A stretch of 64,000 nt of DNA. Origin: Microvirga thermotolerans (GTDB lineage Bacteria > Pseudomonadota > Alphaproteobacteria > Rhizobiales > Beijerinckiaceae). Location of the stretch: NCBI RefSeq assembly GCF_009363855.1, contig NZ_CP045423.1, forward strand, positions 682,001-746,000. Reading direction: 5' to 3'. This document shows positions 1 through 64,000 of this stretch, one piece after another; the stretch's first letter is position 1, and each line of letters opens with the position of its first letter. Under the pieces are notes generated by a model that saw only the letters and a list, made by a program, of their open reading frames with translations, made no database searches and was not told the origin of the DNA. The position numbers were made by a program, and so were the translations under genes.

Positions 1-195
1 ATGAACGAACTCTCGTCTTCCCTTGTGCTCTATGTGGGCCGGACGATCACCATGCCGGTCCGCATCTACCTGTCGGTGATGGACGGAGAATACGGCACGG
101 CTTCGGCGCTCTCGACCATTCTTCTGACCATGACCGTCATTGCCGTCTATGCGGCGTTCCATCTTTCCGGAAGGAAGGAGAGCGCGCTGCTGTAG
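1..195 (+). CDS. ABC transporter permease, C-terminal fragment
   Basis: Reading frame open from the first base of the window to a TAG at 193-195; the ATG at base 1 is probably an internal Met of a longer gene cut by the window edge. The 64 residues contain NELSSSLVLY followed by a last hydrophobic helix (about residues 36-55) and a short basic tail. This is the usual end of binding-protein-dependent permeases of the iron(III)/thiamine/phosphonate kind, which move a periplasmic solute through the inner membrane. The diagnostic EAA loop would lie upstream and is not visible, so the substrate cannot be named. A hairpin with a T-rich tail follows at 220-241. Confidence 0.6.
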   Translation: MNELSSSLVLYVGRTITMPVRIYLSVMDGEYGTASALSTILLTMTVIAVYAAFHLSGRKESALL

Positions 196-219
196 GCCTC
201 CCGATCCATGGCTCCAGGG

Positions 220-241
220 GCGCGCTTTTCCAAAAGCGCGC
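220..241 (+). terminator. Hairpin after ABC permease gene
   Basis: Perfect 10-bp inverted repeat GCGCGCTTTT / AAAAGCGCGC with a 2-nt loop, followed by a pyrimidine-rich stretch. It sits 24 bp after the permease stop and before the MFS gene, as expected for an intrinsic terminator. Confidence 0.6.
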
Positions 242-435
242 TCCTTTCCTTTCATTCCTGTCTTGCGCCTAGCGGCAGGGCGGCATAAAAGCATCCGGTT
301 CGGCTGGCAGGCCCGTTCTTGCCGCCGACCCGGCGCGGCCTCTTTTCCCCAGTTTCATTTCCTCCTGCGCTCCATGGGCGTGGGCCGTCGTCTCTTTGGC
401 GGCCGGCAGGCCGCCGTTCTGCGGAAGACATTTCC

Positions 436-1653
436 ATGAAGTCCTCGTTTCTTCGCAACGCGCTGGTTCTCGGCATGCTGTCGGCCATCGGGCCCTTTGC
501 CATCGACATGTATCTCCCGGCATTTCCCGCCATCGCGCGGGATCTGCAGGTCGAGATCGGGGCCGTCCAGATGAGCCTGATGAGCTTCTTCCTGGCGGTG
601 GCGGTCTGCCAGGTCATCTACGGTCCGGTGTCCGACCAGGTCGGACGCAAGCCCCCCATCTATTTCGGGCTCGTCCTGTTCATCGCCGGAGCCATCGGGT
701 GCAGCTTCGCCAGGAGTGCGGAGATGCTGATTGCGTTCCGTTTCCTGCAGGGGGTGGGCGCCTGCGCCGGCATGGTCATCACGCGCGCCATCGTCCGCGA
801 CCTTCATACGGGCGCCGAAGCGGCGCGCCTGATGGCGACCACGATGCTGGTGTTCAGCGTGTCGCCCATCCTGGCGCCGCTGGCGGGCAGCGCGCTGACG
901 GAATTCTACAGCTGGCGGGTGATCTTCTGGGCGATTGCCGGCATCGGCCTCGCGGGCCTCGTCGTCGTTGCCGCCCTTCTGCCGGAGACGCGGGGAAGGA
1001 ATGCGAACCGTCGCAGCGTCATCGAGGTGGCGCGCGCCTATGGCGGGTTGTTCAAGGACCGGCGGTTCCTTGGACTCGTCTTCATCGGCGGGCTCGGGCA
1101 GGCGAGCTTCTTCGCCTACCTGGCCGGATCCTCCGTGGTTTTCATCGAGCATTATGGGTTGACGCCGTCCCGCTACAGCCTCGTCTTCGCCTCCAATGCC
1201 ATCGCCTTCATCGGCGGAGCGCAGTTCAACAGCACCCTCATGCGCCGCTTCGGCGCGGAGCGCGTGGTCCGCGTCGCGATCGCGGTCTTCGCAGCTCTGG
1301 CGACCCTGCTGCTCGTCCTGACCCTGTCCGGGATCGACAGCCCTTATGTTCTCTGGGGGCTGCTCTTCGCAGCCTTCGGTTCGCTCGGACTCGTGATCCC
1401 CTCGACTGCCGTTCTGGCCCTCGAAGCCCATGGCCCCATCGCAGGCACGGCCTCTGCGCTCATGGGAACGCTTCAGCTCTGCACGGGGGCGGGCATGATC
1501 GCCCTGGTAAGCGCCCTGTTCGACGGCACGCCGCGTTCGATGGTGGAGGCCATCGCCTTCTGCGGCTGGGGCGCCTTCACCTTAAGCCGGCTGCTGCCCA
1601 GGCGGCCGTCGCAGTCCCGTGAGGAGCGGAGGCCTGCCGCGCCTTCGCCCTGA
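436..1653 (+). CDS. MFS multidrug exporter, Bcr/CflA (DHA1) type
   Basis: A 405-residue, 12-helix major facilitator of the inner membrane. The first helix carries AIDMYLPAFP, typical of Bcr/CflA drug:proton antiporters. The loop 2-3 motif GPVSDQVGRKP and the helix-4 QGVGACAGMVITRAIVRD stretch also fit. I start at ATG 436, preceded by a GGAAG ribosome site; an upstream in-frame ATG at 319 would add a non-homologous 39-residue tail. The last ~25 residues (after the arginine-rich RLLPRRP) are polar. They overlap the 3' end of the convergent LysR gene by 77 bp, so the tail may be a recent read-through extension. Substrate unknown. Confidence 0.85.
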   Translation: MKSSFLRNALVLGMLSAIGPFAIDMYLPAFPAIARDLQVEIGAVQMSLMSFFLAVAVCQVIYGPVSDQVGRKPPIYFGLVLFIAGAIGCSFARSAEMLIAFRFLQGVGACAGMVITRAIVRDLHTGAEAARLMATTMLVFSVSPILAPLAGSALTEFYSWRVIFWAIAGIGLAGLVVVAALLPETRGRNANRRSVIEVARAYGGLFKDRRFLGLVFIGGLGQASFFAYLAGSSVVFIEHYGLTPSRYSLVFASNAIAFIGGAQFNSTLMRRFGAERVVRVAIAVFAALATLLLVLTLSGIDSPYVLWGLLFAAFGSLGLVIPSTAVLALEAHGPIAGTASALMGTLQLCTGAGMIALVSALFDGTPRSMVEAIAFCGWGAFTLSRLLPRRPSQSREERRPAAPSP

Positions 1654-2524
1654 TCCAGTCGCGGAAGGAGCGCACCAGCGGGGCTTCCGCCTTCGGCTCG
1701 GGATAAACGAGATAATAGGCCCCGCTGCTGATCAGGCTCTGGGAGAAGAGGATCGTCAGGCGGCCGGATGCGATCTCGTCCGCAATCAGGAAGTGCGGGA
1801 TGAGTCCGACGCCCAGCCCTGCGACGGCGGCCTGGGCGACCATGGCGAACTGCTCGAAGCGCGGGCCGCGCAGGGCGTTGCCGATGTCCACGCCGGCTCC
1901 GGCGGACCATTCCGCCCAGGCCGTGGAGCGCGTGCTCTGCTGGAGAAGGGTCGCCCGGGCGAGATCGGCCGGCGAGCGGATGTTCTCCCGCTCCCGGTAG
2001 TCCGGGCTGCAGACCGGCACGCATTCCTCGTCCAGCAGATGGTCGCAGAGAGCCCCTGGCCAATGCGGCTGGCCGAAATGGATTGCGGCATCGAAGGGTT
2101 CGGCCGCGAAGTCGAACGGAACGAGACGGACTCCGAAATTCACCGTCACGTCCGGGTGCAGATCGAGGAATTCCCGCATCCGCGGAATGAGCCAGCGCGT
2201 CCCGAAGGTCGGAAGGACCGCGAGGTTGAGGACGCCGCTCGTTCCGGAGAGGGCGATGGCCTGGCGGGTCGCATCCGACAGCTCGGCGAGGGTGTTGCGC
2301 ACGTGGGTGGCGTACATGCGCCCCACATCGGTCAGAACCACCCGTTGGCGCGTGCGGCTGAACAGGGATACCCCGAGGGCGTCCTCCAGCTGCTGAATCT
2401 GCCGCGAAACCGCGCTCTGGGTCAGGTTGAGCTCCTCCGCGGCCCGGGAGACGCTTCCATGGCGGGCCGTCGCCTCGAAGGCGAGAAGGTTGCCGACACT
2501 GGGGAGGAAACCGCGCCTGAACAC
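1577..2524 (-). CDS. LysR-family regulator, GcvA/GcdR-like
   Basis: A 315-residue LysR regulator. An N-terminal winged helix-turn-helix (about residues 8-65, with AAEELNLTQSAVSRQIQQLE) is followed by a two-lobed effector domain (about 90-300). The start is taken as GTG 2524, which places the HTH at the usual distance from the N-terminus; the frame stays open further upstream to 2689 but that segment would cross the promoter of the divergent gene. Divergence from the glutaryl-CoA dehydrogenase/CoA-transferase pair matches the GcdR arrangement known from pseudomonads, so it probably activates glutarate breakdown. The effector is inferred, not shown. Confidence 0.82.
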   Translation of the reverse strand: MFRRGFLPSVGNLLAFEATARHGSVSRAAEELNLTQSAVSRQIQQLEDALGVSLFSRTRQRVVLTDVGRMYATHVRNTLAELSDATRQAIALSGTSGVLNLAVLPTFGTRWLIPRMREFLDLHPDVTVNFGVRLVPFDFAAEPFDAAIHFGQPHWPGALCDHLLDEECVPVCSPDYRERENIRSPADLARATLLQQSTRSTAWAEWSAGAGVDIGNALRGPRFEQFAMVAQAAVAGLGVGLIPHFLIADEIASGRLTILFSQSLISSGAYYLVYPEPKAEAPLVRSFRDWIRAKARQASAPHGTATAAWAAAGLR

Positions 2525-2538
2525 CTGATCATTCCGAT

Positions 2539-2558
2539 TTCGAATAACCTGCTTCGAA
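2539..2558. promoter_or_regulatory. Paired TTCGAA palindromes, putative LysR operator
   Basis: Two TTCGAA palindromes (2539-2544 and 2553-2558) separated by 8 bp lie between the LysR gene and gcdH, the only shared upstream region of the two divergent units. LysR proteins commonly bind such tandem dyads, but no binding consensus was tested. Confidence 0.4.
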
Positions 2559-2664
2559 GATGTCGCTTTACTTCCCTGCCGTCCAGGGCAATTTTCGCGC
2601 TCGAATTCATGAAGTCCAGCCGCACCTCGCCCTTCGGGGTGCTCGAAGAAGAAGGATCGCAGCC

Positions 2665-3861
2665 ATGGCCGGCGCCGACGAACTCGCAAAACTGAAGTGG
2701 GACGATCCGCTCCTGCTCGAAGACCTGCTCACCGACGACGAGCGGATGATCCGCGACACCGCACGCGCCTATGCCCAGGAAAAGCTTCTGCCGCGGGTGA
2801 TCGAGGCCTACCGCGAGGAGCGCACCGATCGCGCGATCTTCAACGAGATGGGCGAACTCGGCCTTCTCGGCGTCACCCTGCCGGAGGAATATGGCTGCGC
2901 CGGCGCATCCTACGTCGCCTACGGTCTCGTCGCCCGTGAGGTGGAGCGGGTCGATTCCGGGTATCGCTCCATGATGAGCGTCCAGTCCTCGCTCGTCATG
3001 TATCCGATCTATGCCTATGGCTCGGAGGAGCAGCGCCGGAAGTACCTGCCCAAGCTCGCCTCCGGCGAATATGTGGGCTGCTTCGGCCTCACCGAGCCGG
3101 ATGCAGGTTCCGATCCGGCCGGCATGAAGACCCGCGCCGAGAAGATCGACGGCGGCTATCGCCTGACCGGCACCAAGATGTGGATCTCGAACTCGCCCAT
3201 CGCGGATGTGTTCGTGGTCTGGGCGAAATCGGCGGCCCACGACAACCAGATCCGCGGCTTCGTGTTGGAGAAGGGCATGAAGGGCCTTTCGGCGCCGAAG
3301 ATCGGCGGCAAGCTTTCGCTCCGCGCCTCCATCACGGGCGAGATCGTCATGGACGGCGTCGAGGTCGGCGAGGATGCGCTGCTGCCGAACGTGTCGGGCC
3401 TGAAGGGTCCCTTCGGCTGCCTGAACCGCGCCCGCTACGGCATCTCCTGGGGCGCCATGGGCGCGGCGGAGGATTGCTGGCACCGGGCACGGCAGTACAC
3501 TCTCGACCGCAAGCAGTTCAACCGTCCGCTCGCGGCCACTCAGCTGGTGCAGAAGAAGCTCGCGGACATGATGACCGAGATCGCTCTCGGCCTTCACGCC
3601 TCCCTGCGGGTCGGCCGCCTCTTCGACGAGGGGCGCGTCGCACCGGAGATGATCTCGCTCGTCAAGCGCAACAATTGCGGCAAGGCGCTCGAGATCGCCC
3701 GCGCGGCCCGCGACATGCACGGCGGCAACGGCATTCAGGAGGAGTATCACGTGATGCGCCATGCGCAGAACCTGGAGACCGTCAACACCTACGAAGGCAC
3801 GCACGACGTGCATGCCCTCATCCTGGGCCGTGCGCAGACCGGGCTGCAGGCGTTCTTCTGA
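2665..3861 (+). CDS. gcdH: Glutaryl-CoA dehydrogenase
   Basis: A 398-residue acyl-CoA dehydrogenase that oxidises and decarboxylates glutaryl-CoA to crotonyl-CoA with FAD, in lysine/tryptophan/glutarate breakdown. Electrons would pass to ETF, whose two genes lie at 51-53 kb. Supporting motifs: [12 protein letters not shown] (acyl-CoA/FAD site, about 140-151), [10 protein letters not shown], and [17 protein letters not shown], where Glu377 is in the position of the catalytic base of GCDH. Length is normal. Start ATG 2665 follows an AAGGAT site; the frame upstream to 2560 is promoter. It is followed 17 bp later by the CoA-transferase, probably one operon. Confidence 0.92.
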
Positions 3862-3878
3862 GCTGGGGCGGAAGCATC

Positions 3879-5054
3879 ATGACGAAGCCGCTCGAGGGGC
3901 TCAAAGTCCTTGAACTCGCCCGGATCCTGGCCGGCCCCTGGGTCGGCCAGCTCCTCGCGGATCTCGGGGCCGACGTGGTCAAGGTCGAGCGCCCCGGAGC
4001 CGGGGACGACACGCGCGGCTGGGGTCCGCCCTTCATCGAAGGGGCCGATGGGGAGGATCTCTCGGCGGCCTACTTCCATTCCTGCAATCGGGGCAAGCGT
4101 TCCATCGCCGTCGATTTCGAGACCCAGGAAGGGCAGGACCTGGTCCGCAGGCTCGCCGCCCATGCGGACGTGGTGATCGAGAATTTCAAGGTCGGCGGGC
4201 TGAAGAAGTACCGCCTCGATTACGAGAGCCTCAAGGGCGTCAATCCGCGGCTCGTCTACTGCTCCATCACCGGGTTCGGGCAGAACGGGCCTTACGCTTC
4301 GCGGGCCGGCTACGATTTCATGATCCAGGGCATGGGCGGGATCATGGACCTGACCGGCGATCCGGAGGGCGAGCCCCAGAAGATCGGCGTCGCCTTCGCC
4401 GATATCTTCACCGGCGTCTATTCCGTGGTCGGCGTGCTCGCAGCCCTGCGCCGCAGGGACCTGACGGGCGAGGGGGCTCATCTCGACATGGCGCTCCTCG
4501 ACGTCCAGACGAGCGTTCTCGCCAACCAGGCCATGAACTATCTCGCCTCGGGCAAGTCGCCCCGGCGCATGGGCAATGCCCATCCCAACATCGTCCCCTA
4601 CCAGGTCTTCCCCGTTGCGGACGGGCATGTGATCGTGGCCGTCGGGAACGACGGGCAATATGCCCGCTTCGTCGAGGTGCTCGGGCAGCCGGAACTGGCC
4701 CGGGACGAGCGGTTCAGGACCAATGCGGGGCGGGTGCGGCACCGTACCGATCTGATCCCCCTGCTCACCGAACTGACCCTTGGGATGACGCGGGAAGCAC
4801 TTCTGGCGGCGCTGGAGGCGCAGGGCGTTCCGGCCGGTCCCATCAACACGGTGGCCGACGTCTTTGCCGACCCGCAGGTGATCGCGCGCAGCATGAGGGT
4901 CGATCTGCCCTCCTCTGCCGCAAAGGGAGGAGCGATTCCCTCCGTGCGCTCGCCCATCGTGATCGATGGGGAGCCTATGGCCGCGCGGCGCCCGTCGCCG
5001 CGCCTCGGCGAGCATACGGACGAGATCCTGAACGACCCGGCCTGGATGGCTTAA
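3879..5054 (+). CDS. CaiB/BaiF family CoA-transferase (succinyl-CoA:glutarate type)
   Basis: A 391-residue class III CoA-transferase. The N-terminal LKVLELARILAGPW block, the GQNGPYASRAGYDFMIQ segment and ADIFTG, in which Asp175 aligns with the acyl-accepting catalytic aspartate of formyl-CoA transferase, identify the family. Coupling with gcdH suggests that it loads CoA onto glutarate, feeding glutaryl-CoA to GcdH. That substrate is inferred from context, because CaiB/BaiF members act on many acids. Start ATG 3879 has a GGGGCGGAAG site. The 3' end overlaps the convergent TetR stop by 4 bp. Confidence 0.87.
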   Translation: MTKPLEGLKVLELARILAGPWVGQLLADLGADVVKVERPGAGDDTRGWGPPFIEGADGEDLSAAYFHSCNRGKRSIAVDFETQEGQDLVRRLAAHADVVIENFKVGGLKKYRLDYESLKGVNPRLVYCSITGFGQNGPYASRAGYDFMIQGMGGIMDLTGDPEGEPQKIGVAFADIFTGVYSVVGVLAALRRRDLTGEGAHLDMALLDVQTSVLANQAMNYLASGKSPRRMGNAHPNIVPYQVFPVADGHVIVAVGNDGQYARFVEVLGQPELARDERFRTNAGRVRHRTDLIPLLTELTLGMTREALLAALEAQGVPAGPINTVADVFADPQVIARSMRVDLPSSAAKGGAIPSVRSPIVIDGEPMAARRPSPRLGEHTDEILNDPAWMA

Positions 5055-5644
5055 GGCTTATTGTCCTTCGGGGCCTGTTCGGCAATACCGTTGTCGAGCA
5101 GGCGGTTGATGGCGCCGACGATCCGCTCGCGATCCTGGTCCGAGAAGGGGCTGATGTCGTGCATCTCCATGCTGCGCAGGCCCTCGACCGCGAGCCATGC
5201 CACGATGCTGGCATCGACGTCGTCCGAGGTGCTCCTGAGCTTTTCCAGGGTTTCCCTCACGACGCTGCGCACCGGCTCCAGAAGGCGCGGGTTCTCGGAG
5301 GAGGCGGCGAGCATGCCGGTGGCAATCTCTTTCATCTTTCCGCCGCCGCACATCTTGAGGAGGGCGGAGGTGCACAGCCTGGCTTCAAGATTGCGCTTGG
5401 GGGGCAGCTGCCTCCTCAGCGCCTCTTTTTCCAAGGAAACTTCATCCACGAGACGCTGGATCATCGCCTGGAGGAGTGCCTCCTTGCTCGGGAAATTGTA
5501 AAGAAGTCCGCCCTTGCTGAGTCCGGCCCGTTCCGCGACCGCATCGAGGGTCAATCGTCCCGAACCGATTTCACTGACGAGCTCGGCGGCCGCATCGAGA
5601 ATCTTCTCTCGGGAACTCCTCCGGCCCCGGACACACGCGAACAT
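5051..5644 (-). CDS. TetR-family regulator of the RND efflux pair
   Basis: A 197-residue TetR/AcrR repressor. The N-terminal helix-turn-helix spans about residues 10-56 (REKILDAAAELVSEIG ... AERAGLSKGGLLYNFPSKEALL). The variable helical ligand domain follows. Start is ATG 5644; the frame continues upstream but would run over the operator. It is transcribed away from the RND adaptor gene, and a perfect inverted repeat (5663-5676) lies 19 bp upstream of its start. This is the classic layout of a self-regulated local efflux repressor. The ligand is unknown. Confidence 0.85.
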   Translation of the reverse strand: MFACVRGRRSSREKILDAAAELVSEIGSGRLTLDAVAERAGLSKGGLLYNFPSKEALLQAMIQRLVDEVSLEKEALRRQLPPKRNLEARLCTSALLKMCGGGKMKEIATGMLAASSENPRLLEPVRSVVRETLEKLRSTSDDVDASIVAWLAVEGLRSMEMHDISPFSDQDRERIVGAINRLLDNGIAEQAPKDNKP

Positions 5645-5662
5645 CCGCACCTCTTGCACTAA

Positions 5663-5676
5663 ACCGTCCAGACGGT
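5663..5676. promoter_or_regulatory. Putative TetR operator
   Basis: Inverted repeat ACCGTC-CA-GACGGT in the TetR/RND divergent intergenic region. Six-bp perfect arms around a 2-bp centre are typical of TetR-type operators. It would control both directions. Confidence 0.6.
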
Positions 5677-5787
5677 ATATAAAGTGCGCCGCGGCATTGG
5701 CGTCAAGGGCAAGTTGCGCTACAGCCGCACCCTCCACATTCAGATAGGATCCGATTCTTCGGTCCTCCAAGCTCTCGGAACAAGCCC

Positions 5788-6921
5788 ATGAAACGGCGCA
5801 TCGTAGTCACCCTTGTGTTCATCCTTGCGATTGGACTCTGCGCCGGGCTGGTCTGGTTCAATTTCTTCAAGGACAAGATGATCAAGGACTTCTTCGCCAA
5901 CATGAAGGCGCCGCCCCAGGTGGTGTCCTCGGCGAAGGTGGAGTCCAAGACCTGGACCCCGGCCGTGAGCGCCATCGGAACGGCCCGCGCGGCCAATGGG
6001 GTCGAGCTGTCGTTCGAGACCCCGGGCATCGTCAAGGAGATCAAGTTCAAGGCGAACCAGAACATTCGCAAGGGCGAGGTGCTGGTGCAGCTCGACGACA
6101 CCGTCGAGCGCGCCGACCTCACGGACGTGCAGGCCGCCGTGAAGGTGGCCGAGAGCAACTTCGAACGGGCGAAGACCCTGTCCTCCCGCGGCTACGGGAC
6201 CGAGGCCAATTTCGACCAGGCCAGTGCGGCGCTGGCGGCCGCGCGGTCGAGGCTGGCGCGTCTCGAGGCGACCATCGAGCAGAAGGCCCTCAAGGCCCCG
6301 TTCTCCGGCGTGATCGGCATTCCGCGGATCGACATCGGCCAGTATCTGCAGCCGGGCACGGTGATCGCGAGCTTCCAGGATCTCTCCACCATGAAGGTCG
6401 ACTTCACGGTGCCCGAGCAGGAGGCCAGCAAGATCAGGCTGGGCCAGGAGGTTCGGGTGGGCGTTGCGGACAACGACCTGCGCTTCACCGGCCAGATCAC
6501 GGGCAAGGATCCCCGGGTGGATCCCAAGACGCGCCTCGTCTCCGTTCAGGCGACCGTCGACATCGAGAAGGACGGAAGCGTCCTTCCCGGCCAGTTCCTC
6601 CATGTGGAAGCCATTCTTCCGCCGGAGCCCAACGTGATCACGATTCCGCAGACGGCCGTCATCACCAGCCTTTACGGCGACTACGTCTATACGGTCGAAC
6701 CGGAAGAGAAGGACGGCCAGAAGGTCGACGTGGCGAAGCAGGTCTTCGTCAAGACCGGCCGCCGTCGCGGAGGCGTGGTGGAGATCATGTCCGGGCTCCA
6801 GCCGGGTCAGCAGGTCGTCGCCTCGGGCCAGAACAAGCTTCAGGCGGGGGCGACGGTGAAGATCAACAACACGATCGACCTGACCAAGATCGGCGCGACG
6901 AAGCTCGCGACCGGAGAATAA
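5788..6921 (+). CDS. RND efflux periplasmic adaptor (HlyD/AcrA family)
   Basis: A 377-residue membrane fusion protein linking an inner-membrane RND pump to an outer-membrane channel. An uncleaved-looking N-terminal hydrophobic anchor (about residues 5-25) carries no lipobox Cys. The barrel-sandwich/lipoyl half-motifs (GIVKEIKFKANQNIRKGEVLVQLDD and ALKAPFSGVIGIPRID) flank a helical hairpin rich in Ala and Glu. A beta-barrel domain (FTVPEQEASKI ...) and a C-terminal membrane-proximal domain follow. The pump gene begins 12 bp downstream, so the two form one operon. Confidence 0.9.
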   Translation: MKRRIVVTLVFILAIGLCAGLVWFNFFKDKMIKDFFANMKAPPQVVSSAKVESKTWTPAVSAIGTARAANGVELSFETPGIVKEIKFKANQNIRKGEVLVQLDDTVERADLTDVQAAVKVAESNFERAKTLSSRGYGTEANFDQASAALAAARSRLARLEATIEQKALKAPFSGVIGIPRIDIGQYLQPGTVIASFQDLSTMKVDFTVPEQEASKIRLGQEVRVGVADNDLRFTGQITGKDPRVDPKTRLVSVQATVDIEKDGSVLPGQFLHVEAILPPEPNVITIPQTAVITSLYGDYVYTVEPEEKDGQKVDVAKQVFVKTGRRRGGVVEIMSGLQPGQQVVASGQNKLQAGATVKINNTIDLTKIGATKLATGE

Positions 6922-6933
6922 GGCAGCACGCCC

Positions 6934-9900
6934 ATGAGTTTCACAGAACTCTTCATTCGCCGCCCGGTCTTGGCCATGGTGGTGAGCCTCCTGATTCTGC
7001 TGCTCGGCGCGCAGGGTCTGATGAGCCTCCAGGTCCGTCAGTACCCGGAGGTCGAGGAGACCACTATCACCATCACGACCACCTATACGGGCGCAAGCGC
7101 CGATCTGATGCAGGGTTTCATCAGCACGCCGATTGCCAAGGCCGTGTCGAGCGCCGAAGGCGTCGATTACGTGACCTCTCAGAGCCGCCTCGGCCTGAGC
7201 ACGGTCTCCGTCCGCATGCGCCTGAATACGGACCCCAACGCAGCGCTGACGGAAGTGACCGCCAAGGTCCAGACCGTTCGCGCCCAGCTGCCGCAGGACG
7301 CGGAGGATCCGGTCATCGTCAAGGGCACGGGCCAGACCTTCGCTCTCATGTACCTGACCTTCGCCAGCTCGGAGATGAACCCCGAGCAGGTCTCCGAATT
7401 CCTGACGCGCGTCGTGCAGCCGCGCTTCGCGACCCTGGAGGGCGTGGGCTCGGCCGAGATCCTCGGCGGGCGCGACTTCTCCATGCGCATCTGGATCGAC
7501 CCCGTTCGCCTTGCGGCGCGCGGCGTGACCGCCGGCGACGTGGTGACCGCGGTCCGCTCGAACAACTTCCTCGCCGCGCCCGGCAAGACGCAGAACGAGT
7601 TCGTAGCCTATGCGCTCGAGATGCAGACCACCTTCCAGACGCCGGAGTCCTTCGGCGCGCTTCCGATCCGCTCCAACGGCGACCAGATCGTGCGCCTGCG
7701 CGACGTGGCGGACGTGGAGCTGGGTCCGAAGAGCACCGACACGAAGGTGAGCTTCAACGGCAAGGAGGGCACCTTCATCGGCATCACGCCGACCCCGTCG
7801 GCGAACCCGCTGACCGTGGCCGAGGAAGTGACAAGGGCCATCGATGCGATCAGGCCCACGCTGCCCAAGGGCATGACCGTGCAGATCGTCTACGACGCCT
7901 CCAACTTCATCTCCGCCTCGATCGAGGAGGTGTTCAAGACCATCGGCGAGGCGGCTCTCATCGTCATCGTCGTGATCCTGCTGTTCCTGGGCTCCTTCCG
8001 CTCGGTCCTGATCCCCATCGTCACGATCCCGCTGTCATTGGTCGGCGTCTGCTTCGTGCTGTACGTCCTCGGATACTCGATCAACCTTTTGACCCTTCTC
8101 GCGATGGTGCTCGCCATCGGTCTCGTCGTCGACGACGCCATCGTGGTGCTCGAGAACATCCATCGACACATCGAGGAGGGACTGAGGCCGGTCGATGCCG
8201 CCATCGTGGGCATGAAGGAAATCTTCGTGCCGATCGTCTCGATGACCATCACGCTCGCGGCCGTCTATGCCCCGATCGGGTTCACGCAGGGCCTCACCGG
8301 GACCCTGTTCCGGGAGTTCGCCTTCACCCTGGCAGGGGCGGTGATCATCTCCGGCATCATCGCCGTCACCCTGTCGCCGATGATGTCCTCCAAGCTGCTC
8401 AAGCCCCATGGCCACGGAGGCCAGACGGGCTTTGCAGGCGTCGTCGACCGGACCTTCACCCGCGTGGAGAACTGGTACGCCAGGCGGCTCAAGGGCTCCC
8501 TGGATTATCGCTATGTGACGCTCACCATCGTGGCGGCGCTCCTGGCGACGACGGTGTTCCTCTTCGTCAAGACGCCGTCCGAACTGGCGCCCGAGGAGGA
8601 TCAGGGCGCCTATCTCGGCCTCGTCAATGCTCCGCAATACGCAACCGCCGACTACACCCAGGCTTTCGCCAGCCAGTTCACCAATGCCGGTGAGAAGATC
8701 CCGGAGATCGACGACTCCTTCCTCATCGTCGGCATCGATGGCGGCGGAGGCGGCTTCGTCGGCTTCAAGCTGAAGGAATGGAGCGAGCGGAAGAAGAAGG
8801 GAGTGGTGACGAAGCAGGAGATTCAGAACCTCCTCAACGAGAACGCGGGCGTTCAGGCCTTCGTGTTCGCGCCGCCTTCCCTGCCGGGTGCCGGCGGCGG
8901 CCTGCCGATCCAGTATGTCCTGCGCACCATCGGCGATCCCGCCCAGGCCTATGAAGTGGCCGAACGGGTCAAGCAGAAGGCCATGGAGACCGGCAAGTTC
9001 ATCATCGTCCAGAACTCCGTCACCTACCAGACGCCCCGGGCGCGGATCGTCGTCGACCGCGACCGGGCGGCGGCAATGGGCGTGCCGGTCAGCGAGATCG
9101 GCAATACGCTCGGTGCGCTCGTCGGTGGAGCTCCCATCTCCAAGTTCGACCGCGACAACCGGAGCTACGACGTCATCAGCCAGGTTCGGCAGGTCGACCG
9201 ACTGAACCCCGAGCGCCTGGGTGCATACTACGTGCGGGCCGCCGACGGCTCGATGGTGCCGCTCTCCGCTCTCGTCCGTATCCAGACGGATGCCTCTCCC
9301 GCGTCGATCGAGCAGTTCAACCAGCTCAACTCGGCGACCCTGTCGGCCCTGCCGCTGCCCGGCGTGACGACGTCGGAAGGCCTCCAGACCCTCCGCTCGA
9401 TCGCCCGGGAAATCATGCCCCAGGGCTTCTACGAGGATTACGCCGGCCAGTCCCGGCTGGAGGTGCAGGAGGGGAGCTCCATCGCGCTCGCCTTCGGGCT
9501 GGCGATCATCGTGATCTATCTGGTGCTTGCGGCGCAGTTCGAGAGCTTCCGCGATCCGTTCATCATCATGATGTCGGTTCCCCTGTCGATGTTCGGGGCC
9601 ATGATCTTCCTCAATCTGGGTCTTGCGACCTTGAACATCTATACGGAGGTCGGCCTGATCACCCTTGTGGGGCTGATCACGAAGCACGGCATCCTGATGG
9701 TCGAGTTCGCCAACGAGCTCAAGGAGAAGCAGGGGCTGAACCGGCGCGAGGCGATCCAGGAGGCGGCCCGGGTGCGTCTGCGGCCGATCCTGATGACGAC
9801 CGCCGCCATGGTGCTGGGCGTCGCTCCGCTGCTCTATGCCAGCGGCGCGGGAGCGGCGGCCCGGTTCTCCATGGGTATCGTGATCGCGTCCGGCATGTCC

Positions 9901-10026
9901 ATCGGAACGATCTTTACGCTGTTCGTGGTCCCGATGTTCTACACCTTCATCTCCCATGAGCGGCGAAGGGGAGCGGTCGAGGAGAAGAGACAGCCCGCTT
10001 CCCGTCAGGCGCTGGCTGCGGAGTAA
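6934..10026 (+). CDS. RND efflux pump, inner-membrane HAE1/MexF-like subunit
   Basis: A 1030-residue hydrophobe/amphiphile efflux transporter, normal length for the family. It starts FTELFIRRPVLAMVVSLLIL, the first helix of this family. Two six-helix blocks surround large periplasmic porter loops. The proton relay residues are present: Asp400-Asp401 in GLVVDDAIVVLENIHRHIEEG, and a Lys near 917 in GLITKHGILMVEFANE. No TolC-like outer-membrane factor gene is next to it, so it must borrow one encoded elsewhere. A strong terminator follows at 10031-10057. Substrates are not predictable; regulation is by the adjacent TetR protein. Confidence 0.93.
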   Translation: MSFTELFIRRPVLAMVVSLLILLLGAQGLMSLQVRQYPEVEETTITITTTYTGASADLMQGFISTPIAKAVSSAEGVDYVTSQSRLGLSTVSVRMRLNTDPNAALTEVTAKVQTVRAQLPQDAEDPVIVKGTGQTFALMYLTFASSEMNPEQVSEFLTRVVQPRFATLEGVGSAEILGGRDFSMRIWIDPVRLAARGVTAGDVVTAVRSNNFLAAPGKTQNEFVAYALEMQTTFQTPESFGALPIRSNGDQIVRLRDVADVELGPKSTDTKVSFNGKEGTFIGITPTPSANPLTVAEEVTRAIDAIRPTLPKGMTVQIVYDASNFISASIEEVFKTIGEAALIVIVVILLFLGSFRSVLIPIVTIPLSLVGVCFVLYVLGYSINLLTLLAMVLAIGLVVDDAIVVLENIHRHIEEGLRPVDAAIVGMKEIFVPIVSMTITLAAVYAPIGFTQGLTGTLFREFAFTLAGAVIISGIIAVTLSPMMSSKLLKPHGHGGQTGFAGVVDRTFTRVENWYARRLKGSLDYRYVTLTIVAALLATTVFLFVKTPSELAPEEDQGAYLGLVNAPQYATADYTQAFASQFTNAGEKIPEIDDSFLIVGIDGGGGGFVGFKLKEWSERKKKGVVTKQEIQNLLNENAGVQAFVFAPPSLPGAGGGLPIQYVLRTIGDPAQAYEVAERVKQKAMETGKFIIVQNSVTYQTPRARIVVDRDRAAAMGVPVSEIGNTLGALVGGAPISKFDRDNRSYDVISQVRQVDRLNPERLGAYYVRAADGSMVPLSALVRIQTDASPASIEQFNQLNSATLSALPLPGVTTSEGLQTLRSIAREIMPQGFYEDYAGQSRLEVQEGSSIALAFGLAIIVIYLVLAAQFESFRDPFIIMMSVPLSMFGAMIFLNLGLATLNIYTEVGLITLVGLITKHGILMVEFANELKEKQGLNRREAIQEAARVRLRPILMTTAAMVLGVAPLLYASGAGAAARFSMGIVIASGMSIGTIFTLFVVPMFYTFISHERRRGAVEEKRQPASRQALAAE

Positions 10027-10030
10027 CGAG

Positions 10031-10057
10031 AAAGGCCGGGCGAACTGCCCGGCCTTT
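10031..10057. terminator. Bidirectional terminator between RND and Fur-like genes
   Basis: AAAGGCCGGGC-gaact-GCCCGGCCTTT, an 11-bp perfect stem, lies between two convergent genes (RND stop 10026, Fur-like stop 10105). The T-run on either strand is part of the stem. Confidence 0.8.
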
Positions 10058-10104
10058 CCGTTCGGTTGCCTCGAGCGAGAAGGGCGAGGGGCCGCCCTGA
10101 CTTC

Positions 10105-10560
10105 TTACTTGGAGCTCATCTCTCCTTCGACCTCGATGAAGGGCGAGAGGGACTTGAAGCCGGCTTCTTCGGCCGCTTTCCGGATCGCCTCGGCCACCTC
10201 CTTCGAATGGACCTCCACGGTCTGGCCCGTCTTCGTGCAGACGAACATGACCTTCATGGCGTTCACATCCGGCTGACCGTGCGAGACGATGTAGGAGTTC
10301 TGCGTCGCAAGACGATGGACCAGTCCTGCATCCCGGAGGAAATCGAGGGCCCGGTAAATGGTCACCGGAGCAAGGCGTTTCTTGTCGCTGCTGAGCCGGT
10401 CGACGAGGTCGTACGCGCCGACGGGTCCGCCGCTCTGGACGAGTTCCCGATAGACGCGCTCGCGAATGGGGGTCAGGCGCAGATTGTTGGCACGGCACAG
10501 ATCGTCCGCACGCTGGAGGAGCATCTCCTCTTCTTCTTTCCGGTTGGCTCGAGCGTTCAT
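10105..10560 (-). CDS. Fur-superfamily regulator with degenerate metal sites
   Basis: A 151-residue Fur/Zur-type protein. The N-terminal winged helix (about residues 15-90, LRLTPIRERVYRELVQSGG ... VTIYRALDFLRDAGLVHRL) is intact. The dimerisation half is unusual. The Cys-x-x-Cys pair is reduced to one Cys (FVCTKTG), the second pair at the C-terminus is absent, and the His-rich loop is replaced by GQPDVNAMK. Only the His in VHRL and a few acidic/His positions remain. It may therefore sense something other than zinc, or work without metal. The neighbouring gene is a complete Zur-like paralogue. Start ATG 10560 follows a CAGGAG site. Confidence 0.82.
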   Translation of the reverse strand: MNARANRKEEEEMLLQRADDLCRANNLRLTPIRERVYRELVQSGGPVGAYDLVDRLSSDKKRLAPVTIYRALDFLRDAGLVHRLATQNSYIVSHGQPDVNAMKVMFVCTKTGQTVEVHSKEVAEAIRKAAEEAGFKSLSPFIEVEGEMSSK

Positions 10561-10630
10561 ACCTGGCTCCTGTAATTTCGATTCCTACATGTTCATATAG
10601 GTAAAGCTCCGCTTGTACAATGTGGTATCG

Positions 10631-10658
10631 TTGCAATTTTTGCTTGCAATGTTGCATA
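10631..10658. promoter_or_regulatory. Phased TTGCAAT repeats upstream of Fur-like gene
   Basis: TTGCAAT at 10631-10637 and 10644-10650, and TTGCATA at 10652-10658, lie in the 169-bp gap between the two fur-type genes, about 70 bp upstream of the degenerate Fur-like start. The spacing and sequence resemble manganese/iron Fur-family operators of Rhizobiales. This is a by-eye resemblance only. Confidence 0.35.
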
Positions 10659-10729
10659 GAGACCTATGCTGGAGCGCGAACTCCCTTCCGGGGTCCGGTC
10701 CGGCAAGAAGTTCTACAGTAACAAACGAG

Positions 10730-11155
10730 TTAGGGCCGGCCGCGTTCCGGGCAACACCCGCCGCACAGGCCACGGACTTCGACCGTCACCTTGCTGGGGC
10801 GAAAGGAATGAGCGTCGCTCCACCCGGTCAGCCGCTCGTCGATCTGAGGGTCGGTGAACTCGGTCACCAGGCCGCACGCTTCGCAGATGGCGAACGCCGC
10901 CATGTCGTGATGATGGGGGTGCTTGCAGGCGACGTAGGCATTCAGGCTCTCGAGCCGATGTGCCAGCCCCTTCTCGATGAGCCTTTCGAGGGACCTGTAG
11001 ACGGTCGGGGGCGTGACGGCGCCCTTGGAGCGCATCTTGTCCAGGACCTCGTAGGCCGACAAAGGATTCTGGGCGGCCAGCAGGATCTTATGGACACGCT
11101 TCTGGGTGTCGTTCAGCCCCTCGACTGCATGGCTGTGACTCTGGGCCGGGGTCAT
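10730..11155 (-). CDS. zur: Zinc uptake regulator, Zur-like Fur family
   Basis: A 141-residue Fur-family repressor with the ligand set of Zur. These are AHRLESLNAYVACKHPHHHD (sensory-site His/Cys/His cluster), ICEACG (first CxxC), and RGLCGGC near the C-terminus (second CxxC, structural zinc). The winged helix covers about residues 12-75. Zur represses zinc importers when zinc is bound. Start is ATG 11155, giving normal length; an upstream extension in the same frame has no similarity to the family. No znuABC genes are adjacent. Confidence 0.8.
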   Translation of the reverse strand: MTPAQSHSHAVEGLNDTQKRVHKILLAAQNPLSAYEVLDKMRSKGAVTPPTVYRSLERLIEKGLAHRLESLNAYVACKHPHHHDMAAFAICEACGLVTEFTDPQIDERLTGWSDAHSFRPSKVTVEVRGLCGGCCPERGRP

Positions 11156-11319
11156 GAGCGGACTAGAACTCCATCCTGCGCCGACCCGGGCTCTTCGCGC
11201 CGCGGGGTCGTCCGGTTTTCGGATAGGGAGAGTTATAGGAAGCGCCGCGGAGTGTGGCCAGCCATTTCCGAAGCACTGTGACAATCGGCATGTCTCATCG
11301 AGCAAGGAAACCGGCACCG

Positions 11320-11338
11320 GCCCCGAGGCTCTCGGGGC
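11320..11338. other. Perfect hairpin in the zur/amidase divergent gap
   Basis: GCCCCGAG-gct-CTCGGGGC lies 92 bp upstream of the amidase start. It has no T-run, so it is not an obvious terminator; it could be a leader element of the amidase transcript. The remaining 275-bp gap shows no gene. Confidence 0.3.
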
Positions 11339-11430
11339 AGAGAACTCGGAGGCCGACCCAGGCTGCTCTTGATTGGGCGAGCCTTTTCCCCGACGAATGA
11401 GCCGGCCCACGCCTAGACAGGTCCTGAGAC

Positions 11431-12720
11431 ATGAAAAGTGTTCGCGACAGGCTCGAAGCCGTCCTCGAGCGATTGGACAAGCGCGCCGACGACGAGCGCG
11501 TCTATGTCAAGATCTACCGCGACGCCGCACGGGCGGCCGCCGATGCCGCCGACGCAAGACGGCGCGCAGGCGTGACGCTGGGGCCGCTCGACGGCGTCAT
11601 CGTTTCGATCAAGGATCTTCTCGATGTCGCGGGCGAGCCGACGACGGCGGGATCCCGGATCTTTCGCGAGCGTCCGCCCGCCCAGGAGGACGCCGAGGTG
11701 GTGCGGCGCCTGCGTCAGGCAGGCGCCGTGATCCTCGGCAAGACCAACATGGTCGAGTTCGCATTCTCCGGGATCGGCCTCAATCCGCACTACGGAACGC
11801 CCTGCAATGCCGTCGACCCGCAGCGCATTCCGGGCGGGTCGTCATCGGGAGCGGGGGTTGCGGTCGCCGAGGGAACGAGCGCGATCTCCATCGGCAGCGA
11901 CACGGGCGGATCGGTGCGAATTCCGGCTGCCTTCAACGGTGTCGTCGGCTTCAAGCCGACGGCGCGGCGCATCTCCCTGAGGGGAGCCTTTCCGCTCTCG
12001 TACAGCCTCGATTCGCTCGGCCCCCTCGCGCGCAACGTCGCCGATTGTGCGGCAGCGGATTCCGTCATGGCGGGGGAGGAAGTGCTTCCGCCGGCTTCCT
12101 ATCCGCTGCAAGGGCTTCGCGTGGGCGTTCCGCGCGGCCGTCTCTTCTCTCGGATGGACGCGCTCGTCGAGGGCGCCTTCGAGCGGACTCTGAACCGGTT
12201 GGCCGCCGAGGGTGCACGGATCGTCGACTGCGACCTGGAAGATCTCCTGGAGGAGATGGCGGAGGCGACCGCGCGTGGCTCCATCGCTTCCGTCGAGGCC
12301 GCCGCCGTCCATGCGGAATGGATAGAAGCGAGAGGAGATCTCATCGATCCGCGCGTGCAGAAGTGGATTGCGTTGAGGCGCTCCGTCTCGGCTGCCGATT
12401 ATATCCGGATGATGAGAAAGCGCGCTGCGCTCGCAGAGGCCATGGACCGCAGGCTCTCCCCTTTCGACGTCGTCGCCCTGCCGACGACGCCCGTCGTGGC
12501 GCCGCTCGCCGCGCCGCTCATTGCAGACGAGAAGCTCTACAACAAGACCGACAGCCTGATCCTGCGCAACACGACACCCGCAAACCAGTTCGATCTGACG
12601 GCCATTTCCCTGCCCGTTCCCGGTGCCGAACTTCCAGTTGGCTTCATGCTCGTCGCACGGCATGGGCACGACAAGCGCCTGCTCGAAATCTCCGCGAGCG
12701 TCGAGCGCGTCCTTTCATGA
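11431..12720 (+). CDS. Amidase signature family hydrolase
   Basis: A 429-residue amidase-signature enzyme that hydrolyses a carboxamide by a Ser-cisSer-Lys triad. Lys61 (SIKDLLD), the GGSSSG loop (135-140, cis-Ser) and the nucleophilic Ser161 in SDTGGSVRIPA are all present. It is shorter than GatA and stands alone without gatB/gatC, so a catabolic or detoxifying amidase is more likely than tRNA amidation. The substrate cannot be deduced. Start ATG 11431 has only a weak ribosome site. The 3' end faces a convergent secreted-protein gene. Confidence 0.85.
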   Translation: MKSVRDRLEAVLERLDKRADDERVYVKIYRDAARAAADAADARRRAGVTLGPLDGVIVSIKDLLDVAGEPTTAGSRIFRERPPAQEDAEVVRRLRQAGAVILGKTNMVEFAFSGIGLNPHYGTPCNAVDPQRIPGGSSSGAGVAVAEGTSAISIGSDTGGSVRIPAAFNGVVGFKPTARRISLRGAFPLSYSLDSLGPLARNVADCAAADSVMAGEEVLPPASYPLQGLRVGVPRGRLFSRMDALVEGAFERTLNRLAAEGARIVDCDLEDLLEEMAEATARGSIASVEAAAVHAEWIEARGDLIDPRVQKWIALRRSVSAADYIRMMRKRAALAEAMDRRLSPFDVVALPTTPVVAPLAAPLIADEKLYNKTDSLILRNTTPANQFDLTAISLPVPGAELPVGFMLVARHGHDKRLLEISASVERVLS

Positions 12721-12729
12721 ACGGGCCGC

Positions 12730-12750
12730 CCTCGGCCGCCGCAGCCGAGG
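12730..12750. terminator. Weak hairpin between convergent genes
   Basis: CCTCGGC / GCCGAGG with a 7-nt loop in the 38-bp gap between the amidase stop and the stop of the convergent secreted-protein gene. No T-run. Confidence 0.35.
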
Positions 12751-12758
12751 ATGCGCCG

Positions 12759-13337
12759 TCAACGCACGGGGGCGCGCATCCGGTCGCGCTCGATCTGGAT
12801 CGAGCCGACCGACCGGACGGACGGAATGGGCCTGACCGCGCGATAGACGGGGCGGGCACGATACACCGTCCGGACGCGGTAAGCCGGATAGGGCCGGTAG
12901 TAGGGCCCTCCGTAATAGCTCACCGCGGGGTAGCTGTAGCGATAGGCATAGCGCGGGTAGGTATAGACGGGATACGAATACGCATACGGCGCGTAATATC
13001 CGTATCCGTAGCTCGGATAAGCATAGCTGACGCTGTAGGAGGAGCCGCCGTAAGGATATCCGTAATAGGGGGTGTAGCCGTAATAGGCCGGCGCCGCCGC
13101 TGCCGAAGCGATGCTTCCAAGGATGGCTCCGCCGATCAGGCCGGCAGCCAGGGCGCCCCCGGCTCCCCAGCCGCGATGACGATAGGCATATCCGGGGTAA
13201 TACCCGCCCCAACCGCCACGGTAGAAGCCGCCATGATGATATCCGCCATGGAAGCGGGGTTGAGCCTGCACCTCCTGAGCGGTGCCGAGGGCTATTGCGA
13301 GGCAGGCGGATCCGACAAGAAGAGCCGATTTCGTCAT
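12759..13337 (-). CDS. Secreted Gly/Tyr-rich protein with glycine zipper
   Basis: A 192-residue protein of unknown function. A clear Sec signal peptide (basic start, hydrophobic core, AQA cleavage region near residues 24-26) is followed by a His/Gly/Tyr-rich stretch. Next comes an Ala/Gly-rich segment with a G-x-x-x-G pattern (GGALAAGLIGGAILG, about 60-74), then about 75 residues dominated by Tyr, Pro and Ser, and a basic C-terminal tail. Low-complexity proteins of this kind are common in Rhizobiales and are thought to associate with the envelope, but no activity is known. It is convergent with the amidase. Confidence 0.75.
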   Translation of the reverse strand: MTKSALLVGSACLAIALGTAQEVQAQPRFHGGYHHGGFYRGGWGGYYPGYAYRHRGWGAGGALAAGLIGGAILGSIASAAAAPAYYGYTPYYGYPYGGSSYSVSYAYPSYGYGYYAPYAYSYPVYTYPRYAYRYSYPAVSYYGGPYYRPYPAYRVRTVYRARPVYRAVRPIPSVRSVGSIQIERDRMRAPVR

Positions 13338-13740
13338 CGCTCGTCTCCCACTGACGCGAACGGAGCCCTCCGCCCATCCCCTGCCGTTTTGCGAACGCCC
13401 TAGTTATGCAGGTGGACCCGCATCGGTTCCATGGCTGCCCCGAAATCTCCGATAGGCTCCGGCTTCGATGGTTGGATTTATGCGAGTCGCACGCCCCGGC
13501 GGCCCCGCAATTGTTCGGCTTGACCAGTCGTAAGGTGGGCGGTCCGTGACCGGCCGAGTTCTGCGCCGCCGTTGAAAACCTCAAGGGTACGGCGGAACTG
13601 AGAGTTGCCGGTACGGCAAGGGCTTGTCCGTCAAAGGCGCATACGGCGACGGACCGCCTAACCGTCTTTTTACCAGTCCGATCCACATTGCACGGCAGCA
13701 CCCATCATAAGGCCTTTGGGCCCCTCACCCTCCAGATCAG
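13338..13740. other. Gene-free region upstream of ftsK-like gene
   Basis: About 400 bp with no convincing reading frame. A weak 5-bp stem followed by five T (13648-13671) could be a terminator on the + strand, and the sequence should hold the promoters for both flanking divergent genes. No tRNA or repeat recognised. Confidence 0.3.
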
Positions 13741-16278
13741 ATGCGTCCGAACCGACCTTACCCTCTTGCAAGACCCGAAGTCCGCTCTGCGGAGCAAACC
13801 GACCCCGGCCCGTCGGCGACCGGAGCAGCACCCTCCCGTCTGCTCTCCCGGCAGGCCTCGTCTCCTGAAGCGAGGGGCCAGGATCGCGGAATTGCCGATC
13901 GGATCTCGTCGGACAGGACCCTGTCCGACGGGCCGGAAGGAGCGGTTCCCGCCGCGCATCCGGCCTGGTGGCAGGCCTTCGTCGTCGCCGGCGCGACCTG
14001 CACACGGACGCCCGACAAGTTCCTGCGGGATAGGGGCGGACGGACGGGAGCCGGTCCCGGCAAGGGAGCCCCCCCGTCGGCGGAGCCGGCAGGTGACGTT
14101 GCGAATACGGACCGAGCGGGGAACCGGGCTGGCGCGGACGTGCCGGAAGTCCGCCGGCGGATGGCATCCTTGCTGGCGACCTACCCCTCCGGCGCTGTCG
14201 AGGAACCCCGGGGCGATGCGAGACCGGACCGTGTCGCCGAATCGCAACCCGACGCCATCGATGCCGGCGTTGCCGCGGAGACGGCAGGCGCGGTCGAGTC
14301 CCATGCCGTTTCACCTGATGAAACGGTGGAGAAGCCGGTTGCCGCGGCTGGACCCGTCCCGACGATCTCGCCGCAGGTCGTTTTCACGGCTTGGGCCTAC
14401 AGCTACTACACGACGGGCGAAGTCCGCTTTGCCGTGCAGGACGCGCCTGACCCGGCTGAGGCGGAGAACGCCGCTCTCGACCCTGTGGAGCCGGAGCCTC
14501 CCGCTTCCCCGGGCAACGAGCCGCGCGAGGGCCTGGACATCGATCCCGCGTACCTGCTGCTCTACCAGGATGAACTTCCATCCATGGATCGGCGGCCGGC
14601 CCCGCCGGCCGTGCAGGCCGCTGCTGCCGCGCCCGAACGGGCCCTGCCCGCATCGACCGCCCGGGCGCCCGTCCCGGTCGTGGAACCGGCGGCTTCGACG
14701 CCGGTGCCCGCTTCGATCCCGTCCGAAGCCGGGGCCCATCCGGCCATGCCGCGAGAGACCTACGAACTGCCGGAGCTTTCCTATCTTGCGCTCCCTCCCG
14801 AGCGTCAGGAGCCGGTGCTCACGGAGGACATCCTGGAGGAAACGGCGGGCCGACTCGAGAAGATCATCCGCGATTTCGGCGTGAAGGGGGATGTCATTCA
14901 CGTCCATCCCGGTCCGGTGGTGACGCTCTACGAGCTGGAGCCGGCGCCCGGCACCAAGTCCTCGCGGGTCATCGCACTGTCGGATGACATCGCCCGCTCC
15001 ATGAGCGCGACGTCGGCCCGTGTCGCGGTCATTCCCGGCCGAAATGCCATCGGCATCGAACTGCCCAATCAGGTGCGCGAGACGGTGTTCCTGCGCGAGC
15101 TCCTGGCGAGCCACGACTTCGAGACGTCGCAGCACAAGCTGCCTTTGTGCCTCGGCAAGACGATCGGCGGCGAGCCGGTGATCGCGGACCTCGCCCGCAT
15201 GCCGCACCTGCTGGTGGCCGGCACCACCGGCTCGGGCAAGTCGGTCGCCATCAACACCATGATCCTGTCGCTGCTCTATCGGTTCAGGCCCGACCAGTGC
15301 CGTCTGATCATGGTGGACCCGAAGATGCTGGAGCTCTCCGTCTACGACGGCATTCCGCACCTCCTCACCCCCGTCGTCACCGATCCGAAGAAGGCGATCA
15401 TCGCCTTGCGCTGGGCGGTGCGGGAGATGGAGGACCGCTACAAGAAGATGTCGAAGCTGGGGGTGCGCAACATCGACGGCTTCAACGCCCGCGTCTCGGA
15501 AGCGAAGGCCCGCGGCGAGGTCATCACCCGCACCGTCCAGACCGGCTTCGACCGCGAGACCGGCCAGGCGGTCTACGAGGACGAGGTGATGGACCTCGAG
15601 CCGCTGCCCTACATCGTGGTGATCGTCGACGAGATGGCCGACCTGATGATGGTGGCCGGCAAGGAGATCGAGGGCGCGATCCAGCGCCTGGCGCAGATGG
15701 CGCGCGCGGCGGGCATCCACGTGATCCTGGCGACCCAGCGCCCGTCGGTGGACGTGATCACCGGCACGATCAAGGCGAACTTCCCGACCCGCATCTCCTT
15801 CCAGGTGACCTCGAAGATCGACAGCCGCACGATCTTAGGCGAGATGGGCGCCGAGCAGCTTCTCGGCCAGGGCGACATGCTCTACATGGCCGGCGGCGGG
15901 CGCATCACCCGCGTGCACGGGCCGTTCTGCTCCGACGAGGAGGTCGAGAAGGTCGTCGCCCACCTCAAACGACAGGGCCGGCCGCAATATCTGGAAGCCG
16001 TCACCGCCGACGAGGACGAGGGCGGCGCGGGCGGCGACTCGCCGGTCTTCGACCAGGGCGAGTTCGGAGCGCCGGGCGGCGATCTCTACGAGCAGGCGGT
16101 CTCCATCGTGCTGCGGCACAGGAAGGCATCGACGTCCTACATCCAGCGGCGGCTGCAGATCGGCTACAACCGCGCCGCCTCGCTCATGGAGCGCATGGAG
16201 AAGGAGGGCATCGTCGGCCCCGCCAACCATGCCGGCAAGCGCGAGATCCTCCTCGAAACGCCGGATCAGCACGTGTGA
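13741..16278 (+). CDS. FtsK/SpoIIIE-type DNA translocase lacking the membrane domain
   Basis: An 845-residue FtsK motor. The N-terminal ~330 residues are Pro/Ala/Glu-rich low complexity with no set of four membrane helices, unlike canonical FtsK. The motor follows: alpha/beta region from about 350, Walker A GTTGSGKS at 494-501, Walker B YIVVIVDE at 624-631, and the [12 protein letters not shown] arm. The C-terminal gamma winged helix (about 785-840, [20 protein letters not shown]) would recognise KOPS. It is probably a soluble paralogue beside a full FtsK elsewhere. Start ATG 13741 is uncertain, since its ribosome site is weak and ATG 14161 is an alternative. A strong terminator follows. Confidence 0.85.
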
Positions 16279-16313
16279 ACCCGCCCTCGCGACCGAGTAC
16301 GCCGACACCCTCG

Positions 16314-16339
16314 AAAGCCCTGCCTGCAGGCAGGGCTTT
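16314..16339 (+). terminator. Terminator of the ftsK-like gene
   Basis: A 26-nt perfect palindrome beginning AAAGCCCTGCC and ending GGCAGGGCTTT, 35 bp after the stop. Confidence 0.75.
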
Positions 16340-16456
16340 CCTGCTGAAACGGTCGCGTCCTCCCGTGCGATCCGCTCGATGGCGGTCTCCGTTCCCTGGC
16401 TCCATACCCTGGCCTATGCAGCGGGCCGGCGCGACCGTGACGGGGTTTGATGAGAA

Positions 16457-16479
16457 AGGGGCGCCTTTGAAGCGCCCTT
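16457..16479. terminator. Second hairpin before the island
   Basis: AGGGGCGC ... GCGCCCTT, an 8-bp stem including one G-T pair with a 7-nt loop. It lies in the gene-free stretch 16279-16615 between ftsK and the left island boundary. Confidence 0.4.
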
Positions 16480-16615
16480 GAGACCCTGGGAGGCTGTCTT
16501 CGGAAAAAGCAACGATGCGTCCTGCCACTGTGGCGTTGCTGTGGCGGACTGAATTTCCAGGCGGTTATGGAGCTGCCGGGCTGCGGCCTCGAACCCTTGT
16601 CTCTCAAAGGGTTAG

Positions 16616-16630
16616 ATGGCGGAGAGGGGG
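16616..16630. repeat. Left attachment repeat (displaced tRNA-Ser 3' end)
   Basis: ATGGCGGAGAGGGGG, identical to 30402-30416. On the minus strand bases 16617-16630 read as the last 14 nt of tRNA-Ser including CCA. A 7-bp inverted repeat AACCCTT/AAGGGTT (16592-16613) borders it on the chromosomal side. Confidence 0.85.
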
Positions 16631-16705
16631 TGCGCCATACCCAAGCCAAATCTGGAATATTTGCTATTATTTTCATATACTTAGGCTTTTTGCCTTTGAG
16701 TTCAT

Positions 16706-16729
16706 GTTATCCAAAATGTTACTCAAAAC
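16706..16729 (+). repeat. Left tandem 12-bp repeats, putative integrase arm sites
   Basis: GTTATCCAAAAT (16706-16717) directly followed by GTTACTCAAAAC (16718-16729). The same consensus occurs twice at 30303-30326. Both blocks are exactly 75 nt from their attachment repeat, as expected for arm-type sites of a lambda-class integrase. Confidence 0.6.
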
Positions 16730-16938
16730 CTCGGCCTAAAAGGCTGTTTCTTGCTACCCACATTGTTGAGCCAGATCGCTAGAGTGACGGGTAGAGACGT
16801 AGTGCGACAGTTTATAGAGATGCGGTAACGTATGGCCATTGTGACCGCTTCAGCTACTTGCAATTTTGCGTTGCATTTTGTCTCATTGCCAAGCTAACAA
16901 AATGCGAATCATCAGACCTCGTTCGGAGCGGGCGGGCC

Positions 16939-17322
16939 TTGGGGCAAATTAATAGTAATTCTGAAGACAGGTGGATTGAGTACGGACTCGTTGCCTTTGG
17001 TGCGGTTGGTTCAGCCATAGGAATAGGAACGTGGCTTGGAGCAGAATTCGTAATTCTGCTTTCGTTTGTTGCTGGCGGCGGCTGGACACTGGTCGTGGCG
17101 CTATTAGTGCTCGTTCGCCGTGATAGGCGACGTATCGACGAGCTATGGGCAGAGCTTGATGAGGCACACAGACGAGCGGATGAATGGAAAACGGTTGCGA
17201 CAAACGACTCGGACAGTCTCAACCGGTTTATTGAGAGGGCTGTACCTATGCCTCGTGTTAGAGCGCGCAGGACGGCCGGTACCACGCGTGCGCAGCAAGA
17301 AGAAGCAGAGAGTGAAGAATGA
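16939..17322 (+). CDS. Small membrane protein with C-terminal coiled coil
   Basis: About 128 residues, not recognised. Two hydrophobic segments (roughly WIEYGLVAFGAVGSAIGIGTW and FVILLSFVAGGGW through LLVLV) form a membrane hairpin. A charged coiled-coil-like stretch (RRDRRRIDELWAELDEAHRRADEW) and a basic tail follow. No ATG or GTG begins the frame; TTG 16939 with a GCGGGCGG site is my choice, and TTG 16858 is the alternative. Its stop overlaps the start of the Beta-like gene (ATGA at 17319-17322), so the two are translationally coupled and probably act together. The topology resembles small membrane effectors, but no function can be assigned. Confidence 0.55.
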   Translation: MGQINSNSEDRWIEYGLVAFGAVGSAIGIGTWLGAEFVILLSFVAGGGWTLVVALLVLVRRDRRRIDELWAELDEAHRRADEWKTVATNDSDSLNRFIERAVPMPRVRARRTAGTTRAQQEEAESEE

Positions 17323-18377
17323 CAATCAGCTTTGACGATTACACATACTATCCTTCACTTCGCACACGCTTATGGGAAATGAGGGGGTACAAGGAGCTAG
17401 GAGCGGCTGAAAAGGAGCGGGTGCTCCCAATGTTCGTTCTGACAAAGCATAACCAGACAACCGGCGCCGGCGCAGTCTGCCAAGTTGTGCAAGCTTCGCT
17501 AGAGGAGCGCAGTTTTATTTTAGACGTGGAATCTAGCCCTATCTACGCATGTGATGACACCAACGCTTTTCTAGATCCTGCAGGTGGATTCCAAGCCTGG
17601 AGAAACTTCGTTCAAGCTCAGCCAGGAGCTATTCCTACAGCTCTTCTACCTAGCGGGGCTCCTATACGCGACATAGTGCGCCAAGTCATTGAGTTCGAAA
17701 GGGTGAACGAAAAGGTTGTGGTAAGATCGCGCTCGCCAGCGGCCGATTTGAGCACCTTGATAGCCATCATCAGTGCAGTGGACTCCGTAGAGAACCTACT
17801 CATTGTTCTAGATTTTGGATATGTGCGCTCTCGGGTACCTGCATGTGCGGTCGATGCGGCAAACACTATCAATGCGCTCAGAAATGTTGATCCGACCGTA
17901 CGTGTTGTTGTGATGGGCTCAAGCTATCCTAGATCCGCTGCCGCCTACGATGATGCTGGCGCGGCTCTTGAAATCGAAGAGCGTATTTTGCACGCCGCTA
18001 TCGGCGGAAACACGGTTGCAATCTATGGCGACCATTCATCGATTCATCCAGAGCCCTTCGAGCCTCTCCCAAGCCGATTTGTACCAAGAATTGACTACGC
18101 CCTTGCTGACTCTTGGATCTTCAGACGCGTGCGGGAAGACAAGGGAGGCTTTAAAGAATGCGCTGAGCAAATTACCGGCCTGACCGACTGGGACCCTAGG
18201 CTGGTGGACCAGCAAGTCTGGGGTGCGGTAAAGATACAAGCTGCTGCAGACGGTGATATAACTCGTATGGGGACACCAGGGGCTTGGATTGCGGTCCGAG
18301 TGAACTTGCACCTATGGCAGCAAATCCATTTTGCTGGCGAGGCGTTAGACGAAGATAATGGTGATGTCTTCGGTTAG
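17319..18377 (+). CDS. Beta family protein (sce7725-like)
   Basis: A 352-residue protein that I place in the Beta/sce7725 family, named after a phage protein and found in prophages and defence-rich islands. The opening YTYYPSLRTRLWEMRGYKEL, the early PMFVLTKHNQ and the alternating beta/alpha pattern to the C-terminus support this. No catalytic motif stands out. It is coupled by a 4-bp overlap to the upstream membrane protein, and its 3' end overlaps the convergent sce7726-like gene by 4 bp. In other genomes sce7725- and sce7726-type genes are, as I recall, neighbours. Codon use is AT-richer than the host, consistent with acquired cargo. Confidence 0.65.
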   Translation: MTISFDDYTYYPSLRTRLWEMRGYKELGAAEKERVLPMFVLTKHNQTTGAGAVCQVVQASLEERSFILDVESSPIYACDDTNAFLDPAGGFQAWRNFVQAQPGAIPTALLPSGAPIRDIVRQVIEFERVNEKVVVRSRSPAADLSTLIAIISAVDSVENLLIVLDFGYVRSRVPACAVDAANTINALRNVDPTVRVVVMGSSYPRSAAAYDDAGAALEIEERILHAAIGGNTVAIYGDHSSIHPEPFEPLPSRFVPRIDYALADSWIFRRVREDKGGFKECAEQITGLTDWDPRLVDQQVWGAVKIQAAADGDITRMGTPGAWIAVRVNLHLWQQIHFAGEALDEDNGDVFG

Positions 18378-19147
18378 CGGATTAGACGAGGCAGAACGTG
18401 TGGGATTCTTGGTATCTCTAATCGTTCTGCCTCTTTACCGACCGGCGTCACACTTGGGTCACTTGAGGCAAGTGCGCTCCCTATCTTGACTAGCGAGGGC
18501 TTAGCCAGACCTGAGTTCCATGACGGACGCCGTAGAGACGGCAATGCCTCAATTGTAGAACCTAGATTTTGCCGTACTGATAAAAAATCTTCGTAACATT
18601 TCCTATAGCGCCTCTTGACCGCTGCCAGCGCATTAGCCCGGAGCACAGGAGTGGGGAGTTCGCGTGCCAATCGTTCAAGAGTACTCCTGTCATCGCTAGA
18701 TGGAGGTGCGCCGTAGTAATGACGAAGCATCTGATGCAGGTCCCGAACAACCATCAAGCGAAGTGCAGCATCTGGGCTCAAGGGGCGGATATGCGGCTTC
18801 CGAGCGAGCTCAATCTCAACATTGTTTTCACCGGCCTCGGCGATAAAGACACCGACGAAGGAAGGCATGGATTCCAGCACAGTGTGCGCATGCCGTGGTG
18901 CGCAGATTACTGTGACGCCCTCCATGACTGACCAGTAGGCCTCTACCTGAGAAGCTAGGCGTTCAGTTCGATCAGCATCTGATTTAATTTCAAAGGCAAC
19001 GAGTTTGCCATTTGCTACAACCAAGTCTGCCCGCCGACTCCAAGATGCAACAGGCATTTCGCTGACAATGACGCTGTCATCGTCAACCATCCTGTTTGCA
19101 AGCAGCGTGTCGATGATAGCTGCCTTGATGTGAGGCTCTCGAATCAT
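18374..19147 (-). CDS. sce7726 family protein with PD-(D/E)XK nuclease signature
   Basis: A 257-residue protein. The opening REPHIKAAIIDTLL and the core Glu30 ... RRADLV (Asp41) ... Glu53-Ile-Lys55 ... Gln67 read as a PD-(D/E)XK nuclease fold (E-D-ExK-Q). This matches what I know of the sce7726 family, where a nuclease-like core is followed by a helical tail. The C-terminal half (about 120-257) is basic and helical. Start ATG 19147 has an AAGG site. It converges on the Beta-like gene with a 4-bp overlap, so transcription of one opposes the other. Role inferred: DNA-targeting part of a defence or inter-phage competition module. Confidence 0.65.
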   Translation of the reverse strand: MIREPHIKAAIIDTLLANRMVDDDSVIVSEMPVASWSRRADLVVANGKLVAFEIKSDADRTERLASQVEAYWSVMEGVTVICAPRHAHTVLESMPSFVGVFIAEAGENNVEIELARKPHIRPLSPDAALRLMVVRDLHQMLRHYYGAPPSSDDRSTLERLARELPTPVLRANALAAVKRRYRKCYEDFLSVRQNLGSTIEALPSLRRPSWNSGLAKPSLVKIGSALASSDPSVTPVGKEAERLEIPRIPHVLPRLIR

Positions 19148-19389
19148 TCGGGCCTTATAGCTCCTTGCTGCGGAAAGTCAGCAGGATCCCATGCTCTATG
19201 GGCTATTTTATGGCGTTTCTAGTTTAAATAGTATTATTCTTAGGGATAGGATCCGATTGCTATGCTTTATTGGAAGTTTCAAAAGTAGCGTAAGATACAG
19301 AATCAAAACTTTCAGCGCCGTCTTATTAGTAAAGCTAGGCGATACGTTCGTGTATAACTGGAGCAAGCTGGGTTTCAGAGTTGTAGAAC

Positions 19390-19725
19390 ATGACCGCTAA
19401 GACAAAGTCGCTTAGAACCCATACCAAGCGCCGGGCATATGAGCGCTACGAGGTCGAGCTGACCAAGCATGACCTTTCTGGCATGGTCGCTCAGATTCAA
19501 CGGGGTCACGCTATCTTCCTTGAGAGGCAATCAAACAGGGTCACCAAATGGCTGGTGAAGCTGCCCCGCGATGGCGGCATGGTCCCTGTTGTCTATGACA
19601 AGCTCCGAAAGGCCATAGTGACCATCTTGCCATCCGACGCCCTTTCTCCATTGGACGACGTAGGAGGGGAGTTGCGACTGCTACCGGGCGCCCCCGATTC
19701 CAATATCGGCATGGACACCACGTAG
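19390..19725 (+). CDS. Hypothetical island protein
   Basis: A 111-residue basic protein, not recognised. RAYERYEVELTKHDLSGMVAQIQRG ... LVKLPRDGGMVPVVYDKLRKAIVTILP suggests a small alpha/beta fold of the kind seen in phage-encoded or toxin-like proteins that predict a conserved binding surface, but no residue motif settles this. Its 3' end overlaps the tape-measure gene on the other strand by 45 bp. The 240 bp upstream is very AT-rich and should hold promoters for this gene and for the divergent sce7726-like gene. Confidence 0.55.
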   Translation: MTAKTKSLRTHTKRRAYERYEVELTKHDLSGMVAQIQRGHAIFLERQSNRVTKWLVKLPRDGGMVPVVYDKLRKAIVTILPSDALSPLDDVGGELRLLPGAPDSNIGMDTT

Positions 19726-22293
19726 CGACTGGTCGAAGCCCTGCGGCTGTAGCCGGATAGGAACGTCCACGCCTTTGCCGAACATAGAATTGATGTTCTC
19801 AAAGATCCGCTGTGCCTCTTGCTCGACAAGGCCGGCCTGGTCCTGAATACCCTGCTGAATGCCCTGCGCTGCGGTCTGGCCCGCCTGAAGGCCCGCGTTC
19901 TGTATATCGACCCCTGATGAGCCCATACGCATCCATGCCCGGCCTCGCGCCGCCTCTGGGTCTCGGTTCCACTCTTCCTGAGCCCGGCGGGCGCGTTCCC
20001 ATTGGCCGGTATCGATGGCGATGTCATTACGGTAGGGGTGGCTCAAAGGTGTCGTCGGCTTGTAGACTTCACCGGCCGCCCCAAAGGCAAAAACAGGCCC
20101 TAAGATACTACTTGCTCCCAATCCTGTTGTTAGCCTGGTAAGCAATGGGACAGCAGCCGTCGAGGTCGTTGTTGCAACTGCCGAAGTTGTTGCTGCGGTG
20201 GTCACTGCGTTAGTTGCCACCCCGGCCGCACCGCCAGCCCCAAGCCGTGCTGCGGCCAAGGTCAGCGCCGCCGCGCTCTCATTAAGGGCAACCGCAGAGG
20301 CACTGAGGCCAAACCCACCCATAAGGGTCTGAAGCCCCTTGACGCCTGCAAATGCAGCTCCGACACCCGCGACAGCGGTAACAGCAACCTTCGTTTCGTT
20401 GGAAAGGTTAGAGAACGAGTCCAGCAGATTGCCGACCGTCTCAAAGCTGTAGGACAGCCATTTTTCATTGGCGGTGCCGACCGATTGCGTCAGGTTCTCA
20501 ATTGAGCCCTTGAACCGCTCCAAGGAGCCGCCGAGGCCACCCATGATTTCATCGGCCTTGCTCTTGGCGAAATTCGGGTCGCTTCCGATGCCCCCGATCT
20601 GCTGACGAGTGGCCTTGAACTCGTCCCAAGCCTTCTGCGTGATCGCGCCCTTGCCGCCGTGCTTGTCAGTGAAGAACGCATTGAGCTGCGCCAACGACAT
20701 ATTAGAATTCATGATGGCATCGAGCAGGCGCTCGGCATCGACGCTCTCCGCTGAGACGCCATAGAAGCTGTTTGCCGCCTTGGCGACCTTTGCGCTGTCT
20801 GACGCGGCCATGCCGCCCTTCTTCGTGCTCTTGAAGAGGGGTTGAACCGCCCCAGTCACCGCAGCTGTGAACGCAGACCTGTCGCCGAGCAATTTCGGAT
20901 CTGACAGGATGCTGTCAAGCCGCTTGCGAACGGCAGGGGTGAAGCCGACGCCGATGTCATTCTTGAACTGGCTTTCGAGACGAGACGTTTCGAGCTTGTC
21001 AGGCATTCCGACATAGCTGCTATAGTTGATGCCAGCTGCATTGAGAGCAGCAATGCCCTTTTTCGTAGGAGCGACGAGCTTTGACGATGCGGAACGAATG
21101 AACGTGCCTGCTTCGTCGCCGCGCAAGCCGCCGCGCCGCGCCAAGGCACCAAGAGACATGAGCGTATCGTCAGACAGCCCTGCAGTTGTGCCAGGGCTGG
21201 CGGCAAACTTCATGAACTGCTGAACATCCTCATCACTCATGCCGCCGAGCTTCGCCATCTTGACGAGTTTGTTGGTGGCAAGGTTCGCCTCTTGAAGCGC
21301 CTTTTCCTTCGTCGAGATATCCTTGCCGGTCTGCTGCAGATAAGAACGGATCGCCTCAGCGGAGGCCTCCATATCCGCTTCCATCACGAGAGCGTAATTC
21401 TTGACGTTCTCGATGATTCCCGCGCCGACTTCAGCCCGAAGTTGGGCAGTGAAGTCGGATGGCAGGCCCTGCATGGCCTTGGTTTGTGCCCGGACAACGT
21501 CAAGGTTAGAGAATTGTGTTTCCTGACCGATGCGCATGGCCTGCGGAATGAGCAGTTTATCTTGAACGCTTTTCGGCAGGTCTACAAACTCGCGCTGCTT
21601 CCTGACACCGATGTCAAACTCTGCAGCGCTCTCGACGGCATTGACGGCGAACTGCTTGCCACGATAGCCGAGATAGACACCCGCCGCGCCGGCAACATTG
21701 CGCACGCCCTCTCGACGGGCCTGTTGTCTCAGACGCGTAGCTTCTTGTTTCTTGGCAGCTGCTTCGGCCTGAGCAGCGGCTCGTACCTCGGCTTCGGCTT
21801 GTCTCTTGATGGCGGCAGTCGTGCTCTCAATTATGGACTTAGCACGCACTTCAGCAGTGGCGAGCGTCGTGATACTGCCGGTAAACTTCTCTGCGGCGGA
21901 CTTGGCCGCAATCGTCACGCTCTTCTGCCGGTCGAACTCTGCGGCGGCTTGCTTCACTGTGCTCTGTGCTCTCCGCATTGCCGTAGCCAGTTCCTTTGTC
22001 GGCTTTTCGGCCGCAGCGACCTGCCGAGCAAGGCTCTGAACGTTCTTCTGAGCTTCTTGAAAGGCCGTTCGGGCTGCGCTTAAGCCCTTCTGAGCATCAC
22101 GCAGGTCTCCGATGCGCTTGACGGCTTGGTTTGCCTTGTCGAGATCCGTGGCGAGTTTGCGCATTGCACCGGATTGGTTCGCAATTGCCTTTTCAGCCTT
22201 CGCGATCCCGTCAAGCGACTTTGCCACCTGAGCGGCCCGCGCTGATGCGTCATCCCTCAACCGAATGATAAGTTCGGCGACTGAAGCCGTCAT
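19681..22293 (-). CDS. Phage tail tape-measure protein
   Basis: An 870-residue protein. The N-terminal ~200 residues are Ala/Lys/Gln-rich coiled coil (VAELIIRLRDDASARAAQVAKSLDGI ...). A central TP901/Mu-like tape-measure core follows (FDIGVRKQREFVDL ... MRIGQETQFSNLDVVRAQTKAM ... LSDDTLMSLGALARRGGLRGDEAG). Hydrophobic Ala/Gly segments (about 640-740) would insert in the host membrane on DNA ejection. It sets tail length and helps DNA entry in a long-tailed phage. The expected neighbours (tail assembly chaperones upstream, distal tail proteins downstream) are missing. It starts 3 bp after the preceding small gene in the same direction. Confidence 0.88.
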   Translation of the reverse strand: MTASVAELIIRLRDDASARAAQVAKSLDGIAKAEKAIANQSGAMRKLATDLDKANQAVKRIGDLRDAQKGLSAARTAFQEAQKNVQSLARQVAAAEKPTKELATAMRRAQSTVKQAAAEFDRQKSVTIAAKSAAEKFTGSITTLATAEVRAKSIIESTTAAIKRQAEAEVRAAAQAEAAAKKQEATRLRQQARREGVRNVAGAAGVYLGYRGKQFAVNAVESAAEFDIGVRKQREFVDLPKSVQDKLLIPQAMRIGQETQFSNLDVVRAQTKAMQGLPSDFTAQLRAEVGAGIIENVKNYALVMEADMEASAEAIRSYLQQTGKDISTKEKALQEANLATNKLVKMAKLGGMSDEDVQQFMKFAASPGTTAGLSDDTLMSLGALARRGGLRGDEAGTFIRSASSKLVAPTKKGIAALNAAGINYSSYVGMPDKLETSRLESQFKNDIGVGFTPAVRKRLDSILSDPKLLGDRSAFTAAVTGAVQPLFKSTKKGGMAASDSAKVAKAANSFYGVSAESVDAERLLDAIMNSNMSLAQLNAFFTDKHGGKGAITQKAWDEFKATRQQIGGIGSDPNFAKSKADEIMGGLGGSLERFKGSIENLTQSVGTANEKWLSYSFETVGNLLDSFSNLSNETKVAVTAVAGVGAAFAGVKGLQTLMGGFGLSASAVALNESAAALTLAAARLGAGGAAGVATNAVTTAATTSAVATTTSTAAVPLLTRLTTGLGASSILGPVFAFGAAGEVYKPTTPLSHPYRNDIAIDTGQWERARRAQEEWNRDPEAARGRAWMRMGSSGVDIQNAGLQAGQTAAQGIQQGIQDQAGLVEQEAQRIFENINSMFGKGVDVPIRLQPQGFDQSLRGVHADIGIGGAR

Positions 22294-22296
22294 AGA

Positions 22297-22545
22297 TTAT
22301 GCCCCGATTCGATGTTGTGCCGCGAAATCTCGGCCTACTGAAATTATCCGCTCTTTGACTTCAAATTCTTCAAGGCATTGAGGTTGAATGCTGGTAAGTC
22401 GCTCCATAACCTGCTCTAAGGCTTCGACATGGTGACTGACGATTGTATTTGTCGCATTCATACCTCCCAGCTCGATCCGACACAGTGAGGCTGCGCAATT
22501 CTCGATGATTTCAACTATCGCAGCCATCCCATCAACGACAGTCAT
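22297..22545 (-). CDS. Small hypothetical phage protein
   Basis: 82 residues from ATG 22545: a helical protein, VDGMAAIVEIIENCAASLCRIEL ... HHVEALEQVMERL. The frame also stays open to 22704, but that part overlaps the upstream gene. It lies tightly between the 172-residue gene and the tape-measure gene, in the place where tail assembly genes usually occur. No similarity that I can name; ribosome site weak. Confidence 0.45.
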   Translation of the reverse strand: MTVVDGMAAIVEIIENCAASLCRIELGGMNATNTIVSHHVEALEQVMERLTSIQPQCLEEFEVKERIISVGRDFAAQHRIGA

Positions 22546-22579
22546 GATAGACTGAATAGCGATGCACTGCGTATGGGAC

Positions 22580-23098
22580 CTATCGATCAACTTCCAACTC
22601 CTGTAATGCCGGTACAGGAAGCGTAAGGCCTCTCCGCTCTGCGATGCGCTGCAAGGCTCGGTCCTGGCCAGCGCGTATCTCGGCTTTAGATCTGTCCTCA
22701 GCACTCATTGGAGGAGGCGCATAGGTGTAGATCTCTCCTATCGCCTGGTCATTCTGGTAGGCCGCTTCGATAACGGCCCGTCGAGCAGCTGAGGGACTAA
22801 GGCCCTGAGCGATAGCTAGAGCAGCATCGAAACGAACGCCCAGCTTTTCAGCCTGTCTGCTAATTAGAGCCAACTCGGCTGCACGATTACGTGCGATATC
22901 AGCTGCCTCCTGGATAGGAGAAGGTAGGACACGCGGAAACCGCTGACGCATTGGATCTTCCGGCATGCCGGCCGCGGCCTGTTGCCGAGTAGCGCGAAGC
23001 ATTTGCCTTTGCCACTGATTTGGATCCATCGTACGTTTCTTAGTAAAGAGATGTGGGAGGCTGCCTTTGAGAGTTCTCTGACGTGGGTAAATTGTCAT
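22580..23098 (-). CDS. Hypothetical protein downstream of portal
   Basis: A 172-residue basic, helical protein. Its ATG overlaps the portal stop (ATGA, 23095-23098), so it is translationally coupled; ATG 23029 (MDPNQWQRQM) is an alternative start. The middle section, AADIARNRAAELALISRQAEKLGVRFDAALAIAQGLSPSAARRAVI, resembles the short helical repeat found in C-terminal regions of phage S49/ClpP prohead proteases, which normally follow the portal gene. No protease catalytic part is present, so this could be a remnant, a scaffold-like protein or something unrelated. Confidence 0.5.
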   Translation of the reverse strand: MTIYPRQRTLKGSLPHLFTKKRTMDPNQWQRQMLRATRQQAAAGMPEDPMRQRFPRVLPSPIQEAADIARNRAAELALISRQAEKLGVRFDAALAIAQGLSPSAARRAVIEAAYQNDQAIGEIYTYAPPPMSAEDRSKAEIRAGQDRALQRIAERRGLTLPVPALQELEVDR

Positions 23099-24663
23099 TG
23101 CCTTGCCTCGTCGCCTTCTACGCTTTCCGACTCTAGATAGCCTGAACCTGTTGGAACGGCGTTACTCATTCCGACGCTTGAGACGCGGCGCGGATCGGTA
23201 TCGTAAATCAGGCCCTTGGAATCGGCCTCTTCGTTCTCGCGTTCCCGCTCATCATCGATGTCTTCACGGTCATACCCTTTGCTAGCGATGACCTGTCCTC
23301 GCGTGGCAAAACCCGCACGTACTTCCTTGATGGCGGTCTCAACATCAACGCGAGGATCAACCCATTCCATACGAGGCGGCAGCCAGTCCTCGTCTCGGGC
23401 ATCGTCACCAGCCTTCAAAAGGCCCGTAGCCTCAGCAAGCTCAAGCCAGCGCTCTGCGACCGGTTCGCATCCCTGCGGAATGATAACGTTCTGCTGAAAC
23501 TGGCTGATCTTGCGGCGAAAGTTCACAATCTCAGTGCGGACATTGGAAAAGTTGCCCTTTGTCGTATCGCCTGTCAGGTAAGCATATGGGATGCCAAGCG
23601 CAACGCTGACCTGCAGAGTAGTCCGGTACTGGAATGGTTCATAAGAGCCGCCAACATCAGCAGGAGAGGAAAACTTGACGTCTTCACCGTCCCGCAGGGC
23701 CAGCATGGCGCCGGGCTCAATCGGAACCGGTGCGGCATCATCGTCGTCACTGTCGCTGTCAACCGGGCTCTGCTCGCCATTCTGCGTCACGAATCCAGCA
23801 TAGAGCGCAGCTGTCTTCTTGCGCTCCATTTCAGCATCGTCATAGGTATCACCGCTGAAAATCTTGACAATAGCACGGGCGAACCTCGAAACGCCCCGGA
23901 TCTGCCCCGCCTGCCGGGCGTCAAAAATATGCAGAACCTCACTCGCAGGTACGCGGATACGCTCTGATCCCGACAGAGTTTTCGCCCGGTAGTCGTCAGG
24001 ATGATTCCGCCAAAAATGATAGGCGACACGTCTGCCGATGGCGTCGAACTCGATGCCCATGCGGATAAAGTTGCCGCCGCCTAGATCTGCATTGTACGTC
24101 AGGTCGAGCATTTCGCTCGGCATGACTTGAAGCTGTAGAGGTACTGTCTTCATGTCGCCGGGGCGGCGTGTTCGCAGCCTTACGAAGCACTCGCCCGAGA
24201 TATAAGCCTCTCGGACGATCTTTTCCTGAAGGCCGTAAAAGTTCGTCTGGCATTCGGCATCAGCCTCTTTGACCCACTTGTTCCAGAGCTTCTTGAGCTT
24301 GCGGCGCCGCTCAGGGTCCTGAACCGGGAACCGTGGGCAGATACCGTCCCCAATAACCCAGGCTGCCCATACATCCACGGCGTTGCCGGCATAGGCGTTG
24401 TTCTCGACAAGAAAGCGGGCACGCTTCACCAACGTCCGACCTGCCGATTGCAGAGCAGCGTTGACGTGGGCATGTGATGGGCTGAAGTTCCGTAGCCGCC
24501 GGCCATAGCCCGCTCCCTCAAAGGATGAGGCTGACCCTGCTGGTGTGAAAGGAGAGAAGGCATCCCCCATCATTGGGACCGCTCGCCCTCCCTCCATGCG
24601 GTAAGCGCCCGGTCTGACTGGCACGCTGCTAGCCACTACACGAATTCTTTGTCTCTCAGGCAT
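23095..24663 (-). CDS. Phage portal protein, lambda family
   Basis: A 522-residue portal, the dodecameric ring through which DNA enters and leaves the capsid. Family signs: FSPSHAHVNAALQSAGRTLVKRARFLVENN, DGICPRFPVQDPERRRKLKKLWNKW, VMPSEMLDLTYN, and the conserved stem region IPYAYLTGDTTKGNFSNVRTEIVNFRRKISQFQQNVIIPQ. Length is complete. The large terminase that should sit just upstream is absent, and the 370 bp before the start contain only structured non-coding sequence. The downstream gene overlaps its stop by 4 bp. Confidence 0.9.
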   Translation of the reverse strand: MPERQRIRVVASSVPVRPGAYRMEGGRAVPMMGDAFSPFTPAGSASSFEGAGYGRRLRNFSPSHAHVNAALQSAGRTLVKRARFLVENNAYAGNAVDVWAAWVIGDGICPRFPVQDPERRRKLKKLWNKWVKEADAECQTNFYGLQEKIVREAYISGECFVRLRTRRPGDMKTVPLQLQVMPSEMLDLTYNADLGGGNFIRMGIEFDAIGRRVAYHFWRNHPDDYRAKTLSGSERIRVPASEVLHIFDARQAGQIRGVSRFARAIVKIFSGDTYDDAEMERKKTAALYAGFVTQNGEQSPVDSDSDDDDAAPVPIEPGAMLALRDGEDVKFSSPADVGGSYEPFQYRTTLQVSVALGIPYAYLTGDTTKGNFSNVRTEIVNFRRKISQFQQNVIIPQGCEPVAERWLELAEATGLLKAGDDARDEDWLPPRMEWVDPRVDVETAIKEVRAGFATRGQVIASKGYDREDIDDERERENEEADSKGLIYDTDPRRVSSVGMSNAVPTGSGYLESESVEGDEARQ

Positions 24664-25031
24664 TGGGGTATCTTTGCAGGTGAGCCCTAAGGGGCGACTC
24701 GTAAACTTCCAATACGCTATGGCTGTAGGTTAAAGTCCCGGTAATTGCAGGTTTCAGATCGGGCCGTTCTCGCGTACGCGTGCGCGCGCGGATGTCTAAT
24801 TTCGTCCCCAAATCCTGAAACCAGTCGCTAGAAAACATACGCGCGGCAGCGTCACCCGCCCCCTCTGCCGGGCCTGGGAAGGACCCATGGGGGATAGGGC
24901 TTAGATGCCTCTCAACTGCTGAGAGGCGGTGCGGGACGAGTTGCTCAAGCTCGTCCCGCGAGCTGACTGGCCTATGATGGCAGCCAGCAACCGAACGCCA
25001 CAGAGGGAGAAGAGCGTCCGGGGCTCTCATT
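24664..25031. other. Structured gene-poor region where terminase would be expected
   Basis: No convincing gene in 368 bp, although one low-quality minus-strand frame stays open. Two strong stem-loops stand side by side: GCCTCTCA-actgc-TGAGAGGC (24907-24927) and GCGGGACGAG ... CTCGTCCCGC (24931-24959). A third possible stem CTGGC/GCCAG follows at 24967-24986. Alternating CG/CA dinucleotides run at about 24773-24790. This could be a small RNA, a leader of the portal transcript or a deletion scar. Confidence 0.4.
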
Positions 25032-25250
25032 CTAAAGACTCACCTGGCCACTGTGCGGCGCGAGACGCCGCAACCATTCTGAGACAGGCGCCTCGCGTCG
25101 ACGCAGACTAACAAGTTCGGCTTCGAGCTTATCGAACAACGGGACATACTGAGATCCATGAAGCTCAATAATGCGCGCGAGCCTTGCCAGTCCGTTCAGC
25201 AGACGTTCTTCAGTGATCTCACAGTTGGAATAGGACTGAACCCTAACCAT
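25032..25250 (-). CDS. Small phage-type protein
   Basis: 72 residues from ATG 25250, overlapping the end of the upstream gene by 8 bp. The pattern LARIIELHGSQYVPLFDKLEAELVSLRRREAPVSEWL is like a small protein seen widely in Rhizobiales prophages, with a helix-YxPxFxxLExEL motif. Function unknown. Confidence 0.6.
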   Translation of the reverse strand: MVRVQSYSNCEITEERLLNGLARLARIIELHGSQYVPLFDKLEAELVSLRRREAPVSEWLRRLAPHSGQVSL

Positions 25251-25839
25251 TTGCGGACTGCTCAAGCTCTGCGTCGGATAGCAGCAATACCTCTTGACTC
25301 GCATCAGCGCGCCTCTGGATGGTTATGCCGCTTGCTTCTGCTTCTCGACAGAGGATTTCTTCCGCTATCTCGTAGTCGCGTAATTCGCCTGACAACGCCG
25401 CTATAGATGCGGCTCGTTCAGCAGCAGGAATGGGCTTTGCGCTATTGGATGTCAGTTCTGCAATCCCGTGTGTAGCGAAATGCTCCGCTAATTGATTTGG
25501 GAAGAGAACAGCTACGAAGTGAAGCGCTGAAATCTTAGCAGCTCGGTAGTCACTGAGAACTTTGACGGTTCTATCAGGATTCCAACATTCTCCAGGTGAT
25601 GACAGCATAGGCCAGATGTCATCTAAGACATATTCTTGAAGGCGCTTCACAATGTCTGCCGCACGGGCACGGATCTCGTCTTTCGTTGCCGGCGCTTCCG
25701 CTAGAGCCTTCAGCTTGGATTGGATGGCGCTGACGCGCTCACGAATGCCGCTCAGGTCATTGTGTAAGGCTGCGACGGCTTGCCTTTGTCTATCGAGAGC
25801 GCCGCGAATGGTTTCTAAGTGAGGTAGCTTTCTAGCCAT
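25243..25839 (-). CDS. Hypothetical island protein with N-terminal coiled coil
   Basis: 198 residues, not recognised. Residues 10-75 form a probable coiled coil (RQRQAVAALHNDLSGIRERVSAIQSKLKAL). A mixed region with many aromatic residues follows, and then a helical acidic C-terminus. Start ATG 25839 has a clear AAGGAG site. It overlaps the next small gene. It belongs to a minus-strand run of small genes (25032-26701) that occupies the usual position of terminase and early morphogenesis genes, but shows no terminase motif (no Walker A, no nuclease Asp triad). Confidence 0.65.
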   Translation of the reverse strand: MARKLPHLETIRGALDRQRQAVAALHNDLSGIRERVSAIQSKLKALAEAPATKDEIRARAADIVKRLQEYVLDDIWPMLSSPGECWNPDRTVKVLSDYRAAKISALHFVAVLFPNQLAEHFATHGIAELTSNSAKPIPAAERAASIAALSGELRDYEIAEEILCREAEASGITIQRRADASQEVLLLSDAELEQSANG

Positions 25840-25963
25840 AGAAGTTCTCCTTATACGGCACGCCTCAAGGGGGTCTTGAATTACGCGCTGCTGAAGTGTG
25901 TCTTGCTATCGCCAGTAAGTTGCTGATGTCCGTTGGCCAGCACAAATACGAAATGTGGCCAAG

Positions 25964-26467
25964 CTATGCGCTGCGCATATCAGTACTGAAATTTTTTGCC
26001 TCTAAGACTCTTCGTATCGTTCGAGATGAGGGAAACTTCCCTCTGGCCTCTATAACGCCCGCGAAGGTGGCTCCTAGTTTATCTGTGAAGGGGCCTCCAT
26101 AGCGATATCGCGTTGTTTCAAAGCGGCGGCCGGCGACGGCGATAGCGGTTGCTGCTCCATTGGCAGATAGGTCTGAGAAGTGATTTGTGTGAAGCCACCG
26201 GAGTAGGGCGTCTCGGCGCTCAAGTGCAAAATGGCGTTTCTCTGATCTAGAAGAGCGCTCCGATGCTGCAATTCGCTCCAGAGCTTCAATGAATTCGGGG
26301 AGAAGGAATGAGTATCCGTCAAATATGCCTTTGCGCCCGAGTTCTACGACCGCCGCTAGGTCACTGATTGATGATGCTGAATCCAAGGTGCTAAGGAGCC
26401 GATTTGCCTCAGCAAATTCTTTCCGCTCTTCGTCTGTTTCGCACTCATTAGGGTCGAACCGAAACAT
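25964..26467 (-). CDS. Hypothetical island protein
   Basis: 167 residues, not recognised; mostly helical (EFAEANRLLSTLDSASSISDLAAVVELGRKGIFDGYSFLLPEFIEALERIAAS). The C-terminus is basic. ATG 26467 is preceded by GAGAGGAG at good spacing, which supports real translation. Same operon direction as the neighbouring small genes, 24 bp after the 70-residue gene. Confidence 0.62.
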   Translation of the reverse strand: MFRFDPNECETDEERKEFAEANRLLSTLDSASSISDLAAVVELGRKGIFDGYSFLLPEFIEALERIAASERSSRSEKRHFALERRDALLRWLHTNHFSDLSANGAATAIAVAGRRFETTRYRYGGPFTDKLGATFAGVIEARGKFPSSRTIRRVLEAKNFSTDMRSA

Positions 26468-26491
26468 GCCAAACTCCTCTCATTGCGAGGT

Positions 26492-26701
26492 TTAGCCCAT
26501 GTCTGCAGTGATACGCGCCAGCGCCTGAGCAAGCGGCGTGCAGCGGTCATCCCAGCCATCCATGAGCACTCGTTGAGAGATTGCCGCAACCGTCTTGAGA
26601 TCCATTAAAACCGAGGCGTCATTGAGCGCCTGTAGATCGGCATTGAATTGTGCCAGAGCGGCACGCTCGGCAGATGCCTCGTCGTGGAATTCACGTGTCA
26701 T
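26492..26701 (-). CDS. Small hypothetical island protein
   Basis: 69-70 residues from ATG 26701: acidic, helical, with EFHDEASAERAALAQFNADLQALNDASVL. It begins the minus-strand small-gene run and is divergent from the ribbon-helix-helix gene. The 95-bp gap between them carries operator-like repeats. Confidence 0.55.
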   Translation of the reverse strand: MTREFHDEASAERAALAQFNADLQALNDASVLMDLKTVAAISQRVLMDGWDDRCTPLAQALARITADMG

Positions 26702-26748
26702 GTTGTAAGCCCCCACGGGATGTTTGCTCCCGTTAGGAGTCGATTAAC

Positions 26749-26781
26749 GTATGTACGATAAAGATGTCAATATCGTATGTA
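26749..26781. promoter_or_regulatory. Operator-like repeats between divergent island genes
   Basis: GTATGTA occurs at 26749-26755 and 26775-26781. Overlapping these is the inverted repeat TACGATA (26754-26760) / TATCGTA (26771-26777). Ribbon-helix-helix proteins typically bind such short phased repeats at their own promoters. Confidence 0.5.
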
Positions 26782-26796
26782 TGAAATGATGGCGTC

Positions 26797-27009
26797 ATGA
26801 GTAAAAGACCTTCGACTAGCAAGCCTTCTCGCCGAGGGCGCCCCCTGGAATGGCCGAAAAGAATCACGTTGCCCCTAAAGCAGGAGACGCTAGATCGCAT
26901 CGAGCGTGTCCTAATGGACGATGAAATCAGACTCGACTTCATACGCACTGCTATCGAGAAGGAACTGAAGCGCCGGGAGAAGGGAACCGGGCTAAAGACA
27001 CAAGATTAA
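26797..27009 (+). CDS. Ribbon-helix-helix (CopG/Arc-like) DNA-binding protein
   Basis: 70 residues. A basic arm (residues 1-20, KRPSTSKPSRRGRPLEWPKR) is followed by ITLPLKQETLDRIERVLMDDEIRLDFIRTAIEKELKRRE, a strand plus two helices typical of RHH repressors. Probably an autoregulated island repressor controlling the divergent minus-strand operon. It could also be an orphan antitoxin; no toxin gene follows. Its start lies 15 bp after the operator-like repeats. Confidence 0.7.
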   Translation: MSKRPSTSKPSRRGRPLEWPKRITLPLKQETLDRIERVLMDDEIRLDFIRTAIEKELKRREKGTGLKTQD

Positions 27010-27670
27010 GCCCCTAGCCCCTCGAAGTTGGCTGCCGCCGGTTGGCACAAGCCACAGCGTTCTAGACATACAGGCTGCAAGGGCAGGGCAGGGAACGTGC
27101 CTCGAAAAGCGTTACGCACCTCCCAAGATGCAGGTTCAATGAGGCTCCGATGGTGTAGAAAGCGTTTTTTTTGCAAGCGCCTTCCACTTAAGTCATTGAT
27201 GCTGTTGAAGTGACGCATAATAGGGGCACTCGGCTTTCCTTATAGAGCCTTTCTATGAGCTATCTTTTTGATTCTTATATTTTTGAAGAAGACTGAAACA
27301 CTTCAACACTGCCAAAGGTTTACGCCTAAAATCCCTACATAGTAGGTAGTCTGACACCGCCGCCTCCGTCACTAAAAGGGTGGAGCCCATCGGCCCACTC
27401 GGCAGGTGTTATCCCGTTCATCTGAAGAGCCAGATGGTAAATGTCGAATCTTCCTCCAATGGAGGATAGGAGAACATCTGCGGCCTCTTACTGACTGCCG
27501 CCGCGGCAATCATAGAGGTTTGAAGTTTTTTGCCTACGACCCCTCATAGTGGAATCAGGCCGCTCGGTCGGAATCGTTTGATGCTAAGCCAACTTGTTGA
27601 TTAATTTCATGAAACTACAAATTATCTAGAAGTGCCTAATGATAATCCCACTCAGCAACGGAGTGGGTGA
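27010..27670. other. Gene-poor AT-rich region
   Basis: About 660 bp without a confident gene. It contains an eight-T run near 27167, several AT-rich stretches that could be promoters or a replication/regulatory locus for the downstream AlpA-primase unit, and a possible frameshifted small reading frame on the minus strand (27335-27513, listed separately). No integrase remnant was recognised on either strand. Confidence 0.4.
27335..27513 (-). pseudogene. Possible frameshifted small protein gene
   Basis: From ATG 27513 the minus strand reads MIAAAAVSKRPQ and then leaves protein-like sequence. One base away, the other frame reads EAADVLLSSIGGRFDIYHLALQMNGITPAEWADGLHPF to a TAG at 27335-27337. 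A single lost G near 27487 would join the two into a ~59-residue protein. No similarity known to me; the start has no clear ribosome site. Confidence 0.3.
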
Positions 27671-27877
27671 ATGACATCTTCAAATTTGATTCCTCGATCC
27701 CAAGTCATCAGGATGTTCGGCGTAAGTGCGGTAACGTTCTGGCGTTGGGAAAATGACCCGGCTGTAGGACTGCCTCAACGTTTAAAGTTCGGCAGGCTCT
27801 TTTTCTATCGAGCTGCGGATATCAGCGCTTTTCAAGCACGGCGCCTCTCAAAGGCTCAAAATACTGAAGCAGCTTGA
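27671..27877 (+). CDS. AlpA/MerR-like DNA-binding protein (excisionase-type)
   Basis: 68 residues. LIPRSQVIRMFGVSAVTFWRWENDPAVGLPQRLKFGRLFFYRAADISAFQARR is a winged helix-turn-helix of the AlpA/excisionase kind, which recruits integrase for excision or activates satellite genes (as AlpA does in P4-like elements). It lies upstream of the primase-helicase unit in the same direction. ATG 27671 has a GAGTGGGTGA site. In an element without a visible integrase it may act as a transcriptional regulator. Confidence 0.75.
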   Translation: MTSSNLIPRSQVIRMFGVSAVTFWRWENDPAVGLPQRLKFGRLFFYRAADISAFQARRLSKAQNTEAA

Positions 27878-27900
27878 GAGCCACGAAACTCACAAAGCAA

Positions 27901-27931
27901 AAGCCCCGCCAGCGCGACACTGACGAGGCTT
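27901..27931 (+). terminator. Imperfect hairpin after the AlpA-like gene
   Basis: AAGCC ... CAG ... CTG ... GGCTT, an interrupted stem 24 bp after the stop of the AlpA-like gene and 42 bp before the next gene. Weak attenuator or terminator. Confidence 0.3.
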
Positions 27932-27972
27932 CAAAAATCGGCGCCTAGCAGCAACCGGATCGTTCATTCGAT

Positions 27973-28587
27973 ATGGGTATTAATACTACACAAGGTTTGC
28001 ACTCTGCAAGCCGCAAGACGCTCAAAAATCTGTCCAAGTTCAAGGCTTGGGCAGTCGAGTGCCGATATGGGCCTCAACTCGTCGCAGGTGAATGTCCGCA
28101 CTGCGGCGGCATCCATCGTCATGGCATGCTGACTGATGATGAAGAAATCCGCATCAGTCATTGCAATGAAGTGTTTATCGAAAGCGAAGGGTCGCATGAG
28201 TATGAGATCATAGTTCAGGATGGCCCGCCGCCTGACTGGCTTGTTGCTGCTCTTGATTGGCCGCTGGAGGAGCTGGCGACTGCGTATCGGTACGTTTTGC
28301 ACCCGCGAAAAGCAGTCTTCGTGCGGCCTACCAAGGAGCAGAAGGACGAGCGCATGGTATGGGTGCCAGATCCATCTGATATAAAGTTTGCGCTAAGGGC
28401 ACTTCGTAGATGCGGGGCACTCGATGAAGTCGCCGCCTTCCGCGAAGAACGCGGTAACATCCCAAGAGGGAAAGCAGTTCGAGGAGCTGTGGCCGAGGTC
28501 TGGCTCAAGGGTAAAGGCCCGACCATGCGCCAACGCCTGCTCTATGCGCTGCGTGCTTGCTGGCTGCGTCATGGAGGGCCCGCGTGA
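27973..28587 (+). CDS. Hypothetical protein coupled to primase-helicase
   Basis: 204 residues, not recognised. An early metal-binding-like patch CPHCGGIHRHG (about 42-52) could be a zinc knuckle with help from downstream His/Cys. The C-terminal part is helical and basic. Its TGA shares a base with the ATG of the primase-helicase gene (TGATG, 28585-28589), so the two are made together. A role as accessory zinc-binding part of the replication module is plausible but unproven. Confidence 0.6.
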   Translation: MGINTTQGLHSASRKTLKNLSKFKAWAVECRYGPQLVAGECPHCGGIHRHGMLTDDEEIRISHCNEVFIESEGSHEYEIIVQDGPPPDWLVAALDWPLEELATAYRYVLHPRKAVFVRPTKEQKDERMVWVPDPSDIKFALRALRRCGALDEVAAFREERGNIPRGKAVRGAVAEVWLKGKGPTMRQRLLYALRACWLRHGGPA

Positions 28588-30155
28588 TGTCCGACCGCAG
28601 TGACACTTTATCATGGCACGATGATGCCCTTGCGGTGACAGGCACCAATAGTGACAGGGCCGGTTCCTCTCAACAACCGGCCGGCGTGGATAATGCTATT
28701 CCATCGGCTTCAAGCCGGGCAGTTCGTGCTTCTCATAGAATGAATCCTGGCGATGTTCTGAGTGTGGCTGTTCACAAGCTGCGCACGACTGGATTCGACA
28801 GAGGCAGTGAAATCGAGATTGCAACGGGCCTATGCGACTGCATTAAGCGTGCGCTTGGAACATTCATCTACTCGGATGGATCTTTCTGGTCGTTTTTTGA
28901 AACGCACTGGCACCCTGTTGAACCGGAGCGGCTGCGGCTTCTGATCCATGTTCTTGATGGCGCTACGATTGGTGATGGCGGTCGACGAGCTAAGCAAGTT
29001 AATCTCAGCTCGCGCACGATTGACGGCATCTTGCGGGAAATGCGCGTTTCGGTATCGGCGCCGGGATTCTTTGATGCCGCAGCCGAAGGAATCCCCGCGC
29101 GAAATGGATTGATTACCTTCTCCCGCGATGGCGTTGTTCAAATGACATCGCATGCGCCGGAACATCGTTGCCGCTTCATCATTGAAGCTGACTTCAATTT
29201 AGATACTCCAATGGAGCCGCCTGCCGACTCGTTGCTGTATCGATTGTTGCAAGGCGCCTTCCAGGGTGATGATGATGCCGCTGCCAAGACAAAGCTCGTC
29301 GCCGAGATTCTTGGAGCGGCGGCGGCGGGTGTGGCTACCTCGCTTCCGCAGCCGAAAGGGTTTGTGCTTTTCGGTCCTACCGCCCGCAACGGCAAATCGA
29401 GCATTGCAAGCTTGATCCCGGCAATGCTGCCCCCTGGCGCAACAGCAACGATCTCACCCGCTGCTATGTCAGATGAGAGAAGGCTTATCCATCTGGCCGG
29501 CAAGGCCGCGAACATTGCCGACGAGCTTGGCGGGGCTGCCGTTGCTGGCGAGAACCTGAAGGCTTGTATTACCGGCGAACCCGTCACCGGGCGCGAACTT
29601 CACCGCAGCGCCTCGACCTTCCGGCCGCGTGCGCTCCATGTCTTCACGACGAATGCACTGCCGCATTTCGCAGGCGGCCTTGACCGTGGATTGCAACGAC
29701 GACTTATAGTACTTCCCTTCAGGCGCTCCGTTCCGGAGTCGGAAATTATTCCGAATATCGCTGCCCGCATCGCTCGCGACGAACTGGATCTGCTTTTGGG
29801 CTTTGCGGTATCCGGTGCGCAACGTCTTGCGCGCCAGCGTCGTTACACAGTGCCCCCGTCATCGCGTGAAGCCATGATTGAATGGCTCAACATCGAGCCG
29901 GTTCAAGAATGGGCCTCTGCTCACCTTGAGACAGGATTGACGGAAAAGGATCGGGAAAGATGGCCTCTGACGAGAGAGCTTTATCAGGATTTTGCCGCAT
30001 GGGCTCTGAAGGAAGGTTATAAAGAGGGCCGCATCCCACCCGTCAACACCTTCAGCCAAAGACTGAGCGCCATCGAAGGCATCGAGTTGCGACGCCAATC
30101 CTATGGCAGAGAAGCTATCGGCGCGCGCCTGAAAGCACCCTCGGTTTTGTATTAG
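28587..30155 (+). CDS. Phage/plasmid primase-helicase, P4/D5 family (SF3 helicase)
   Basis: A 522-residue protein. The N-terminal ~220 residues include the D5N-like region (YSDGSFWSFFETHWHPV ... ERLRLLIHVLDGA ... ARNGLITFSRDG). An SF3 helicase domain follows with Walker A FGPTARNGKSSIASL, a B-motif region (KAANIADELGG), and the sensor stretch HVFTTNALPHFAGGLDRGLQRRLIVLPF. A C-terminal winged-helix-like segment completes it. It would initiate replication of the excised element. No separate primase catalytic (AEP/Toprim) domain is evident. It ends about 150 bp before the right arm-type repeats. Confidence 0.85.
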   Translation: MSDRSDTLSWHDDALAVTGTNSDRAGSSQQPAGVDNAIPSASSRAVRASHRMNPGDVLSVAVHKLRTTGFDRGSEIEIATGLCDCIKRALGTFIYSDGSFWSFFETHWHPVEPERLRLLIHVLDGATIGDGGRRAKQVNLSSRTIDGILREMRVSVSAPGFFDAAAEGIPARNGLITFSRDGVVQMTSHAPEHRCRFIIEADFNLDTPMEPPADSLLYRLLQGAFQGDDDAAAKTKLVAEILGAAAAGVATSLPQPKGFVLFGPTARNGKSSIASLIPAMLPPGATATISPAAMSDERRLIHLAGKAANIADELGGAAVAGENLKACITGEPVTGRELHRSASTFRPRALHVFTTNALPHFAGGLDRGLQRRLIVLPFRRSVPESEIIPNIAARIARDELDLLLGFAVSGAQRLARQRRYTVPPSSREAMIEWLNIEPVQEWASAHLETGLTEKDRERWPLTRELYQDFAAWALKEGYKEGRIPPVNTFSQRLSAIEGIELRRQSYGREAIGARLKAPSVLY

Positions 30156-30302
30156 GACCGAGGCGTTCCCAAGCCATCAGAACAGCGTCCTGCAGGATTG
30201 TGCCAGCACAGGCGCCAGGCAGGAATAGGGTTAGAGCGACCATCGTAGTACCGGGTTTTTTAACGTACAGCCCTGCTTTCCGCGCATCGAGGCGATCCGC
30301 GT

Positions 30303-30326
30303 GTTACCCAAAACGTTATCCAGAAT
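30303..30326 (+). repeat. Right tandem 12-bp repeats, putative integrase arm sites
   Basis: GTTACCCAAAAC (30303-30314) directly followed by GTTATCCAGAAT (30315-30326), with a partial third copy beginning GTTAGC at 30327. Same consensus and same 75-nt distance to the attachment repeat as on the left. Confidence 0.6.
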
Positions 30327-30401
30327 GTTAGCAAGCACCCGCAATGGCCCGCAAAATCGAGCCCCAAACCCTTGCATTATAAGGAAAACGTCTGCGGACA
30401 A

Positions 30402-30416
30402 ATGGCGGAGAGGGGG
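30402..30416. repeat. Right attachment repeat within tRNA-Ser
   Basis: ATGGCGGAGAGGGGG, identical to 16616-16630; bases 30403-30416 are the 3' terminus of tRNA-Ser on the minus strand. The tRNA is complete on this side, as expected after integration into a tRNA 3' end. Confidence 0.85.
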
Positions 30417-30492
30417 AGATTCGAACTCCCGATACGGTTGCCCGTATGCCGCATTTCGAGTGCGGTGCATTCAACCACTCTGCCACCTCTCC
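30403..30492 (-). tRNA. tRNA-Ser (anticodon CGA)
   Basis: 90 nt including encoded CCA. The acceptor stem GGAGAGG pairs with CCTCTCC, followed by discriminator G. The anticodon stem CCGCA/TGCGG encloses loop CTCGAAA, giving anticodon CGA (UCG codons). A long variable arm (TACGG/CCGTA) marks a class II tRNA. The T-arm contains GTTCGAATC. It served as integration site for the island. Confidence 0.95.
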
Positions 30493-30583
30493 GGAGGGCG
30501 GAGGCGTCCAAGCCCCGCTGGTTGAGGCCGGGTGGATATCATGCGTTTTTTCTCTTCACAAGCGTCAAAATCGAGAGAATTGA

Positions 30584-30651
30584 TTGACAAGGGAACGATC
30601 CTCCCTTAGGAGAGAGGCGCTTAAGCGTGGGAACGTCTGCCCGCGCTTTTT
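30584..30651 (+). promoter_or_regulatory. rplU promoter and leader hairpin
   Basis: TTGACA (30584-30589), 16 bp, then TTAGGA (30606-30611) resembles a sigma-70 promoter. Immediately after it, AAGCGTGGG (30623-30631) pairs with CCCGCGCTT (30640-30648) and is followed by T residues to 30651, a terminator-like stem at the 5' end of the leader. The leader runs another 100 nt to rplU, so attenuation or autoregulation by a ribosomal protein is possible. Confidence 0.45.
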
Positions 30652-30754
30652 CATTGTGGCGGGGATCCCCGCCACTGTCCGAAGCCGGAACTGCCAAGAA
30701 GCCGGCCCTGCGGGTTCTCCGCGGAGAGCCGGGTTTGAACACGAGGATCGAAAG

Positions 30755-31150
30755 ATGTTCGCAGTGATCAAGACCGGCGGCAAGCAGTATCGCGTTGCCG
30801 CCAATGACGTCATCACCGTCGCCAAGCTCGCCGGCGAGCCGGGGAGCACCGTCACGTTCGACCAGGTTCTGATGGTCACGAACGACAACGGCACCCAGGT
30901 CGGCGCGCCCCTGATCGAGGGCGCCACCGTGGCGGGAGAGGTCGTCGAGCACATCCGCGGCGAGAAGGTCATCGCCTTCAAGAAGCGCCGCCGCCAGAAT
31001 TCGCGCCGCAAGCGCGGGCATCGCCAGGACTACACCGTGGTTCGGATCACCGAGCTCCTCGGCCAGGGCGAGAAGCCCAAGAAGGCTGCGGCGAAGAAGA
31101 AGACCACCAAGGCTGCCGCCGACGAGGCTGCGCCGGCCGTCGCTGAATAA
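30755..31150 (+). CDS. rplU: 50S ribosomal protein L21
   Basis: 131 residues: [14 protein letters not shown] opening, conserved [17 protein letters not shown] rRNA-binding stretch, and an Ala/Lys-rich C-terminal extension (about 105-131, [18 protein letters not shown]) typical of alphaproteobacterial L21. It binds 23S rRNA in the large subunit. Start ATG 30755 follows GAGGAT; the frame upstream is leader. It is 38 bp from rpmA, in one operon that ends at the hairpin 31564-31590. Confidence 0.97.
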
Positions 31151-31188
31151 GCGCTCGGGCCAATCGACAGGAAATACGGGAGTAACCC

Positions 31189-31455
31189 ATGGCTCACAAA
31201 AAAGCAGGCGGCTCGTCTCGTAACGGTCGCGACTCCGAAGGCCGTCGTCTGGGCGTCAAGAAGTTCGGCGATCAGCAGGTCGTTGCGGGCAACATCATCG
31301 TGCGTCAGCGCGGCACCAAGTGGCATGCGGGCGTCAATGTCGGCATGGGCAAGGATCACACGCTCTTTGCCACGGCCGACGGCCGCGTCCGATTCCTTAC
31401 GAAACAGGGCCGAGCTTTCGTATCGGTCATTCCGGCCCAAGAGGCCGCAGAGTAA
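31189..31455 (+). CDS. rpmA: 50S ribosomal protein L27
   Basis: 88 residues, [27 protein letters not shown], the flexible N-terminal arm that reaches the peptidyl-transferase centre, then the compact barrel ([28 protein letters not shown]). Normal length, with no N-terminal cleavage extension of the Firmicutes kind. A GGGAGT ribosome site precedes ATG 31189. Confidence 0.97.
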
Positions 31456-31563
31456 ACGGCGAGAGCGAAACGAAGGAGCTCCCGCCGGCATCGCACCGAC
31501 CCGGCGGATCCAGGCAGCTCCTGAAAGGCCCTCGAAAGGCCAAGCTCCAGATCCGAGATCGAC

Positions 31564-31590
31564 AGGGGAGGTGGGATGTCCGCCTCCCCT
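31564..31590 (+). terminator. Terminator of rplU-rpmA
   Basis: AGGGGAGG ... CCTCCCCT, an 8-bp stem with 11-nt loop followed by TCGTC. It lies between rpmA and the GNAT gene. Confidence 0.6.
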
Positions 31591-31637
31591 TCGTCATTCA
31601 GGGCCTAGAAGGGGCCCGACCGGATCGGAGCAGAACC

Positions 31638-32282
31638 ATGTTTCCCGACCTCACCCGTGACGATGTTTTCCGCCTGGAAACCCGGCGCCTCTGGCTGCGC
31701 TGGCCCCGTCTTGCGGATGCCCAAGCCATCGTACGCCTCGCCGGTGAGAAAGCGGTCGCGGAAATGACGGCTCTCATTCCGCATCCGTATCCACCGGAAG
31801 CGGCGGAGAAGTTCATTTTCCATGCCCGGCAAGCCAATGCGGACGGTCGCGGCCTGCAGCTCGCCATCACCCCGAAAGGGAGGCCCAACAGCCTGATCGG
31901 CCTCGTCGGCATCGGCCCGAGTCCGGAGGACGGACGCCCGCATCTCGGCTACTGGCTCGGCATTCCCTATTGGGGGCAGGGCTTCGCCACGGAAGCGGCC
32001 CGCGCGCTGATCGATGCCTTCTTCGCCTATGGCAGCGAGGACGAACTGACCTCCTCGGCCCGGGTGATCAATCCCGCGTCCCGGCGCGTGCTGGAGAAGT
32101 GCGGCTTTGCCTACCAGGGATCCGGCCTGGCGGAACTGCCGGCCCGGGGCGGGTTCTATCCGGCCGACCGTTTCCGCCTCGACCGGCGGGCCTGGGAGAG
32201 CCTGAAGACCTGGGGGCAGACGGGGTTCGTCCGGGAGCCTGCCGGAGGCGAGGCGGGACCCGAACTCTCCCTGGCCAGCTGA
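31638..32282 (+). CDS. GNAT family N-acetyltransferase (RimJ/RimL-like)
   Basis: A 214-residue acetyl-CoA-dependent N-acetyltransferase. The beta1 segment LETRRLWLRWPRLADAQAIVRL, the central GYWLGIPYWGQGFATEAARAL (motif A, acetyl-CoA pyrophosphate loop) and the NPASRRVLEKCGFAYQG motif B are typical of the RimJ/RimL group that acetylates protein N-termini or small amines. Position between rpmA and obgE is conserved in Rhizobiales. Start ATG 31638 follows GGAG. The true substrate is not predictable. Confidence 0.85.
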   Translation: MFPDLTRDDVFRLETRRLWLRWPRLADAQAIVRLAGEKAVAEMTALIPHPYPPEAAEKFIFHARQANADGRGLQLAITPKGRPNSLIGLVGIGPSPEDGRPHLGYWLGIPYWGQGFATEAARALIDAFFAYGSEDELTSSARVINPASRRVLEKCGFAYQGSGLAELPARGGFYPADRFRLDRRAWESLKTWGQTGFVREPAGGEAGPELSLAS

Positions 32283-32287
32283 TGTCG

Positions 32288-32319
32288 CCGAACGCTCCCG
32301 GGATCCCGGGAGCGTTCGG
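32288..32319. terminator. Perfect 32-nt palindromic hairpin
   Basis: A fully self-complementary 32-nt stretch (CCGAACGCTCCC ... mirrored) five bases after the GNAT stop, before obgE. No T-run, but the stem is very stable. Confidence 0.6.
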
Positions 32320-32358
32320 TCCATCCTTCGCGTTGCTCCCGCGCCCCTTGTCCCGTAA

Positions 32359-34520
<2,162 letters not shown>

Positions 34521-35323
34521 CGCCCTCCGTCAGCGCCAGCAGGAGCTTCGCGTCCTCCGGCGCGGCGCCTTTCACGTCGTTGTCGAAATAGACGAAGACG
34601 TCGCGGCCCTCCGCATGCCAGAGGCGGAGCCTTGCCGACCAGTCCTGCAGGGTCGGGCGCTCATAGTGTCCTGCGTAGAATCCGGTCGGCCCATGACCTC
34701 GCACATAGACGAAGTCGGCGGTGGCGATCCATGGGGACGGCGCAGCCCTGTGGTCGGTGATGCAGAGGGCCGCGTTGCGGTTCCGCAGGAGGCGGAGCGG
34801 CCGTTCCTCGTACCAGCTCGGGTGCCGGAACTCGAAGGCGCAGCGCTGACCCTGCGGGAGATGCCCGAGGCAGCGGGCGAGACGCTCCAGATTCTCCGGA
34901 TCGGCCTCGAAGGTCGGCGGCAGCTGGAAGAGCGCAGGTCCGAAGGCCGGGCCGAGACCGCTCATCCGGCCGAAGACGAGGCCGACGCTGTCCTCCACGT
35001 CCTTGAGGCGCTTGAGGTGGGTGATGAAGCGCGATGCCTTCCAGGCGAAGAGAAAACCGTCCGGGACTCCCTCCCGCCACGCCCTCACGGCCTGTTCCGA
35101 CGGCAGCCTGTAAAAGGAGTTGTTGATTTCCGCCGTGTTGAAATGTTCAACGTAGAAGGACAGAAACGCCCTCGGCTTCATGTCGCGCGGGTAGAACGGG
35201 CCGTTCCAGGCCCTGTAGTGCCAGCCCGACGTGCCGATGCGCAGATCGGCTGCGCCGGGGCGACGGATCGTTGAAGGCGCGATGGAGCCGGTTTGCGAAG
35301 CGGTTCGTCCGCGAGGCTTGGAC

Positions 35324-36661
35324 ATGGATGATACTTCGGCTGTGAGCGGAACCGCCTCCGCCATTCGACTCAACGCTGCCGGTGCCGATTCGGTCGAAGG
35401 CCTGGAGATTCCGGCCCTGATGGCCGATCTCGGGCGCCGGGCGCGCCGGGCGGCGCGGCGCCTCGCAACGGCCACCGCCGCCGAGAAGGAGGCCGCCCTG
35501 AGGGCCATGGCAGCCCGGATCCGGGCGCGGGCCGGGATCATACTGGCGGCCAACGAACAGGATCTCGCCGAGGCTCGGGGAAGGGGCCAGACGGCGGCCT
35601 TCCTGGACCGCCTGACCCTCGATCCGCAAAGGCTCGAGGACATTGCCGCCGCCGTCGAGAGCATCGCGGCTCTGCCGGACCCGGTGGGGAGGGTGCTGGC
35701 TTCCTTCGAAAGGCCGAACGGCCTCCTGATCGAGCGGGTGGCGACCCCCCTCGGCGTCGTGGGAGTGGTCTTCGAGAGTAGGCCCAACGTGACGGCCGAT
35801 GCGGGAGCGCTCTGCCTGAAGGCCGGCAATGCAGCGATCCTGCGCACGGGGTCGGAGAGCTTCCGGACCTCCCGCGCCATCGCGGATGCCATGGGCGAGG
35901 GCCTGGCCGAGGCCGGCCTGCCCGCCGATGCCGTCCGCCTCGTTCCGACCCGGGACCGGTCCGCGGTCGGTGCCATGCTCGCAGGCCTCGACGGAAACAT
36001 CGACGTCATCGTTCCCCGCGGCGGCAAGAGCCTCGTCGCCCGGGTCCAGGCCGAGGCGCGCGTGCCGGTCTTCGCTCATCTGGAGGGCATCTGCCACGTC
36101 TTCGTCCACGGCAGGGCCGACCTTGCCATGGCGCAGCGCATCGTCCTGAACGCCAAGATGCGCCGCACGGGCATCTGCGGATCGGCCGAGACGCTCCTCG
36201 TGGACCGCGCCTGCGCCGGAATCCACCTGAAGCCCCTCGTGACCATGCTTCTCGACGCCGGCTGCGCCGTCCGCGGCGATGCCGCGACCCAGGCGGCCGA
36301 CGGGCGCGTGACGCCGGCGACGGAGGAGGACTGGCGGACGGAGTACCTCGACGCGGTCATTTCCGTGCGGGTGGTCGACGGCCTCGACGAAGCCATCGAG
36401 CACATCGAGACGTTCGGCTCGCACCATACCGATTCCATCGTGACCGAGGATGCCGCTGCGGCAGAACGGTTCCTGGCGGAGGTCGATTCCGCCATCGTGC
36501 TCCACAATGCCTCGACCCAATTCGCCGACGGCGGGGAGTTCGGCTTCGGCGCCGAAATCGGCATCGCGACCGGGCGCATGCATGCCCGCGGCCCCGTCGG
36601 CGTCGAGCAGCTCACCTCCTTCAAGTACCGCATCCGCGGCACGGGCCAGACGCGTCCGTGA
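35324..36661 (+). CDS. proA: Gamma-glutamyl phosphate reductase
   Basis: A 445-residue NADPH-dependent reductase making glutamate semialdehyde, second step of proline synthesis. ALDH-superfamily fold: [35 protein letters not shown], and the catalytic Cys285 in [15 protein letters not shown], then [13 protein letters not shown] and [20 protein letters not shown]. Start ATG 35324 follows GAGG at 7 bp spacing. It adds ~20 residues before the usual [16 protein letters not shown] beginning, so a slightly later start is possible. Its TGA overlaps the GTG of nadD. Confidence 0.95.
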
Positions 36662-37314
36662 CGTCGCCGCCCTCGAAGTTCCGCCTGAGGCCCTCGGGCC
36701 TCGCCCGGCTGCCCGTGGCGCTGCCGGGGATGCGGATCGGCCTCTATGGGGGCTCCTTCAACCCCGCCCATGCCGGGCATCGCCTGGTGAGCATGCTCGC
36801 CCTCAAGCGCCTGCGGCTCGACCGGGTCTGGTGGATCGTCACCCCCGGCAATCCGCTGAAGGACATCGGCGAGCTCGCATCGACCCGCGAGCGCGCCCGG
36901 GAGGCGCGGCGGGTTGCCGCCCACCCCCGGATCGACGTGACGGTCTTCGAGGAGGCCATCGGCGCCCGCTACACCATCGACACCCTGGCCTATCTTGCGC
37001 GGCGGCATCCGGGCGTCCGCTTCGTCTGGATCATGGGGGCGGACAACCTGGCCGGTTTCCACCGCTGGCGCGGCTGGCGCCGGATCGCCGCCACGATGCC
37101 CTTCGCGGTCGTCGACCGGCCCGGCTGGACTCTGAAGGCCATGAGCTCGAGGGCTGCGATGGCCCTTGCCGCGGGCCGGATCCCCGAGAGCGCCGCCTCG
37201 GCTCTCGCGGATCTTGCGCCCCCGGCCTGGGTCTTCCTGCACGGTCCGCGCTCTTTCCTCTCCTCCACGGCTCTGCGGCGGCTGCGGCGAACTTCTCCTT
37301 CGGGGGGGCGTTGA
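36658..37314 (+). CDS. nadD: Nicotinate-nucleotide adenylyltransferase
   Basis: A 218-residue enzyme adenylating NaMN to NaAD in NAD synthesis. The nucleotidyltransferase signature [14 protein letters not shown] (His38/His41 site) and the C-terminal SSTALR motif are intact. The GTG start at 36658 overlaps the proA stop (GTGA). A Met at residue 25 ([11 protein letters not shown]) is the conventional homologous start; the extra residues may be a coupling leader. Clustered with rsfS and rlmH as in most bacteria. Confidence 0.93.
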
Positions 37315-37498
37315 AACCAGGTGCCGTTCGACATTATCTTAAGGTCACGGCGCAAGATGTGGCGCTGGTTGAAAGGGTCTGAACCTGAACCGACTATCTT
37401 CGATTGAAGCGGATCGGAATCCGCTTCCCCCTCTCTCCGGAGCGGAGGCTCCGCAGGATGAGGACATCCGGGCCGTCGCCCTGGCCAGCCTCGAGGAT

Positions 37499-37795
37499 AT
37501 GAAGGCCGAGAACACGGTCGAAATCGACCTCGCGGGCAAGACCTCCCTCGCAGACACCATGATCATCACGTCGGGCCGCTCCCACCGCCATGTGGGCGCG
37601 ATCGCCGACCGGCTGATCAAGGATCTGAAGGACAAGGGCTTCGGGAACGCCCGCGTCGAAGGCCTCCCCGCCTGCGACTGGGTGCTGATCGATGCCGGCG
37701 ACGTTCTGGTCCATATTTTCCGTCCCGAGGTGCGTGGCTTCTACAACCTCGAGAAAATGTGGGGCGCCGATCGTCCGCAGGACCGTGCGAGCTGA
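37499..37795 (+). CDS. rsfS: Ribosomal silencing factor RsfS
   Basis: The C-terminal 98 residues of RsfS/Iojap are certain: VEIDLAGKTSLADTMIITSGRSHRHVGAIADRL, DWVLIDAGDVLVHIF, YNLEKMW. This protein binds L14 and keeps 50S apart from 30S in starvation. ATG 37499 is the first ATG in frame, yet it removes a helix normally part of the domain. The frame is open back to 37373 and encodes DEDIRAVALASLEDMKAEN, which looks homologous. No ATG, GTG or TTG exists there. CTG 37385, seven bases after GAAAGGG, is a candidate real start (136 residues). Ends 15 bp before rlmH. Confidence 0.88.
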   Translation: MKAENTVEIDLAGKTSLADTMIITSGRSHRHVGAIADRLIKDLKDKGFGNARVEGLPACDWVLIDAGDVLVHIFRPEVRGFYNLEKMWGADRPQDRAS

Positions 37796-37810
37796 CGGGA
37801 ACTTCAGGCG

Positions 37811-38305
37811 TTGCGACTGAGCATACTGGCCGTGGGCCGTCTCAAGAGCGGCCCCGAGCGGGAGCTGGTCGAGCGCTACAGGCAGCGGATCGAGGCCATG
37901 GGCCGCAGTCTCGGCCTGACGGGGCTCGAAATGGTCGAGCTTCCGGAAAGCCGGGCGCGCCGGGAGGACGACCGTCGGGCCGAAGAGGCGGCCGCTCTGT
38001 TGGAGAAGGCCGGCGCGGCCTTTCTGGTCGCCTTCGACGAGCGCGGCAGGAGCCCATCGAGCGAAGCCTTCGCCGAGCGGCTGCGGCAATGGCGGGACGA
38101 GGGCTGCCCCGGTATCGCCTGCGTCATCGGCGGTCCGGACGGGCTCGATCCCGTCATCCTCAAGAAGGCCCGGGCGGTGATCTCCTTCGGAGCGCTCACC
38201 ATGCCCCACCAGATCGTGAGGGCGCTCGTGGCCGAGCAACTCTACAGGGCGCTGACAATCATCGCCGGCCACCCTTATCATCGGGCCGGTCACGACGATT
38301 CCTGA
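37811..38305 (+). CDS. rlmH: 23S rRNA pseudouridine-1915 N3-methyltransferase
   Basis: A 164-residue SPOUT methyltransferase acting on pseudouridine 1915 of 23S rRNA in assembled ribosomes. VIGGPDGLD (SAM-binding trefoil knot), ISFGALTMPHQIVRALVAEQLYRA and the ending HPYHR are diagnostic. Start is TTG 37811 (protein LRLSILAVGRLKSGPE). Follows rsfS; envC begins 3 bp after its stop. Confidence 0.94.
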   Translation: MRLSILAVGRLKSGPERELVERYRQRIEAMGRSLGLTGLEMVELPESRARREDDRRAEEAAALLEKAGAAFLVAFDERGRSPSSEAFAERLRQWRDEGCPGIACVIGGPDGLDPVILKKARAVISFGALTMPHQIVRALVAEQLYRALTIIAGHPYHRAGHDDS

Positions 38306-38308
38306 GGA

Positions 38309-39667
38309 ATGGCGCTCATCCGGTTTTCCTTCCCCGGCAAGACCCTGGGCCTTGCCGCATCCATCGCCATCGTTGCCCTGGGGGCGGTGCAGGCCCAGCA
38401 GGTCCCTGCGCCTGCGCCCGCCGCTCCCCCTGCCGTCCCTCCGGAGACCGCGGAGCAGAAGGCCCAGCGGGAAAAGGACCTCAAGGTCCTGGAAGAGGCC
38501 ATGGCCGCCAGCGCGGAGGCCCGCCGGAAGCTGGAAGCCGAGATCGCGGAGATTGCCGCCGACCGGACCAAGCTCAATACGGCCCTGATCGACACGGCAG
38601 GCCGCATCCGTGCGACCGAAGACCGCATCCGCGACGTCGAGCAGCGGCTGCAGACGCTGTCCGCGAGCGAAACGGCCATCCGGCGCTCTCTCGAAGGACG
38701 GCGAGGCGTAATCGTGGAGGTCTTCGCCGCGCTCCAGCGCATGGGACGCCGGCCCCCTCCCGCCGTCCTGGTCCGGCCGGAAGACATGCTGGAGGCGGTC
38801 CGGGCGTCGATTCTGCTCGGCGCGGTGCTGCCGGAGCTGAGGACCGAAGCCGAGGCTCTCGCATCGGACCTTGCGGAACTCGTGCGCCTCAAGAACGCCA
38901 TCGTGACGGATCGCTCGACCCTGGCCGCGGAACTGAAGGCGCTCAATGGCGAGCAGGAACGCCTGACGGCCCTCGTCGAGGCCCGTCAGAAGCGCATCGC
39001 CGAGGTGGAGCGGAGTGTCGGCGCCGAAAGGGAAAAGGCCGCCGCCCTTGCCCGCCAGGCCGGGACTCTCAAGGAATTGATCGACCGGATGGAGAAGGAG
39101 ATCGCCGGCGCGCAGAAGGCCGCCGAGGAGGCCAGGAAGGCGGCCGAGGCGCAGGAGAAGGAGGCCAAGGCGAGATTTGCCCAGGCAGCCTTCCAGGATC
39201 CCGCCCGGCTCGCTCCGAAGATCCCGTTCTCCGAAGCCAAAGGCCTGCTTCCCCGTCCCGTCGGCGGGGAGATCGTCCAGGAGTTCGGGGTCTCCGACGG
39301 CTACGGCGGAACGACGCGCGGCATTTCGATCACCACGCGCCCGCGAGCGTCGATCGTCTCTCCGGCCGACGGCTGGGTTGCCTTTGCCGGCCCCTTCCGG
39401 TCTTATGGGCGACTCTTGATCATCAATGCCGGCGGGGGGTATTATTTGCTTCTGGCCGGGATGGACCAAATCAACGTCGATGTCGGGCAGTTCGTGCTCG
39501 CTGGCGAACCGGTTGCCACGATGGGAGAGACCTCTCTTCTCTCTCTGGCCGGCGGTGCCATGGAAAAGAACAATCCGATTCTCTATGTAGAGTTCCGGAA
39601 AGACGGCAGTTCGATCGATCCCGCTCCCTGGTGGGCGAAATCGCAAGGCGAGAAGGTTCGCGGATAA
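38309..39667 (+). CDS. Murein hydrolase activator EnvC-like, M23/LytM domain
   Basis: A 452-residue periplasmic protein. A signal peptide (about 1-32, ending VQAQ) and a Pro/Ala spacer are followed by long coiled coils (about 45-300, full of E/K/A heptads). A C-terminal LytM domain spans about 335-440. In the LytM domain the usual zinc ligands are missing: the GxxHxGxD site reads TTRGISI and no HxH is seen. It therefore should activate amidases, as EnvC does, rather than cut peptidoglycan itself. Its TAA overlaps the ctpA ATG by one base. Confidence 0.88.
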   Translation: MALIRFSFPGKTLGLAASIAIVALGAVQAQQVPAPAPAAPPAVPPETAEQKAQREKDLKVLEEAMAASAEARRKLEAEIAEIAADRTKLNTALIDTAGRIRATEDRIRDVEQRLQTLSASETAIRRSLEGRRGVIVEVFAALQRMGRRPPPAVLVRPEDMLEAVRASILLGAVLPELRTEAEALASDLAELVRLKNAIVTDRSTLAAELKALNGEQERLTALVEARQKRIAEVERSVGAEREKAAALARQAGTLKELIDRMEKEIAGAQKAAEEARKAAEAQEKEAKARFAQAAFQDPARLAPKIPFSEAKGLLPRPVGGEIVQEFGVSDGYGGTTRGISITTRPRASIVSPADGWVAFAGPFRSYGRLLIINAGGGYYLLLAGMDQINVDVGQFVLAGEPVATMGETSLLSLAGGAMEKNNPILYVEFRKDGSSIDPAPWWAKSQGEKVRG

Positions 39668-40983
39668 TGCGCAAAGTGTCCCTGTTAATTCTTGGTGCGG
39701 TCATCGGCGCCGGCAGCATGTCGGTGGTGTCGCAGACCAGCCTGCTGTCCTCGACGAGCGCGATCGCTGCCTCCGCGGATACCTACCGGCAGCTGAGTCT
39801 CTTCGGTGACGTTTTCGAGAAGATCCGGACGGATTACGTCGAGAAGCCCGACGAGTCGAAGCTGGTCGAGGCCGCCATCAACGGCATGCTGACCTCCCTC
39901 GATCCCCATTCCAGCTACATGGATGCCAAGAGCTTCCGCGACATGCAGGTGCAGACCCGCGGCGAGTTCGGCGGGCTCGGCATCGAGGTGACGATGGAGG
40001 ACGGCCTCGTGAAGGTCGTGGCGCCCATCGACGACACTCCCGCCTCCCGCGCCGGCATTCTGGCCAACGACATCATCACCCAGATCAACGGGGAGCCGGT
40101 TCAGGGGCTCAACCTGAACCAGGCCGTGGACAAGATGCGCGGCCCGATCAACTCCTCCGTGACGCTCAAGATCCTGCGCAAGGAATCGAAGGAGCCGATC
40201 GAGGTGAAGCTCACCCGCGAGACCATCAAGGTCCGCCCGGTGCGCGCGCGGGCCGAAGGCGACATCGGCGTTCTGCGCATCACCCAGTTCAACGAGCAGA
40301 CCTATGAGGGCCTGCGCACGGGCATCGAGAAGCTGACGAGCGAGATCGGGGCCGACAAGCTGGCCGGCTTCGTCATCGACCTTCGCAACAACCCGGGCGG
40401 TCTCCTGGATCAGGCGATCATGGTGTCCGACGCTTTCCTGGACCGGGGCGAGATCGTCTCGACCCGCAGCCGCAATCCCGAGGATACCCAGCGCTTCACC
40501 GCGAAGCCGGGGGACCTCACCAAGGGCAAGCCGCTGGTGGTGCTCGTGAACGGCGGCTCCGCCTCCGCCTCGGAGATCGTCGCCGGCGCGCTGCAGGACC
40601 ACAAGCGCGCGACCGTGATCGGCACCCGCTCCTTCGGCAAGGGCTCGGTCCAGACGATCATCCCGCTCGGCGGCAACGGGGCCGTGCGCCTGACCACCGC
40701 CCGCTACTACACGCCGTCGGGACGCTCGATCCAGGCCAAAGGCATCGATCCGGACAAGGAGGTGCTGCAGGACGTTCCGGACGAGCTGAAGGGCAAGGAC
40801 GAGACCAAGGGCGAGGCCGGTCTGCGCGGGCACCTGCAGAACGGCAGCGACAAGGAAGAGCGCGGCGGTTCCTCGGCCTATATCCCGCCGGATCCGGCGA
40901 AGGACAAGCAGCTCCTCGCCGCCTACGACTTCCTGCACGGCGTGCGCAAGGGCGCCGCGAACGCGACCAACGTCCCGAACTGA
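39667..40983 (+). CDS. ctpA: Carboxy-terminal processing protease (S41)
   Basis: A 438-residue periplasmic serine protease with an N-terminal signal anchor (about 1-35). A PDZ domain (about 95-180, [30 protein letters not shown]) lies inside the S41 fold. The catalytic pair is Ser300 in NGGSASASE and Lys325 in SFGKGSVQT. It trims or degrades envelope proteins; CtpA homologues control peptidoglycan hydrolases, which fits its coupling to the EnvC-like gene. ATG 39667 shares an A with the upstream stop. Terminator follows at 41012-41040. Confidence 0.93.
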
Positions 40984-41011
40984 TCGCGGAAGCATCTCTC
41001 GCCGTTCAACG

Positions 41012-41040
41012 GGCCCGGCGGCAGAACCGCCGGGCCTTTT
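41012..41040 (+). terminator. Terminator after ctpA
   Basis: GGCCCGGCGG-cagaa-CCGCCGGGCC, a perfect 10-bp stem followed by TTTT (41037-41040). Confidence 0.88.
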
Positions 41041-41197
41041 CATGTTGCGGGAAGAAGGCGGTGTGGAAAGGCTTGTGCAACACGGAGCGTCGCGGCACTC
41101 TTGGCGCCTGCGTCGGAACCGAAGGCATCGATCGTGCGATCATAATGATCCGCCGGCTGCCTCGAGCCGGACAAGCACGAACGGAGGATCGGGTCGG

Positions 41198-41740
41198 ATG
41201 AGAAGCGCCAAGGGATTGCAGGCCAGAACCGATCTTCCCTATCGCGCCTGCGTCGGCGTCATGCTTCTCAACCGCGACGGCCGCGTGTTCATCGGACGGA
41301 GGCGATCCGACGGGGGAGGAGATCAGGTCGCCGAAGGTTACGCATGGCAGATGCCGCAGGGCGGGATCGATCCCGGCGAGGAGCCCTATCAAGCGGCGCT
41401 GCGGGAGCTCTACGAGGAGACGAGCGTGCGCTCCGTGAAGCTCCTGGCGGAGGCGCCCGAATGGTATTCCTATGACCTCCCCTCCCTCGTGGCCGGGCGG
41501 GCCTGGCGCGGGCGTTATCGCGGTCAGACGCAGAAGTGGTTCGCCTTCCGCTTCGAGGGCGAGGAGAGCGAGATCGACATCCATCGCCCCGGCGGAGGGC
41601 GTCACCGGCCCGAATTCGACGAATGGCGCTGGGAAGACATGAGGCGCCTGCCCGAGCTGATCATCCCCTTCAAGCGGCCCGTCTACGAAAACGTGGTCAG
41701 CGTGTTCGGCCATCTCCAGAAAGGCGAGACGCGGGGCTGA
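41198..41740 (+). CDS. rppH: RNA pyrophosphohydrolase
   Basis: A 180-residue Nudix enzyme removing pyrophosphate from mRNA 5' ends to trigger decay. The Nudix box runs 55-77 ([20 protein letters not shown]). The N-terminal [23 protein letters not shown] and the late [25 protein letters not shown] match RppH/IalA of alphaproteobacteria. Start ATG 41198 lies behind GGAGGAT (slightly distant); the frame upstream to 41042 overlaps the ctpA terminator and is not coding. Confidence 0.93.
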
Positions 41741-41778
41741 GGCTTTCGACGCGGATGTCGGGACGCAGCGCTCCATGA

Positions 41779-41817
41779 GGGCCGCCTTGGAGGGCCGCCT
41801 TGGAGGGCCGCCTTGGA
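41779..41817. repeat. Three tandem 13-bp repeats
   Basis: GGGCCGCCTTGGA repeated three times without mismatch (41779, 41792, 41805), then a degraded fourth copy to about 41830. It lies in the 148-bp gap between rppH and the HdeD-like gene. Confidence 0.9.
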
Positions 41818-41888
41818 GAGCCGTCTTGCCGGAGCCGCGGGCAGGATGATATCGAAAAATATTCCCAAGCTCGGCGCAAGAGGCCCGC

Positions 41889-43211
41889 ATGATCCGGCTT
41901 GCCATCATCCTCATGGGTTTCGAAACCATGCGGCGTCAATGGCGGCTGCTGGCTGTCCTCGCGGGAGCCTGGCTCGCACTGGGCCTGGCGATCATGCTGG
42001 ATGCCGCCGACGGCGTCACGGTCGTCGTCACCGAGACCTTCGGCTACCTCCTGGTTGCGGAAGGCCTGACGGCCCTTGTCGTCACGGCAGGGCTCGGGCG
42101 CAGGAGAGGGCGTTTCTTTCTTGCGCGTGCGCTGGTGATGCTGACGCTCGGGCTCCTGATCGTCGATCTGCCCTGGCGCAACGACATCGCCAACAGCCTG
42201 CTCTTCGGCATCGCCTTTCTCCTCGACGGGGCCATCCGGCTGATCGCGGCCTCCTTCGTTCGCTATCCGCGGTGGAGAACGGTCGCGGCGGTGGCGCTGG
42301 TCGAAATCGGCCTGGCGGTGCTCGCCTTCACCAGCTGGCCCATTTCCTACACGAAGACGGTGCCCTTCTGCATCGGCGTCGCTCTCTTTCTTTCAGGATT
42401 CACTTTCTTCCGGCTGGCGCTTGGGCTGCGCGGCCTGCCGCCACGGCCGGGCTCCTGGCCCCTGCTGGCTCGGTCGCGGTGGCTGCCGCCTCCGCACGAT
42501 CCCTCGGCCTTCGCCGGGCAGGAGGCGCCGGAATTCCTTTTCGTCCGCGTCTGGACGCCGGTCGGTGCCGCCGGCGAGGTCCGCCCCCGGCCCATGTTCG
42601 ACCGCTATATCGCGGCAGTCGACCGTAACGGCGTGGTCTCGACCGGCCATGCCGCCCTCGAATGCGGGCCGGACGTCTACATCAGCCATTATCCGGCTGT
42701 GGAGATCGATCGGAACCTCGGGGAATTCTCGCGCGTGGTCCGCGCCGACGCCGCCAACGATGTGCCGGGGCGTTTCCAGCCCTCCTACGAGCACGAGGCC
42801 GCGAACTGGTGCGAGGCGGATGCCGTGGTGAAGTTCCGGCGTTTCAACGCCGCCAAGCTGCGCGCGGTCTGGGCCGCTTACCGGATGGACAACACCTACA
42901 ACCTGACGAACCGCAACTGCTCCGTGGCCGTGGCCGTCGCCCTGGAAGCCGCCTTGGAAGGGGTCCTCGGCACGGACAAGGTCTGGCGGCGGTTCCTGCA
43001 GCTCCTGGTCAATCCCGACCTCTGGCTCGCCGCGGTGCTGCGGGAGCGTGCGGAGGCCATGACGTGGACGCCCGGGCTCGTGCTCGATTACGCGCGCGCC
43101 CTTCGGCGGGTGGTGCACCCGGCAGGAGTGCACTGGCCGATGCGCGTGCAGAACATGCTCCGCGAGCACCGTCGCGTCCGCGCGGAGGAGAAGGCGGCCC
43201 TGGCCGCCTGA
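41889..43211 (+). CDS. HdeD-like membrane domain fused to papain-like domain
   Basis: A 440-residue protein. Residues 1-182 hold six hydrophobic helices in the HdeD/DUF308 pattern (MRRQWRLLAVLAGAWLALGLAIM ... FGYLLVAEGLTALVV ... LLDGAIRLIAASF). Residues ~215-400 form a soluble domain with GHAAL (His254) and, later, NLTNRNCSVAVAVALE (Cys344). That order of His before Cys suggests a circularly permuted papain-like (NlpC/P60, LRAT or PPPDE type) fold. HdeD proteins are linked to acid stress; the fused domain would place a thiol hydrolase or acyltransferase at the membrane. No operon partners. Confidence 0.75.
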   Translation: MIRLAIILMGFETMRRQWRLLAVLAGAWLALGLAIMLDAADGVTVVVTETFGYLLVAEGLTALVVTAGLGRRRGRFFLARALVMLTLGLLIVDLPWRNDIANSLLFGIAFLLDGAIRLIAASFVRYPRWRTVAAVALVEIGLAVLAFTSWPISYTKTVPFCIGVALFLSGFTFFRLALGLRGLPPRPGSWPLLARSRWLPPPHDPSAFAGQEAPEFLFVRVWTPVGAAGEVRPRPMFDRYIAAVDRNGVVSTGHAALECGPDVYISHYPAVEIDRNLGEFSRVVRADAANDVPGRFQPSYEHEAANWCEADAVVKFRRFNAAKLRAVWAAYRMDNTYNLTNRNCSVAVAVALEAALEGVLGTDKVWRRFLQLLVNPDLWLAAVLRERAEAMTWTPGLVLDYARALRRVVHPAGVHWPMRVQNMLREHRRVRAEEKAALAA

Positions 43212-43734
43212 AGTGCTGCGGATGAACCTCGCATTCGCCTCCGGGTCCGGGGCGGAGCCGGGTTCCGTGCAGCCCGGGAATCGAAGCAGGGATGCTGTGA
43301 CGGCGGCCGTGCGCAAGGCGCCGCGGGTCGATCCCCGCGAGGCCAGCCGGACCCAGGCCCGCAGGGCGTCTTTCGTCGATGTCGGGCCGGACGCGATGCC
43401 CCTGCTTCCGCCATGGTTCGCGCCGCCGCTGCCCGGAACGGTCGAGACAAAGCCGCACGCGTGTCGCGTCCGGGCGATGGAATGGATGAACCCGCGCCTC
43501 GGCAGCTCTCGCACGAAGGCTCGCTGCGCTTGGTCGAGACGACCCCTCGGATCGCCCGTTCTTCGACGTAATACCGAATTGCTACCGCCGCATCCTCCGG
43601 AAACATGGCCTGAGAGGGCTTTTGAAGGGAGTCTCTTGCCCGGCAGGCCGGCGGCCATTCGCTTCGCCGCAGGCGACGGCCTGCCGTCGGCAAGACGACC
43701 GTGATCGTGGATCGAATGGGCGGAGGGGAGCGGC
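43212..43734. other. Gene-free region
   Basis: About 520 bp. Open frames exist on both strands but with Arg/Pro/Ser-rich shadow-like translations and no ribosome sites. I see no RNA gene or repeat. It should include the promoter of the beta-helix gene. Confidence 0.4.
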
Positions 43735-44712
43735 ATGCTGAGGTGGACGGCGGCATGGCTCCTGCAATCCGTGTGTCGGTCCGAACCGGCCATTGTCACC
43801 ATCGTCCTCATGCTCGCTTCGACCGTCCCGTGTGGCGGCTCGGTTCCCTCCTCCGCTGCCATGGCGGGAGTGTCCGGCTTGCGGTTTGCTGCGCAGCCGG
43901 ATCGATCTTCTGCGGAGGAAAATGCAGGCACCGTTGCCGGTGCGTCCGGGGACACGCTGCGCAGCAGCCGGCCCTTTCCGAATTCGACGAACACGGGGGT
44001 TCCGTCTGGTGTGACGCTGACGCCGTCGGGCGGTCTGACGGTCACGAAGGCCGGAGCGGTGATTGAGGGCCTGAACATCACCGGTCCGGTGATCATCGAG
44101 GCGCCGAACGTGACGCTGAAGAACTGCAAGATCACGTTTACCGGCTACTGGGGCGTGTACATCAAGCCGGGCGTCACCGGCACGATCGTGCAGGACAACG
44201 AGATCAACGGCACCGGCACCAACAACGAGGGCTCGCACGGCATCCTCGGCACCGGCACCTTCCTGCGCAACAACATCTACAATGTCGAGAACGGGATCAC
44301 CCTCAACGGCGGCGACACCACGATCCGCGACAACTACATCCACGACCTCAAGGCGTCGGGGGCGCCGCATTACGACGGCATCGAGGTCGACGGCGGCATT
44401 TCGAACGTGACCATCGAGCACAACACGGTGCTCAACGACCACACCCAGACCTCGGCGGTGATGATCGACAACTACTTCGGGCCGGTCTCCAACGTGAAGG
44501 TCGACAACAACTACCTGGTCGGCGGCGGCTACACGGTCTATGTCGACGGCCAGTTCAACGGCGGCTCCATCTCGGGCGTGTCGGTGACCAACAACTACCT
44601 CGAGAAGGGCTATTACGGCTATTACCTGGTCCGCAACAACGATGCCACCGTCAGCGGGAATGCCCAGGCGCCGGCACGCCGCGCACCGGCCGTCGAGAAA
44701 AGCCTCCGTTGA
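43735..44712 (+). CDS. Secreted right-handed parallel beta-helix protein
   Basis: A 325-residue protein. A hydrophobic N-terminus (about 17-45) is probably a signal peptide. From ~85 to ~305 there are repeated beta-helix coils of the pectate-lyase/NosD kind (LTVTKAGAVIEGLNITGPVIIEAPNVTLKNCKI, NGITLNGGDTTIRDNYIHDL, NVTIEHNTVLN, NVKVDNNYLV). These are polysaccharide-binding or -modifying folds; no catalytic residues can be assigned. The last 16 residues (QAPARRAPAVEKSLR) break the pattern abruptly, as if the gene were truncated or joined to foreign sequence. Base composition also changes at ~43980. Confidence 0.8.
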   Translation: MLRWTAAWLLQSVCRSEPAIVTIVLMLASTVPCGGSVPSSAAMAGVSGLRFAAQPDRSSAEENAGTVAGASGDTLRSSRPFPNSTNTGVPSGVTLTPSGGLTVTKAGAVIEGLNITGPVIIEAPNVTLKNCKITFTGYWGVYIKPGVTGTIVQDNEINGTGTNNEGSHGILGTGTFLRNNIYNVENGITLNGGDTTIRDNYIHDLKASGAPHYDGIEVDGGISNVTIEHNTVLNDHTQTSAVMIDNYFGPVSNVKVDNNYLVGGGYTVYVDGQFNGGSISGVSVTNNYLEKGYYGYYLVRNNDATVSGNAQAPARRAPAVEKSLR

Positions 44713-44787
44713 GGGGGCCTGCGGCCGGCTTTCCGGGCAAGCCCACCTCCCGCCGCCTTCCTTGCCGCGCCGTTGCCCATCCGCGGA

Positions 44788-45393
44788 CTATGCGCCGCGG
44801 CCGGCTGCCATGTGTTCAGGCCCATCGGCGCACTCGATAGCATGGACCATGGCTTCGACGGCGTCAGCTTGTTCGAGGCCGCTCTCGCGCACCAGAGCCC
44901 GCCATGTAAAGAAACTGAGTGCCAACCGCAGCACGCCGTGCTGCGTCACGCTCAATCCGGCGCCGAGCACCTCATGGTAGGCGGCCATATAGGGCCCGAA
45001 GCGCAGCTCGCTGATCTCTTTTGTCAGGGCATGATTCTCGGCGTCGCGGAGCACGCAGGCGGCCATTTCGGCGTTGCGTTCGTACCAGCCGTAAACCGCA
45101 CCAAGGCCCGCCCGGAGCCGGCTGCGCCGGTCCGCGATGCTTTGCCATGCGGCGGCCTCGGGCAGGGGATCGCGCTCCAGGGACAGCCCTGAGCAAGCCA
45201 TGTAGAGGCTCCGCTCGTCGGGAAAATGTGCATAGAGCGTGTGCCGCTGAACGCCGGCGCGCTCGGCCACCATGCTGAGGCTGGTACGCGCCGGCCCGAC
45301 GCTGCTGTGCAGCTCCACGGCCGCCTCGACGATGCGCTGCCGGGTTTCCGCCTGTTTCTCGGCGCGGCGCTTGAGGGTGTAGGTTCGGCTCAT
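44788..45393 (-). CDS. TetR-family regulator
   Basis: 201 residues. Helix-turn-helix at about 17-63 (TRQRIVEAAVELHSSVG ... AERAGVQRHTLYAHFPDERSLYMAC), then a helical ligand domain. Start ATG 45393. Two related inverted repeats lie 12 and 57 bp upstream, between it and the divergent GST-like gene. It probably represses both itself and that gene. Ligand unknown. Confidence 0.85.
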   Translation of the reverse strand: MSRTYTLKRRAEKQAETRQRIVEAAVELHSSVGPARTSLSMVAERAGVQRHTLYAHFPDERSLYMACSGLSLERDPLPEAAAWQSIADRRSRLRAGLGAVYGWYERNAEMAACVLRDAENHALTKEISELRFGPYMAAYHEVLGAGLSVTQHGVLRLALSFFTWRALVRESGLEQADAVEAMVHAIECADGPEHMAAGRGA

Positions 45394-45404
45394 ATTAATT
45401 TCAT

Positions 45405-45465
45405 TGCACAGCTATGTGCATCCATATTGACAGGCGCCCTGAATTTAACTACACATCTATGTATG
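45405..45465. promoter_or_regulatory. Two TetR operator-like dyads
   Basis: TGCACA-GCTA-TGTGCA (45405-45420) is a perfect inverted repeat. A related copy TACACATCTATGTATG lies at 45450-45465. Both are upstream of the TetR gene. The further ~295 bp to the GST-like gene contain no gene, only a short open stretch with no start. Confidence 0.55.
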
Positions 45466-45760
45466 GCCAAATCCGATCCATGTCCAACGCTCGACGGGAC
45501 TGAAGGCGGCCACACCGATGCTCGCGTGGAGGACGCCATGGAAACCAGGATCGGCGAGATCGCCGTCCTCACTCACCGGCTCTCGACGTAGGTACCGGAC
45601 ATCGGGATGTCGGGCGGCTTCACCTTGTTCTCGCGGACAAGCCGCTTCCATTCCACCTGAACGCACGTCGGAGCCAGAGGGGATTTGGCCGCTGCGCTCG
45701 ACGGCATGCACCGGAATTCGGCAGGGCGTGGTGCGCTGCCGAGGCAGAGGAGTAAGAGCT

Positions 45761-46507
45761 ATGTCAACGCCTGCCCTTCGCATCTTTACATTCAGTCCCG
45801 ACTGGGGACTGCCGGCCGGAGGACCATTCGATCTCAAGCTCCTGGCCTGGCTCAACCTGGCTGGGATCCCCTACGAGCAGGTCTTCCAGGACGACACGCG
45901 GAAGGGCCCCAAAGGCAAGAACCCGTGGATCGACATGGACGGCGAGAGGCTCGGGGATACCGAGATCATCATCGACCTGCTCGGCAAGCGGTTTGATGTG
46001 GACCTCGATCGGGGCTTGACGCCCGAGCAGAGAGCGTTGGGCCATGCCTGGCGCAGAACGTTCGAGGAGCACTTCCATCAGGTGCTGGAATGGGAGCTTC
46101 TGGTCCACCCGGCTGGGGCTGCCTACATGAAGACGAGCCTGGAGGCCAAGATGCCTCCGGTGATCGGGACATTGGTGTTCACCATGCTGCGCTCGCGCAT
46201 GCGCAAGCAACTCCACGCACGCGGCCTTGCGCGGCATTCTCCTGAGATCATCAGAATGAAGGGCTGCGCCGATGTGGACGCGCTCGCCATCTTTTTGGGA
46301 GATCGGCCCTATCTTGTGGCGGATCGGGCGACCTCATTTGACGCTGCCGTTTTCGGACTGCTTGCTCCGATGGTCTACTGGCCAATGGATACGCCGGTCG
46401 CTCAGCATGTACGATCTGTGCCGACCATCAAGGCCTACGTCGATCGTATGAAGCAGCAATGTTTTGGCGGTAGAGGGGTCTCTGCGTTCCGTGCAGCGGC
46501 AGCTTGA
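45761..46507 (+). CDS. Glutathione S-transferase-like protein (Fax/metaxin type)
   Basis: 248 residues with an N-terminal thioredoxin-like GST domain (LRIFTFSPDWGLPAGGPFDLKLLAWLNLAGIPYEQVFQDD ... NPWIDMDGERLGDTEIIIDLL) and an all-helical C-terminal domain (FLGDRPYLVADRATSFDAAVFGLLAPMVYWP). The pattern is that of the 'failed axon connections'/metaxin-like GST group, whose bacterial members may handle xenobiotics. Start ATG 45761 has a strong GAGGAG site; the frame upstream is not coding. Probably under control of the divergent TetR protein. Confidence 0.83.
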   Translation: MSTPALRIFTFSPDWGLPAGGPFDLKLLAWLNLAGIPYEQVFQDDTRKGPKGKNPWIDMDGERLGDTEIIIDLLGKRFDVDLDRGLTPEQRALGHAWRRTFEEHFHQVLEWELLVHPAGAAYMKTSLEAKMPPVIGTLVFTMLRSRMRKQLHARGLARHSPEIIRMKGCADVDALAIFLGDRPYLVADRATSFDAAVFGLLAPMVYWPMDTPVAQHVRSVPTIKAYVDRMKQQCFGGRGVSAFRAAAA

Positions 46508-46896
46508 CGATCGTTAATCGGCGCTGCGGCTGACAGCCCATCGCAGGCGGTGCCTTGGGCGCTCTCCTTCTCCCCACCTTATGCCCTGGTTGGAGCTGAG
46601 GCGCCCCGGTCGAGCGGGTTGAGTCAAGAAGGCCCGCCGGTTTGGGTGCCTGAGTTTAACGAAGAATCTGGGGCGCTTCTAGCATTGCAGGGGTGCCCTG
46701 ATGATCCCAGAGGCATTCTGGAATGGGTCTGCAATGGAGGAATATTCCATCCTTCAGGGGCGAAGGGTGGATCTTTACGGTCAGGAAGCCGGAATCGAGC
46801 AAACGAAAAGCCACGACGTACCGCCTCATGTATCACCATGAACGCCGTGCAATGTCCTCTAAGAGGCTGGAAGCAATGGCAAAACCAAGAGGATCT
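46508..46896. other. Gene-free region before tRNA-Leu
   Basis: About 390 bp. The only open frames have atypical composition and no ribosome sites. Nothing recognised. Confidence 0.4.
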
Positions 46897-46981
46897 TGGT
46901 GCCCCTGGCCGGGATCGAACCAGCACTCCTTGCGGAACTCGATTTTGAGTCGAGCGCGTCTACCAATTCCGCCACAGGGGC
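46897..46981 (-). tRNA. tRNA-Leu (anticodon CAA)
   Basis: 85 nt with encoded CCA. Acceptor GCCCCTG/CAGGGGC, D-loop with TGGTAGACGC, anticodon stem CTCGA/TCGAG with loop CTCAAAA (anticodon CAA, UUG codons), short variable arm, T-arm GGTTCGATCCC. No integration repeat was found beside it. Confidence 0.95.
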
Positions 46982-47128
46982 AAGGCTGAGTGCCGAGGTA
47001 ACACGGGCCAGGAAGGGCGGTCAATGTGCCGGGCAACCGCGACGCCGGAGCCCCCTCGCCACCGGGCCCGGCTTGTGCTCAAAGGGACGGGGCCCGAAAG
47101 GGCCGACAGTTCCCGATGCCGGATCGCC

Positions 47129-47710
47129 ATGCTCAGACGCCTCTATGACTGGACCCTTTCGCTTGCGGGCAAGCCGTCGGCTCCCTACGCCCTGGCGGCG
47201 GTGTCCTTCGCCGAAAGCTCCTTCTTTCCCGTGCCGCCGGACGTCATGCTGGTCCCGATGATGCTGGCCCGGCCGGACCGGGCCTGGTCCTATGCCGCGA
47301 TCTGCACGGTCGCCTCCGTGCTCGGGGGCGTTCTCGGGTATTTCATCGGGCTTCTGCTCTACGATTCCCTGGGCGCCTGGCTCTTTCGGCTGTACGGGCT
47401 CGCGGAGGGCGCGGAGGCCTTCCGGCACGGTTATGCGCAGTACGGTCACTGGGTGATCCTGCTCAAGGGCCTGACGCCGATCCCGTACAAGCTCGTGACC
47501 ATCACCTCGGGCTTCGCCGGCTACAGCCTGGGCTGGTTCGTTCTGCTCTCGGTCCTGACCCGCGGCGCCCGCTTCTTCGCCATCGCCCTGCTCATGAGCC
47601 GCTTCGGCCCGACGATCAAGTCGGTGATCGACCGCCACTTCAACCTGGTGGCTGCGCTGGCCGTTGCGGCCTTCGTCGGCGGCTTCGTCGCCTTCCGCTA
47701 CCTTTTCTAG
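47129..47710 (+). CDS. DedA/YqaA-family membrane protein
   Basis: 193 residues and about four to five membrane helices. FAESSFFPVPPDVMLVPMMLARP with the conserved E-x-x-x-P-x-P-x-D/E re-entrant motif, and LKGLTPIPYKLVTITSGFAG, place it in the YqaA branch of the DedA (SNARE-associated) superfamily. These proteins are implicated in phospholipid or undecaprenyl phosphate translocation and envelope homeostasis. Start ATG 47129; the frame upstream overlaps tRNA-flanking sequence. dsbB begins 10 bp after its stop, so they are co-transcribed. Confidence 0.87.
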   Translation: MLRRLYDWTLSLAGKPSAPYALAAVSFAESSFFPVPPDVMLVPMMLARPDRAWSYAAICTVASVLGGVLGYFIGLLLYDSLGAWLFRLYGLAEGAEAFRHGYAQYGHWVILLKGLTPIPYKLVTITSGFAGYSLGWFVLLSVLTRGARFFAIALLMSRFGPTIKSVIDRHFNLVAALAVAAFVGGFVAFRYLF

Positions 47711-47720
47711 AGAGGTCCCC

Positions 47721-48215
47721 ATGCGCTCCCGTCTCACCATCAGGCAGGCGGCTCTCGTCGTCGCCCTGGCGGCAGCGGCCACCGTGGGCGGCGCGCTCGT
47801 ATTCCAGCACGTGTGGGGCTATCAGCCCTGCAAACTCTGCCTGGAGCAGCGCAACCCCTATTATCTCGGCATCCCCCTGGCCCTGGCGGCTGCCATTGCC
47901 CCTCCGCGCTGGGGACGCATCGGCCTTTGGGGCCTCGCCCTCGTCTTTCTGGTCAGCGCCGGGATGGGGGCCTACCATGCCGGGGTCGAATGGGGCTTCT
48001 GGCTCGGGCCGAGCGACTGCGGCGGCGGACCTTCGGTCGGCGGCGGGAACGTGGGAGACCTCCTCGGCCAGCTCTCCAACATCCGGGTCGTGAGCTGCAG
48101 CGAGGCTGCATGGCGGTTCCTGGGGCTGTCCCTGGCGGGGTGGAACGCCCTGATCTCGGTGGCGTTGGCGCTCTTCGCCGGGGCGGCTGCCTTGCGGGCA
48201 AGGGCCGGGGCGTAG
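47721..48215 (+). CDS. Disulfide bond formation protein DsbB-like
   Basis: A 164-residue four-helix membrane protein that reoxidises DsbA using ubiquinone. Redox pairs: Cys37-Cys40 (QPCKLCLEQR) in the first periplasmic loop, and Cys100 plus Cys126 (SDCGGG ... VVSCSEAAW) in the second. The arginine of LEQR near the quinone site is kept. It ends 4 bp before the end of the convergent HNH gene. Confidence 0.9.
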   Translation: MRSRLTIRQAALVVALAAAATVGGALVFQHVWGYQPCKLCLEQRNPYYLGIPLALAAAIAPPRWGRIGLWGLALVFLVSAGMGAYHAGVEWGFWLGPSDCGGGPSVGGGNVGDLLGQLSNIRVVSCSEAAWRFLGLSLAGWNALISVALALFAGAAALRARAGA

Positions 48216-48219
48216 CGGG

Positions 48220-48789
48220 CTAAGGCTCGAGTTCGCTGTCCCAGTAGAGATAATCGAGCCAGCTGTCGTGGAGGTAGTTCGGCGGGAACAGGCGGCCGTT
48301 GGAATGCAGATCGTGCAGGGTCGGCGCGAAGGGGTGCTGGCGAGGCCACATCTCGACCTCGTGGGGCATGCGGTCGCCTTTTCTCAGATTGCAGGGGGCG
48401 CAGGCGGCGACCACATTCTCCCAGGTCGTCTGGCCCCCTTTCGAGCGGGGAATGACGTGATCGAACGTCAGGTCTTCGTGGGCGCCGCAATATTGGCAGG
48501 TGAAGCGGTCGCGCAGGAAGACGTTGAAGCGGGTAAAGGCCGGGTTCCGAGAGGGTTTGACGTAGGTCTTGAGAGAGATGACCGAGGGGAGGCGGATTTC
48601 GAAGCTCGGACTTCGGACGACCTTGTCGTATTCCGAGACGATGTTGACCCTGTCGAGGAACACCGCCTTGATCGCATCCTGCCAGCACCAGATGGACAGG
48701 GGATAGTAGCTCAACGGCCGGTAATCGGCATTGAGGACGAGGGCCGGGCAGGCCTCCGGGCGCACAACAGGCTGGACGTGTATCGTCAC
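48220..48789 (-). CDS. HNH endonuclease family protein
   Basis: 189 residues. An N-terminal domain of the kind found in many alphaproteobacteria (CPALVLNADYRPLSYYPLSIWCWQDAI) is followed by an HNH nuclease domain with CQYCG (98-102), FDHVIPRSKGG (Asp110-His111), Asn125 and the second CxxC (130-133). It is widespread and conserved in the chromosome, and its substrate is not known. Start GTG 48789 has a GAGGAG site at good distance. No methyltransferase partner, so it is not an obvious restriction system. Confidence 0.88.
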   Translation of the reverse strand: MTIHVQPVVRPEACPALVLNADYRPLSYYPLSIWCWQDAIKAVFLDRVNIVSEYDKVVRSPSFEIRLPSVISLKTYVKPSRNPAFTRFNVFLRDRFTCQYCGAHEDLTFDHVIPRSKGGQTTWENVVAACAPCNLRKGDRMPHEVEMWPRQHPFAPTLHDLHSNGRLFPPNYLHDSWLDYLYWDSELEP

Positions 48790-48947
48790 ATCATCTCCTC
48801 GTGAAGAAGAGCCGCATCCCGTTTCATTATGACTATAGAGAGTGTGACGCTGTTGTGAAGCATGCCGGGGGAGCGTCTGTGACGCACCCACAGGAAACCG
48901 GTGCCGCCGCTGCCGGACGGCGCAGGGCTCTGAGATCGCCTCTTCTT

Positions 48948-49985
48948 CTACTGGCCGGCCTTAGGCGCGCCTTCCGGGGCGGCGCCGCTCCGCTCGGCCT
49001 TCAGGCGGGCGATCGCCGCGCGGATCGGCCCGAAGGGGCCGTAGACGTGCTGCTCCCGGGGGAAGCCGTCGGCGTAGGGGCCGTAGGGCGTGTCGGCGGG
49101 CTTTTCGAGGAGATCGGGAAAATCCCTGTCGAGGTCCGCCTTGCGGGGACGCGGCTGCGACACCACGAAGGCGGCGACATCCCAGGCCTCCTCCGGCGAA
49201 AGGCGTGGGAACAGATAGCTGGTGCCGTTCGGCATGTTCGCGTGGACGAAGCCTGCAATCGTCGTGAGGCGGTTCATCCCGGCCCCGTCGTTGAAGCTGT
49301 CCGGGCCCCAGAGGGGCGGCACCATGTAGCCCAGATCCGTGGCCGGCAGGCTGCGGCGCAGGCCCGCGCCGTCGGTGCCGTGGCAGACGGCGCATGTCCG
49401 GCGGTAGACCGCCGCTCCGCGCGCCGGATCCGCCGGCCGGTCGAGCTCGGCCAGCGGCCCCGAGCCGTAGCCGGTGAGGATCTCGCCCGGCTTCACCCCC
49501 TCCGACAGAAAGTCGATATACGCCAGCATGGCCCGCATTTCAGGGGCGTCCGCGGGCAGGGGGCGGCCGTTCATGCTCCGGGTCATGCAGGCATTGACCC
49601 GCTGCTCGAGAGAGATCGACCGGCCGGCCTCCGCGTCGTACTGAGGAAAGCGGTCCTTCAGCCCCCAGAGCGGGTTGCCGAACTTCTTGGCTCCGGCATC
49701 CAGATGACAGTTGCTGCAGGCGAGGTTGTTGCCCGCATAGCGCTTCGCGGGATCGGGCACGTTCGGGCCGAGATGGGCATAGGTCGCGGTGATCAGGTCG
49801 CGTCCGCGCCGCACCAGGCGTCCGTGCTCGTCGTCGGGCAGGGAGCCCAGGTCGGGGACGTTCCAGAACGGATCGGGCGCGGCAGGGGGCGGAGAAGAGG
49901 GCTGAGCGAACGCCGTCAAACCCTGAAGCAGCAGCGCGGCCGCGCAGGCCGCGCCCCTCGTTGCCCGTCTCATCCTGCCCTGCAT
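48948..49985 (-). CDS. Dihaem cytochrome c, TsdA-like (thiosulfate dehydrogenase)
   Basis: About 345 residues: signal peptide (1-28, ending FAQ) and two c-type haem sites, CSNCH (90-94) and CAVCH (198-202). Cys133 in NACMTRSMNG corresponds to the unusual cysteine axial haem ligand of TsdA, which converts thiosulfate to tetrathionate. Further fit: GPNVPDPAKRYAGNNLACSNCHLDAGAKKFGNPLWG. No sox genes are adjacent. Start ATG 49985 or 49973, both leave the signal peptide intact. A thiosulfate/tetrathionate role is inferred from motifs. Confidence 0.85.
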   Translation of the reverse strand: MQGRMRRATRGAACAAALLLQGLTAFAQPSSPPPAAPDPFWNVPDLGSLPDDEHGRLVRRGRDLITATYAHLGPNVPDPAKRYAGNNLACSNCHLDAGAKKFGNPLWGLKDRFPQYDAEAGRSISLEQRVNACMTRSMNGRPLPADAPEMRAMLAYIDFLSEGVKPGEILTGYGSGPLAELDRPADPARGAAVYRRTCAVCHGTDGAGLRRSLPATDLGYMVPPLWGPDSFNDGAGMNRLTTIAGFVHANMPNGTSYLFPRLSPEEAWDVAAFVVSQPRPRKADLDRDFPDLLEKPADTPYGPYADGFPREQHVYGPFGPIRAAIARLKAERSGAAPEGAPKAGQ

Positions 49986-50075
49986 CGAACCCCGTGCCCC
50001 CCGTTTGCGCGGCATGATGCCAGCGGTTGCGACTGTACGCCAGGGCAGGGCGGCTTCGGGAGAACGGAAGCGGCC

Positions 50076-50957
50076 TCAGCGCGTGGGGACCGGCTTCTCG
50101 CCCCGGTAGTCGTAGAAGCCGCGCTTCGTCTTGCGGCCGAGCCAGCCCGCCTCGACATATTTTACGAGCAGCGGGCAGGGGCGGTATTTCGAGTCGGCCA
50201 GGCCTTCGTGGAGGACCTGCATCACGGAGAGGCAGGTGTCCAGGCCGATGAAGTCGGCGAGCTGGAGCGGGCCCATGGGGTGGTTCGCGCCCAGCCGCAT
50301 GGCCGTGTCGATGGCGTCGACGGATCCGACGCCCTCGTAGAGGGTGTAGATCGCCTCGTTGATCATCGGCAGAAGAATGCGGTTGACGATGAAGGCGGGA
50401 AAGTCCTCCGACACCGTCACGGTCTTCCCGAGCTTGCCGATGAACTCCTTGGCCGACTCGTAGGTCGGGTCCTCGGTGGCGATGCCGCGGATCAGCTCGA
50501 CGAGCTGCATCACGGGCACCGGATTCATGAAGTGAATGCCGATGAAGCGCTCCGGCCGGTCCGTCGCGGCGGCAAGCCGCGTGATGGAGATCGACGAGGT
50601 GTTGGTCGCGATCATCGCGTCCGGGCGCAGGACCGGGCACAGGTTGGCGAAGATCTTGCGCTTGACCTCCTCGTTCTCCGTCGCGGCCTCGATCACGAGA
50701 TCGCAGCCGGACAGGTCCTCATAGGTCAGGGCAGGGGCGATCCGCGCGAGGGCGGCCTGGCGCTCGGCGTCGGTGATGGCCTCCTTTGCGACCTGCCGCG
50801 CCATGTTGCCGTTGATGGTGGCGAGGCCCGCGTGGATCCGCTCCTCGGAGACGTCATGGAGCCGGACCGAGAAGCCTGCGAGCGAACATACGTGGGCGAT
50901 GCCGTTGCCCATCTGGCCGGCGCCGATCACGCCAACGGTTTTGATCTCGATACCCAT
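50076..50957 (-). CDS. hbd: 3-hydroxybutyryl-CoA dehydrogenase
   Basis: A 293-residue NAD(P)-dependent dehydrogenase of acetoacetyl-CoA/hydroxybutyryl-CoA. Rossmann fingerprint TVGVIGAGQMGNGIAHVCSLAGF, catalytic site IGIHFMNPVPVMQLVELIRG (His) and NRILLPMINEAIYTLYEGVG, then HPMGPLQLADFIGLD. Downstream of etfBA in the same direction, 79 bp after the etfA stop, the standard order in Rhizobiales. It links fatty acid/PHB metabolism and receives crotonyl-CoA-derived product from the GcdH pathway. Confidence 0.94.
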   Translation of the reverse strand: MGIEIKTVGVIGAGQMGNGIAHVCSLAGFSVRLHDVSEERIHAGLATINGNMARQVAKEAITDAERQAALARIAPALTYEDLSGCDLVIEAATENEEVKRKIFANLCPVLRPDAMIATNTSSISITRLAAATDRPERFIGIHFMNPVPVMQLVELIRGIATEDPTYESAKEFIGKLGKTVTVSEDFPAFIVNRILLPMINEAIYTLYEGVGSVDAIDTAMRLGANHPMGPLQLADFIGLDTCLSVMQVLHEGLADSKYRPCPLLVKYVEAGWLGRKTKRGFYDYRGEKPVPTR

Positions 50958-51036
50958 CTGCCTGCTGCCCCGGGCACGCGCGGTGCCTCAAAGTCGCCGG
51001 GCGGAGAATCCGCCCGGCTCCGTCTCATACCTGGAC

Positions 51037-51981
51037 TCAGTGACCGGCCTTGGTCAATTCTTCGTTGAGCTGAGGGAGGACGGCGAAGAGGTCGCCGACG
51101 ATGCCGTAATCGGCGACCTGGAAGATCGGCGCCTCCTCGTCCTTGTTGATCGCGACGATCACCTTGGAATCCTTCATCCCGGCCAGATGCTGGATCGCCC
51201 CCGAGATCCCCACCGCAATGTAGAGATCCGGCGCCACCACCTTGCCGGTCTGCCCCACCTGCCAGTCGTTGGGCGCATAGCCGGCGTCCACCGCCGCCCG
51301 GCTCGCCCCCATCGCCGCCCCGAGCCGGTCGGCGATCGGCTCGATGTAGGTCTTGAAGTTCTCCGCCGAGCCGAGCGAGCGCCCGCCCGAGATCACGATC
51401 CGCGCCGAGGTCAGCTCCGGCCGGTCGGACCGGGCGATCTCCTCGCCCTTGAAGCGCGACACCCCCGGATCCTCCGCCGGGCCGACCGCCTCGATCGGCG
51501 CCGCGCCGCCCTCGCCCGCCGCCGGGAAGGCGGCGGTGCGCACCGTGATCACCTTCTTGGCGTCGTTCGAGCGCACCGTCTGGAGCGCGTTGCCGGCATA
51601 GATCGGCCGCTCGAAGGTGTCGGGCGCCACCACCTTGACGATGTCCGAGACCTGCATCACGTCGAGCAGCGCCGCCACCCGCGGCATCACGTTCTTGCCG
51701 CTCGCCGTCGCCGGCGCCACCAGCGCCCCGTACGGCCCCGCCAGCGCCACGATCAGCGCCGCCAGCGGCTCGGCCAGCCCGTGCGCATAGGCCGGACTGT
51801 CGGCGAGCAGCACCTTGTCCACCCCTTCGAGCCGCGCGGCGGCCTCGGCCGCGGCGCGGGCGCCGGCGCCGGCCACCAGCACATGCACCGGCGCGCCGAG
51901 CGCGCGGGCGGCGGAGAGCGCCTTGTGGGTGGCGTCCTTGAGCTGAGCGTTGTCGTGCTCGGCAATCAGCAGCGTGGTCAT
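51037..51981 (-). CDS. etfA: Electron transfer flavoprotein, alpha subunit
   Basis: 314 residues. Domain I ([17 protein letters not shown], Ala-rich) and the FAD-binding C-terminal domain ([76 protein letters not shown]). Accepts electrons from acyl-CoA dehydrogenases such as the GcdH at 2.7 kb and gives them to ETF-ubiquinone oxidoreductase. 14 bp after etfB. Third codon positions are almost all G/C, more extreme than in neighbouring genes. Confidence 0.96.
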
Positions 51982-51995
51982 GGTCTTCCTCCTCC

Positions 51996-52745
51996 TCAGA
52001 GCACGCCGGCTTCGGTCTTGAGCTTCTGCACGAGCTCGGCCGCCGAGGCGACCTTGATCCCGGCCTTGCGCCCGCCCGGCTCGGCGGTCCTGAGCACCGT
52101 CAGGCGCGGCGCGATGTCGACGCCGAGCGCCTCGGGCGTGGTCTCGTCGAGGGGCTTCTTCTTGGCCTTCATGATGTTGGGCAGGCTCGCATAGCGCGGC
52201 TCGTTGAGGCGCAGGTCCGTGGTGACCACCGCCGGCAGGGTGAGCGCGAGCGTCTGCAGGCCGCCGTCGACCTCGCGGGTGACCTCGAGGCTGCCGTCGT
52301 TCACGGCGACCTTGAAGGCGAAGGTGCCCTGCGGCCAGCCGAGCAGCGCCGCGAGCATCTGGCCGGTCTGGTTGGCGTCGTCGTCGATGGCCTGCTTGCC
52401 GAGCAGGACGAGGTCGGGCTTCTCCTGCGCGACCACCGCCTTGAGGAGCTTGGCGACGGCGAGCGGCTCGACCGGGGCGTCGGTCCTGACCAGAACGCCG
52501 CGGTCGGCGCCCATGGCCAGGGCGGTGCGGAGCGTCTCGGCGGCCTGGGCCGGGCCGATCGACACCGCGACCACCTCGCCGGCCGTGCCCGCCTCCTTGA
52601 GGCGGATCGCCTCCTCGACCGCGATCTCGTCGAAGGGGTTCATCGACATCTTGACGTTGGCCAGCTCCACCCCAGAGCCGTCCCCCTTCACCCGGATCTT
52701 CACGTTGTAGTCAACAACCCGCTTAACCGCCACAAGTAACTTCAT
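51996..52745 (-). CDS. etfB: Electron transfer flavoprotein, beta subunit
   Basis: 249 residues: [118 protein letters not shown]. Binds AMP and carries the recognition loop for partner dehydrogenases. First gene of etfB-etfA-hbd; ATG 52745. Confidence 0.96.
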
Positions 52746-52847
52746 CCGTGGGCCCTCATCGAAAGGTCGGATCCGGATGCGGTTCCGAGCCAGCTCTCCG
52801 GACAGGTAGGAAAGATGCAGGGGACCGTAGCGGGCGACGTCCGATTG

Positions 52848-53555
52848 TCAACGCGGCGCCTTCATTTCCTGCGTCTCGATGCGTGCCAGCAACGGATCGT
52901 AGCGATGACGCATCAGGGGAATGAGCAGAGCCCCTGCCACGAAGCCTCCCAGATGGGCGAACCAGCCCACGCCCCGGTCCTCGCCGAAGAAGGCGGAGGC
53001 GAACTGCAGGACGAACCAGAACCCGATGGCCCAGTAGGCGGGAAGGCGCAGGGGAATCCCCTTCAGGAACAGCCCCCAGATCCGGACGCGCGGATAGAGG
53101 ATGAGATAGGCGGCAACCACCCCGGAGACGCCGCCGGAGGCGCCCACGAGGGGCCGGTGCGAGTCCGCCTCGATCAGGGCATGCACGAGACTCGCAAAGC
53201 CCCCGCACAGGAGGAAGAACACGAGGAAGCGCCCATGCCCCATCGCATCCTCCACGTTGTCGCCGAACACCCAGAGAAAGAGCATGTTCCCGAGAAGGTG
53301 GAACAGAGAGACGTGAAGGAAGACGTTGGTGAGGAGCGTCAGCGGCACGGGCACGAAAGGATAGCCTTCCGGCAGGATCTCCGTGCCGAACAGGACGGAG
53401 GGAATCAGGCCGAGGCCGGCAATCGTCGCATCGGGGCCCAGAGGGCCGTAGAAGGTCAGGAGATAGGCCGCCCCGCAGGCGAGCAGCAGGATCCGCGTCC
53501 CCGTCGGCGTCTTCATGTTCTTGAGGGGAACGCCGTCGTGGAGCGGGAGAAACAT
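52848..53555 (-). CDS. Rhomboid family intramembrane serine protease
   Basis: 235 residues, about six to seven membrane helices. Catalytic Ser140 in GASGGVSGV and His201 in GWFAHLGGFVAG; also HVSLFHLLGNMLFLWVFGDNVED, the conserved helix-2 region with His and Asn for the oxyanion site. It cuts membrane proteins within the bilayer; the substrate is unknown. Starts 9 bp after the cobalamin adenosyltransferase gene, so probably co-transcribed. Confidence 0.92.
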   Translation of the reverse strand: MFLPLHDGVPLKNMKTPTGTRILLLACGAAYLLTFYGPLGPDATIAGLGLIPSVLFGTEILPEGYPFVPVPLTLLTNVFLHVSLFHLLGNMLFLWVFGDNVEDAMGHGRFLVFFLLCGGFASLVHALIEADSHRPLVGASGGVSGVVAAYLILYPRVRIWGLFLKGIPLRLPAYWAIGFWFVLQFASAFFGEDRGVGWFAHLGGFVAGALLIPLMRHRYDPLLARIETQEMKAPR

Positions 53556-53564
53556 CGCTCGCCC

Positions 53565-54140
53565 TCAGCGGTTCTGGCCCGGAACCCAGAGGACGTCGAT
53601 CCGACCCTTATCGTTGACGTATCGTGAGGCCACGAAGAGGAAGTCGGAGAGGCGGTTGAGGTACTTCACGCTCTCGGCGGAGACGACCTCGTCGGGCTTG
53701 TCCATGAGCTCCACGACGCGCCGCTCGGCGCGCCGGCAGACGGTCCGCGCCAGATGCAGGGCGGCCGCAGCGGCCGTTCCTCCCGGGAGGACGAAGGAGC
53801 GAAGCGGGGACAGGTGCTCGTTGAGCCGGTCGATCTCCCGTTCGAGGCGGTCGACCTGTCCTTGCGTGATGCGCAGAGGCTCGTAGGGCAGGGGCTTGCC
53901 GGTCTCGACGGTGGCGAGATCGGAGCCCAGATCGAACAGATCGTTCTGGATGCGCGCCAGCATCGGGTCGATCTCGTGGTCGGCGGTGTGGAGCCGCGCC
54001 ATGCCGATGCAGGCGTTGGTCTCGTCCACCGTTCCGTAGGCTTCGACGCGAAGATCGTATTTCGGCCTCCGGCCGCCAGCGGCCAGCGCCGTCGTGCCGT
54101 TATCGCCCGTTCGGGTGTAGATGCGGTTCAGGACGACCAT
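53565..54140 (-). CDS. Cob(I)alamin adenosyltransferase, PduO type
   Basis: 191 residues. RIYTRTGDNGTTALAAGGRRPKYDLRVEAYGTVDETNACIG is the ATP-binding N-terminus of PduO-type ATR; FVLPGGTAAAAALHLARTVCRRAERRVV and YLNRLSDFLFVASRYVN complete the trimeric helical bundle. It makes adenosylcobalamin, e.g. for methylmalonyl-CoA mutase. Start ATG 54140 behind AGGGGG; GTG 54146 is an alternative. Its clustering with etf/hbd is conserved in this order. Confidence 0.93.
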   Translation of the reverse strand: MVVLNRIYTRTGDNGTTALAAGGRRPKYDLRVEAYGTVDETNACIGMARLHTADHEIDPMLARIQNDLFDLGSDLATVETGKPLPYEPLRITQGQVDRLEREIDRLNEHLSPLRSFVLPGGTAAAAALHLARTVCRRAERRVVELMDKPDEVVSAESVKYLNRLSDFLFVASRYVNDKGRIDVLWVPGQNR

Positions 54141-54166
54141 GCTCACCCCCTGGCTGGGAGGTTGGA

Positions 54167-54781
54167 TCAGAAGGTGTAGCCGACGCGGGCGCCGATGTTG
54201 GTGAGGCCCCGGTTCTCGGAGCAGGCTCCCGCGTTGGACAGGTGCTCGACGGTGGCCATCACGCTCCAGTTGGCCGAAAGCCGCACGCCGACGGAGCCGG
54301 ACTCGCGGAAGAGCGGAGAGCAGCCGAGGGCCTGATGATGGCCGGACAGCCCATAGGGATTCTTCTCTCCGTTATGGATGGCGCCGCCGAGGGAGCCTTC
54401 CACGAAGAACGTGGGCGTGAGATTGAAGGTCCAGGTCAGGCCCGCATAGGCGAAGCTGGTGCGGCCGTCGAAGTTGAGGCTGCCGCCGATATGGGGGCGG
54501 GGGATGAAGTAGCTGGTGAAGAGGTCGGATGCCGTGAACGGCTTCGCGAACAGGATCTCGCCGGTCAGGTTCGCGGACCCGTCGCGTCCCTCAGGTCCCC
54601 AGGGATCCTGGGCGGAGAAGCCGATCCGGAATTCGGAAAGAAGGCTCGGCTGGGTGGCCGCCGGATATGCCGTTGGGGAAGGGCGTTTCGCGTCGGCTGC
54701 GTGGGCGCCGGATGCTCCCAGGGTCGTAAAGACCAGAAGGCCAAGGCCCGTCGCAATGCCGGAGCGCATCAAGAAACCCAT
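54167..54781 (-). CDS. Lipid A 3-O-deacylase PagL-like (acyloxyacyl hydrolase)
   Basis: A 204-residue outer-membrane barrel protein. Signal peptide about 1-28 (AHA), alternating beta strands, and the PagL catalytic signature VEHLSNAG with His180 and Ser182. It would trim a 3-O acyl chain from lipid A in the outer leaflet, altering immune recognition. Its gene is 26 bp upstream of the cobalamin adenosyltransferase gene in the same direction. Confidence 0.85.
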   Translation of the reverse strand: MGFLMRSGIATGLGLLVFTTLGASGAHAADAKRPSPTAYPAATQPSLLSEFRIGFSAQDPWGPEGRDGSANLTGEILFAKPFTASDLFTSYFIPRPHIGGSLNFDGRTSFAYAGLTWTFNLTPTFFVEGSLGGAIHNGEKNPYGLSGHHQALGCSPLFRESGSVGVRLSANWSVMATVEHLSNAGACSENRGLTNIGARVGYTF

Positions 54782-54866
54782 TCTGAAATCGAGAGAGCCG
54801 CGAAGCAGCTATGCCTAACGGTGTCTTATAAAGAACGGTGGCGAGAAAGTGTCAATATGGGGCAAG

Positions 54867-55058
54867 CTAGGCCGCTCTCCACCAGATGATCCCCATGATG
54901 ATCACGATGGCGAGGAACTGGAGCAGGACGCGCATTCGCATGAGCTGCTGGGAGCGGTTGGCGCTGCCGCCGCGCAGCATGTTCACGAGCCCCAGCAGGA
55001 GCACGAAGGCGACGGCCAGAACGGCCGCGAAGACGATCATGTCGGACAAATCGGTCAT
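54867..55058 (-). CDS. Twin transmembrane (HIG1-domain-like) protein
   Basis: 63 residues: two helices (about 6-26 and 42-60) around a polar loop with GSANRSQQLMRMRVLLQF, the HIG1/twin-TM pattern of alphaproteobacteria, related to factors of the mitochondrial respiratory complexes. Start ATG 55058 with AGGA at good spacing; an in-frame upstream start at 55106 lacks support. Confidence 0.85.
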   Translation of the reverse strand: MTDLSDMIVFAAVLAVAFVLLLGLVNMLRGGSANRSQQLMRMRVLLQFLAIVIIMGIIWWRAA

Positions 55059-55124
55059 GGCGATTCCTGGGCGAGGCAGCGGACCCTGGCCCGAACCTCG
55101 CGGCAAGGCAAGAGCGACGGTGCC

Positions 55125-57695
55125 TCAGTTGCGCCGCAGCAGGCGGTCGAAATAGTCCAGTTCCTCCTGCGGGCGGGCGGGGTCGCCAAGTTTTCGGCGC
55201 AATTCCTCCAAGATTCGCGCCGCGCGCGCCGCGGCCGATTCATCCACGCCGGGAACGCGGACATTGCCGTCGGAATAATCCCTGTTCCGCGTCGGGCGGC
55301 CGAGGGGATCCCGGTTGAGCGGATCGGCCCGCCCCTGCCCTTGCGGATTTCCCTGTCCGGGCTGATCGCCGGCCTGCTCGTTGCCCGGTCCCTGCTGCAT
55401 CTGCTGGGCCATGCCCTGCATGCCGCGCCGCAATCCTTCGAGGGCCCGGCCCTGGGCATCGACGGCGTCCCCGTTCTGTCCTTGGCCGAGGGCATTCTCA
55501 GCCTCCCGCATGGCCTGTTCGGCATCGCCCAGGCCCTGCTCGTTCTCCATGCCCATGCCCTGCATGCGCCGCTGCAGTTCCTGCAGCCGTTCCCGCAGGG
55601 CCTGCTGCCGCTGGTTGAGGCCGAGCGGGTCCTGCTGGTCCCCGCCGCCCCGGCCGTTCTCCGCATCCTCCTGGTTCTGGCCTTGCTGGCCCTGCTGGCC
55701 CCGCCGGCGCTGTCCCTGGCGCTGCCCCTGTCCCTGGCGGTTGCGTTCGCCCTGCTGCATGCGACGCTCCTGGCCGTCCCGGAAGGTTTCGTCGCGCAGC
55801 CTCTGCTGCTCGCGGGCCATGTCCTCGAGGTCCCGCATGGCCTGGTTCATCTCCCGGCCGAGGGGATCTGTCATGCGGTTGTCGGGGCGCGCCATCTGAA
55901 GATTGTCGAGAATGTTCCGCAGCTCCTCGAGGAGGCGCTGGGCTTCGGCCATGTCGCCGCGGCGCATGGCGTCCTCCATCTGGCGGAGCATCCGGTTGAG
56001 ATCGTCCTGCGTGATCACCCGGTCCGCCTGGCGCTGGTCCCGATCCTGCCCTTGCGGATTCTGCTGCATGCGCTCCGCGAACTCCCGCAGGAACCTGTCC
56101 ATGGCCTGACGCAGTTCCTCCGTCAGGCGGCGGATCTCGTCGTCGGTGGCGCCCCGCTCCATCGCGTCCTTCAGGCGCTCCTGGGCGGCGCGCAGGTCGC
56201 GCTCCGCGTCGGAAAGGTTCCCGTCCTCGATCTGCAGCGCCATGGTCCAGAGCCAGTCGGCCACGTCGAGGAGGTCCTGGTCGCTGCGGGCGCGGCGGAG
56301 CCGCTCGGAGGCGAGGCGCAGTCCCATGAACACGCCCCATTGCGGCGTGAAGCTCTCGGGCGCGATCAGCAATGCGTCGAGAGCCGTCTGGACCCTCTTG
56401 CGGTCGTCCGGCGAGAGCACGAGGTTCCGCCGCTGCTCCACCAGGGCCTTGGCCAGCGGATTGACGAAGGGGCGCTGCGGCAGGGTGAAGTCGATGGTCT
56501 CGCTCAGCCCTTCCTGCCCGGCCTCGTCCTTCACCCGAAGCCGCAGCTTCACCGCAGCGCCCGCCCAGGGATGGTTGGTGAGGTCCACCGGCGAGCGGGT
56601 CTCGGGCGCGTTCTCGTCATGGGGCGGAAGGGCGAGGGCGATCGTGGGAGCCTGCACGAGGGACCGTTCCCGCGGTCCCTTGCTCTTCTCAACCAGGCCC
56701 TCCGCCGAGGCGATGCCGTAATCGTCCCTGGCCTTGTAGGCGAGCGTGAAGACGCCGCGCGGGTTGACCTCCGGCGGGCCGGCGAAAGTCACCTCCGGAG
56801 GCCGGTCGGGAACCGCCTCGATGGAGAGCGTGACGCTGCTGGCAAGTCCCGTCCGGACCGTCAGGTCGGCACTGTTCTCGAGCGTGAAGCGCTCCTCGCG
56901 CAGATCGGCGCGCTGCCCGCCCTTCGGCGGCAGCGCCGCGAGGCCCTTGCCGGGGCTGATCTCGGCATGGCCCTCGCCGGCGACGCGGATGACGACCGTC
57001 GAGCGGGCCGGCGCCTTGAGGTGCTGGCCTTTCGCCAGGTCGATCATGAGCGGCGGAGTCCGGGTGTAGAGGGGCGGATCGATCCACCCGTCGATGCGGA
57101 AGCCGGGAGCGCCGGCGCCGGGGGCGCTCCGGTCGAAGGCGGCGGCCAGGCGGGAGCCGATCTCCGGGCCGGCCACGAAGGCGCTGGCGATCACGGACAG
57201 CACGGCGGCGGCCCTCAGGGCGAAACGGTCATGGCGCGGCATGTCCGGGTCGGGCGGCGCCACGCGCATCCGTCCGACCGCTTCCTCCGCCCGGCGGCGA
57301 TGGAGGCTCCAGAGGGCCCGGGAGCCCGGATCGTTCGAACCGAGGGCGAGAGTGTCGTCGAGGGCCCGGGCCGGTCCGTGACGGAGCCCGGTGTCCCGGT
57401 CGAGCCGGTCGAGGGCGGATCCGCGGCCCGGCAGGCGCAGCCGGGCAAGCGGCCAGAGCGAGACCAGGAAGGCGGCGCCGAAGGCCAGCAGGCCGGCCTT
57501 GCGCCAGAAAGGCGGCGTCTCGAGCCAGAGGCCGAGCCAGGAAAGGCTCAGGAAGGCGAGGACGATGGCCACGGGGACCCAGAGCCGCGGCCAGGCCTGC
57601 TCCAGCCAGAGAGCCCACCGTGCGCGGGAGACGAGGCGGCTGAACCGTCTGTTCAGGACATCCGGGGCCGGCGATGGGTTCGGGCTTCCGCTCAT
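55125..57695 (-). CDS. TIGR02302 family (DUF4175) membrane protein
   Basis: An 856-residue protein of unknown function typical of Rhizobiales. Two N-terminal helices (about 35-55 and 65-85) and a third at ~160-180. A large domain to ~500 contains GFRIDGWIDPPLYTRTPPLMIDL and ARDDYGIASA. A long Gln/Arg/Gly-rich, Met-rich coiled region (~560-800) has runs such as QRQGQRRRGQQGQQGQNQ. The C-terminus ends RRKLGDPARPQEELDYFDRLLRRN. Last gene of the lptM-lysA-TIGR02302 unit. Confidence 0.9.
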   Translation of the reverse strand: MSGSPNPSPAPDVLNRRFSRLVSRARWALWLEQAWPRLWVPVAIVLAFLSLSWLGLWLETPPFWRKAGLLAFGAAFLVSLWPLARLRLPGRGSALDRLDRDTGLRHGPARALDDTLALGSNDPGSRALWSLHRRRAEEAVGRMRVAPPDPDMPRHDRFALRAAAVLSVIASAFVAGPEIGSRLAAAFDRSAPGAGAPGFRIDGWIDPPLYTRTPPLMIDLAKGQHLKAPARSTVVIRVAGEGHAEISPGKGLAALPPKGGQRADLREERFTLENSADLTVRTGLASSVTLSIEAVPDRPPEVTFAGPPEVNPRGVFTLAYKARDDYGIASAEGLVEKSKGPRERSLVQAPTIALALPPHDENAPETRSPVDLTNHPWAGAAVKLRLRVKDEAGQEGLSETIDFTLPQRPFVNPLAKALVEQRRNLVLSPDDRKRVQTALDALLIAPESFTPQWGVFMGLRLASERLRRARSDQDLLDVADWLWTMALQIEDGNLSDAERDLRAAQERLKDAMERGATDDEIRRLTEELRQAMDRFLREFAERMQQNPQGQDRDQRQADRVITQDDLNRMLRQMEDAMRRGDMAEAQRLLEELRNILDNLQMARPDNRMTDPLGREMNQAMRDLEDMAREQQRLRDETFRDGQERRMQQGERNRQGQGQRQGQRRRGQQGQQGQNQEDAENGRGGGDQQDPLGLNQRQQALRERLQELQRRMQGMGMENEQGLGDAEQAMREAENALGQGQNGDAVDAQGRALEGLRRGMQGMAQQMQQGPGNEQAGDQPGQGNPQGQGRADPLNRDPLGRPTRNRDYSDGNVRVPGVDESAAARAARILEELRRKLGDPARPQEELDYFDRLLRRN

Positions 57696-57887
57696 CCCAT
57701 GAATCTCCCGCGATGCGGTTTCCCGCGCACACCCCCGTCAACAAAGCTAGCACGGCTTCGCCTCAGGACCAGCGGTCATATGGGCACATGACCTCTTGAC
57801 GGCCGGTGCGGCGGAGCTCCGATCCGGAAGGCCCCGCGGCAGCGCCGCACATCCTCGCGGGAGGGGTGTCGGGTCCGTCCCCGTGAG

Positions 57888-59156
57888 CTACGCGAGCCAG
57901 TCGGGAATGCGATCCATTCCGATCAGCTCCTCATAGGAGGGGCGCGGCCGGACCACGGCGCGGTCGGCCCCCCGCACGAGGACCTCGGGGATCAGGAGGC
58001 GGGTGTTGTAGGTGTTGGAGGTGACCGCCCCATAGGCGCCGGCGGTCATCAGGGCCAGGAGATCGCCCGCCTTGACCTCCGGCATGTCGCGGGACAGGGC
58101 GAGGTAGTCGCCGGTCTCGCAGACGGGCCCGACCACGTCGGCAACGATGTGGCGCAGGTTGCGGCCCGGCTCCGCGACCGGCCTGATCTCGTGATGGGCG
58201 TCGTAGAGCGTCGGGCGGATCAGGTCGTTCATGGCCGCGTCGACGATGACGAAGGTCTTCCCCTCGCCCTCCTTCACGTAGATCACCTGCGTCACCAGGA
58301 TCCCGGCATTGCCGGCGATGAGGCGCCCCATCTCGAAGACGAGCTTCAGGCCCAGATCCTTCGTGTGGCGCTTGACGATCCGCGCATAGGCCTGCGGGTC
58401 GGGCGGCGGTTCGTTGTCGCTGCGGTAGGGGACGCCCAGGCCGCCTCCGAAGTCGATGTGGTGCAGCCGATGGCCGTCCGCCATCAGGTCGCGGGCCAGT
58501 TCCGCCAGCAGGGCGCCCGCATTGTCGAACGGCTCGAGATCCGTGATCTGGCTGCCGATGTGCATGTCGACGCCGGTGATCTCGATTCCCTTCAGCCGTG
58601 CGGCATGGGCGTAGACCTCGCGGGCGCGGCTGATCGGAATGCCGAACTTGTTCTCGGACTTGCCGGTGGAGATCTTCCGGTGCGTCTTCGCGTCCACGTC
58701 CGGATTGATCCGGATGGAGATCGGCGCCCGCCTGCCTTTCGAGGCGGCGACCTCGGAGAGGGCCTCGAGCTCGGGCTCGGATTCCACGTTGAAGCACAGG
58801 ATGCCGCTGTCCAGGGCGAACGCCATCTCCGTCTTCGTCTTGCCGACGCCGGAGAAGACGATCCGTTCTCCCGGCACGCCTGCCGCGAGGGCCCGACGGA
58901 GCTCGCCCTCGGAGACGATGTCCATGCCGGCGCCGAGGCGGCTCAGGGTCCGCAGGACCGCCTGGTTGGAGTTGGCCTTCATCGCATAGCAGACCAGGGC
59001 GTCCGTATCGGCAAAGGCCTCGGCGAAGACGCGGTAGTGCCGCTCGAGGGTCGCCGAGGAATAGCAGTAGAAGGGCGTTCCGACCTCGCGCGCCAGTTGG
59101 CGCAGGTCGACATCCTCGGCATGGAGGCTTCCCTCACGGTAGCTGAAGTGATGCAT
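57888..59156 (-). CDS. lysA: Diaminopimelate decarboxylase
   Basis: A 422-residue PLP enzyme, last step of lysine synthesis. Lys60 in CYAMKAN binds PLP; HIGSQI, HIDFGGGLGVPY, EMGRLIAGNAG (substrate-site Arg) and the catalytic-loop equivalent GPVCETGDYLALSRDMP are present, as is AGAYGAVTSNTYNTR. Start ATG 59156 (MHHFSYREGSLHAEDV). Follows the lptM-like lipoprotein gene by 86 bp. Confidence 0.95.
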   Translation of the reverse strand: MHHFSYREGSLHAEDVDLRQLAREVGTPFYCYSSATLERHYRVFAEAFADTDALVCYAMKANSNQAVLRTLSRLGAGMDIVSEGELRRALAAGVPGERIVFSGVGKTKTEMAFALDSGILCFNVESEPELEALSEVAASKGRRAPISIRINPDVDAKTHRKISTGKSENKFGIPISRAREVYAHAARLKGIEITGVDMHIGSQITDLEPFDNAGALLAELARDLMADGHRLHHIDFGGGLGVPYRSDNEPPPDPQAYARIVKRHTKDLGLKLVFEMGRLIAGNAGILVTQVIYVKEGEGKTFVIVDAAMNDLIRPTLYDAHHEIRPVAEPGRNLRHIVADVVGPVCETGDYLALSRDMPEVKAGDLLALMTAGAYGAVTSNTYNTRLLIPEVLVRGADRAVVRPRPSYEELIGMDRIPDWLA

Positions 59157-59242
59157 GGGGGCCTGAAGCGCTTTCTCGAAAAGGTCCGCCGCTCCTCGCT
59201 CGTGAGGACGCGCGGCGCGGGATGAGGGAAACGGTCCCCGCC

Positions 59243-59488
59243 TCAGAGGATCGGGTCGAGGATGAAGCGGTCCTTCGGGATCGTGAAGCCGCGATTCGGG
59301 GTCTTGGAACCGGTCGTTCCGACCGGCGAGGGCAGGGCGCCCTCGGGCGTGGCCTGGCTGGCCTTCTGCTGGGGGGCCGAGGGATCCGGCGGCGGCTCCA
59401 GCGCGCCCCTGCGGCCGCAGGCCGAAAGGCCGACGGCGAGGAGGCCGGCAATCAACGCGATACGGGGGAAGGTAGAACTGGACGGCAT
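59243..59488 (-). CDS. LptM/YifL-like small lipoprotein
   Basis: 81 residues. Signal sequence with lipobox LSAC (Cys about residue 24), then GRRGALEPPPDP and a Pro-rich tail ending TIPKDRFILDPIL. This is the LptM (formerly YifL) type that helps assemble the LptDE lipopolysaccharide transporter, and it is encoded before lysA in many proteobacteria. ATG 59488 behind GGGAG. Confidence 0.85.
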   Translation of the reverse strand: MPSSSTFPRIALIAGLLAVGLSACGRRGALEPPPDPSAPQQKASQATPEGALPSPVGTTGSKTPNRGFTIPKDRFILDPIL

Positions 59489-59683
59489 CGGTGGCTCCCA
59501 AACGTGGCCGCACCATAACGGGAACCCGGGCCGGATGCGAGGGGGAGCGGCTGTCCCCGCGAGCGGGAATCGGCGCGAGCGCGGACCCGGGCGCGGCGGC
59601 GCCACGGGATCGTGATGGAAAGGCAGGGGCTTCCCCGGACGGCGGGGCTTGAGCGTAAGGCAGAAACGCGCCACATCCGGCCC

Positions 59684-60340
59684 ATGACCACGACACCTCC
59701 AACCCGTCCGGCCCGGCTCCTCCCCTGGATGGCGGGCCTGGCTCTTCTCGCCGTCGCGGCCGGTGCCGGCTGGTACGGCCTTTCTTCCGGGCAGGTCGGC
59801 GGCGGGGCCGCTGCCGAATGCAAGGCTTCGCGGGCCGTCGCCGACCGGCTCAGGCCCCTGGCGAAGGGGGAACTGGCGGCCGTGAACGTGAGCGGCAGCC
59901 CGAAGCCTCCGCCGGCCATCGCCTTCAACGGTCCCGACGGTCGGCCCAGGAGCCTTCAGGACTTCCGGGGCAAGACGATCCTCGTCAATCTGTGGGCGAC
60001 CTGGTGCGTGCCATGCCGCGAGGAAATGCCCGCGCTCGACAAGCTTCAGGCCGAACGGGGCGGCAAGGATTTCGAAGTGGTGGCGGTGAACGTCGACACC
60101 CGCAACGCGGAGAGGCCCAAGGCCTGGCTCCAGGAGAACGGCATCCGCAACCTCGCCTACTACGCCGATCCATCGGGCAAGGTGCTGCAGGTGCTCCAGA
60201 AGTCGGGGCACGTGGTCGGCCTGCCGACCACCCTGATGGTCGATCCGGACGGCTGCGAGATCGCGCTCCTCAAGGGCCCCGCGGAATGGGCCTCGCCGGG
60301 TGCGCTGACCTTCGTCCAGATGGCCCTTGGCAGGTCGTAG
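59684..60340 (+). CDS. TlpA-like periplasmic thioredoxin
   Basis: 218 residues. Membrane anchor about 11-34, then a TlpA/ResA-type thioredoxin fold with WCVPC (Cys108, Cys111) and the cis-proline loop VVGLPTTLMVDPDG. TlpA acts as a reductant for copper chaperones and cytochrome oxidase CuA assembly. Divergent from the lptM-like gene; start ATG 59684. Confidence 0.9.
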   Translation: MTTTPPTRPARLLPWMAGLALLAVAAGAGWYGLSSGQVGGGAAAECKASRAVADRLRPLAKGELAAVNVSGSPKPPPAIAFNGPDGRPRSLQDFRGKTILVNLWATWCVPCREEMPALDKLQAERGGKDFEVVAVNVDTRNAERPKAWLQENGIRNLAYYADPSGKVLQVLQKSGHVVGLPTTLMVDPDGCEIALLKGPAEWASPGALTFVQMALGRS

Positions 60341-60466
60341 GAACCCTTCGCATCGACCGGACTTCCTGCGTCATGCCAGGACGGTGGCGGCGTGGCGAAT
60401 CGCTCTCCGCGAGGAGGAAAGCTCGCCTTAGCGGCCGGACATTCAGATTCTGAGGACGGAAGGTCC

Positions 60467-60790
60467 TTAGAACCGGAACGCCCCTTCGCCGTCGGGCAGG
60501 CCGGGTTCGCCCGAGAAGGCGGGCTTGGAGAGCCGCCAGGGGCGGTCCATGGCGTTCCGGGTCTCGCCGGGCCCGAGCGGGTGCAGGGTGCCGTCGGCCG
60601 AGATGGATTCGATCACGAGGAAGCCGAGGCGCTGCAGCATCCTGGCCGCCGTCTTGGTGGCGACGTCGTCCGCCCGCACGGACAGCGAGCCCGCGGCATA
60701 GATGCGCTCGATCAGGGTTCTGGGATGGTGCTGTGCGGCCGGCTTGCGCGGCTTGAACGGGACGACGTTCGTCGCCTCTGTCTCGAACAT
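60467..60790 (-). CDS. Hypothetical protein
   Basis: 107 residues. TEATNVVPFKPRKPAA ... TLIERIYAAGSLSVRADDVATKTAARMLQRLGFLVIESI suggests a small winged-helix-like fold, but no motif is decisive. It stands alone between tlpA and grxD. Confidence 0.55.
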   Translation of the reverse strand: MFETEATNVVPFKPRKPAAQHHPRTLIERIYAAGSLSVRADDVATKTAARMLQRLGFLVIESISADGTLHPLGPGETRNAMDRPWRLSKPAFSGEPGLPDGEGAFRF

Positions 60791-60913
60791 GGAAGACCCC
60801 CATTGCGCCGCCCGGTTCTGTTGTTATGGACGGCCGTGTCTCAGTCTCATGTACCGAGCTTGGCGGCTTCACGGAATGCGACATAAACCGCATGGCTTCC
60901 GGGCTCCCAGCGC

Positions 60914-60941
60914 AACAAAAAAAGCGGGGCCGGAGCCCCGC
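60914..60941 (-). terminator. Terminator of grxD
   Basis: AAGCGGGGC-cgga-GCCCCGCTT (60920-60941), followed on the minus strand by seven T (the A-run 60914-60920), 30 bp after the grxD stop. Confidence 0.85.
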
Positions 60942-60970
60942 TTCATGGGTCCGCTTTCGATTCGTTCCGG

Positions 60971-61306
60971 TCAGGCGCTCTGCTGGAGCTTGATGCCCTT
61001 GTCGGCGAAGAGCTGCTGCAGCTCGCCGGCCTGGAACATTTCCCGGGTAATGTCGCAGCCGCCGATGAACTCGCCCTTCACGTAGAGCTGCGGAATGGTC
61101 GGCCAGTTGGAATAGTCCTTGATTCCCTGGCGGATCGCCTCGTCCTCGAGCACGTTGATGCCTTTGAACGGCACGCCGAGATAGTTCAGGATCTGGACGA
61201 CCTGGCCCGAGAACCCGCACATGGGGAACTGGGGCGTGCCCTTCATGAAGAGCACCACGTCGTTGGACTTCACTTCGTTGTCGATCACCTGGCGGGCGTC
61301 GGTCAT
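60971..61306 (-). CDS. grxD: Monothiol glutaredoxin
   Basis: 111 residues. CGFS active site (30-33) in KGTPQFPMCGFSG, plus WPTIPQLYVKGEFIGGCDI. Binds a [2Fe-2S] cluster with BolA and glutathione; the bolA gene lies just upstream (42-bp gap) as in most Rhizobiales. ATG 61306 behind AGGAGA. Confidence 0.95.
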   Translation of the reverse strand: MTDARQVIDNEVKSNDVVLFMKGTPQFPMCGFSGQVVQILNYLGVPFKGINVLEDEAIRQGIKDYSNWPTIPQLYVKGEFIGGCDITREMFQAGELQQLFADKGIKLQQSA

Positions 61307-61347
61307 AGGGTTCTCCTGTTCCGCGGCGGTCAAGGCGCCGGGCTGCG

Positions 61348-61584
61348 TCAATTGTCGGGGGCCTGGGTCGTCAGCGCAAGGGCATGCAGCGTCCCACCCA
61401 TGCGGCCCTGCAGCGCGGCATAGACCATCTGGTGCTGCTGGACCCGCGCCTTGCCCTTGAAGGCTTCGGAAATCACCGTGGCGGCATAATGATCGCCGTC
61501 GCCGGCGAGGTCCTTGATCTCGACCCTGGCATCGGGCAGGGCCGCCTTGATCATGGCTTCGATATCGCGGGCATCCATGGGCAT
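61348..61584 (-). CDS. BolA family protein
   Basis: 78 residues: DGDHYAATVISEAFKGKARVQQHQMVYAALQGRM is the class II KH-like BolA fold with the conserved His ligands for the shared cluster. The partner, grxD, is next downstream. Starts 12 bp after purL; ATG 61584 or 61578. Confidence 0.95.
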   Translation of the reverse strand: MPMDARDIEAMIKAALPDARVEIKDLAGDGDHYAATVISEAFKGKARVQQHQMVYAALQGRMGGTLHALALTTQAPDN

Positions 61585-61596
61585 CGTGTCAGTTCC

Positions 61597-63807
<2,211 letters not shown>

Positions 63808-63850
63808 CGGGGTCTCGTTCTCTGCGATTCTCTTCCGTCCGGAAGAGGCG

Positions 63851-64000
63851 TTATGCGGCCTTTGCGAAGGAAGACACCAGGCTCTCGAAGAGCCCGCGCC
63901 CGTCGGTGCCCCCGACCAGATCCTCGACCAGGTTCTCCGGGTGGGGCATCATGCCGAGCACGTTGAGCCTGGCGGAATAGATGCCGGCGATGGAATTCAT
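63851..64000 (-). CDS. purQ: PurQ, C-terminal fragment (cut by window edge)
   Basis: The last 49 residues of the glutamine amidotransferase subunit of FGAM synthase: [39 protein letters not shown]. The His-x-Glu of MPHPEN is part of the catalytic triad. The Met at 64000 is internal. purL starts 43 bp after the stop. Confidence 0.92.

What the first reader, a model, noticed from the sequence alone, without database searches (positions are those of the whole stretch)
41889..43211. HdeD-like six-helix domain fused to a permuted papain-like domain
A membrane domain of the acid-stress HdeD type is joined to a domain with GHAAL (His254) before NCS (Cys344), the order of circularly permuted NlpC/P60, LRAT or PPPDE folds. 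The fusion would put a cysteine hydrolase or acyltransferase at the inner membrane and suggests that HdeD-type domains may sense or present lipids or peptides.
Basis: partly seen in the sequence, partly recalled or inferred. Interest (0 to 1): 0.5.

Follow-up and report, generated by a model that had tools for sequence, protein, structure and literature searches.

The report
Membrane-anchored permuted papain-like enzyme family
This gene joins an HdeD-type six-helix membrane anchor to a cysteine enzyme domain of a kind that often acts on lipids, and it belongs to a little-noticed protein family of proteobacteria that often sits beside its own partner genes.

Summary
ORF 41889-43211 (+) encodes 440 aa: an HdeD/DUF308-type six-helix domain (profile-profile 98.9%, E 3e-17) fused to a ~200-aa domain with His254 before Cys344, both invariant in 64 of 64 aligned sequences, window included. 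A 64-row AlphaFold model (pLDDT 84.8, pTM 0.83) starts a strand at His254 and a helix at Cys344, as in permuted papain-like folds. The only listed structural match confined to this half is the deSUMOylase 2wp7 (Z 5.5, 115 aa). Weak sequence hits point to Lnb_N (lipoprotein N-acyltransferase Lnb), RTE1 and a MARTX chain; the window's own domain alone is below every cut-off. Loop charges predict a cytosolic domain. Relatives form modules: a close MFS transporter (6 of 8 genomes with the gene, 0 of 377 without, at a cut set after seeing scores) and an Lnb_N-type gene (5 of 12 against 0 of 67). The window's copy has neither. Best reading: a membrane-tethered, cytosol-facing cysteine acyltransferase or lipid hydrolase. 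Architecture is well supported; fold moderately; activity, substrate and Cys-His distance are untested.

The parts
41889..43211 (+). whole gene, 440 aa, ATG start conserved with the M. brassicacearum copy
41889..42446 (+). HdeD/DUF308-type six-helix membrane domain, residues 1-186
42447..42533 (+). linker, residues 187-215, low model confidence over most of it
42534..43124 (+). C-terminal permuted papain-like domain, residues 216-412
42648..42650 (+). His254 codon, invariant 64 of 64, first residue of a predicted strand
42918..42920 (+). Cys344 codon, invariant 64 of 64, first residue of a predicted helix
43065..43091 (+). end motif W393-T-P-G ... D400-Y401; these six positions are invariant 64 of 64

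Best explanation
The protein is an inner-membrane enzyme. Six HdeD-type helices (N-in, C-in) hold a permuted papain-like domain against the cytoplasmic leaflet. Cys344, activated by His254, most likely forms an acyl-thioester with a fatty-acyl donor (phospholipid or acyl-CoA) and passes the acyl group to an acceptor (lipid, protein amine or water), as LRAT/PLAAT, Lnb and RID/IcsB enzymes are thought to do. In many relatives it is linked to an MFS transporter or to a second, Lnb_N-type gene; in the window genome it stands alone. Shown by computation: architecture, conservation, charge-based topology, partner linkage. Inferred: catalysis, acyl chemistry, substrate.
For: His254 and Cys344 invariant in 64 of 64. 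Model pLDDT 84.8, pTM 0.83, helix 344-356 starting at Cys and strand 254-259 starting at His. 2wp7 (DUF862 deSUMOylase) over residues 211-392, Z 5.5, 3.7 A, 115 aa. Weak hits: Lnb_N in 36 of 64 C-domains at E <= 0.1, best 1.2e-4, RTE1 in 16 of 64, best 0.008; top PDB profile hit is 5xn7, putative RTX-toxin, E 0.021. One relative reaches the Lnb_N cut-off (G752: 21.5 bits for the stretch, 22.2 with its frame). Inner stretches richer in Lys+Arg than outer loops in 64 of 64 by count and 60 of 60 by density. Partner linkage: close MFS 6 of 8 against 0 of 377; Lnb_N 5 of 12 against 0 of 67 (p values). Lipid-related neighbours in single cases: patatin-like phospholipase plus DUF4105, DedA. Permuted NlpC/P60 enzymes bind or act on lipids (PMC3142127, PMC12994826, passages).
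Against: No activity data. The window's C-domain has no Pfam hit at E <= 0.1; its Lnb_N match is 12.2 bits, E 0.13. hhalign of the C-domain family against the neighbouring Lnb_N proteins is not significant (0.6%, 30 columns). Foldseek gives no PDB hit at E <= 0.001, and Z 5.5 is in the range the tool calls common. The next PDB profile hit after 5xn7 is a foldase at E 0.084, by its name unrelated. The third catalytic residue is not identified. Most genomes with the fusion lack the partners: 24 of 38 lack the MFS at E <= 1e-60 and 28 of 38 lack a separate Lnb_N gene. The window genome lacks both.
Confidence: 0.5

Rival explanations
1. Membrane-tethered cysteine peptidase, amidase or deconjugase: the domain cuts an amide bond in a cytosolic or membrane protein (DeSI-1-like) and the HdeD helices only place it.
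For: The only listed structural match confined to the C-domain is the deSUMOylase 2wp7. Two plasmid records annotate relatives as protease.
Against: In part of the family an Lnb_N-type gene, a class with a known lipoprotein acyltransferase, is linked. Weak sequence hits include acyltransferase families. The protease label has no stated basis.
Confidence: 0.25
2. Lipoprotein N-acyltransferase of the Lnb type, i.e. the domain works in the periplasm on lipoproteins.
For: Lnb_N is the most frequent Pfam hit of the C-domain family; Lnb_N genes are neighbours in some relatives.
Against: Loop charges predict a cytoplasmic domain. The window protein is below the Pfam cut-off. Six of seven neighbouring Lnb_N proteins tested also lack a hydrophobic N-terminus.
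Confidence: 0.07
3. The C-domain is a catalytically dead sensor or scaffold, and the protein acts in acid or envelope stress as HdeD is said to do.
For: The three E. coli plasmid copies are annotated HdeD family acid-resistance protein. HdeD is linked to acid stress (recalled; listing).
Against: His and Cys are invariant in 64 of 64, which dead domains seldom keep (general knowledge).
Confidence: 0.13

Closest known systems
HdeD / DUF308 membrane proteins
   Same: Six helices, same profile over 174 columns
   Different: The 12 HdeD-type proteins compared end soon after the helices; this one adds an enzyme domain and is below the curated HdeD cut-off
Lnb_N (DUF4105), domain of the lipoprotein N-acyltransferase Lnb
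   Same: Weak profile hits in 36 of 64 at E <= 0.1; gene neighbour in some relatives
   Different: Pfam names Lnb_N periplasmic; here the domain is predicted cytosolic and the window copy misses the cut-off
RID of MARTX toxins and IcsB-like lysine fatty acyltransferases (PMC13059803, abstract and passages)
   Same: Top PDB profile hit, E 0.021 (that 5xn7 is RID is recalled); inverted papain-like fold by that paper
   Different: Those are effectors acting in host cells, IcsB with an H-D-C triad; this is a bacterial membrane protein, and no injection link was looked for
PPPDE / DUF862 deSUMOylase (2wp7)
   Same: 115 aa aligned, 3.7 A, Z 5.5; permuted His-Cys order (PMC3142127 passages treat PPPDE1 with the permuted enzymes)
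   Different: 10% identity; a 158-residue chain without the membrane half
LRAT, PLAAT and YiiX permuted NlpC/P60 enzymes (PMC3142127, passages)
   Same: Permuted order, cysteine chemistry, lipid link
   Different: No sequence hit to these obtained here

Membership tests
HdeD / DUF308 superfamily | six-helix HdeD profile | tested here: met
   hhalign 98.9%, E 3e-17; comparison set 12 of 12 HdeD; of 64 members, NCBIfam HdeD hits 28 and DUF308 hits 25 at E <= 0.01
HdeD equivalog (NCBIfam NF007577) | 189-bit curated cut-off | tested here: not met
   16.6 bits
[quoted passage not shown]
   64 of 64
[quoted passage not shown]
   DSSP of the model: helix 344-356, strand 254-259
[quoted passage not shown]
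   2wp7 Z 5.5; no Foldseek hit at E <= 0.001
[quoted passage not shown]
   coordinates not available to scripts (one search lists /data)
Lnb_N (PF13387) | 22.2-bit gathering score | tested here: not met
   window domain 12.2 bits; one relative reaches 22.2 with its frame (G752)
Lnb_N (PF13387) | periplasmic placement | tested here: not met
   prediction from loop charge only: N-in/C-in
RID/IcsB k-FAT | sequence relation | tested here: inconclusive
   E 0.021 with the 64-row profile, 0.15 with the 8-row profile
RID/IcsB k-FAT | lysine fatty-acyltransferase activity | not testable with these tools
   needs an assay
PPPDE (PF05903) | Pfam profile match | tested here: inconclusive
   not among hits for the window protein at E <= 10 or the 64 C-domains at E <= 0.1; HMMER's filters drop weak hits

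The most novel reading that the evidence does not exclude
A resident bacterial fatty-acyltransferase: a membrane-embedded, cytosol-facing cousin of the RID/IcsB effector acyltransferases and of Lnb, which acylates the cell's own lipids or proteins, with a linked MFS protein moving the lipid product or substrate. It would give injected effectors such as RID and IcsB a native bacterial relative.
Probability: 0.15. Interest if true: 0.75.

Novelty: new variant of a known kind. Interest (0 to 1): 0.52.

Why it matters
It defines a coherent, untested protein family hidden under labels such as HdeD family acid-resistance protein, protease, MFS transporter and hypothetical protein. It gives HdeD-type domains a testable biochemical context (anchors for cysteine acyl chemistry) and links a permuted papain-like domain to an MFS transporter. 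If the acyl chemistry holds, it offers a native bacterial counterpart to effector acyltransferases.

Tried and rejected
First model from 8 sequences was poor (pLDDT 63.9) and not used. Foldseek on PDB and on viral models gave no hit at E <= 0.001; the VIA-align rows were dominated by the membrane helices, so the absence of other papain-like rows says nothing. PHROGs gave no hit at E <= 1 for three of four C-domains and only E > 0.2 for the fourth. Viral contigs: 10 pattern matches, none a relative. Phage records: no match to the window's C-domain at E <= 0.01. hhalign of the C-domain family against neighbouring Lnb_N: not significant. PDB search with the Lnb_N neighbours found no papain-like name among 6 hits, E 0.087 or worse. 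C308 as part of the site: rejected, changed in 4 of 64; H267 as a general third residue: rejected, His in 18 of 64. Decayed partner genes in the window: best tblastn E 4.5 (MFS) and 1.4 (Lnb_N). The antisense ORF 42393-44135 was taken as chance and not tested. Papers: HdeD with papain-like, none; DUF4105, two; HdeD with acyltransferase and cysteine, six, listing only; MASE1/HdeD/operon/lipid, 56 holding three of the terms, ten listed; HdeD and acid resistance, 41, twelve listed; DUF308, 24, fifteen listed, and the three that I opened matched DUF3089 or DUF3085 instead. None of the listings names this fusion; most texts were not opened and the library is open-access only.

Full report
What is there. 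The ORF 41889-43211 (+) encodes a 440-aa protein, present once in the 3.82-Mb genome. Residues 1-186 form six predicted membrane helices; residues 216-412 form an alpha/beta domain; a last helix spans 416-439. The closest named relative is in Microvirga brassicacearum (77% in the best segment). Between the two copies dN/dS is about 0.12 (0.15 for residues 1-190, 0.10 for 216-440), but silent sites are near saturation and amino-acid identity is slightly lower in the C-terminal part (76.4% against 80.5%), so no difference between the halves is claimed.

Family. Homologues were sought in samples of whole genomes: 17 of 149 in the family (6 with both halves, 11 matching only the HdeD half), 8 of 385 in the class, 16 of 398 in the phylum, 40 of 120 in family f216 and 12 of 79 in family f199. 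The last two families were chosen because they had hits, so they are not estimates for the phylum, and the samples overlap. None of the five other same-genus genomes listed has it. From 79 loci came 67 ORFs with the C-domain, 64 of them distinct, the window included. Of these 64, one (L068) lacks about 90 residues of the membrane half in its open frame. The gene also has matches on 44 plasmid records, 39 with at least 80% cover; close copies of the E. coli one are in 3 of 5,426 complete E. coli genomes, all on plasmids. In a quick tree (SH-aLRT only) four f199 rows (L038, L039, L071, L072) lie among f216 rows while other f199 rows lie elsewhere, which suggests transfer between families.

Membrane half. 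Alone, the window protein scores below the cut-offs for DUF308 and HdeD. Of 64 members, 28 hit NCBIfam HdeD (best 2.5e-6) and 25 hit DUF308 (best 3.1e-6) at E <= 0.01. Profile against profile, 23 N-domains match 12 HdeD-type proteins with 98.9% probability, E 3e-17, over 174 columns; 12 of 12 are HdeD by NCBIfam. Lys+Arg means are 0.17-0.23 in the three outer loops and 1.27-5.20 in the four inner stretches; the stretch after helix six also holds 4.0 acidic residues on average. The inner set is longer, so I recounted by density: inner above outer in 60 of 60 rows (four short rows left out), also with the two inner loops alone and for net charge; mean density 0.175 against 0.022. The predicted topology is N-in, C-in, so the C-domain faces the cytoplasm. 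This rests on charge and the modelled helices only.

Catalytic half. Twenty-three positions are invariant in the 64 sequences, all of them from residue 222 on, among them G253-H254, Y264, S266, P269, Y337, R342-N343-C344, W393-T-P-G and D400-Y401. With the 64-row alignment AlphaFold2 reached pLDDT 84.8 and pTM 0.83; with 8 rows it reached 63.9 and 0.56. In the better model His254 starts strand 254-259 and Cys344 starts helix 344-356. [quoted passage not shown] VIA-align lists 2wp7, a DUF862 deSUMOylase, over residues 211-392, Z 5.5, 3.7 A, 115 residues; it is the only one of 50 listed entries confined to this half. That Z is modest, and Foldseek alone found nothing significant. Coordinates could not be read, so the Cys-His distance was not measured.

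Sequence relatives. Three weak signals fall in papain-like families: Lnb_N in 36 of 64 C-domains at E <= 0.1 (best 1.2e-4) and RTE1 in 16 of 64 (best 0.008), and the PDB chain 5xn7 (E 0.021 with 64 rows, 0.15 with 8; the next hit of the 64-row search, a foldase, has 0.084). That 5xn7 is a RID domain is recalled; the output says putative RTX-toxin. PMC12994826 (passages) places DUF4105, now Lnb_N, in the permuted NlpC/P60 group; PMC10318531 (passages) counts RTE1 as papain-like; PMC13059803 (passages) calls the RID/IcsB fold inverted papain-like. In genome searches the Lnb_N model picks up this C-domain itself twice (G752, 21.5 bits, 22.2 with its frame; G018, 19.8 bits). Against this, the window's own domain gives 12.2 bits, members are related so their hits are not independent, and a direct profile comparison with neighbouring Lnb_N proteins was not significant. 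I place the domain in the permuted papain-like superfamily on the sum of these, not in Lnb_N.

Partners. A close MFS transporter lies within 3 kb in 16, 13 of them in the same direction; several overlap the fusion gene by four bases (L083, L089, L102, L104, L121). In the class sample of 385, 18 genomes have this MFS at E <= 1e-60. Six of them are 59-63% identical (E <= 1e-128), and all six are among the 8 with the fusion gene; the other 12 are at most 41% identical (E 7e-81 or worse) and lack the fusion. I set the cut between these after seeing the gap, and one search scored at most five candidates a genome. Fisher p at that cut is 6e-12 by genome and 6e-8 by genus; kinship is only roughly allowed for. 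Of 38 genomes with the fusion, 14 have the MFS at E <= 1e-60, 12 of them within 2 kb of the fusion gene; one other is about 7.5 kb away, one on another contig. An Lnb_N-type gene lies downstream in 8 of 47 loci, six in the same direction; 7 of 7 scanned are Lnb_N. A Cedecea plasmid outside that set has one annotated DUF4105. In the 79-genome sample Lnb_N is in 5, all among the 12 with the fusion gene, p 4e-5. Of 38 genomes with the fusion, 10 have a separate Lnb_N gene; in 7 its domain lies within 1 kb of the C-domain match, in 3 elsewhere. Six of the seven proteins in A5 lack a hydrophobic N-terminus, so they too may be cytosolic. A MASE1-type gene lies upstream in 9 of 47 loci (Pfam name and records). 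Single cases show a patatin-like phospholipase and DedA. The window genome has no Lnb_N and no MFS of this kind at E <= 1e-60, and the window holds no remnant of either.

How it most likely works. Permuted NlpC/P60 enzymes have hydrophobic substrate pockets, and a YiiX structure held a putative fatty acid near its Cys (PMC3142127, passages). Tox-Act1, sister clade of DUF4105, cleaves phospholipids and loses toxicity without its His or Cys, and DUF4105 was found to be the Bacteroides lipoprotein N-acyltransferase Lnb (PMC12994826, passages; the Lnb paper itself is not held). IcsB-like enzymes transfer fatty acids to lysines (PMC13059803, abstract and passages). I infer that Cys344 takes an acyl group at the cytoplasmic face of the inner membrane and hands it to a lipid, a protein or water. 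The donor, the acceptor and the role of the MFS are unknown.

Known or new. The two halves are known kinds. The three E. coli copies are named HdeD family acid-resistance protein; other records say hypothetical protein, protease, MFS transporter or DUF308 domain-containing protein. My searches of the open-access library listed no paper that names this fusion (mostly listings, few texts opened). I rate it a new variant of a known kind: the fusion, the predicted cytosolic placement and the partner genes are new as far as these searches go; the catalytic fold is not.

Noticed in passing
L038, L039, L071, L072 in the tree: Four rows of family f199 lie among rows of family f216, a sign of transfer; genome G1014 holds two copies (L072, L079) in different parts of the tree.
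   Followed up: partly
L082, L097, L099, L112-L114, L117-L119, L127, L128: A MASE1-type gene lies directly upstream in the same direction, sometimes with SMR transporter or MipA/OmpV genes nearby; looks like a mobile envelope module.
   Followed up: partly
L081:721-6144: Ochrobactrum plasmid locus with MFS, the fusion gene, a DUF4105 gene with hydrophobic segments and a patatin-like phospholipase side by side.
   Followed up: no
L080, L082, L127: Relatives of the fusion gene are named MFS transporter in plasmid records, apparently a misannotation.
   Followed up: no
model residues 1-186: Among the 50 Foldseek rows shown the highest probability goes to the Helicobacter urea channel (6nsj, 0.90, E 0.42); too weak to use.
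   Followed up: no
window 37811-41740: Upstream genes that look by eye like an RlmH-like protein, an M23-like peptidase, a CtpA-like protease and a Nudix protein; the peptidase and CtpA-like genes also lie upstream of the fusion gene in M. brassicacearum.
   Followed up: no
window 43735-44712: The next ORF downstream reads by eye like a secreted parallel beta-helix protein; in M. brassicacearum the MFS gene follows the fusion gene instead.
   Followed up: no
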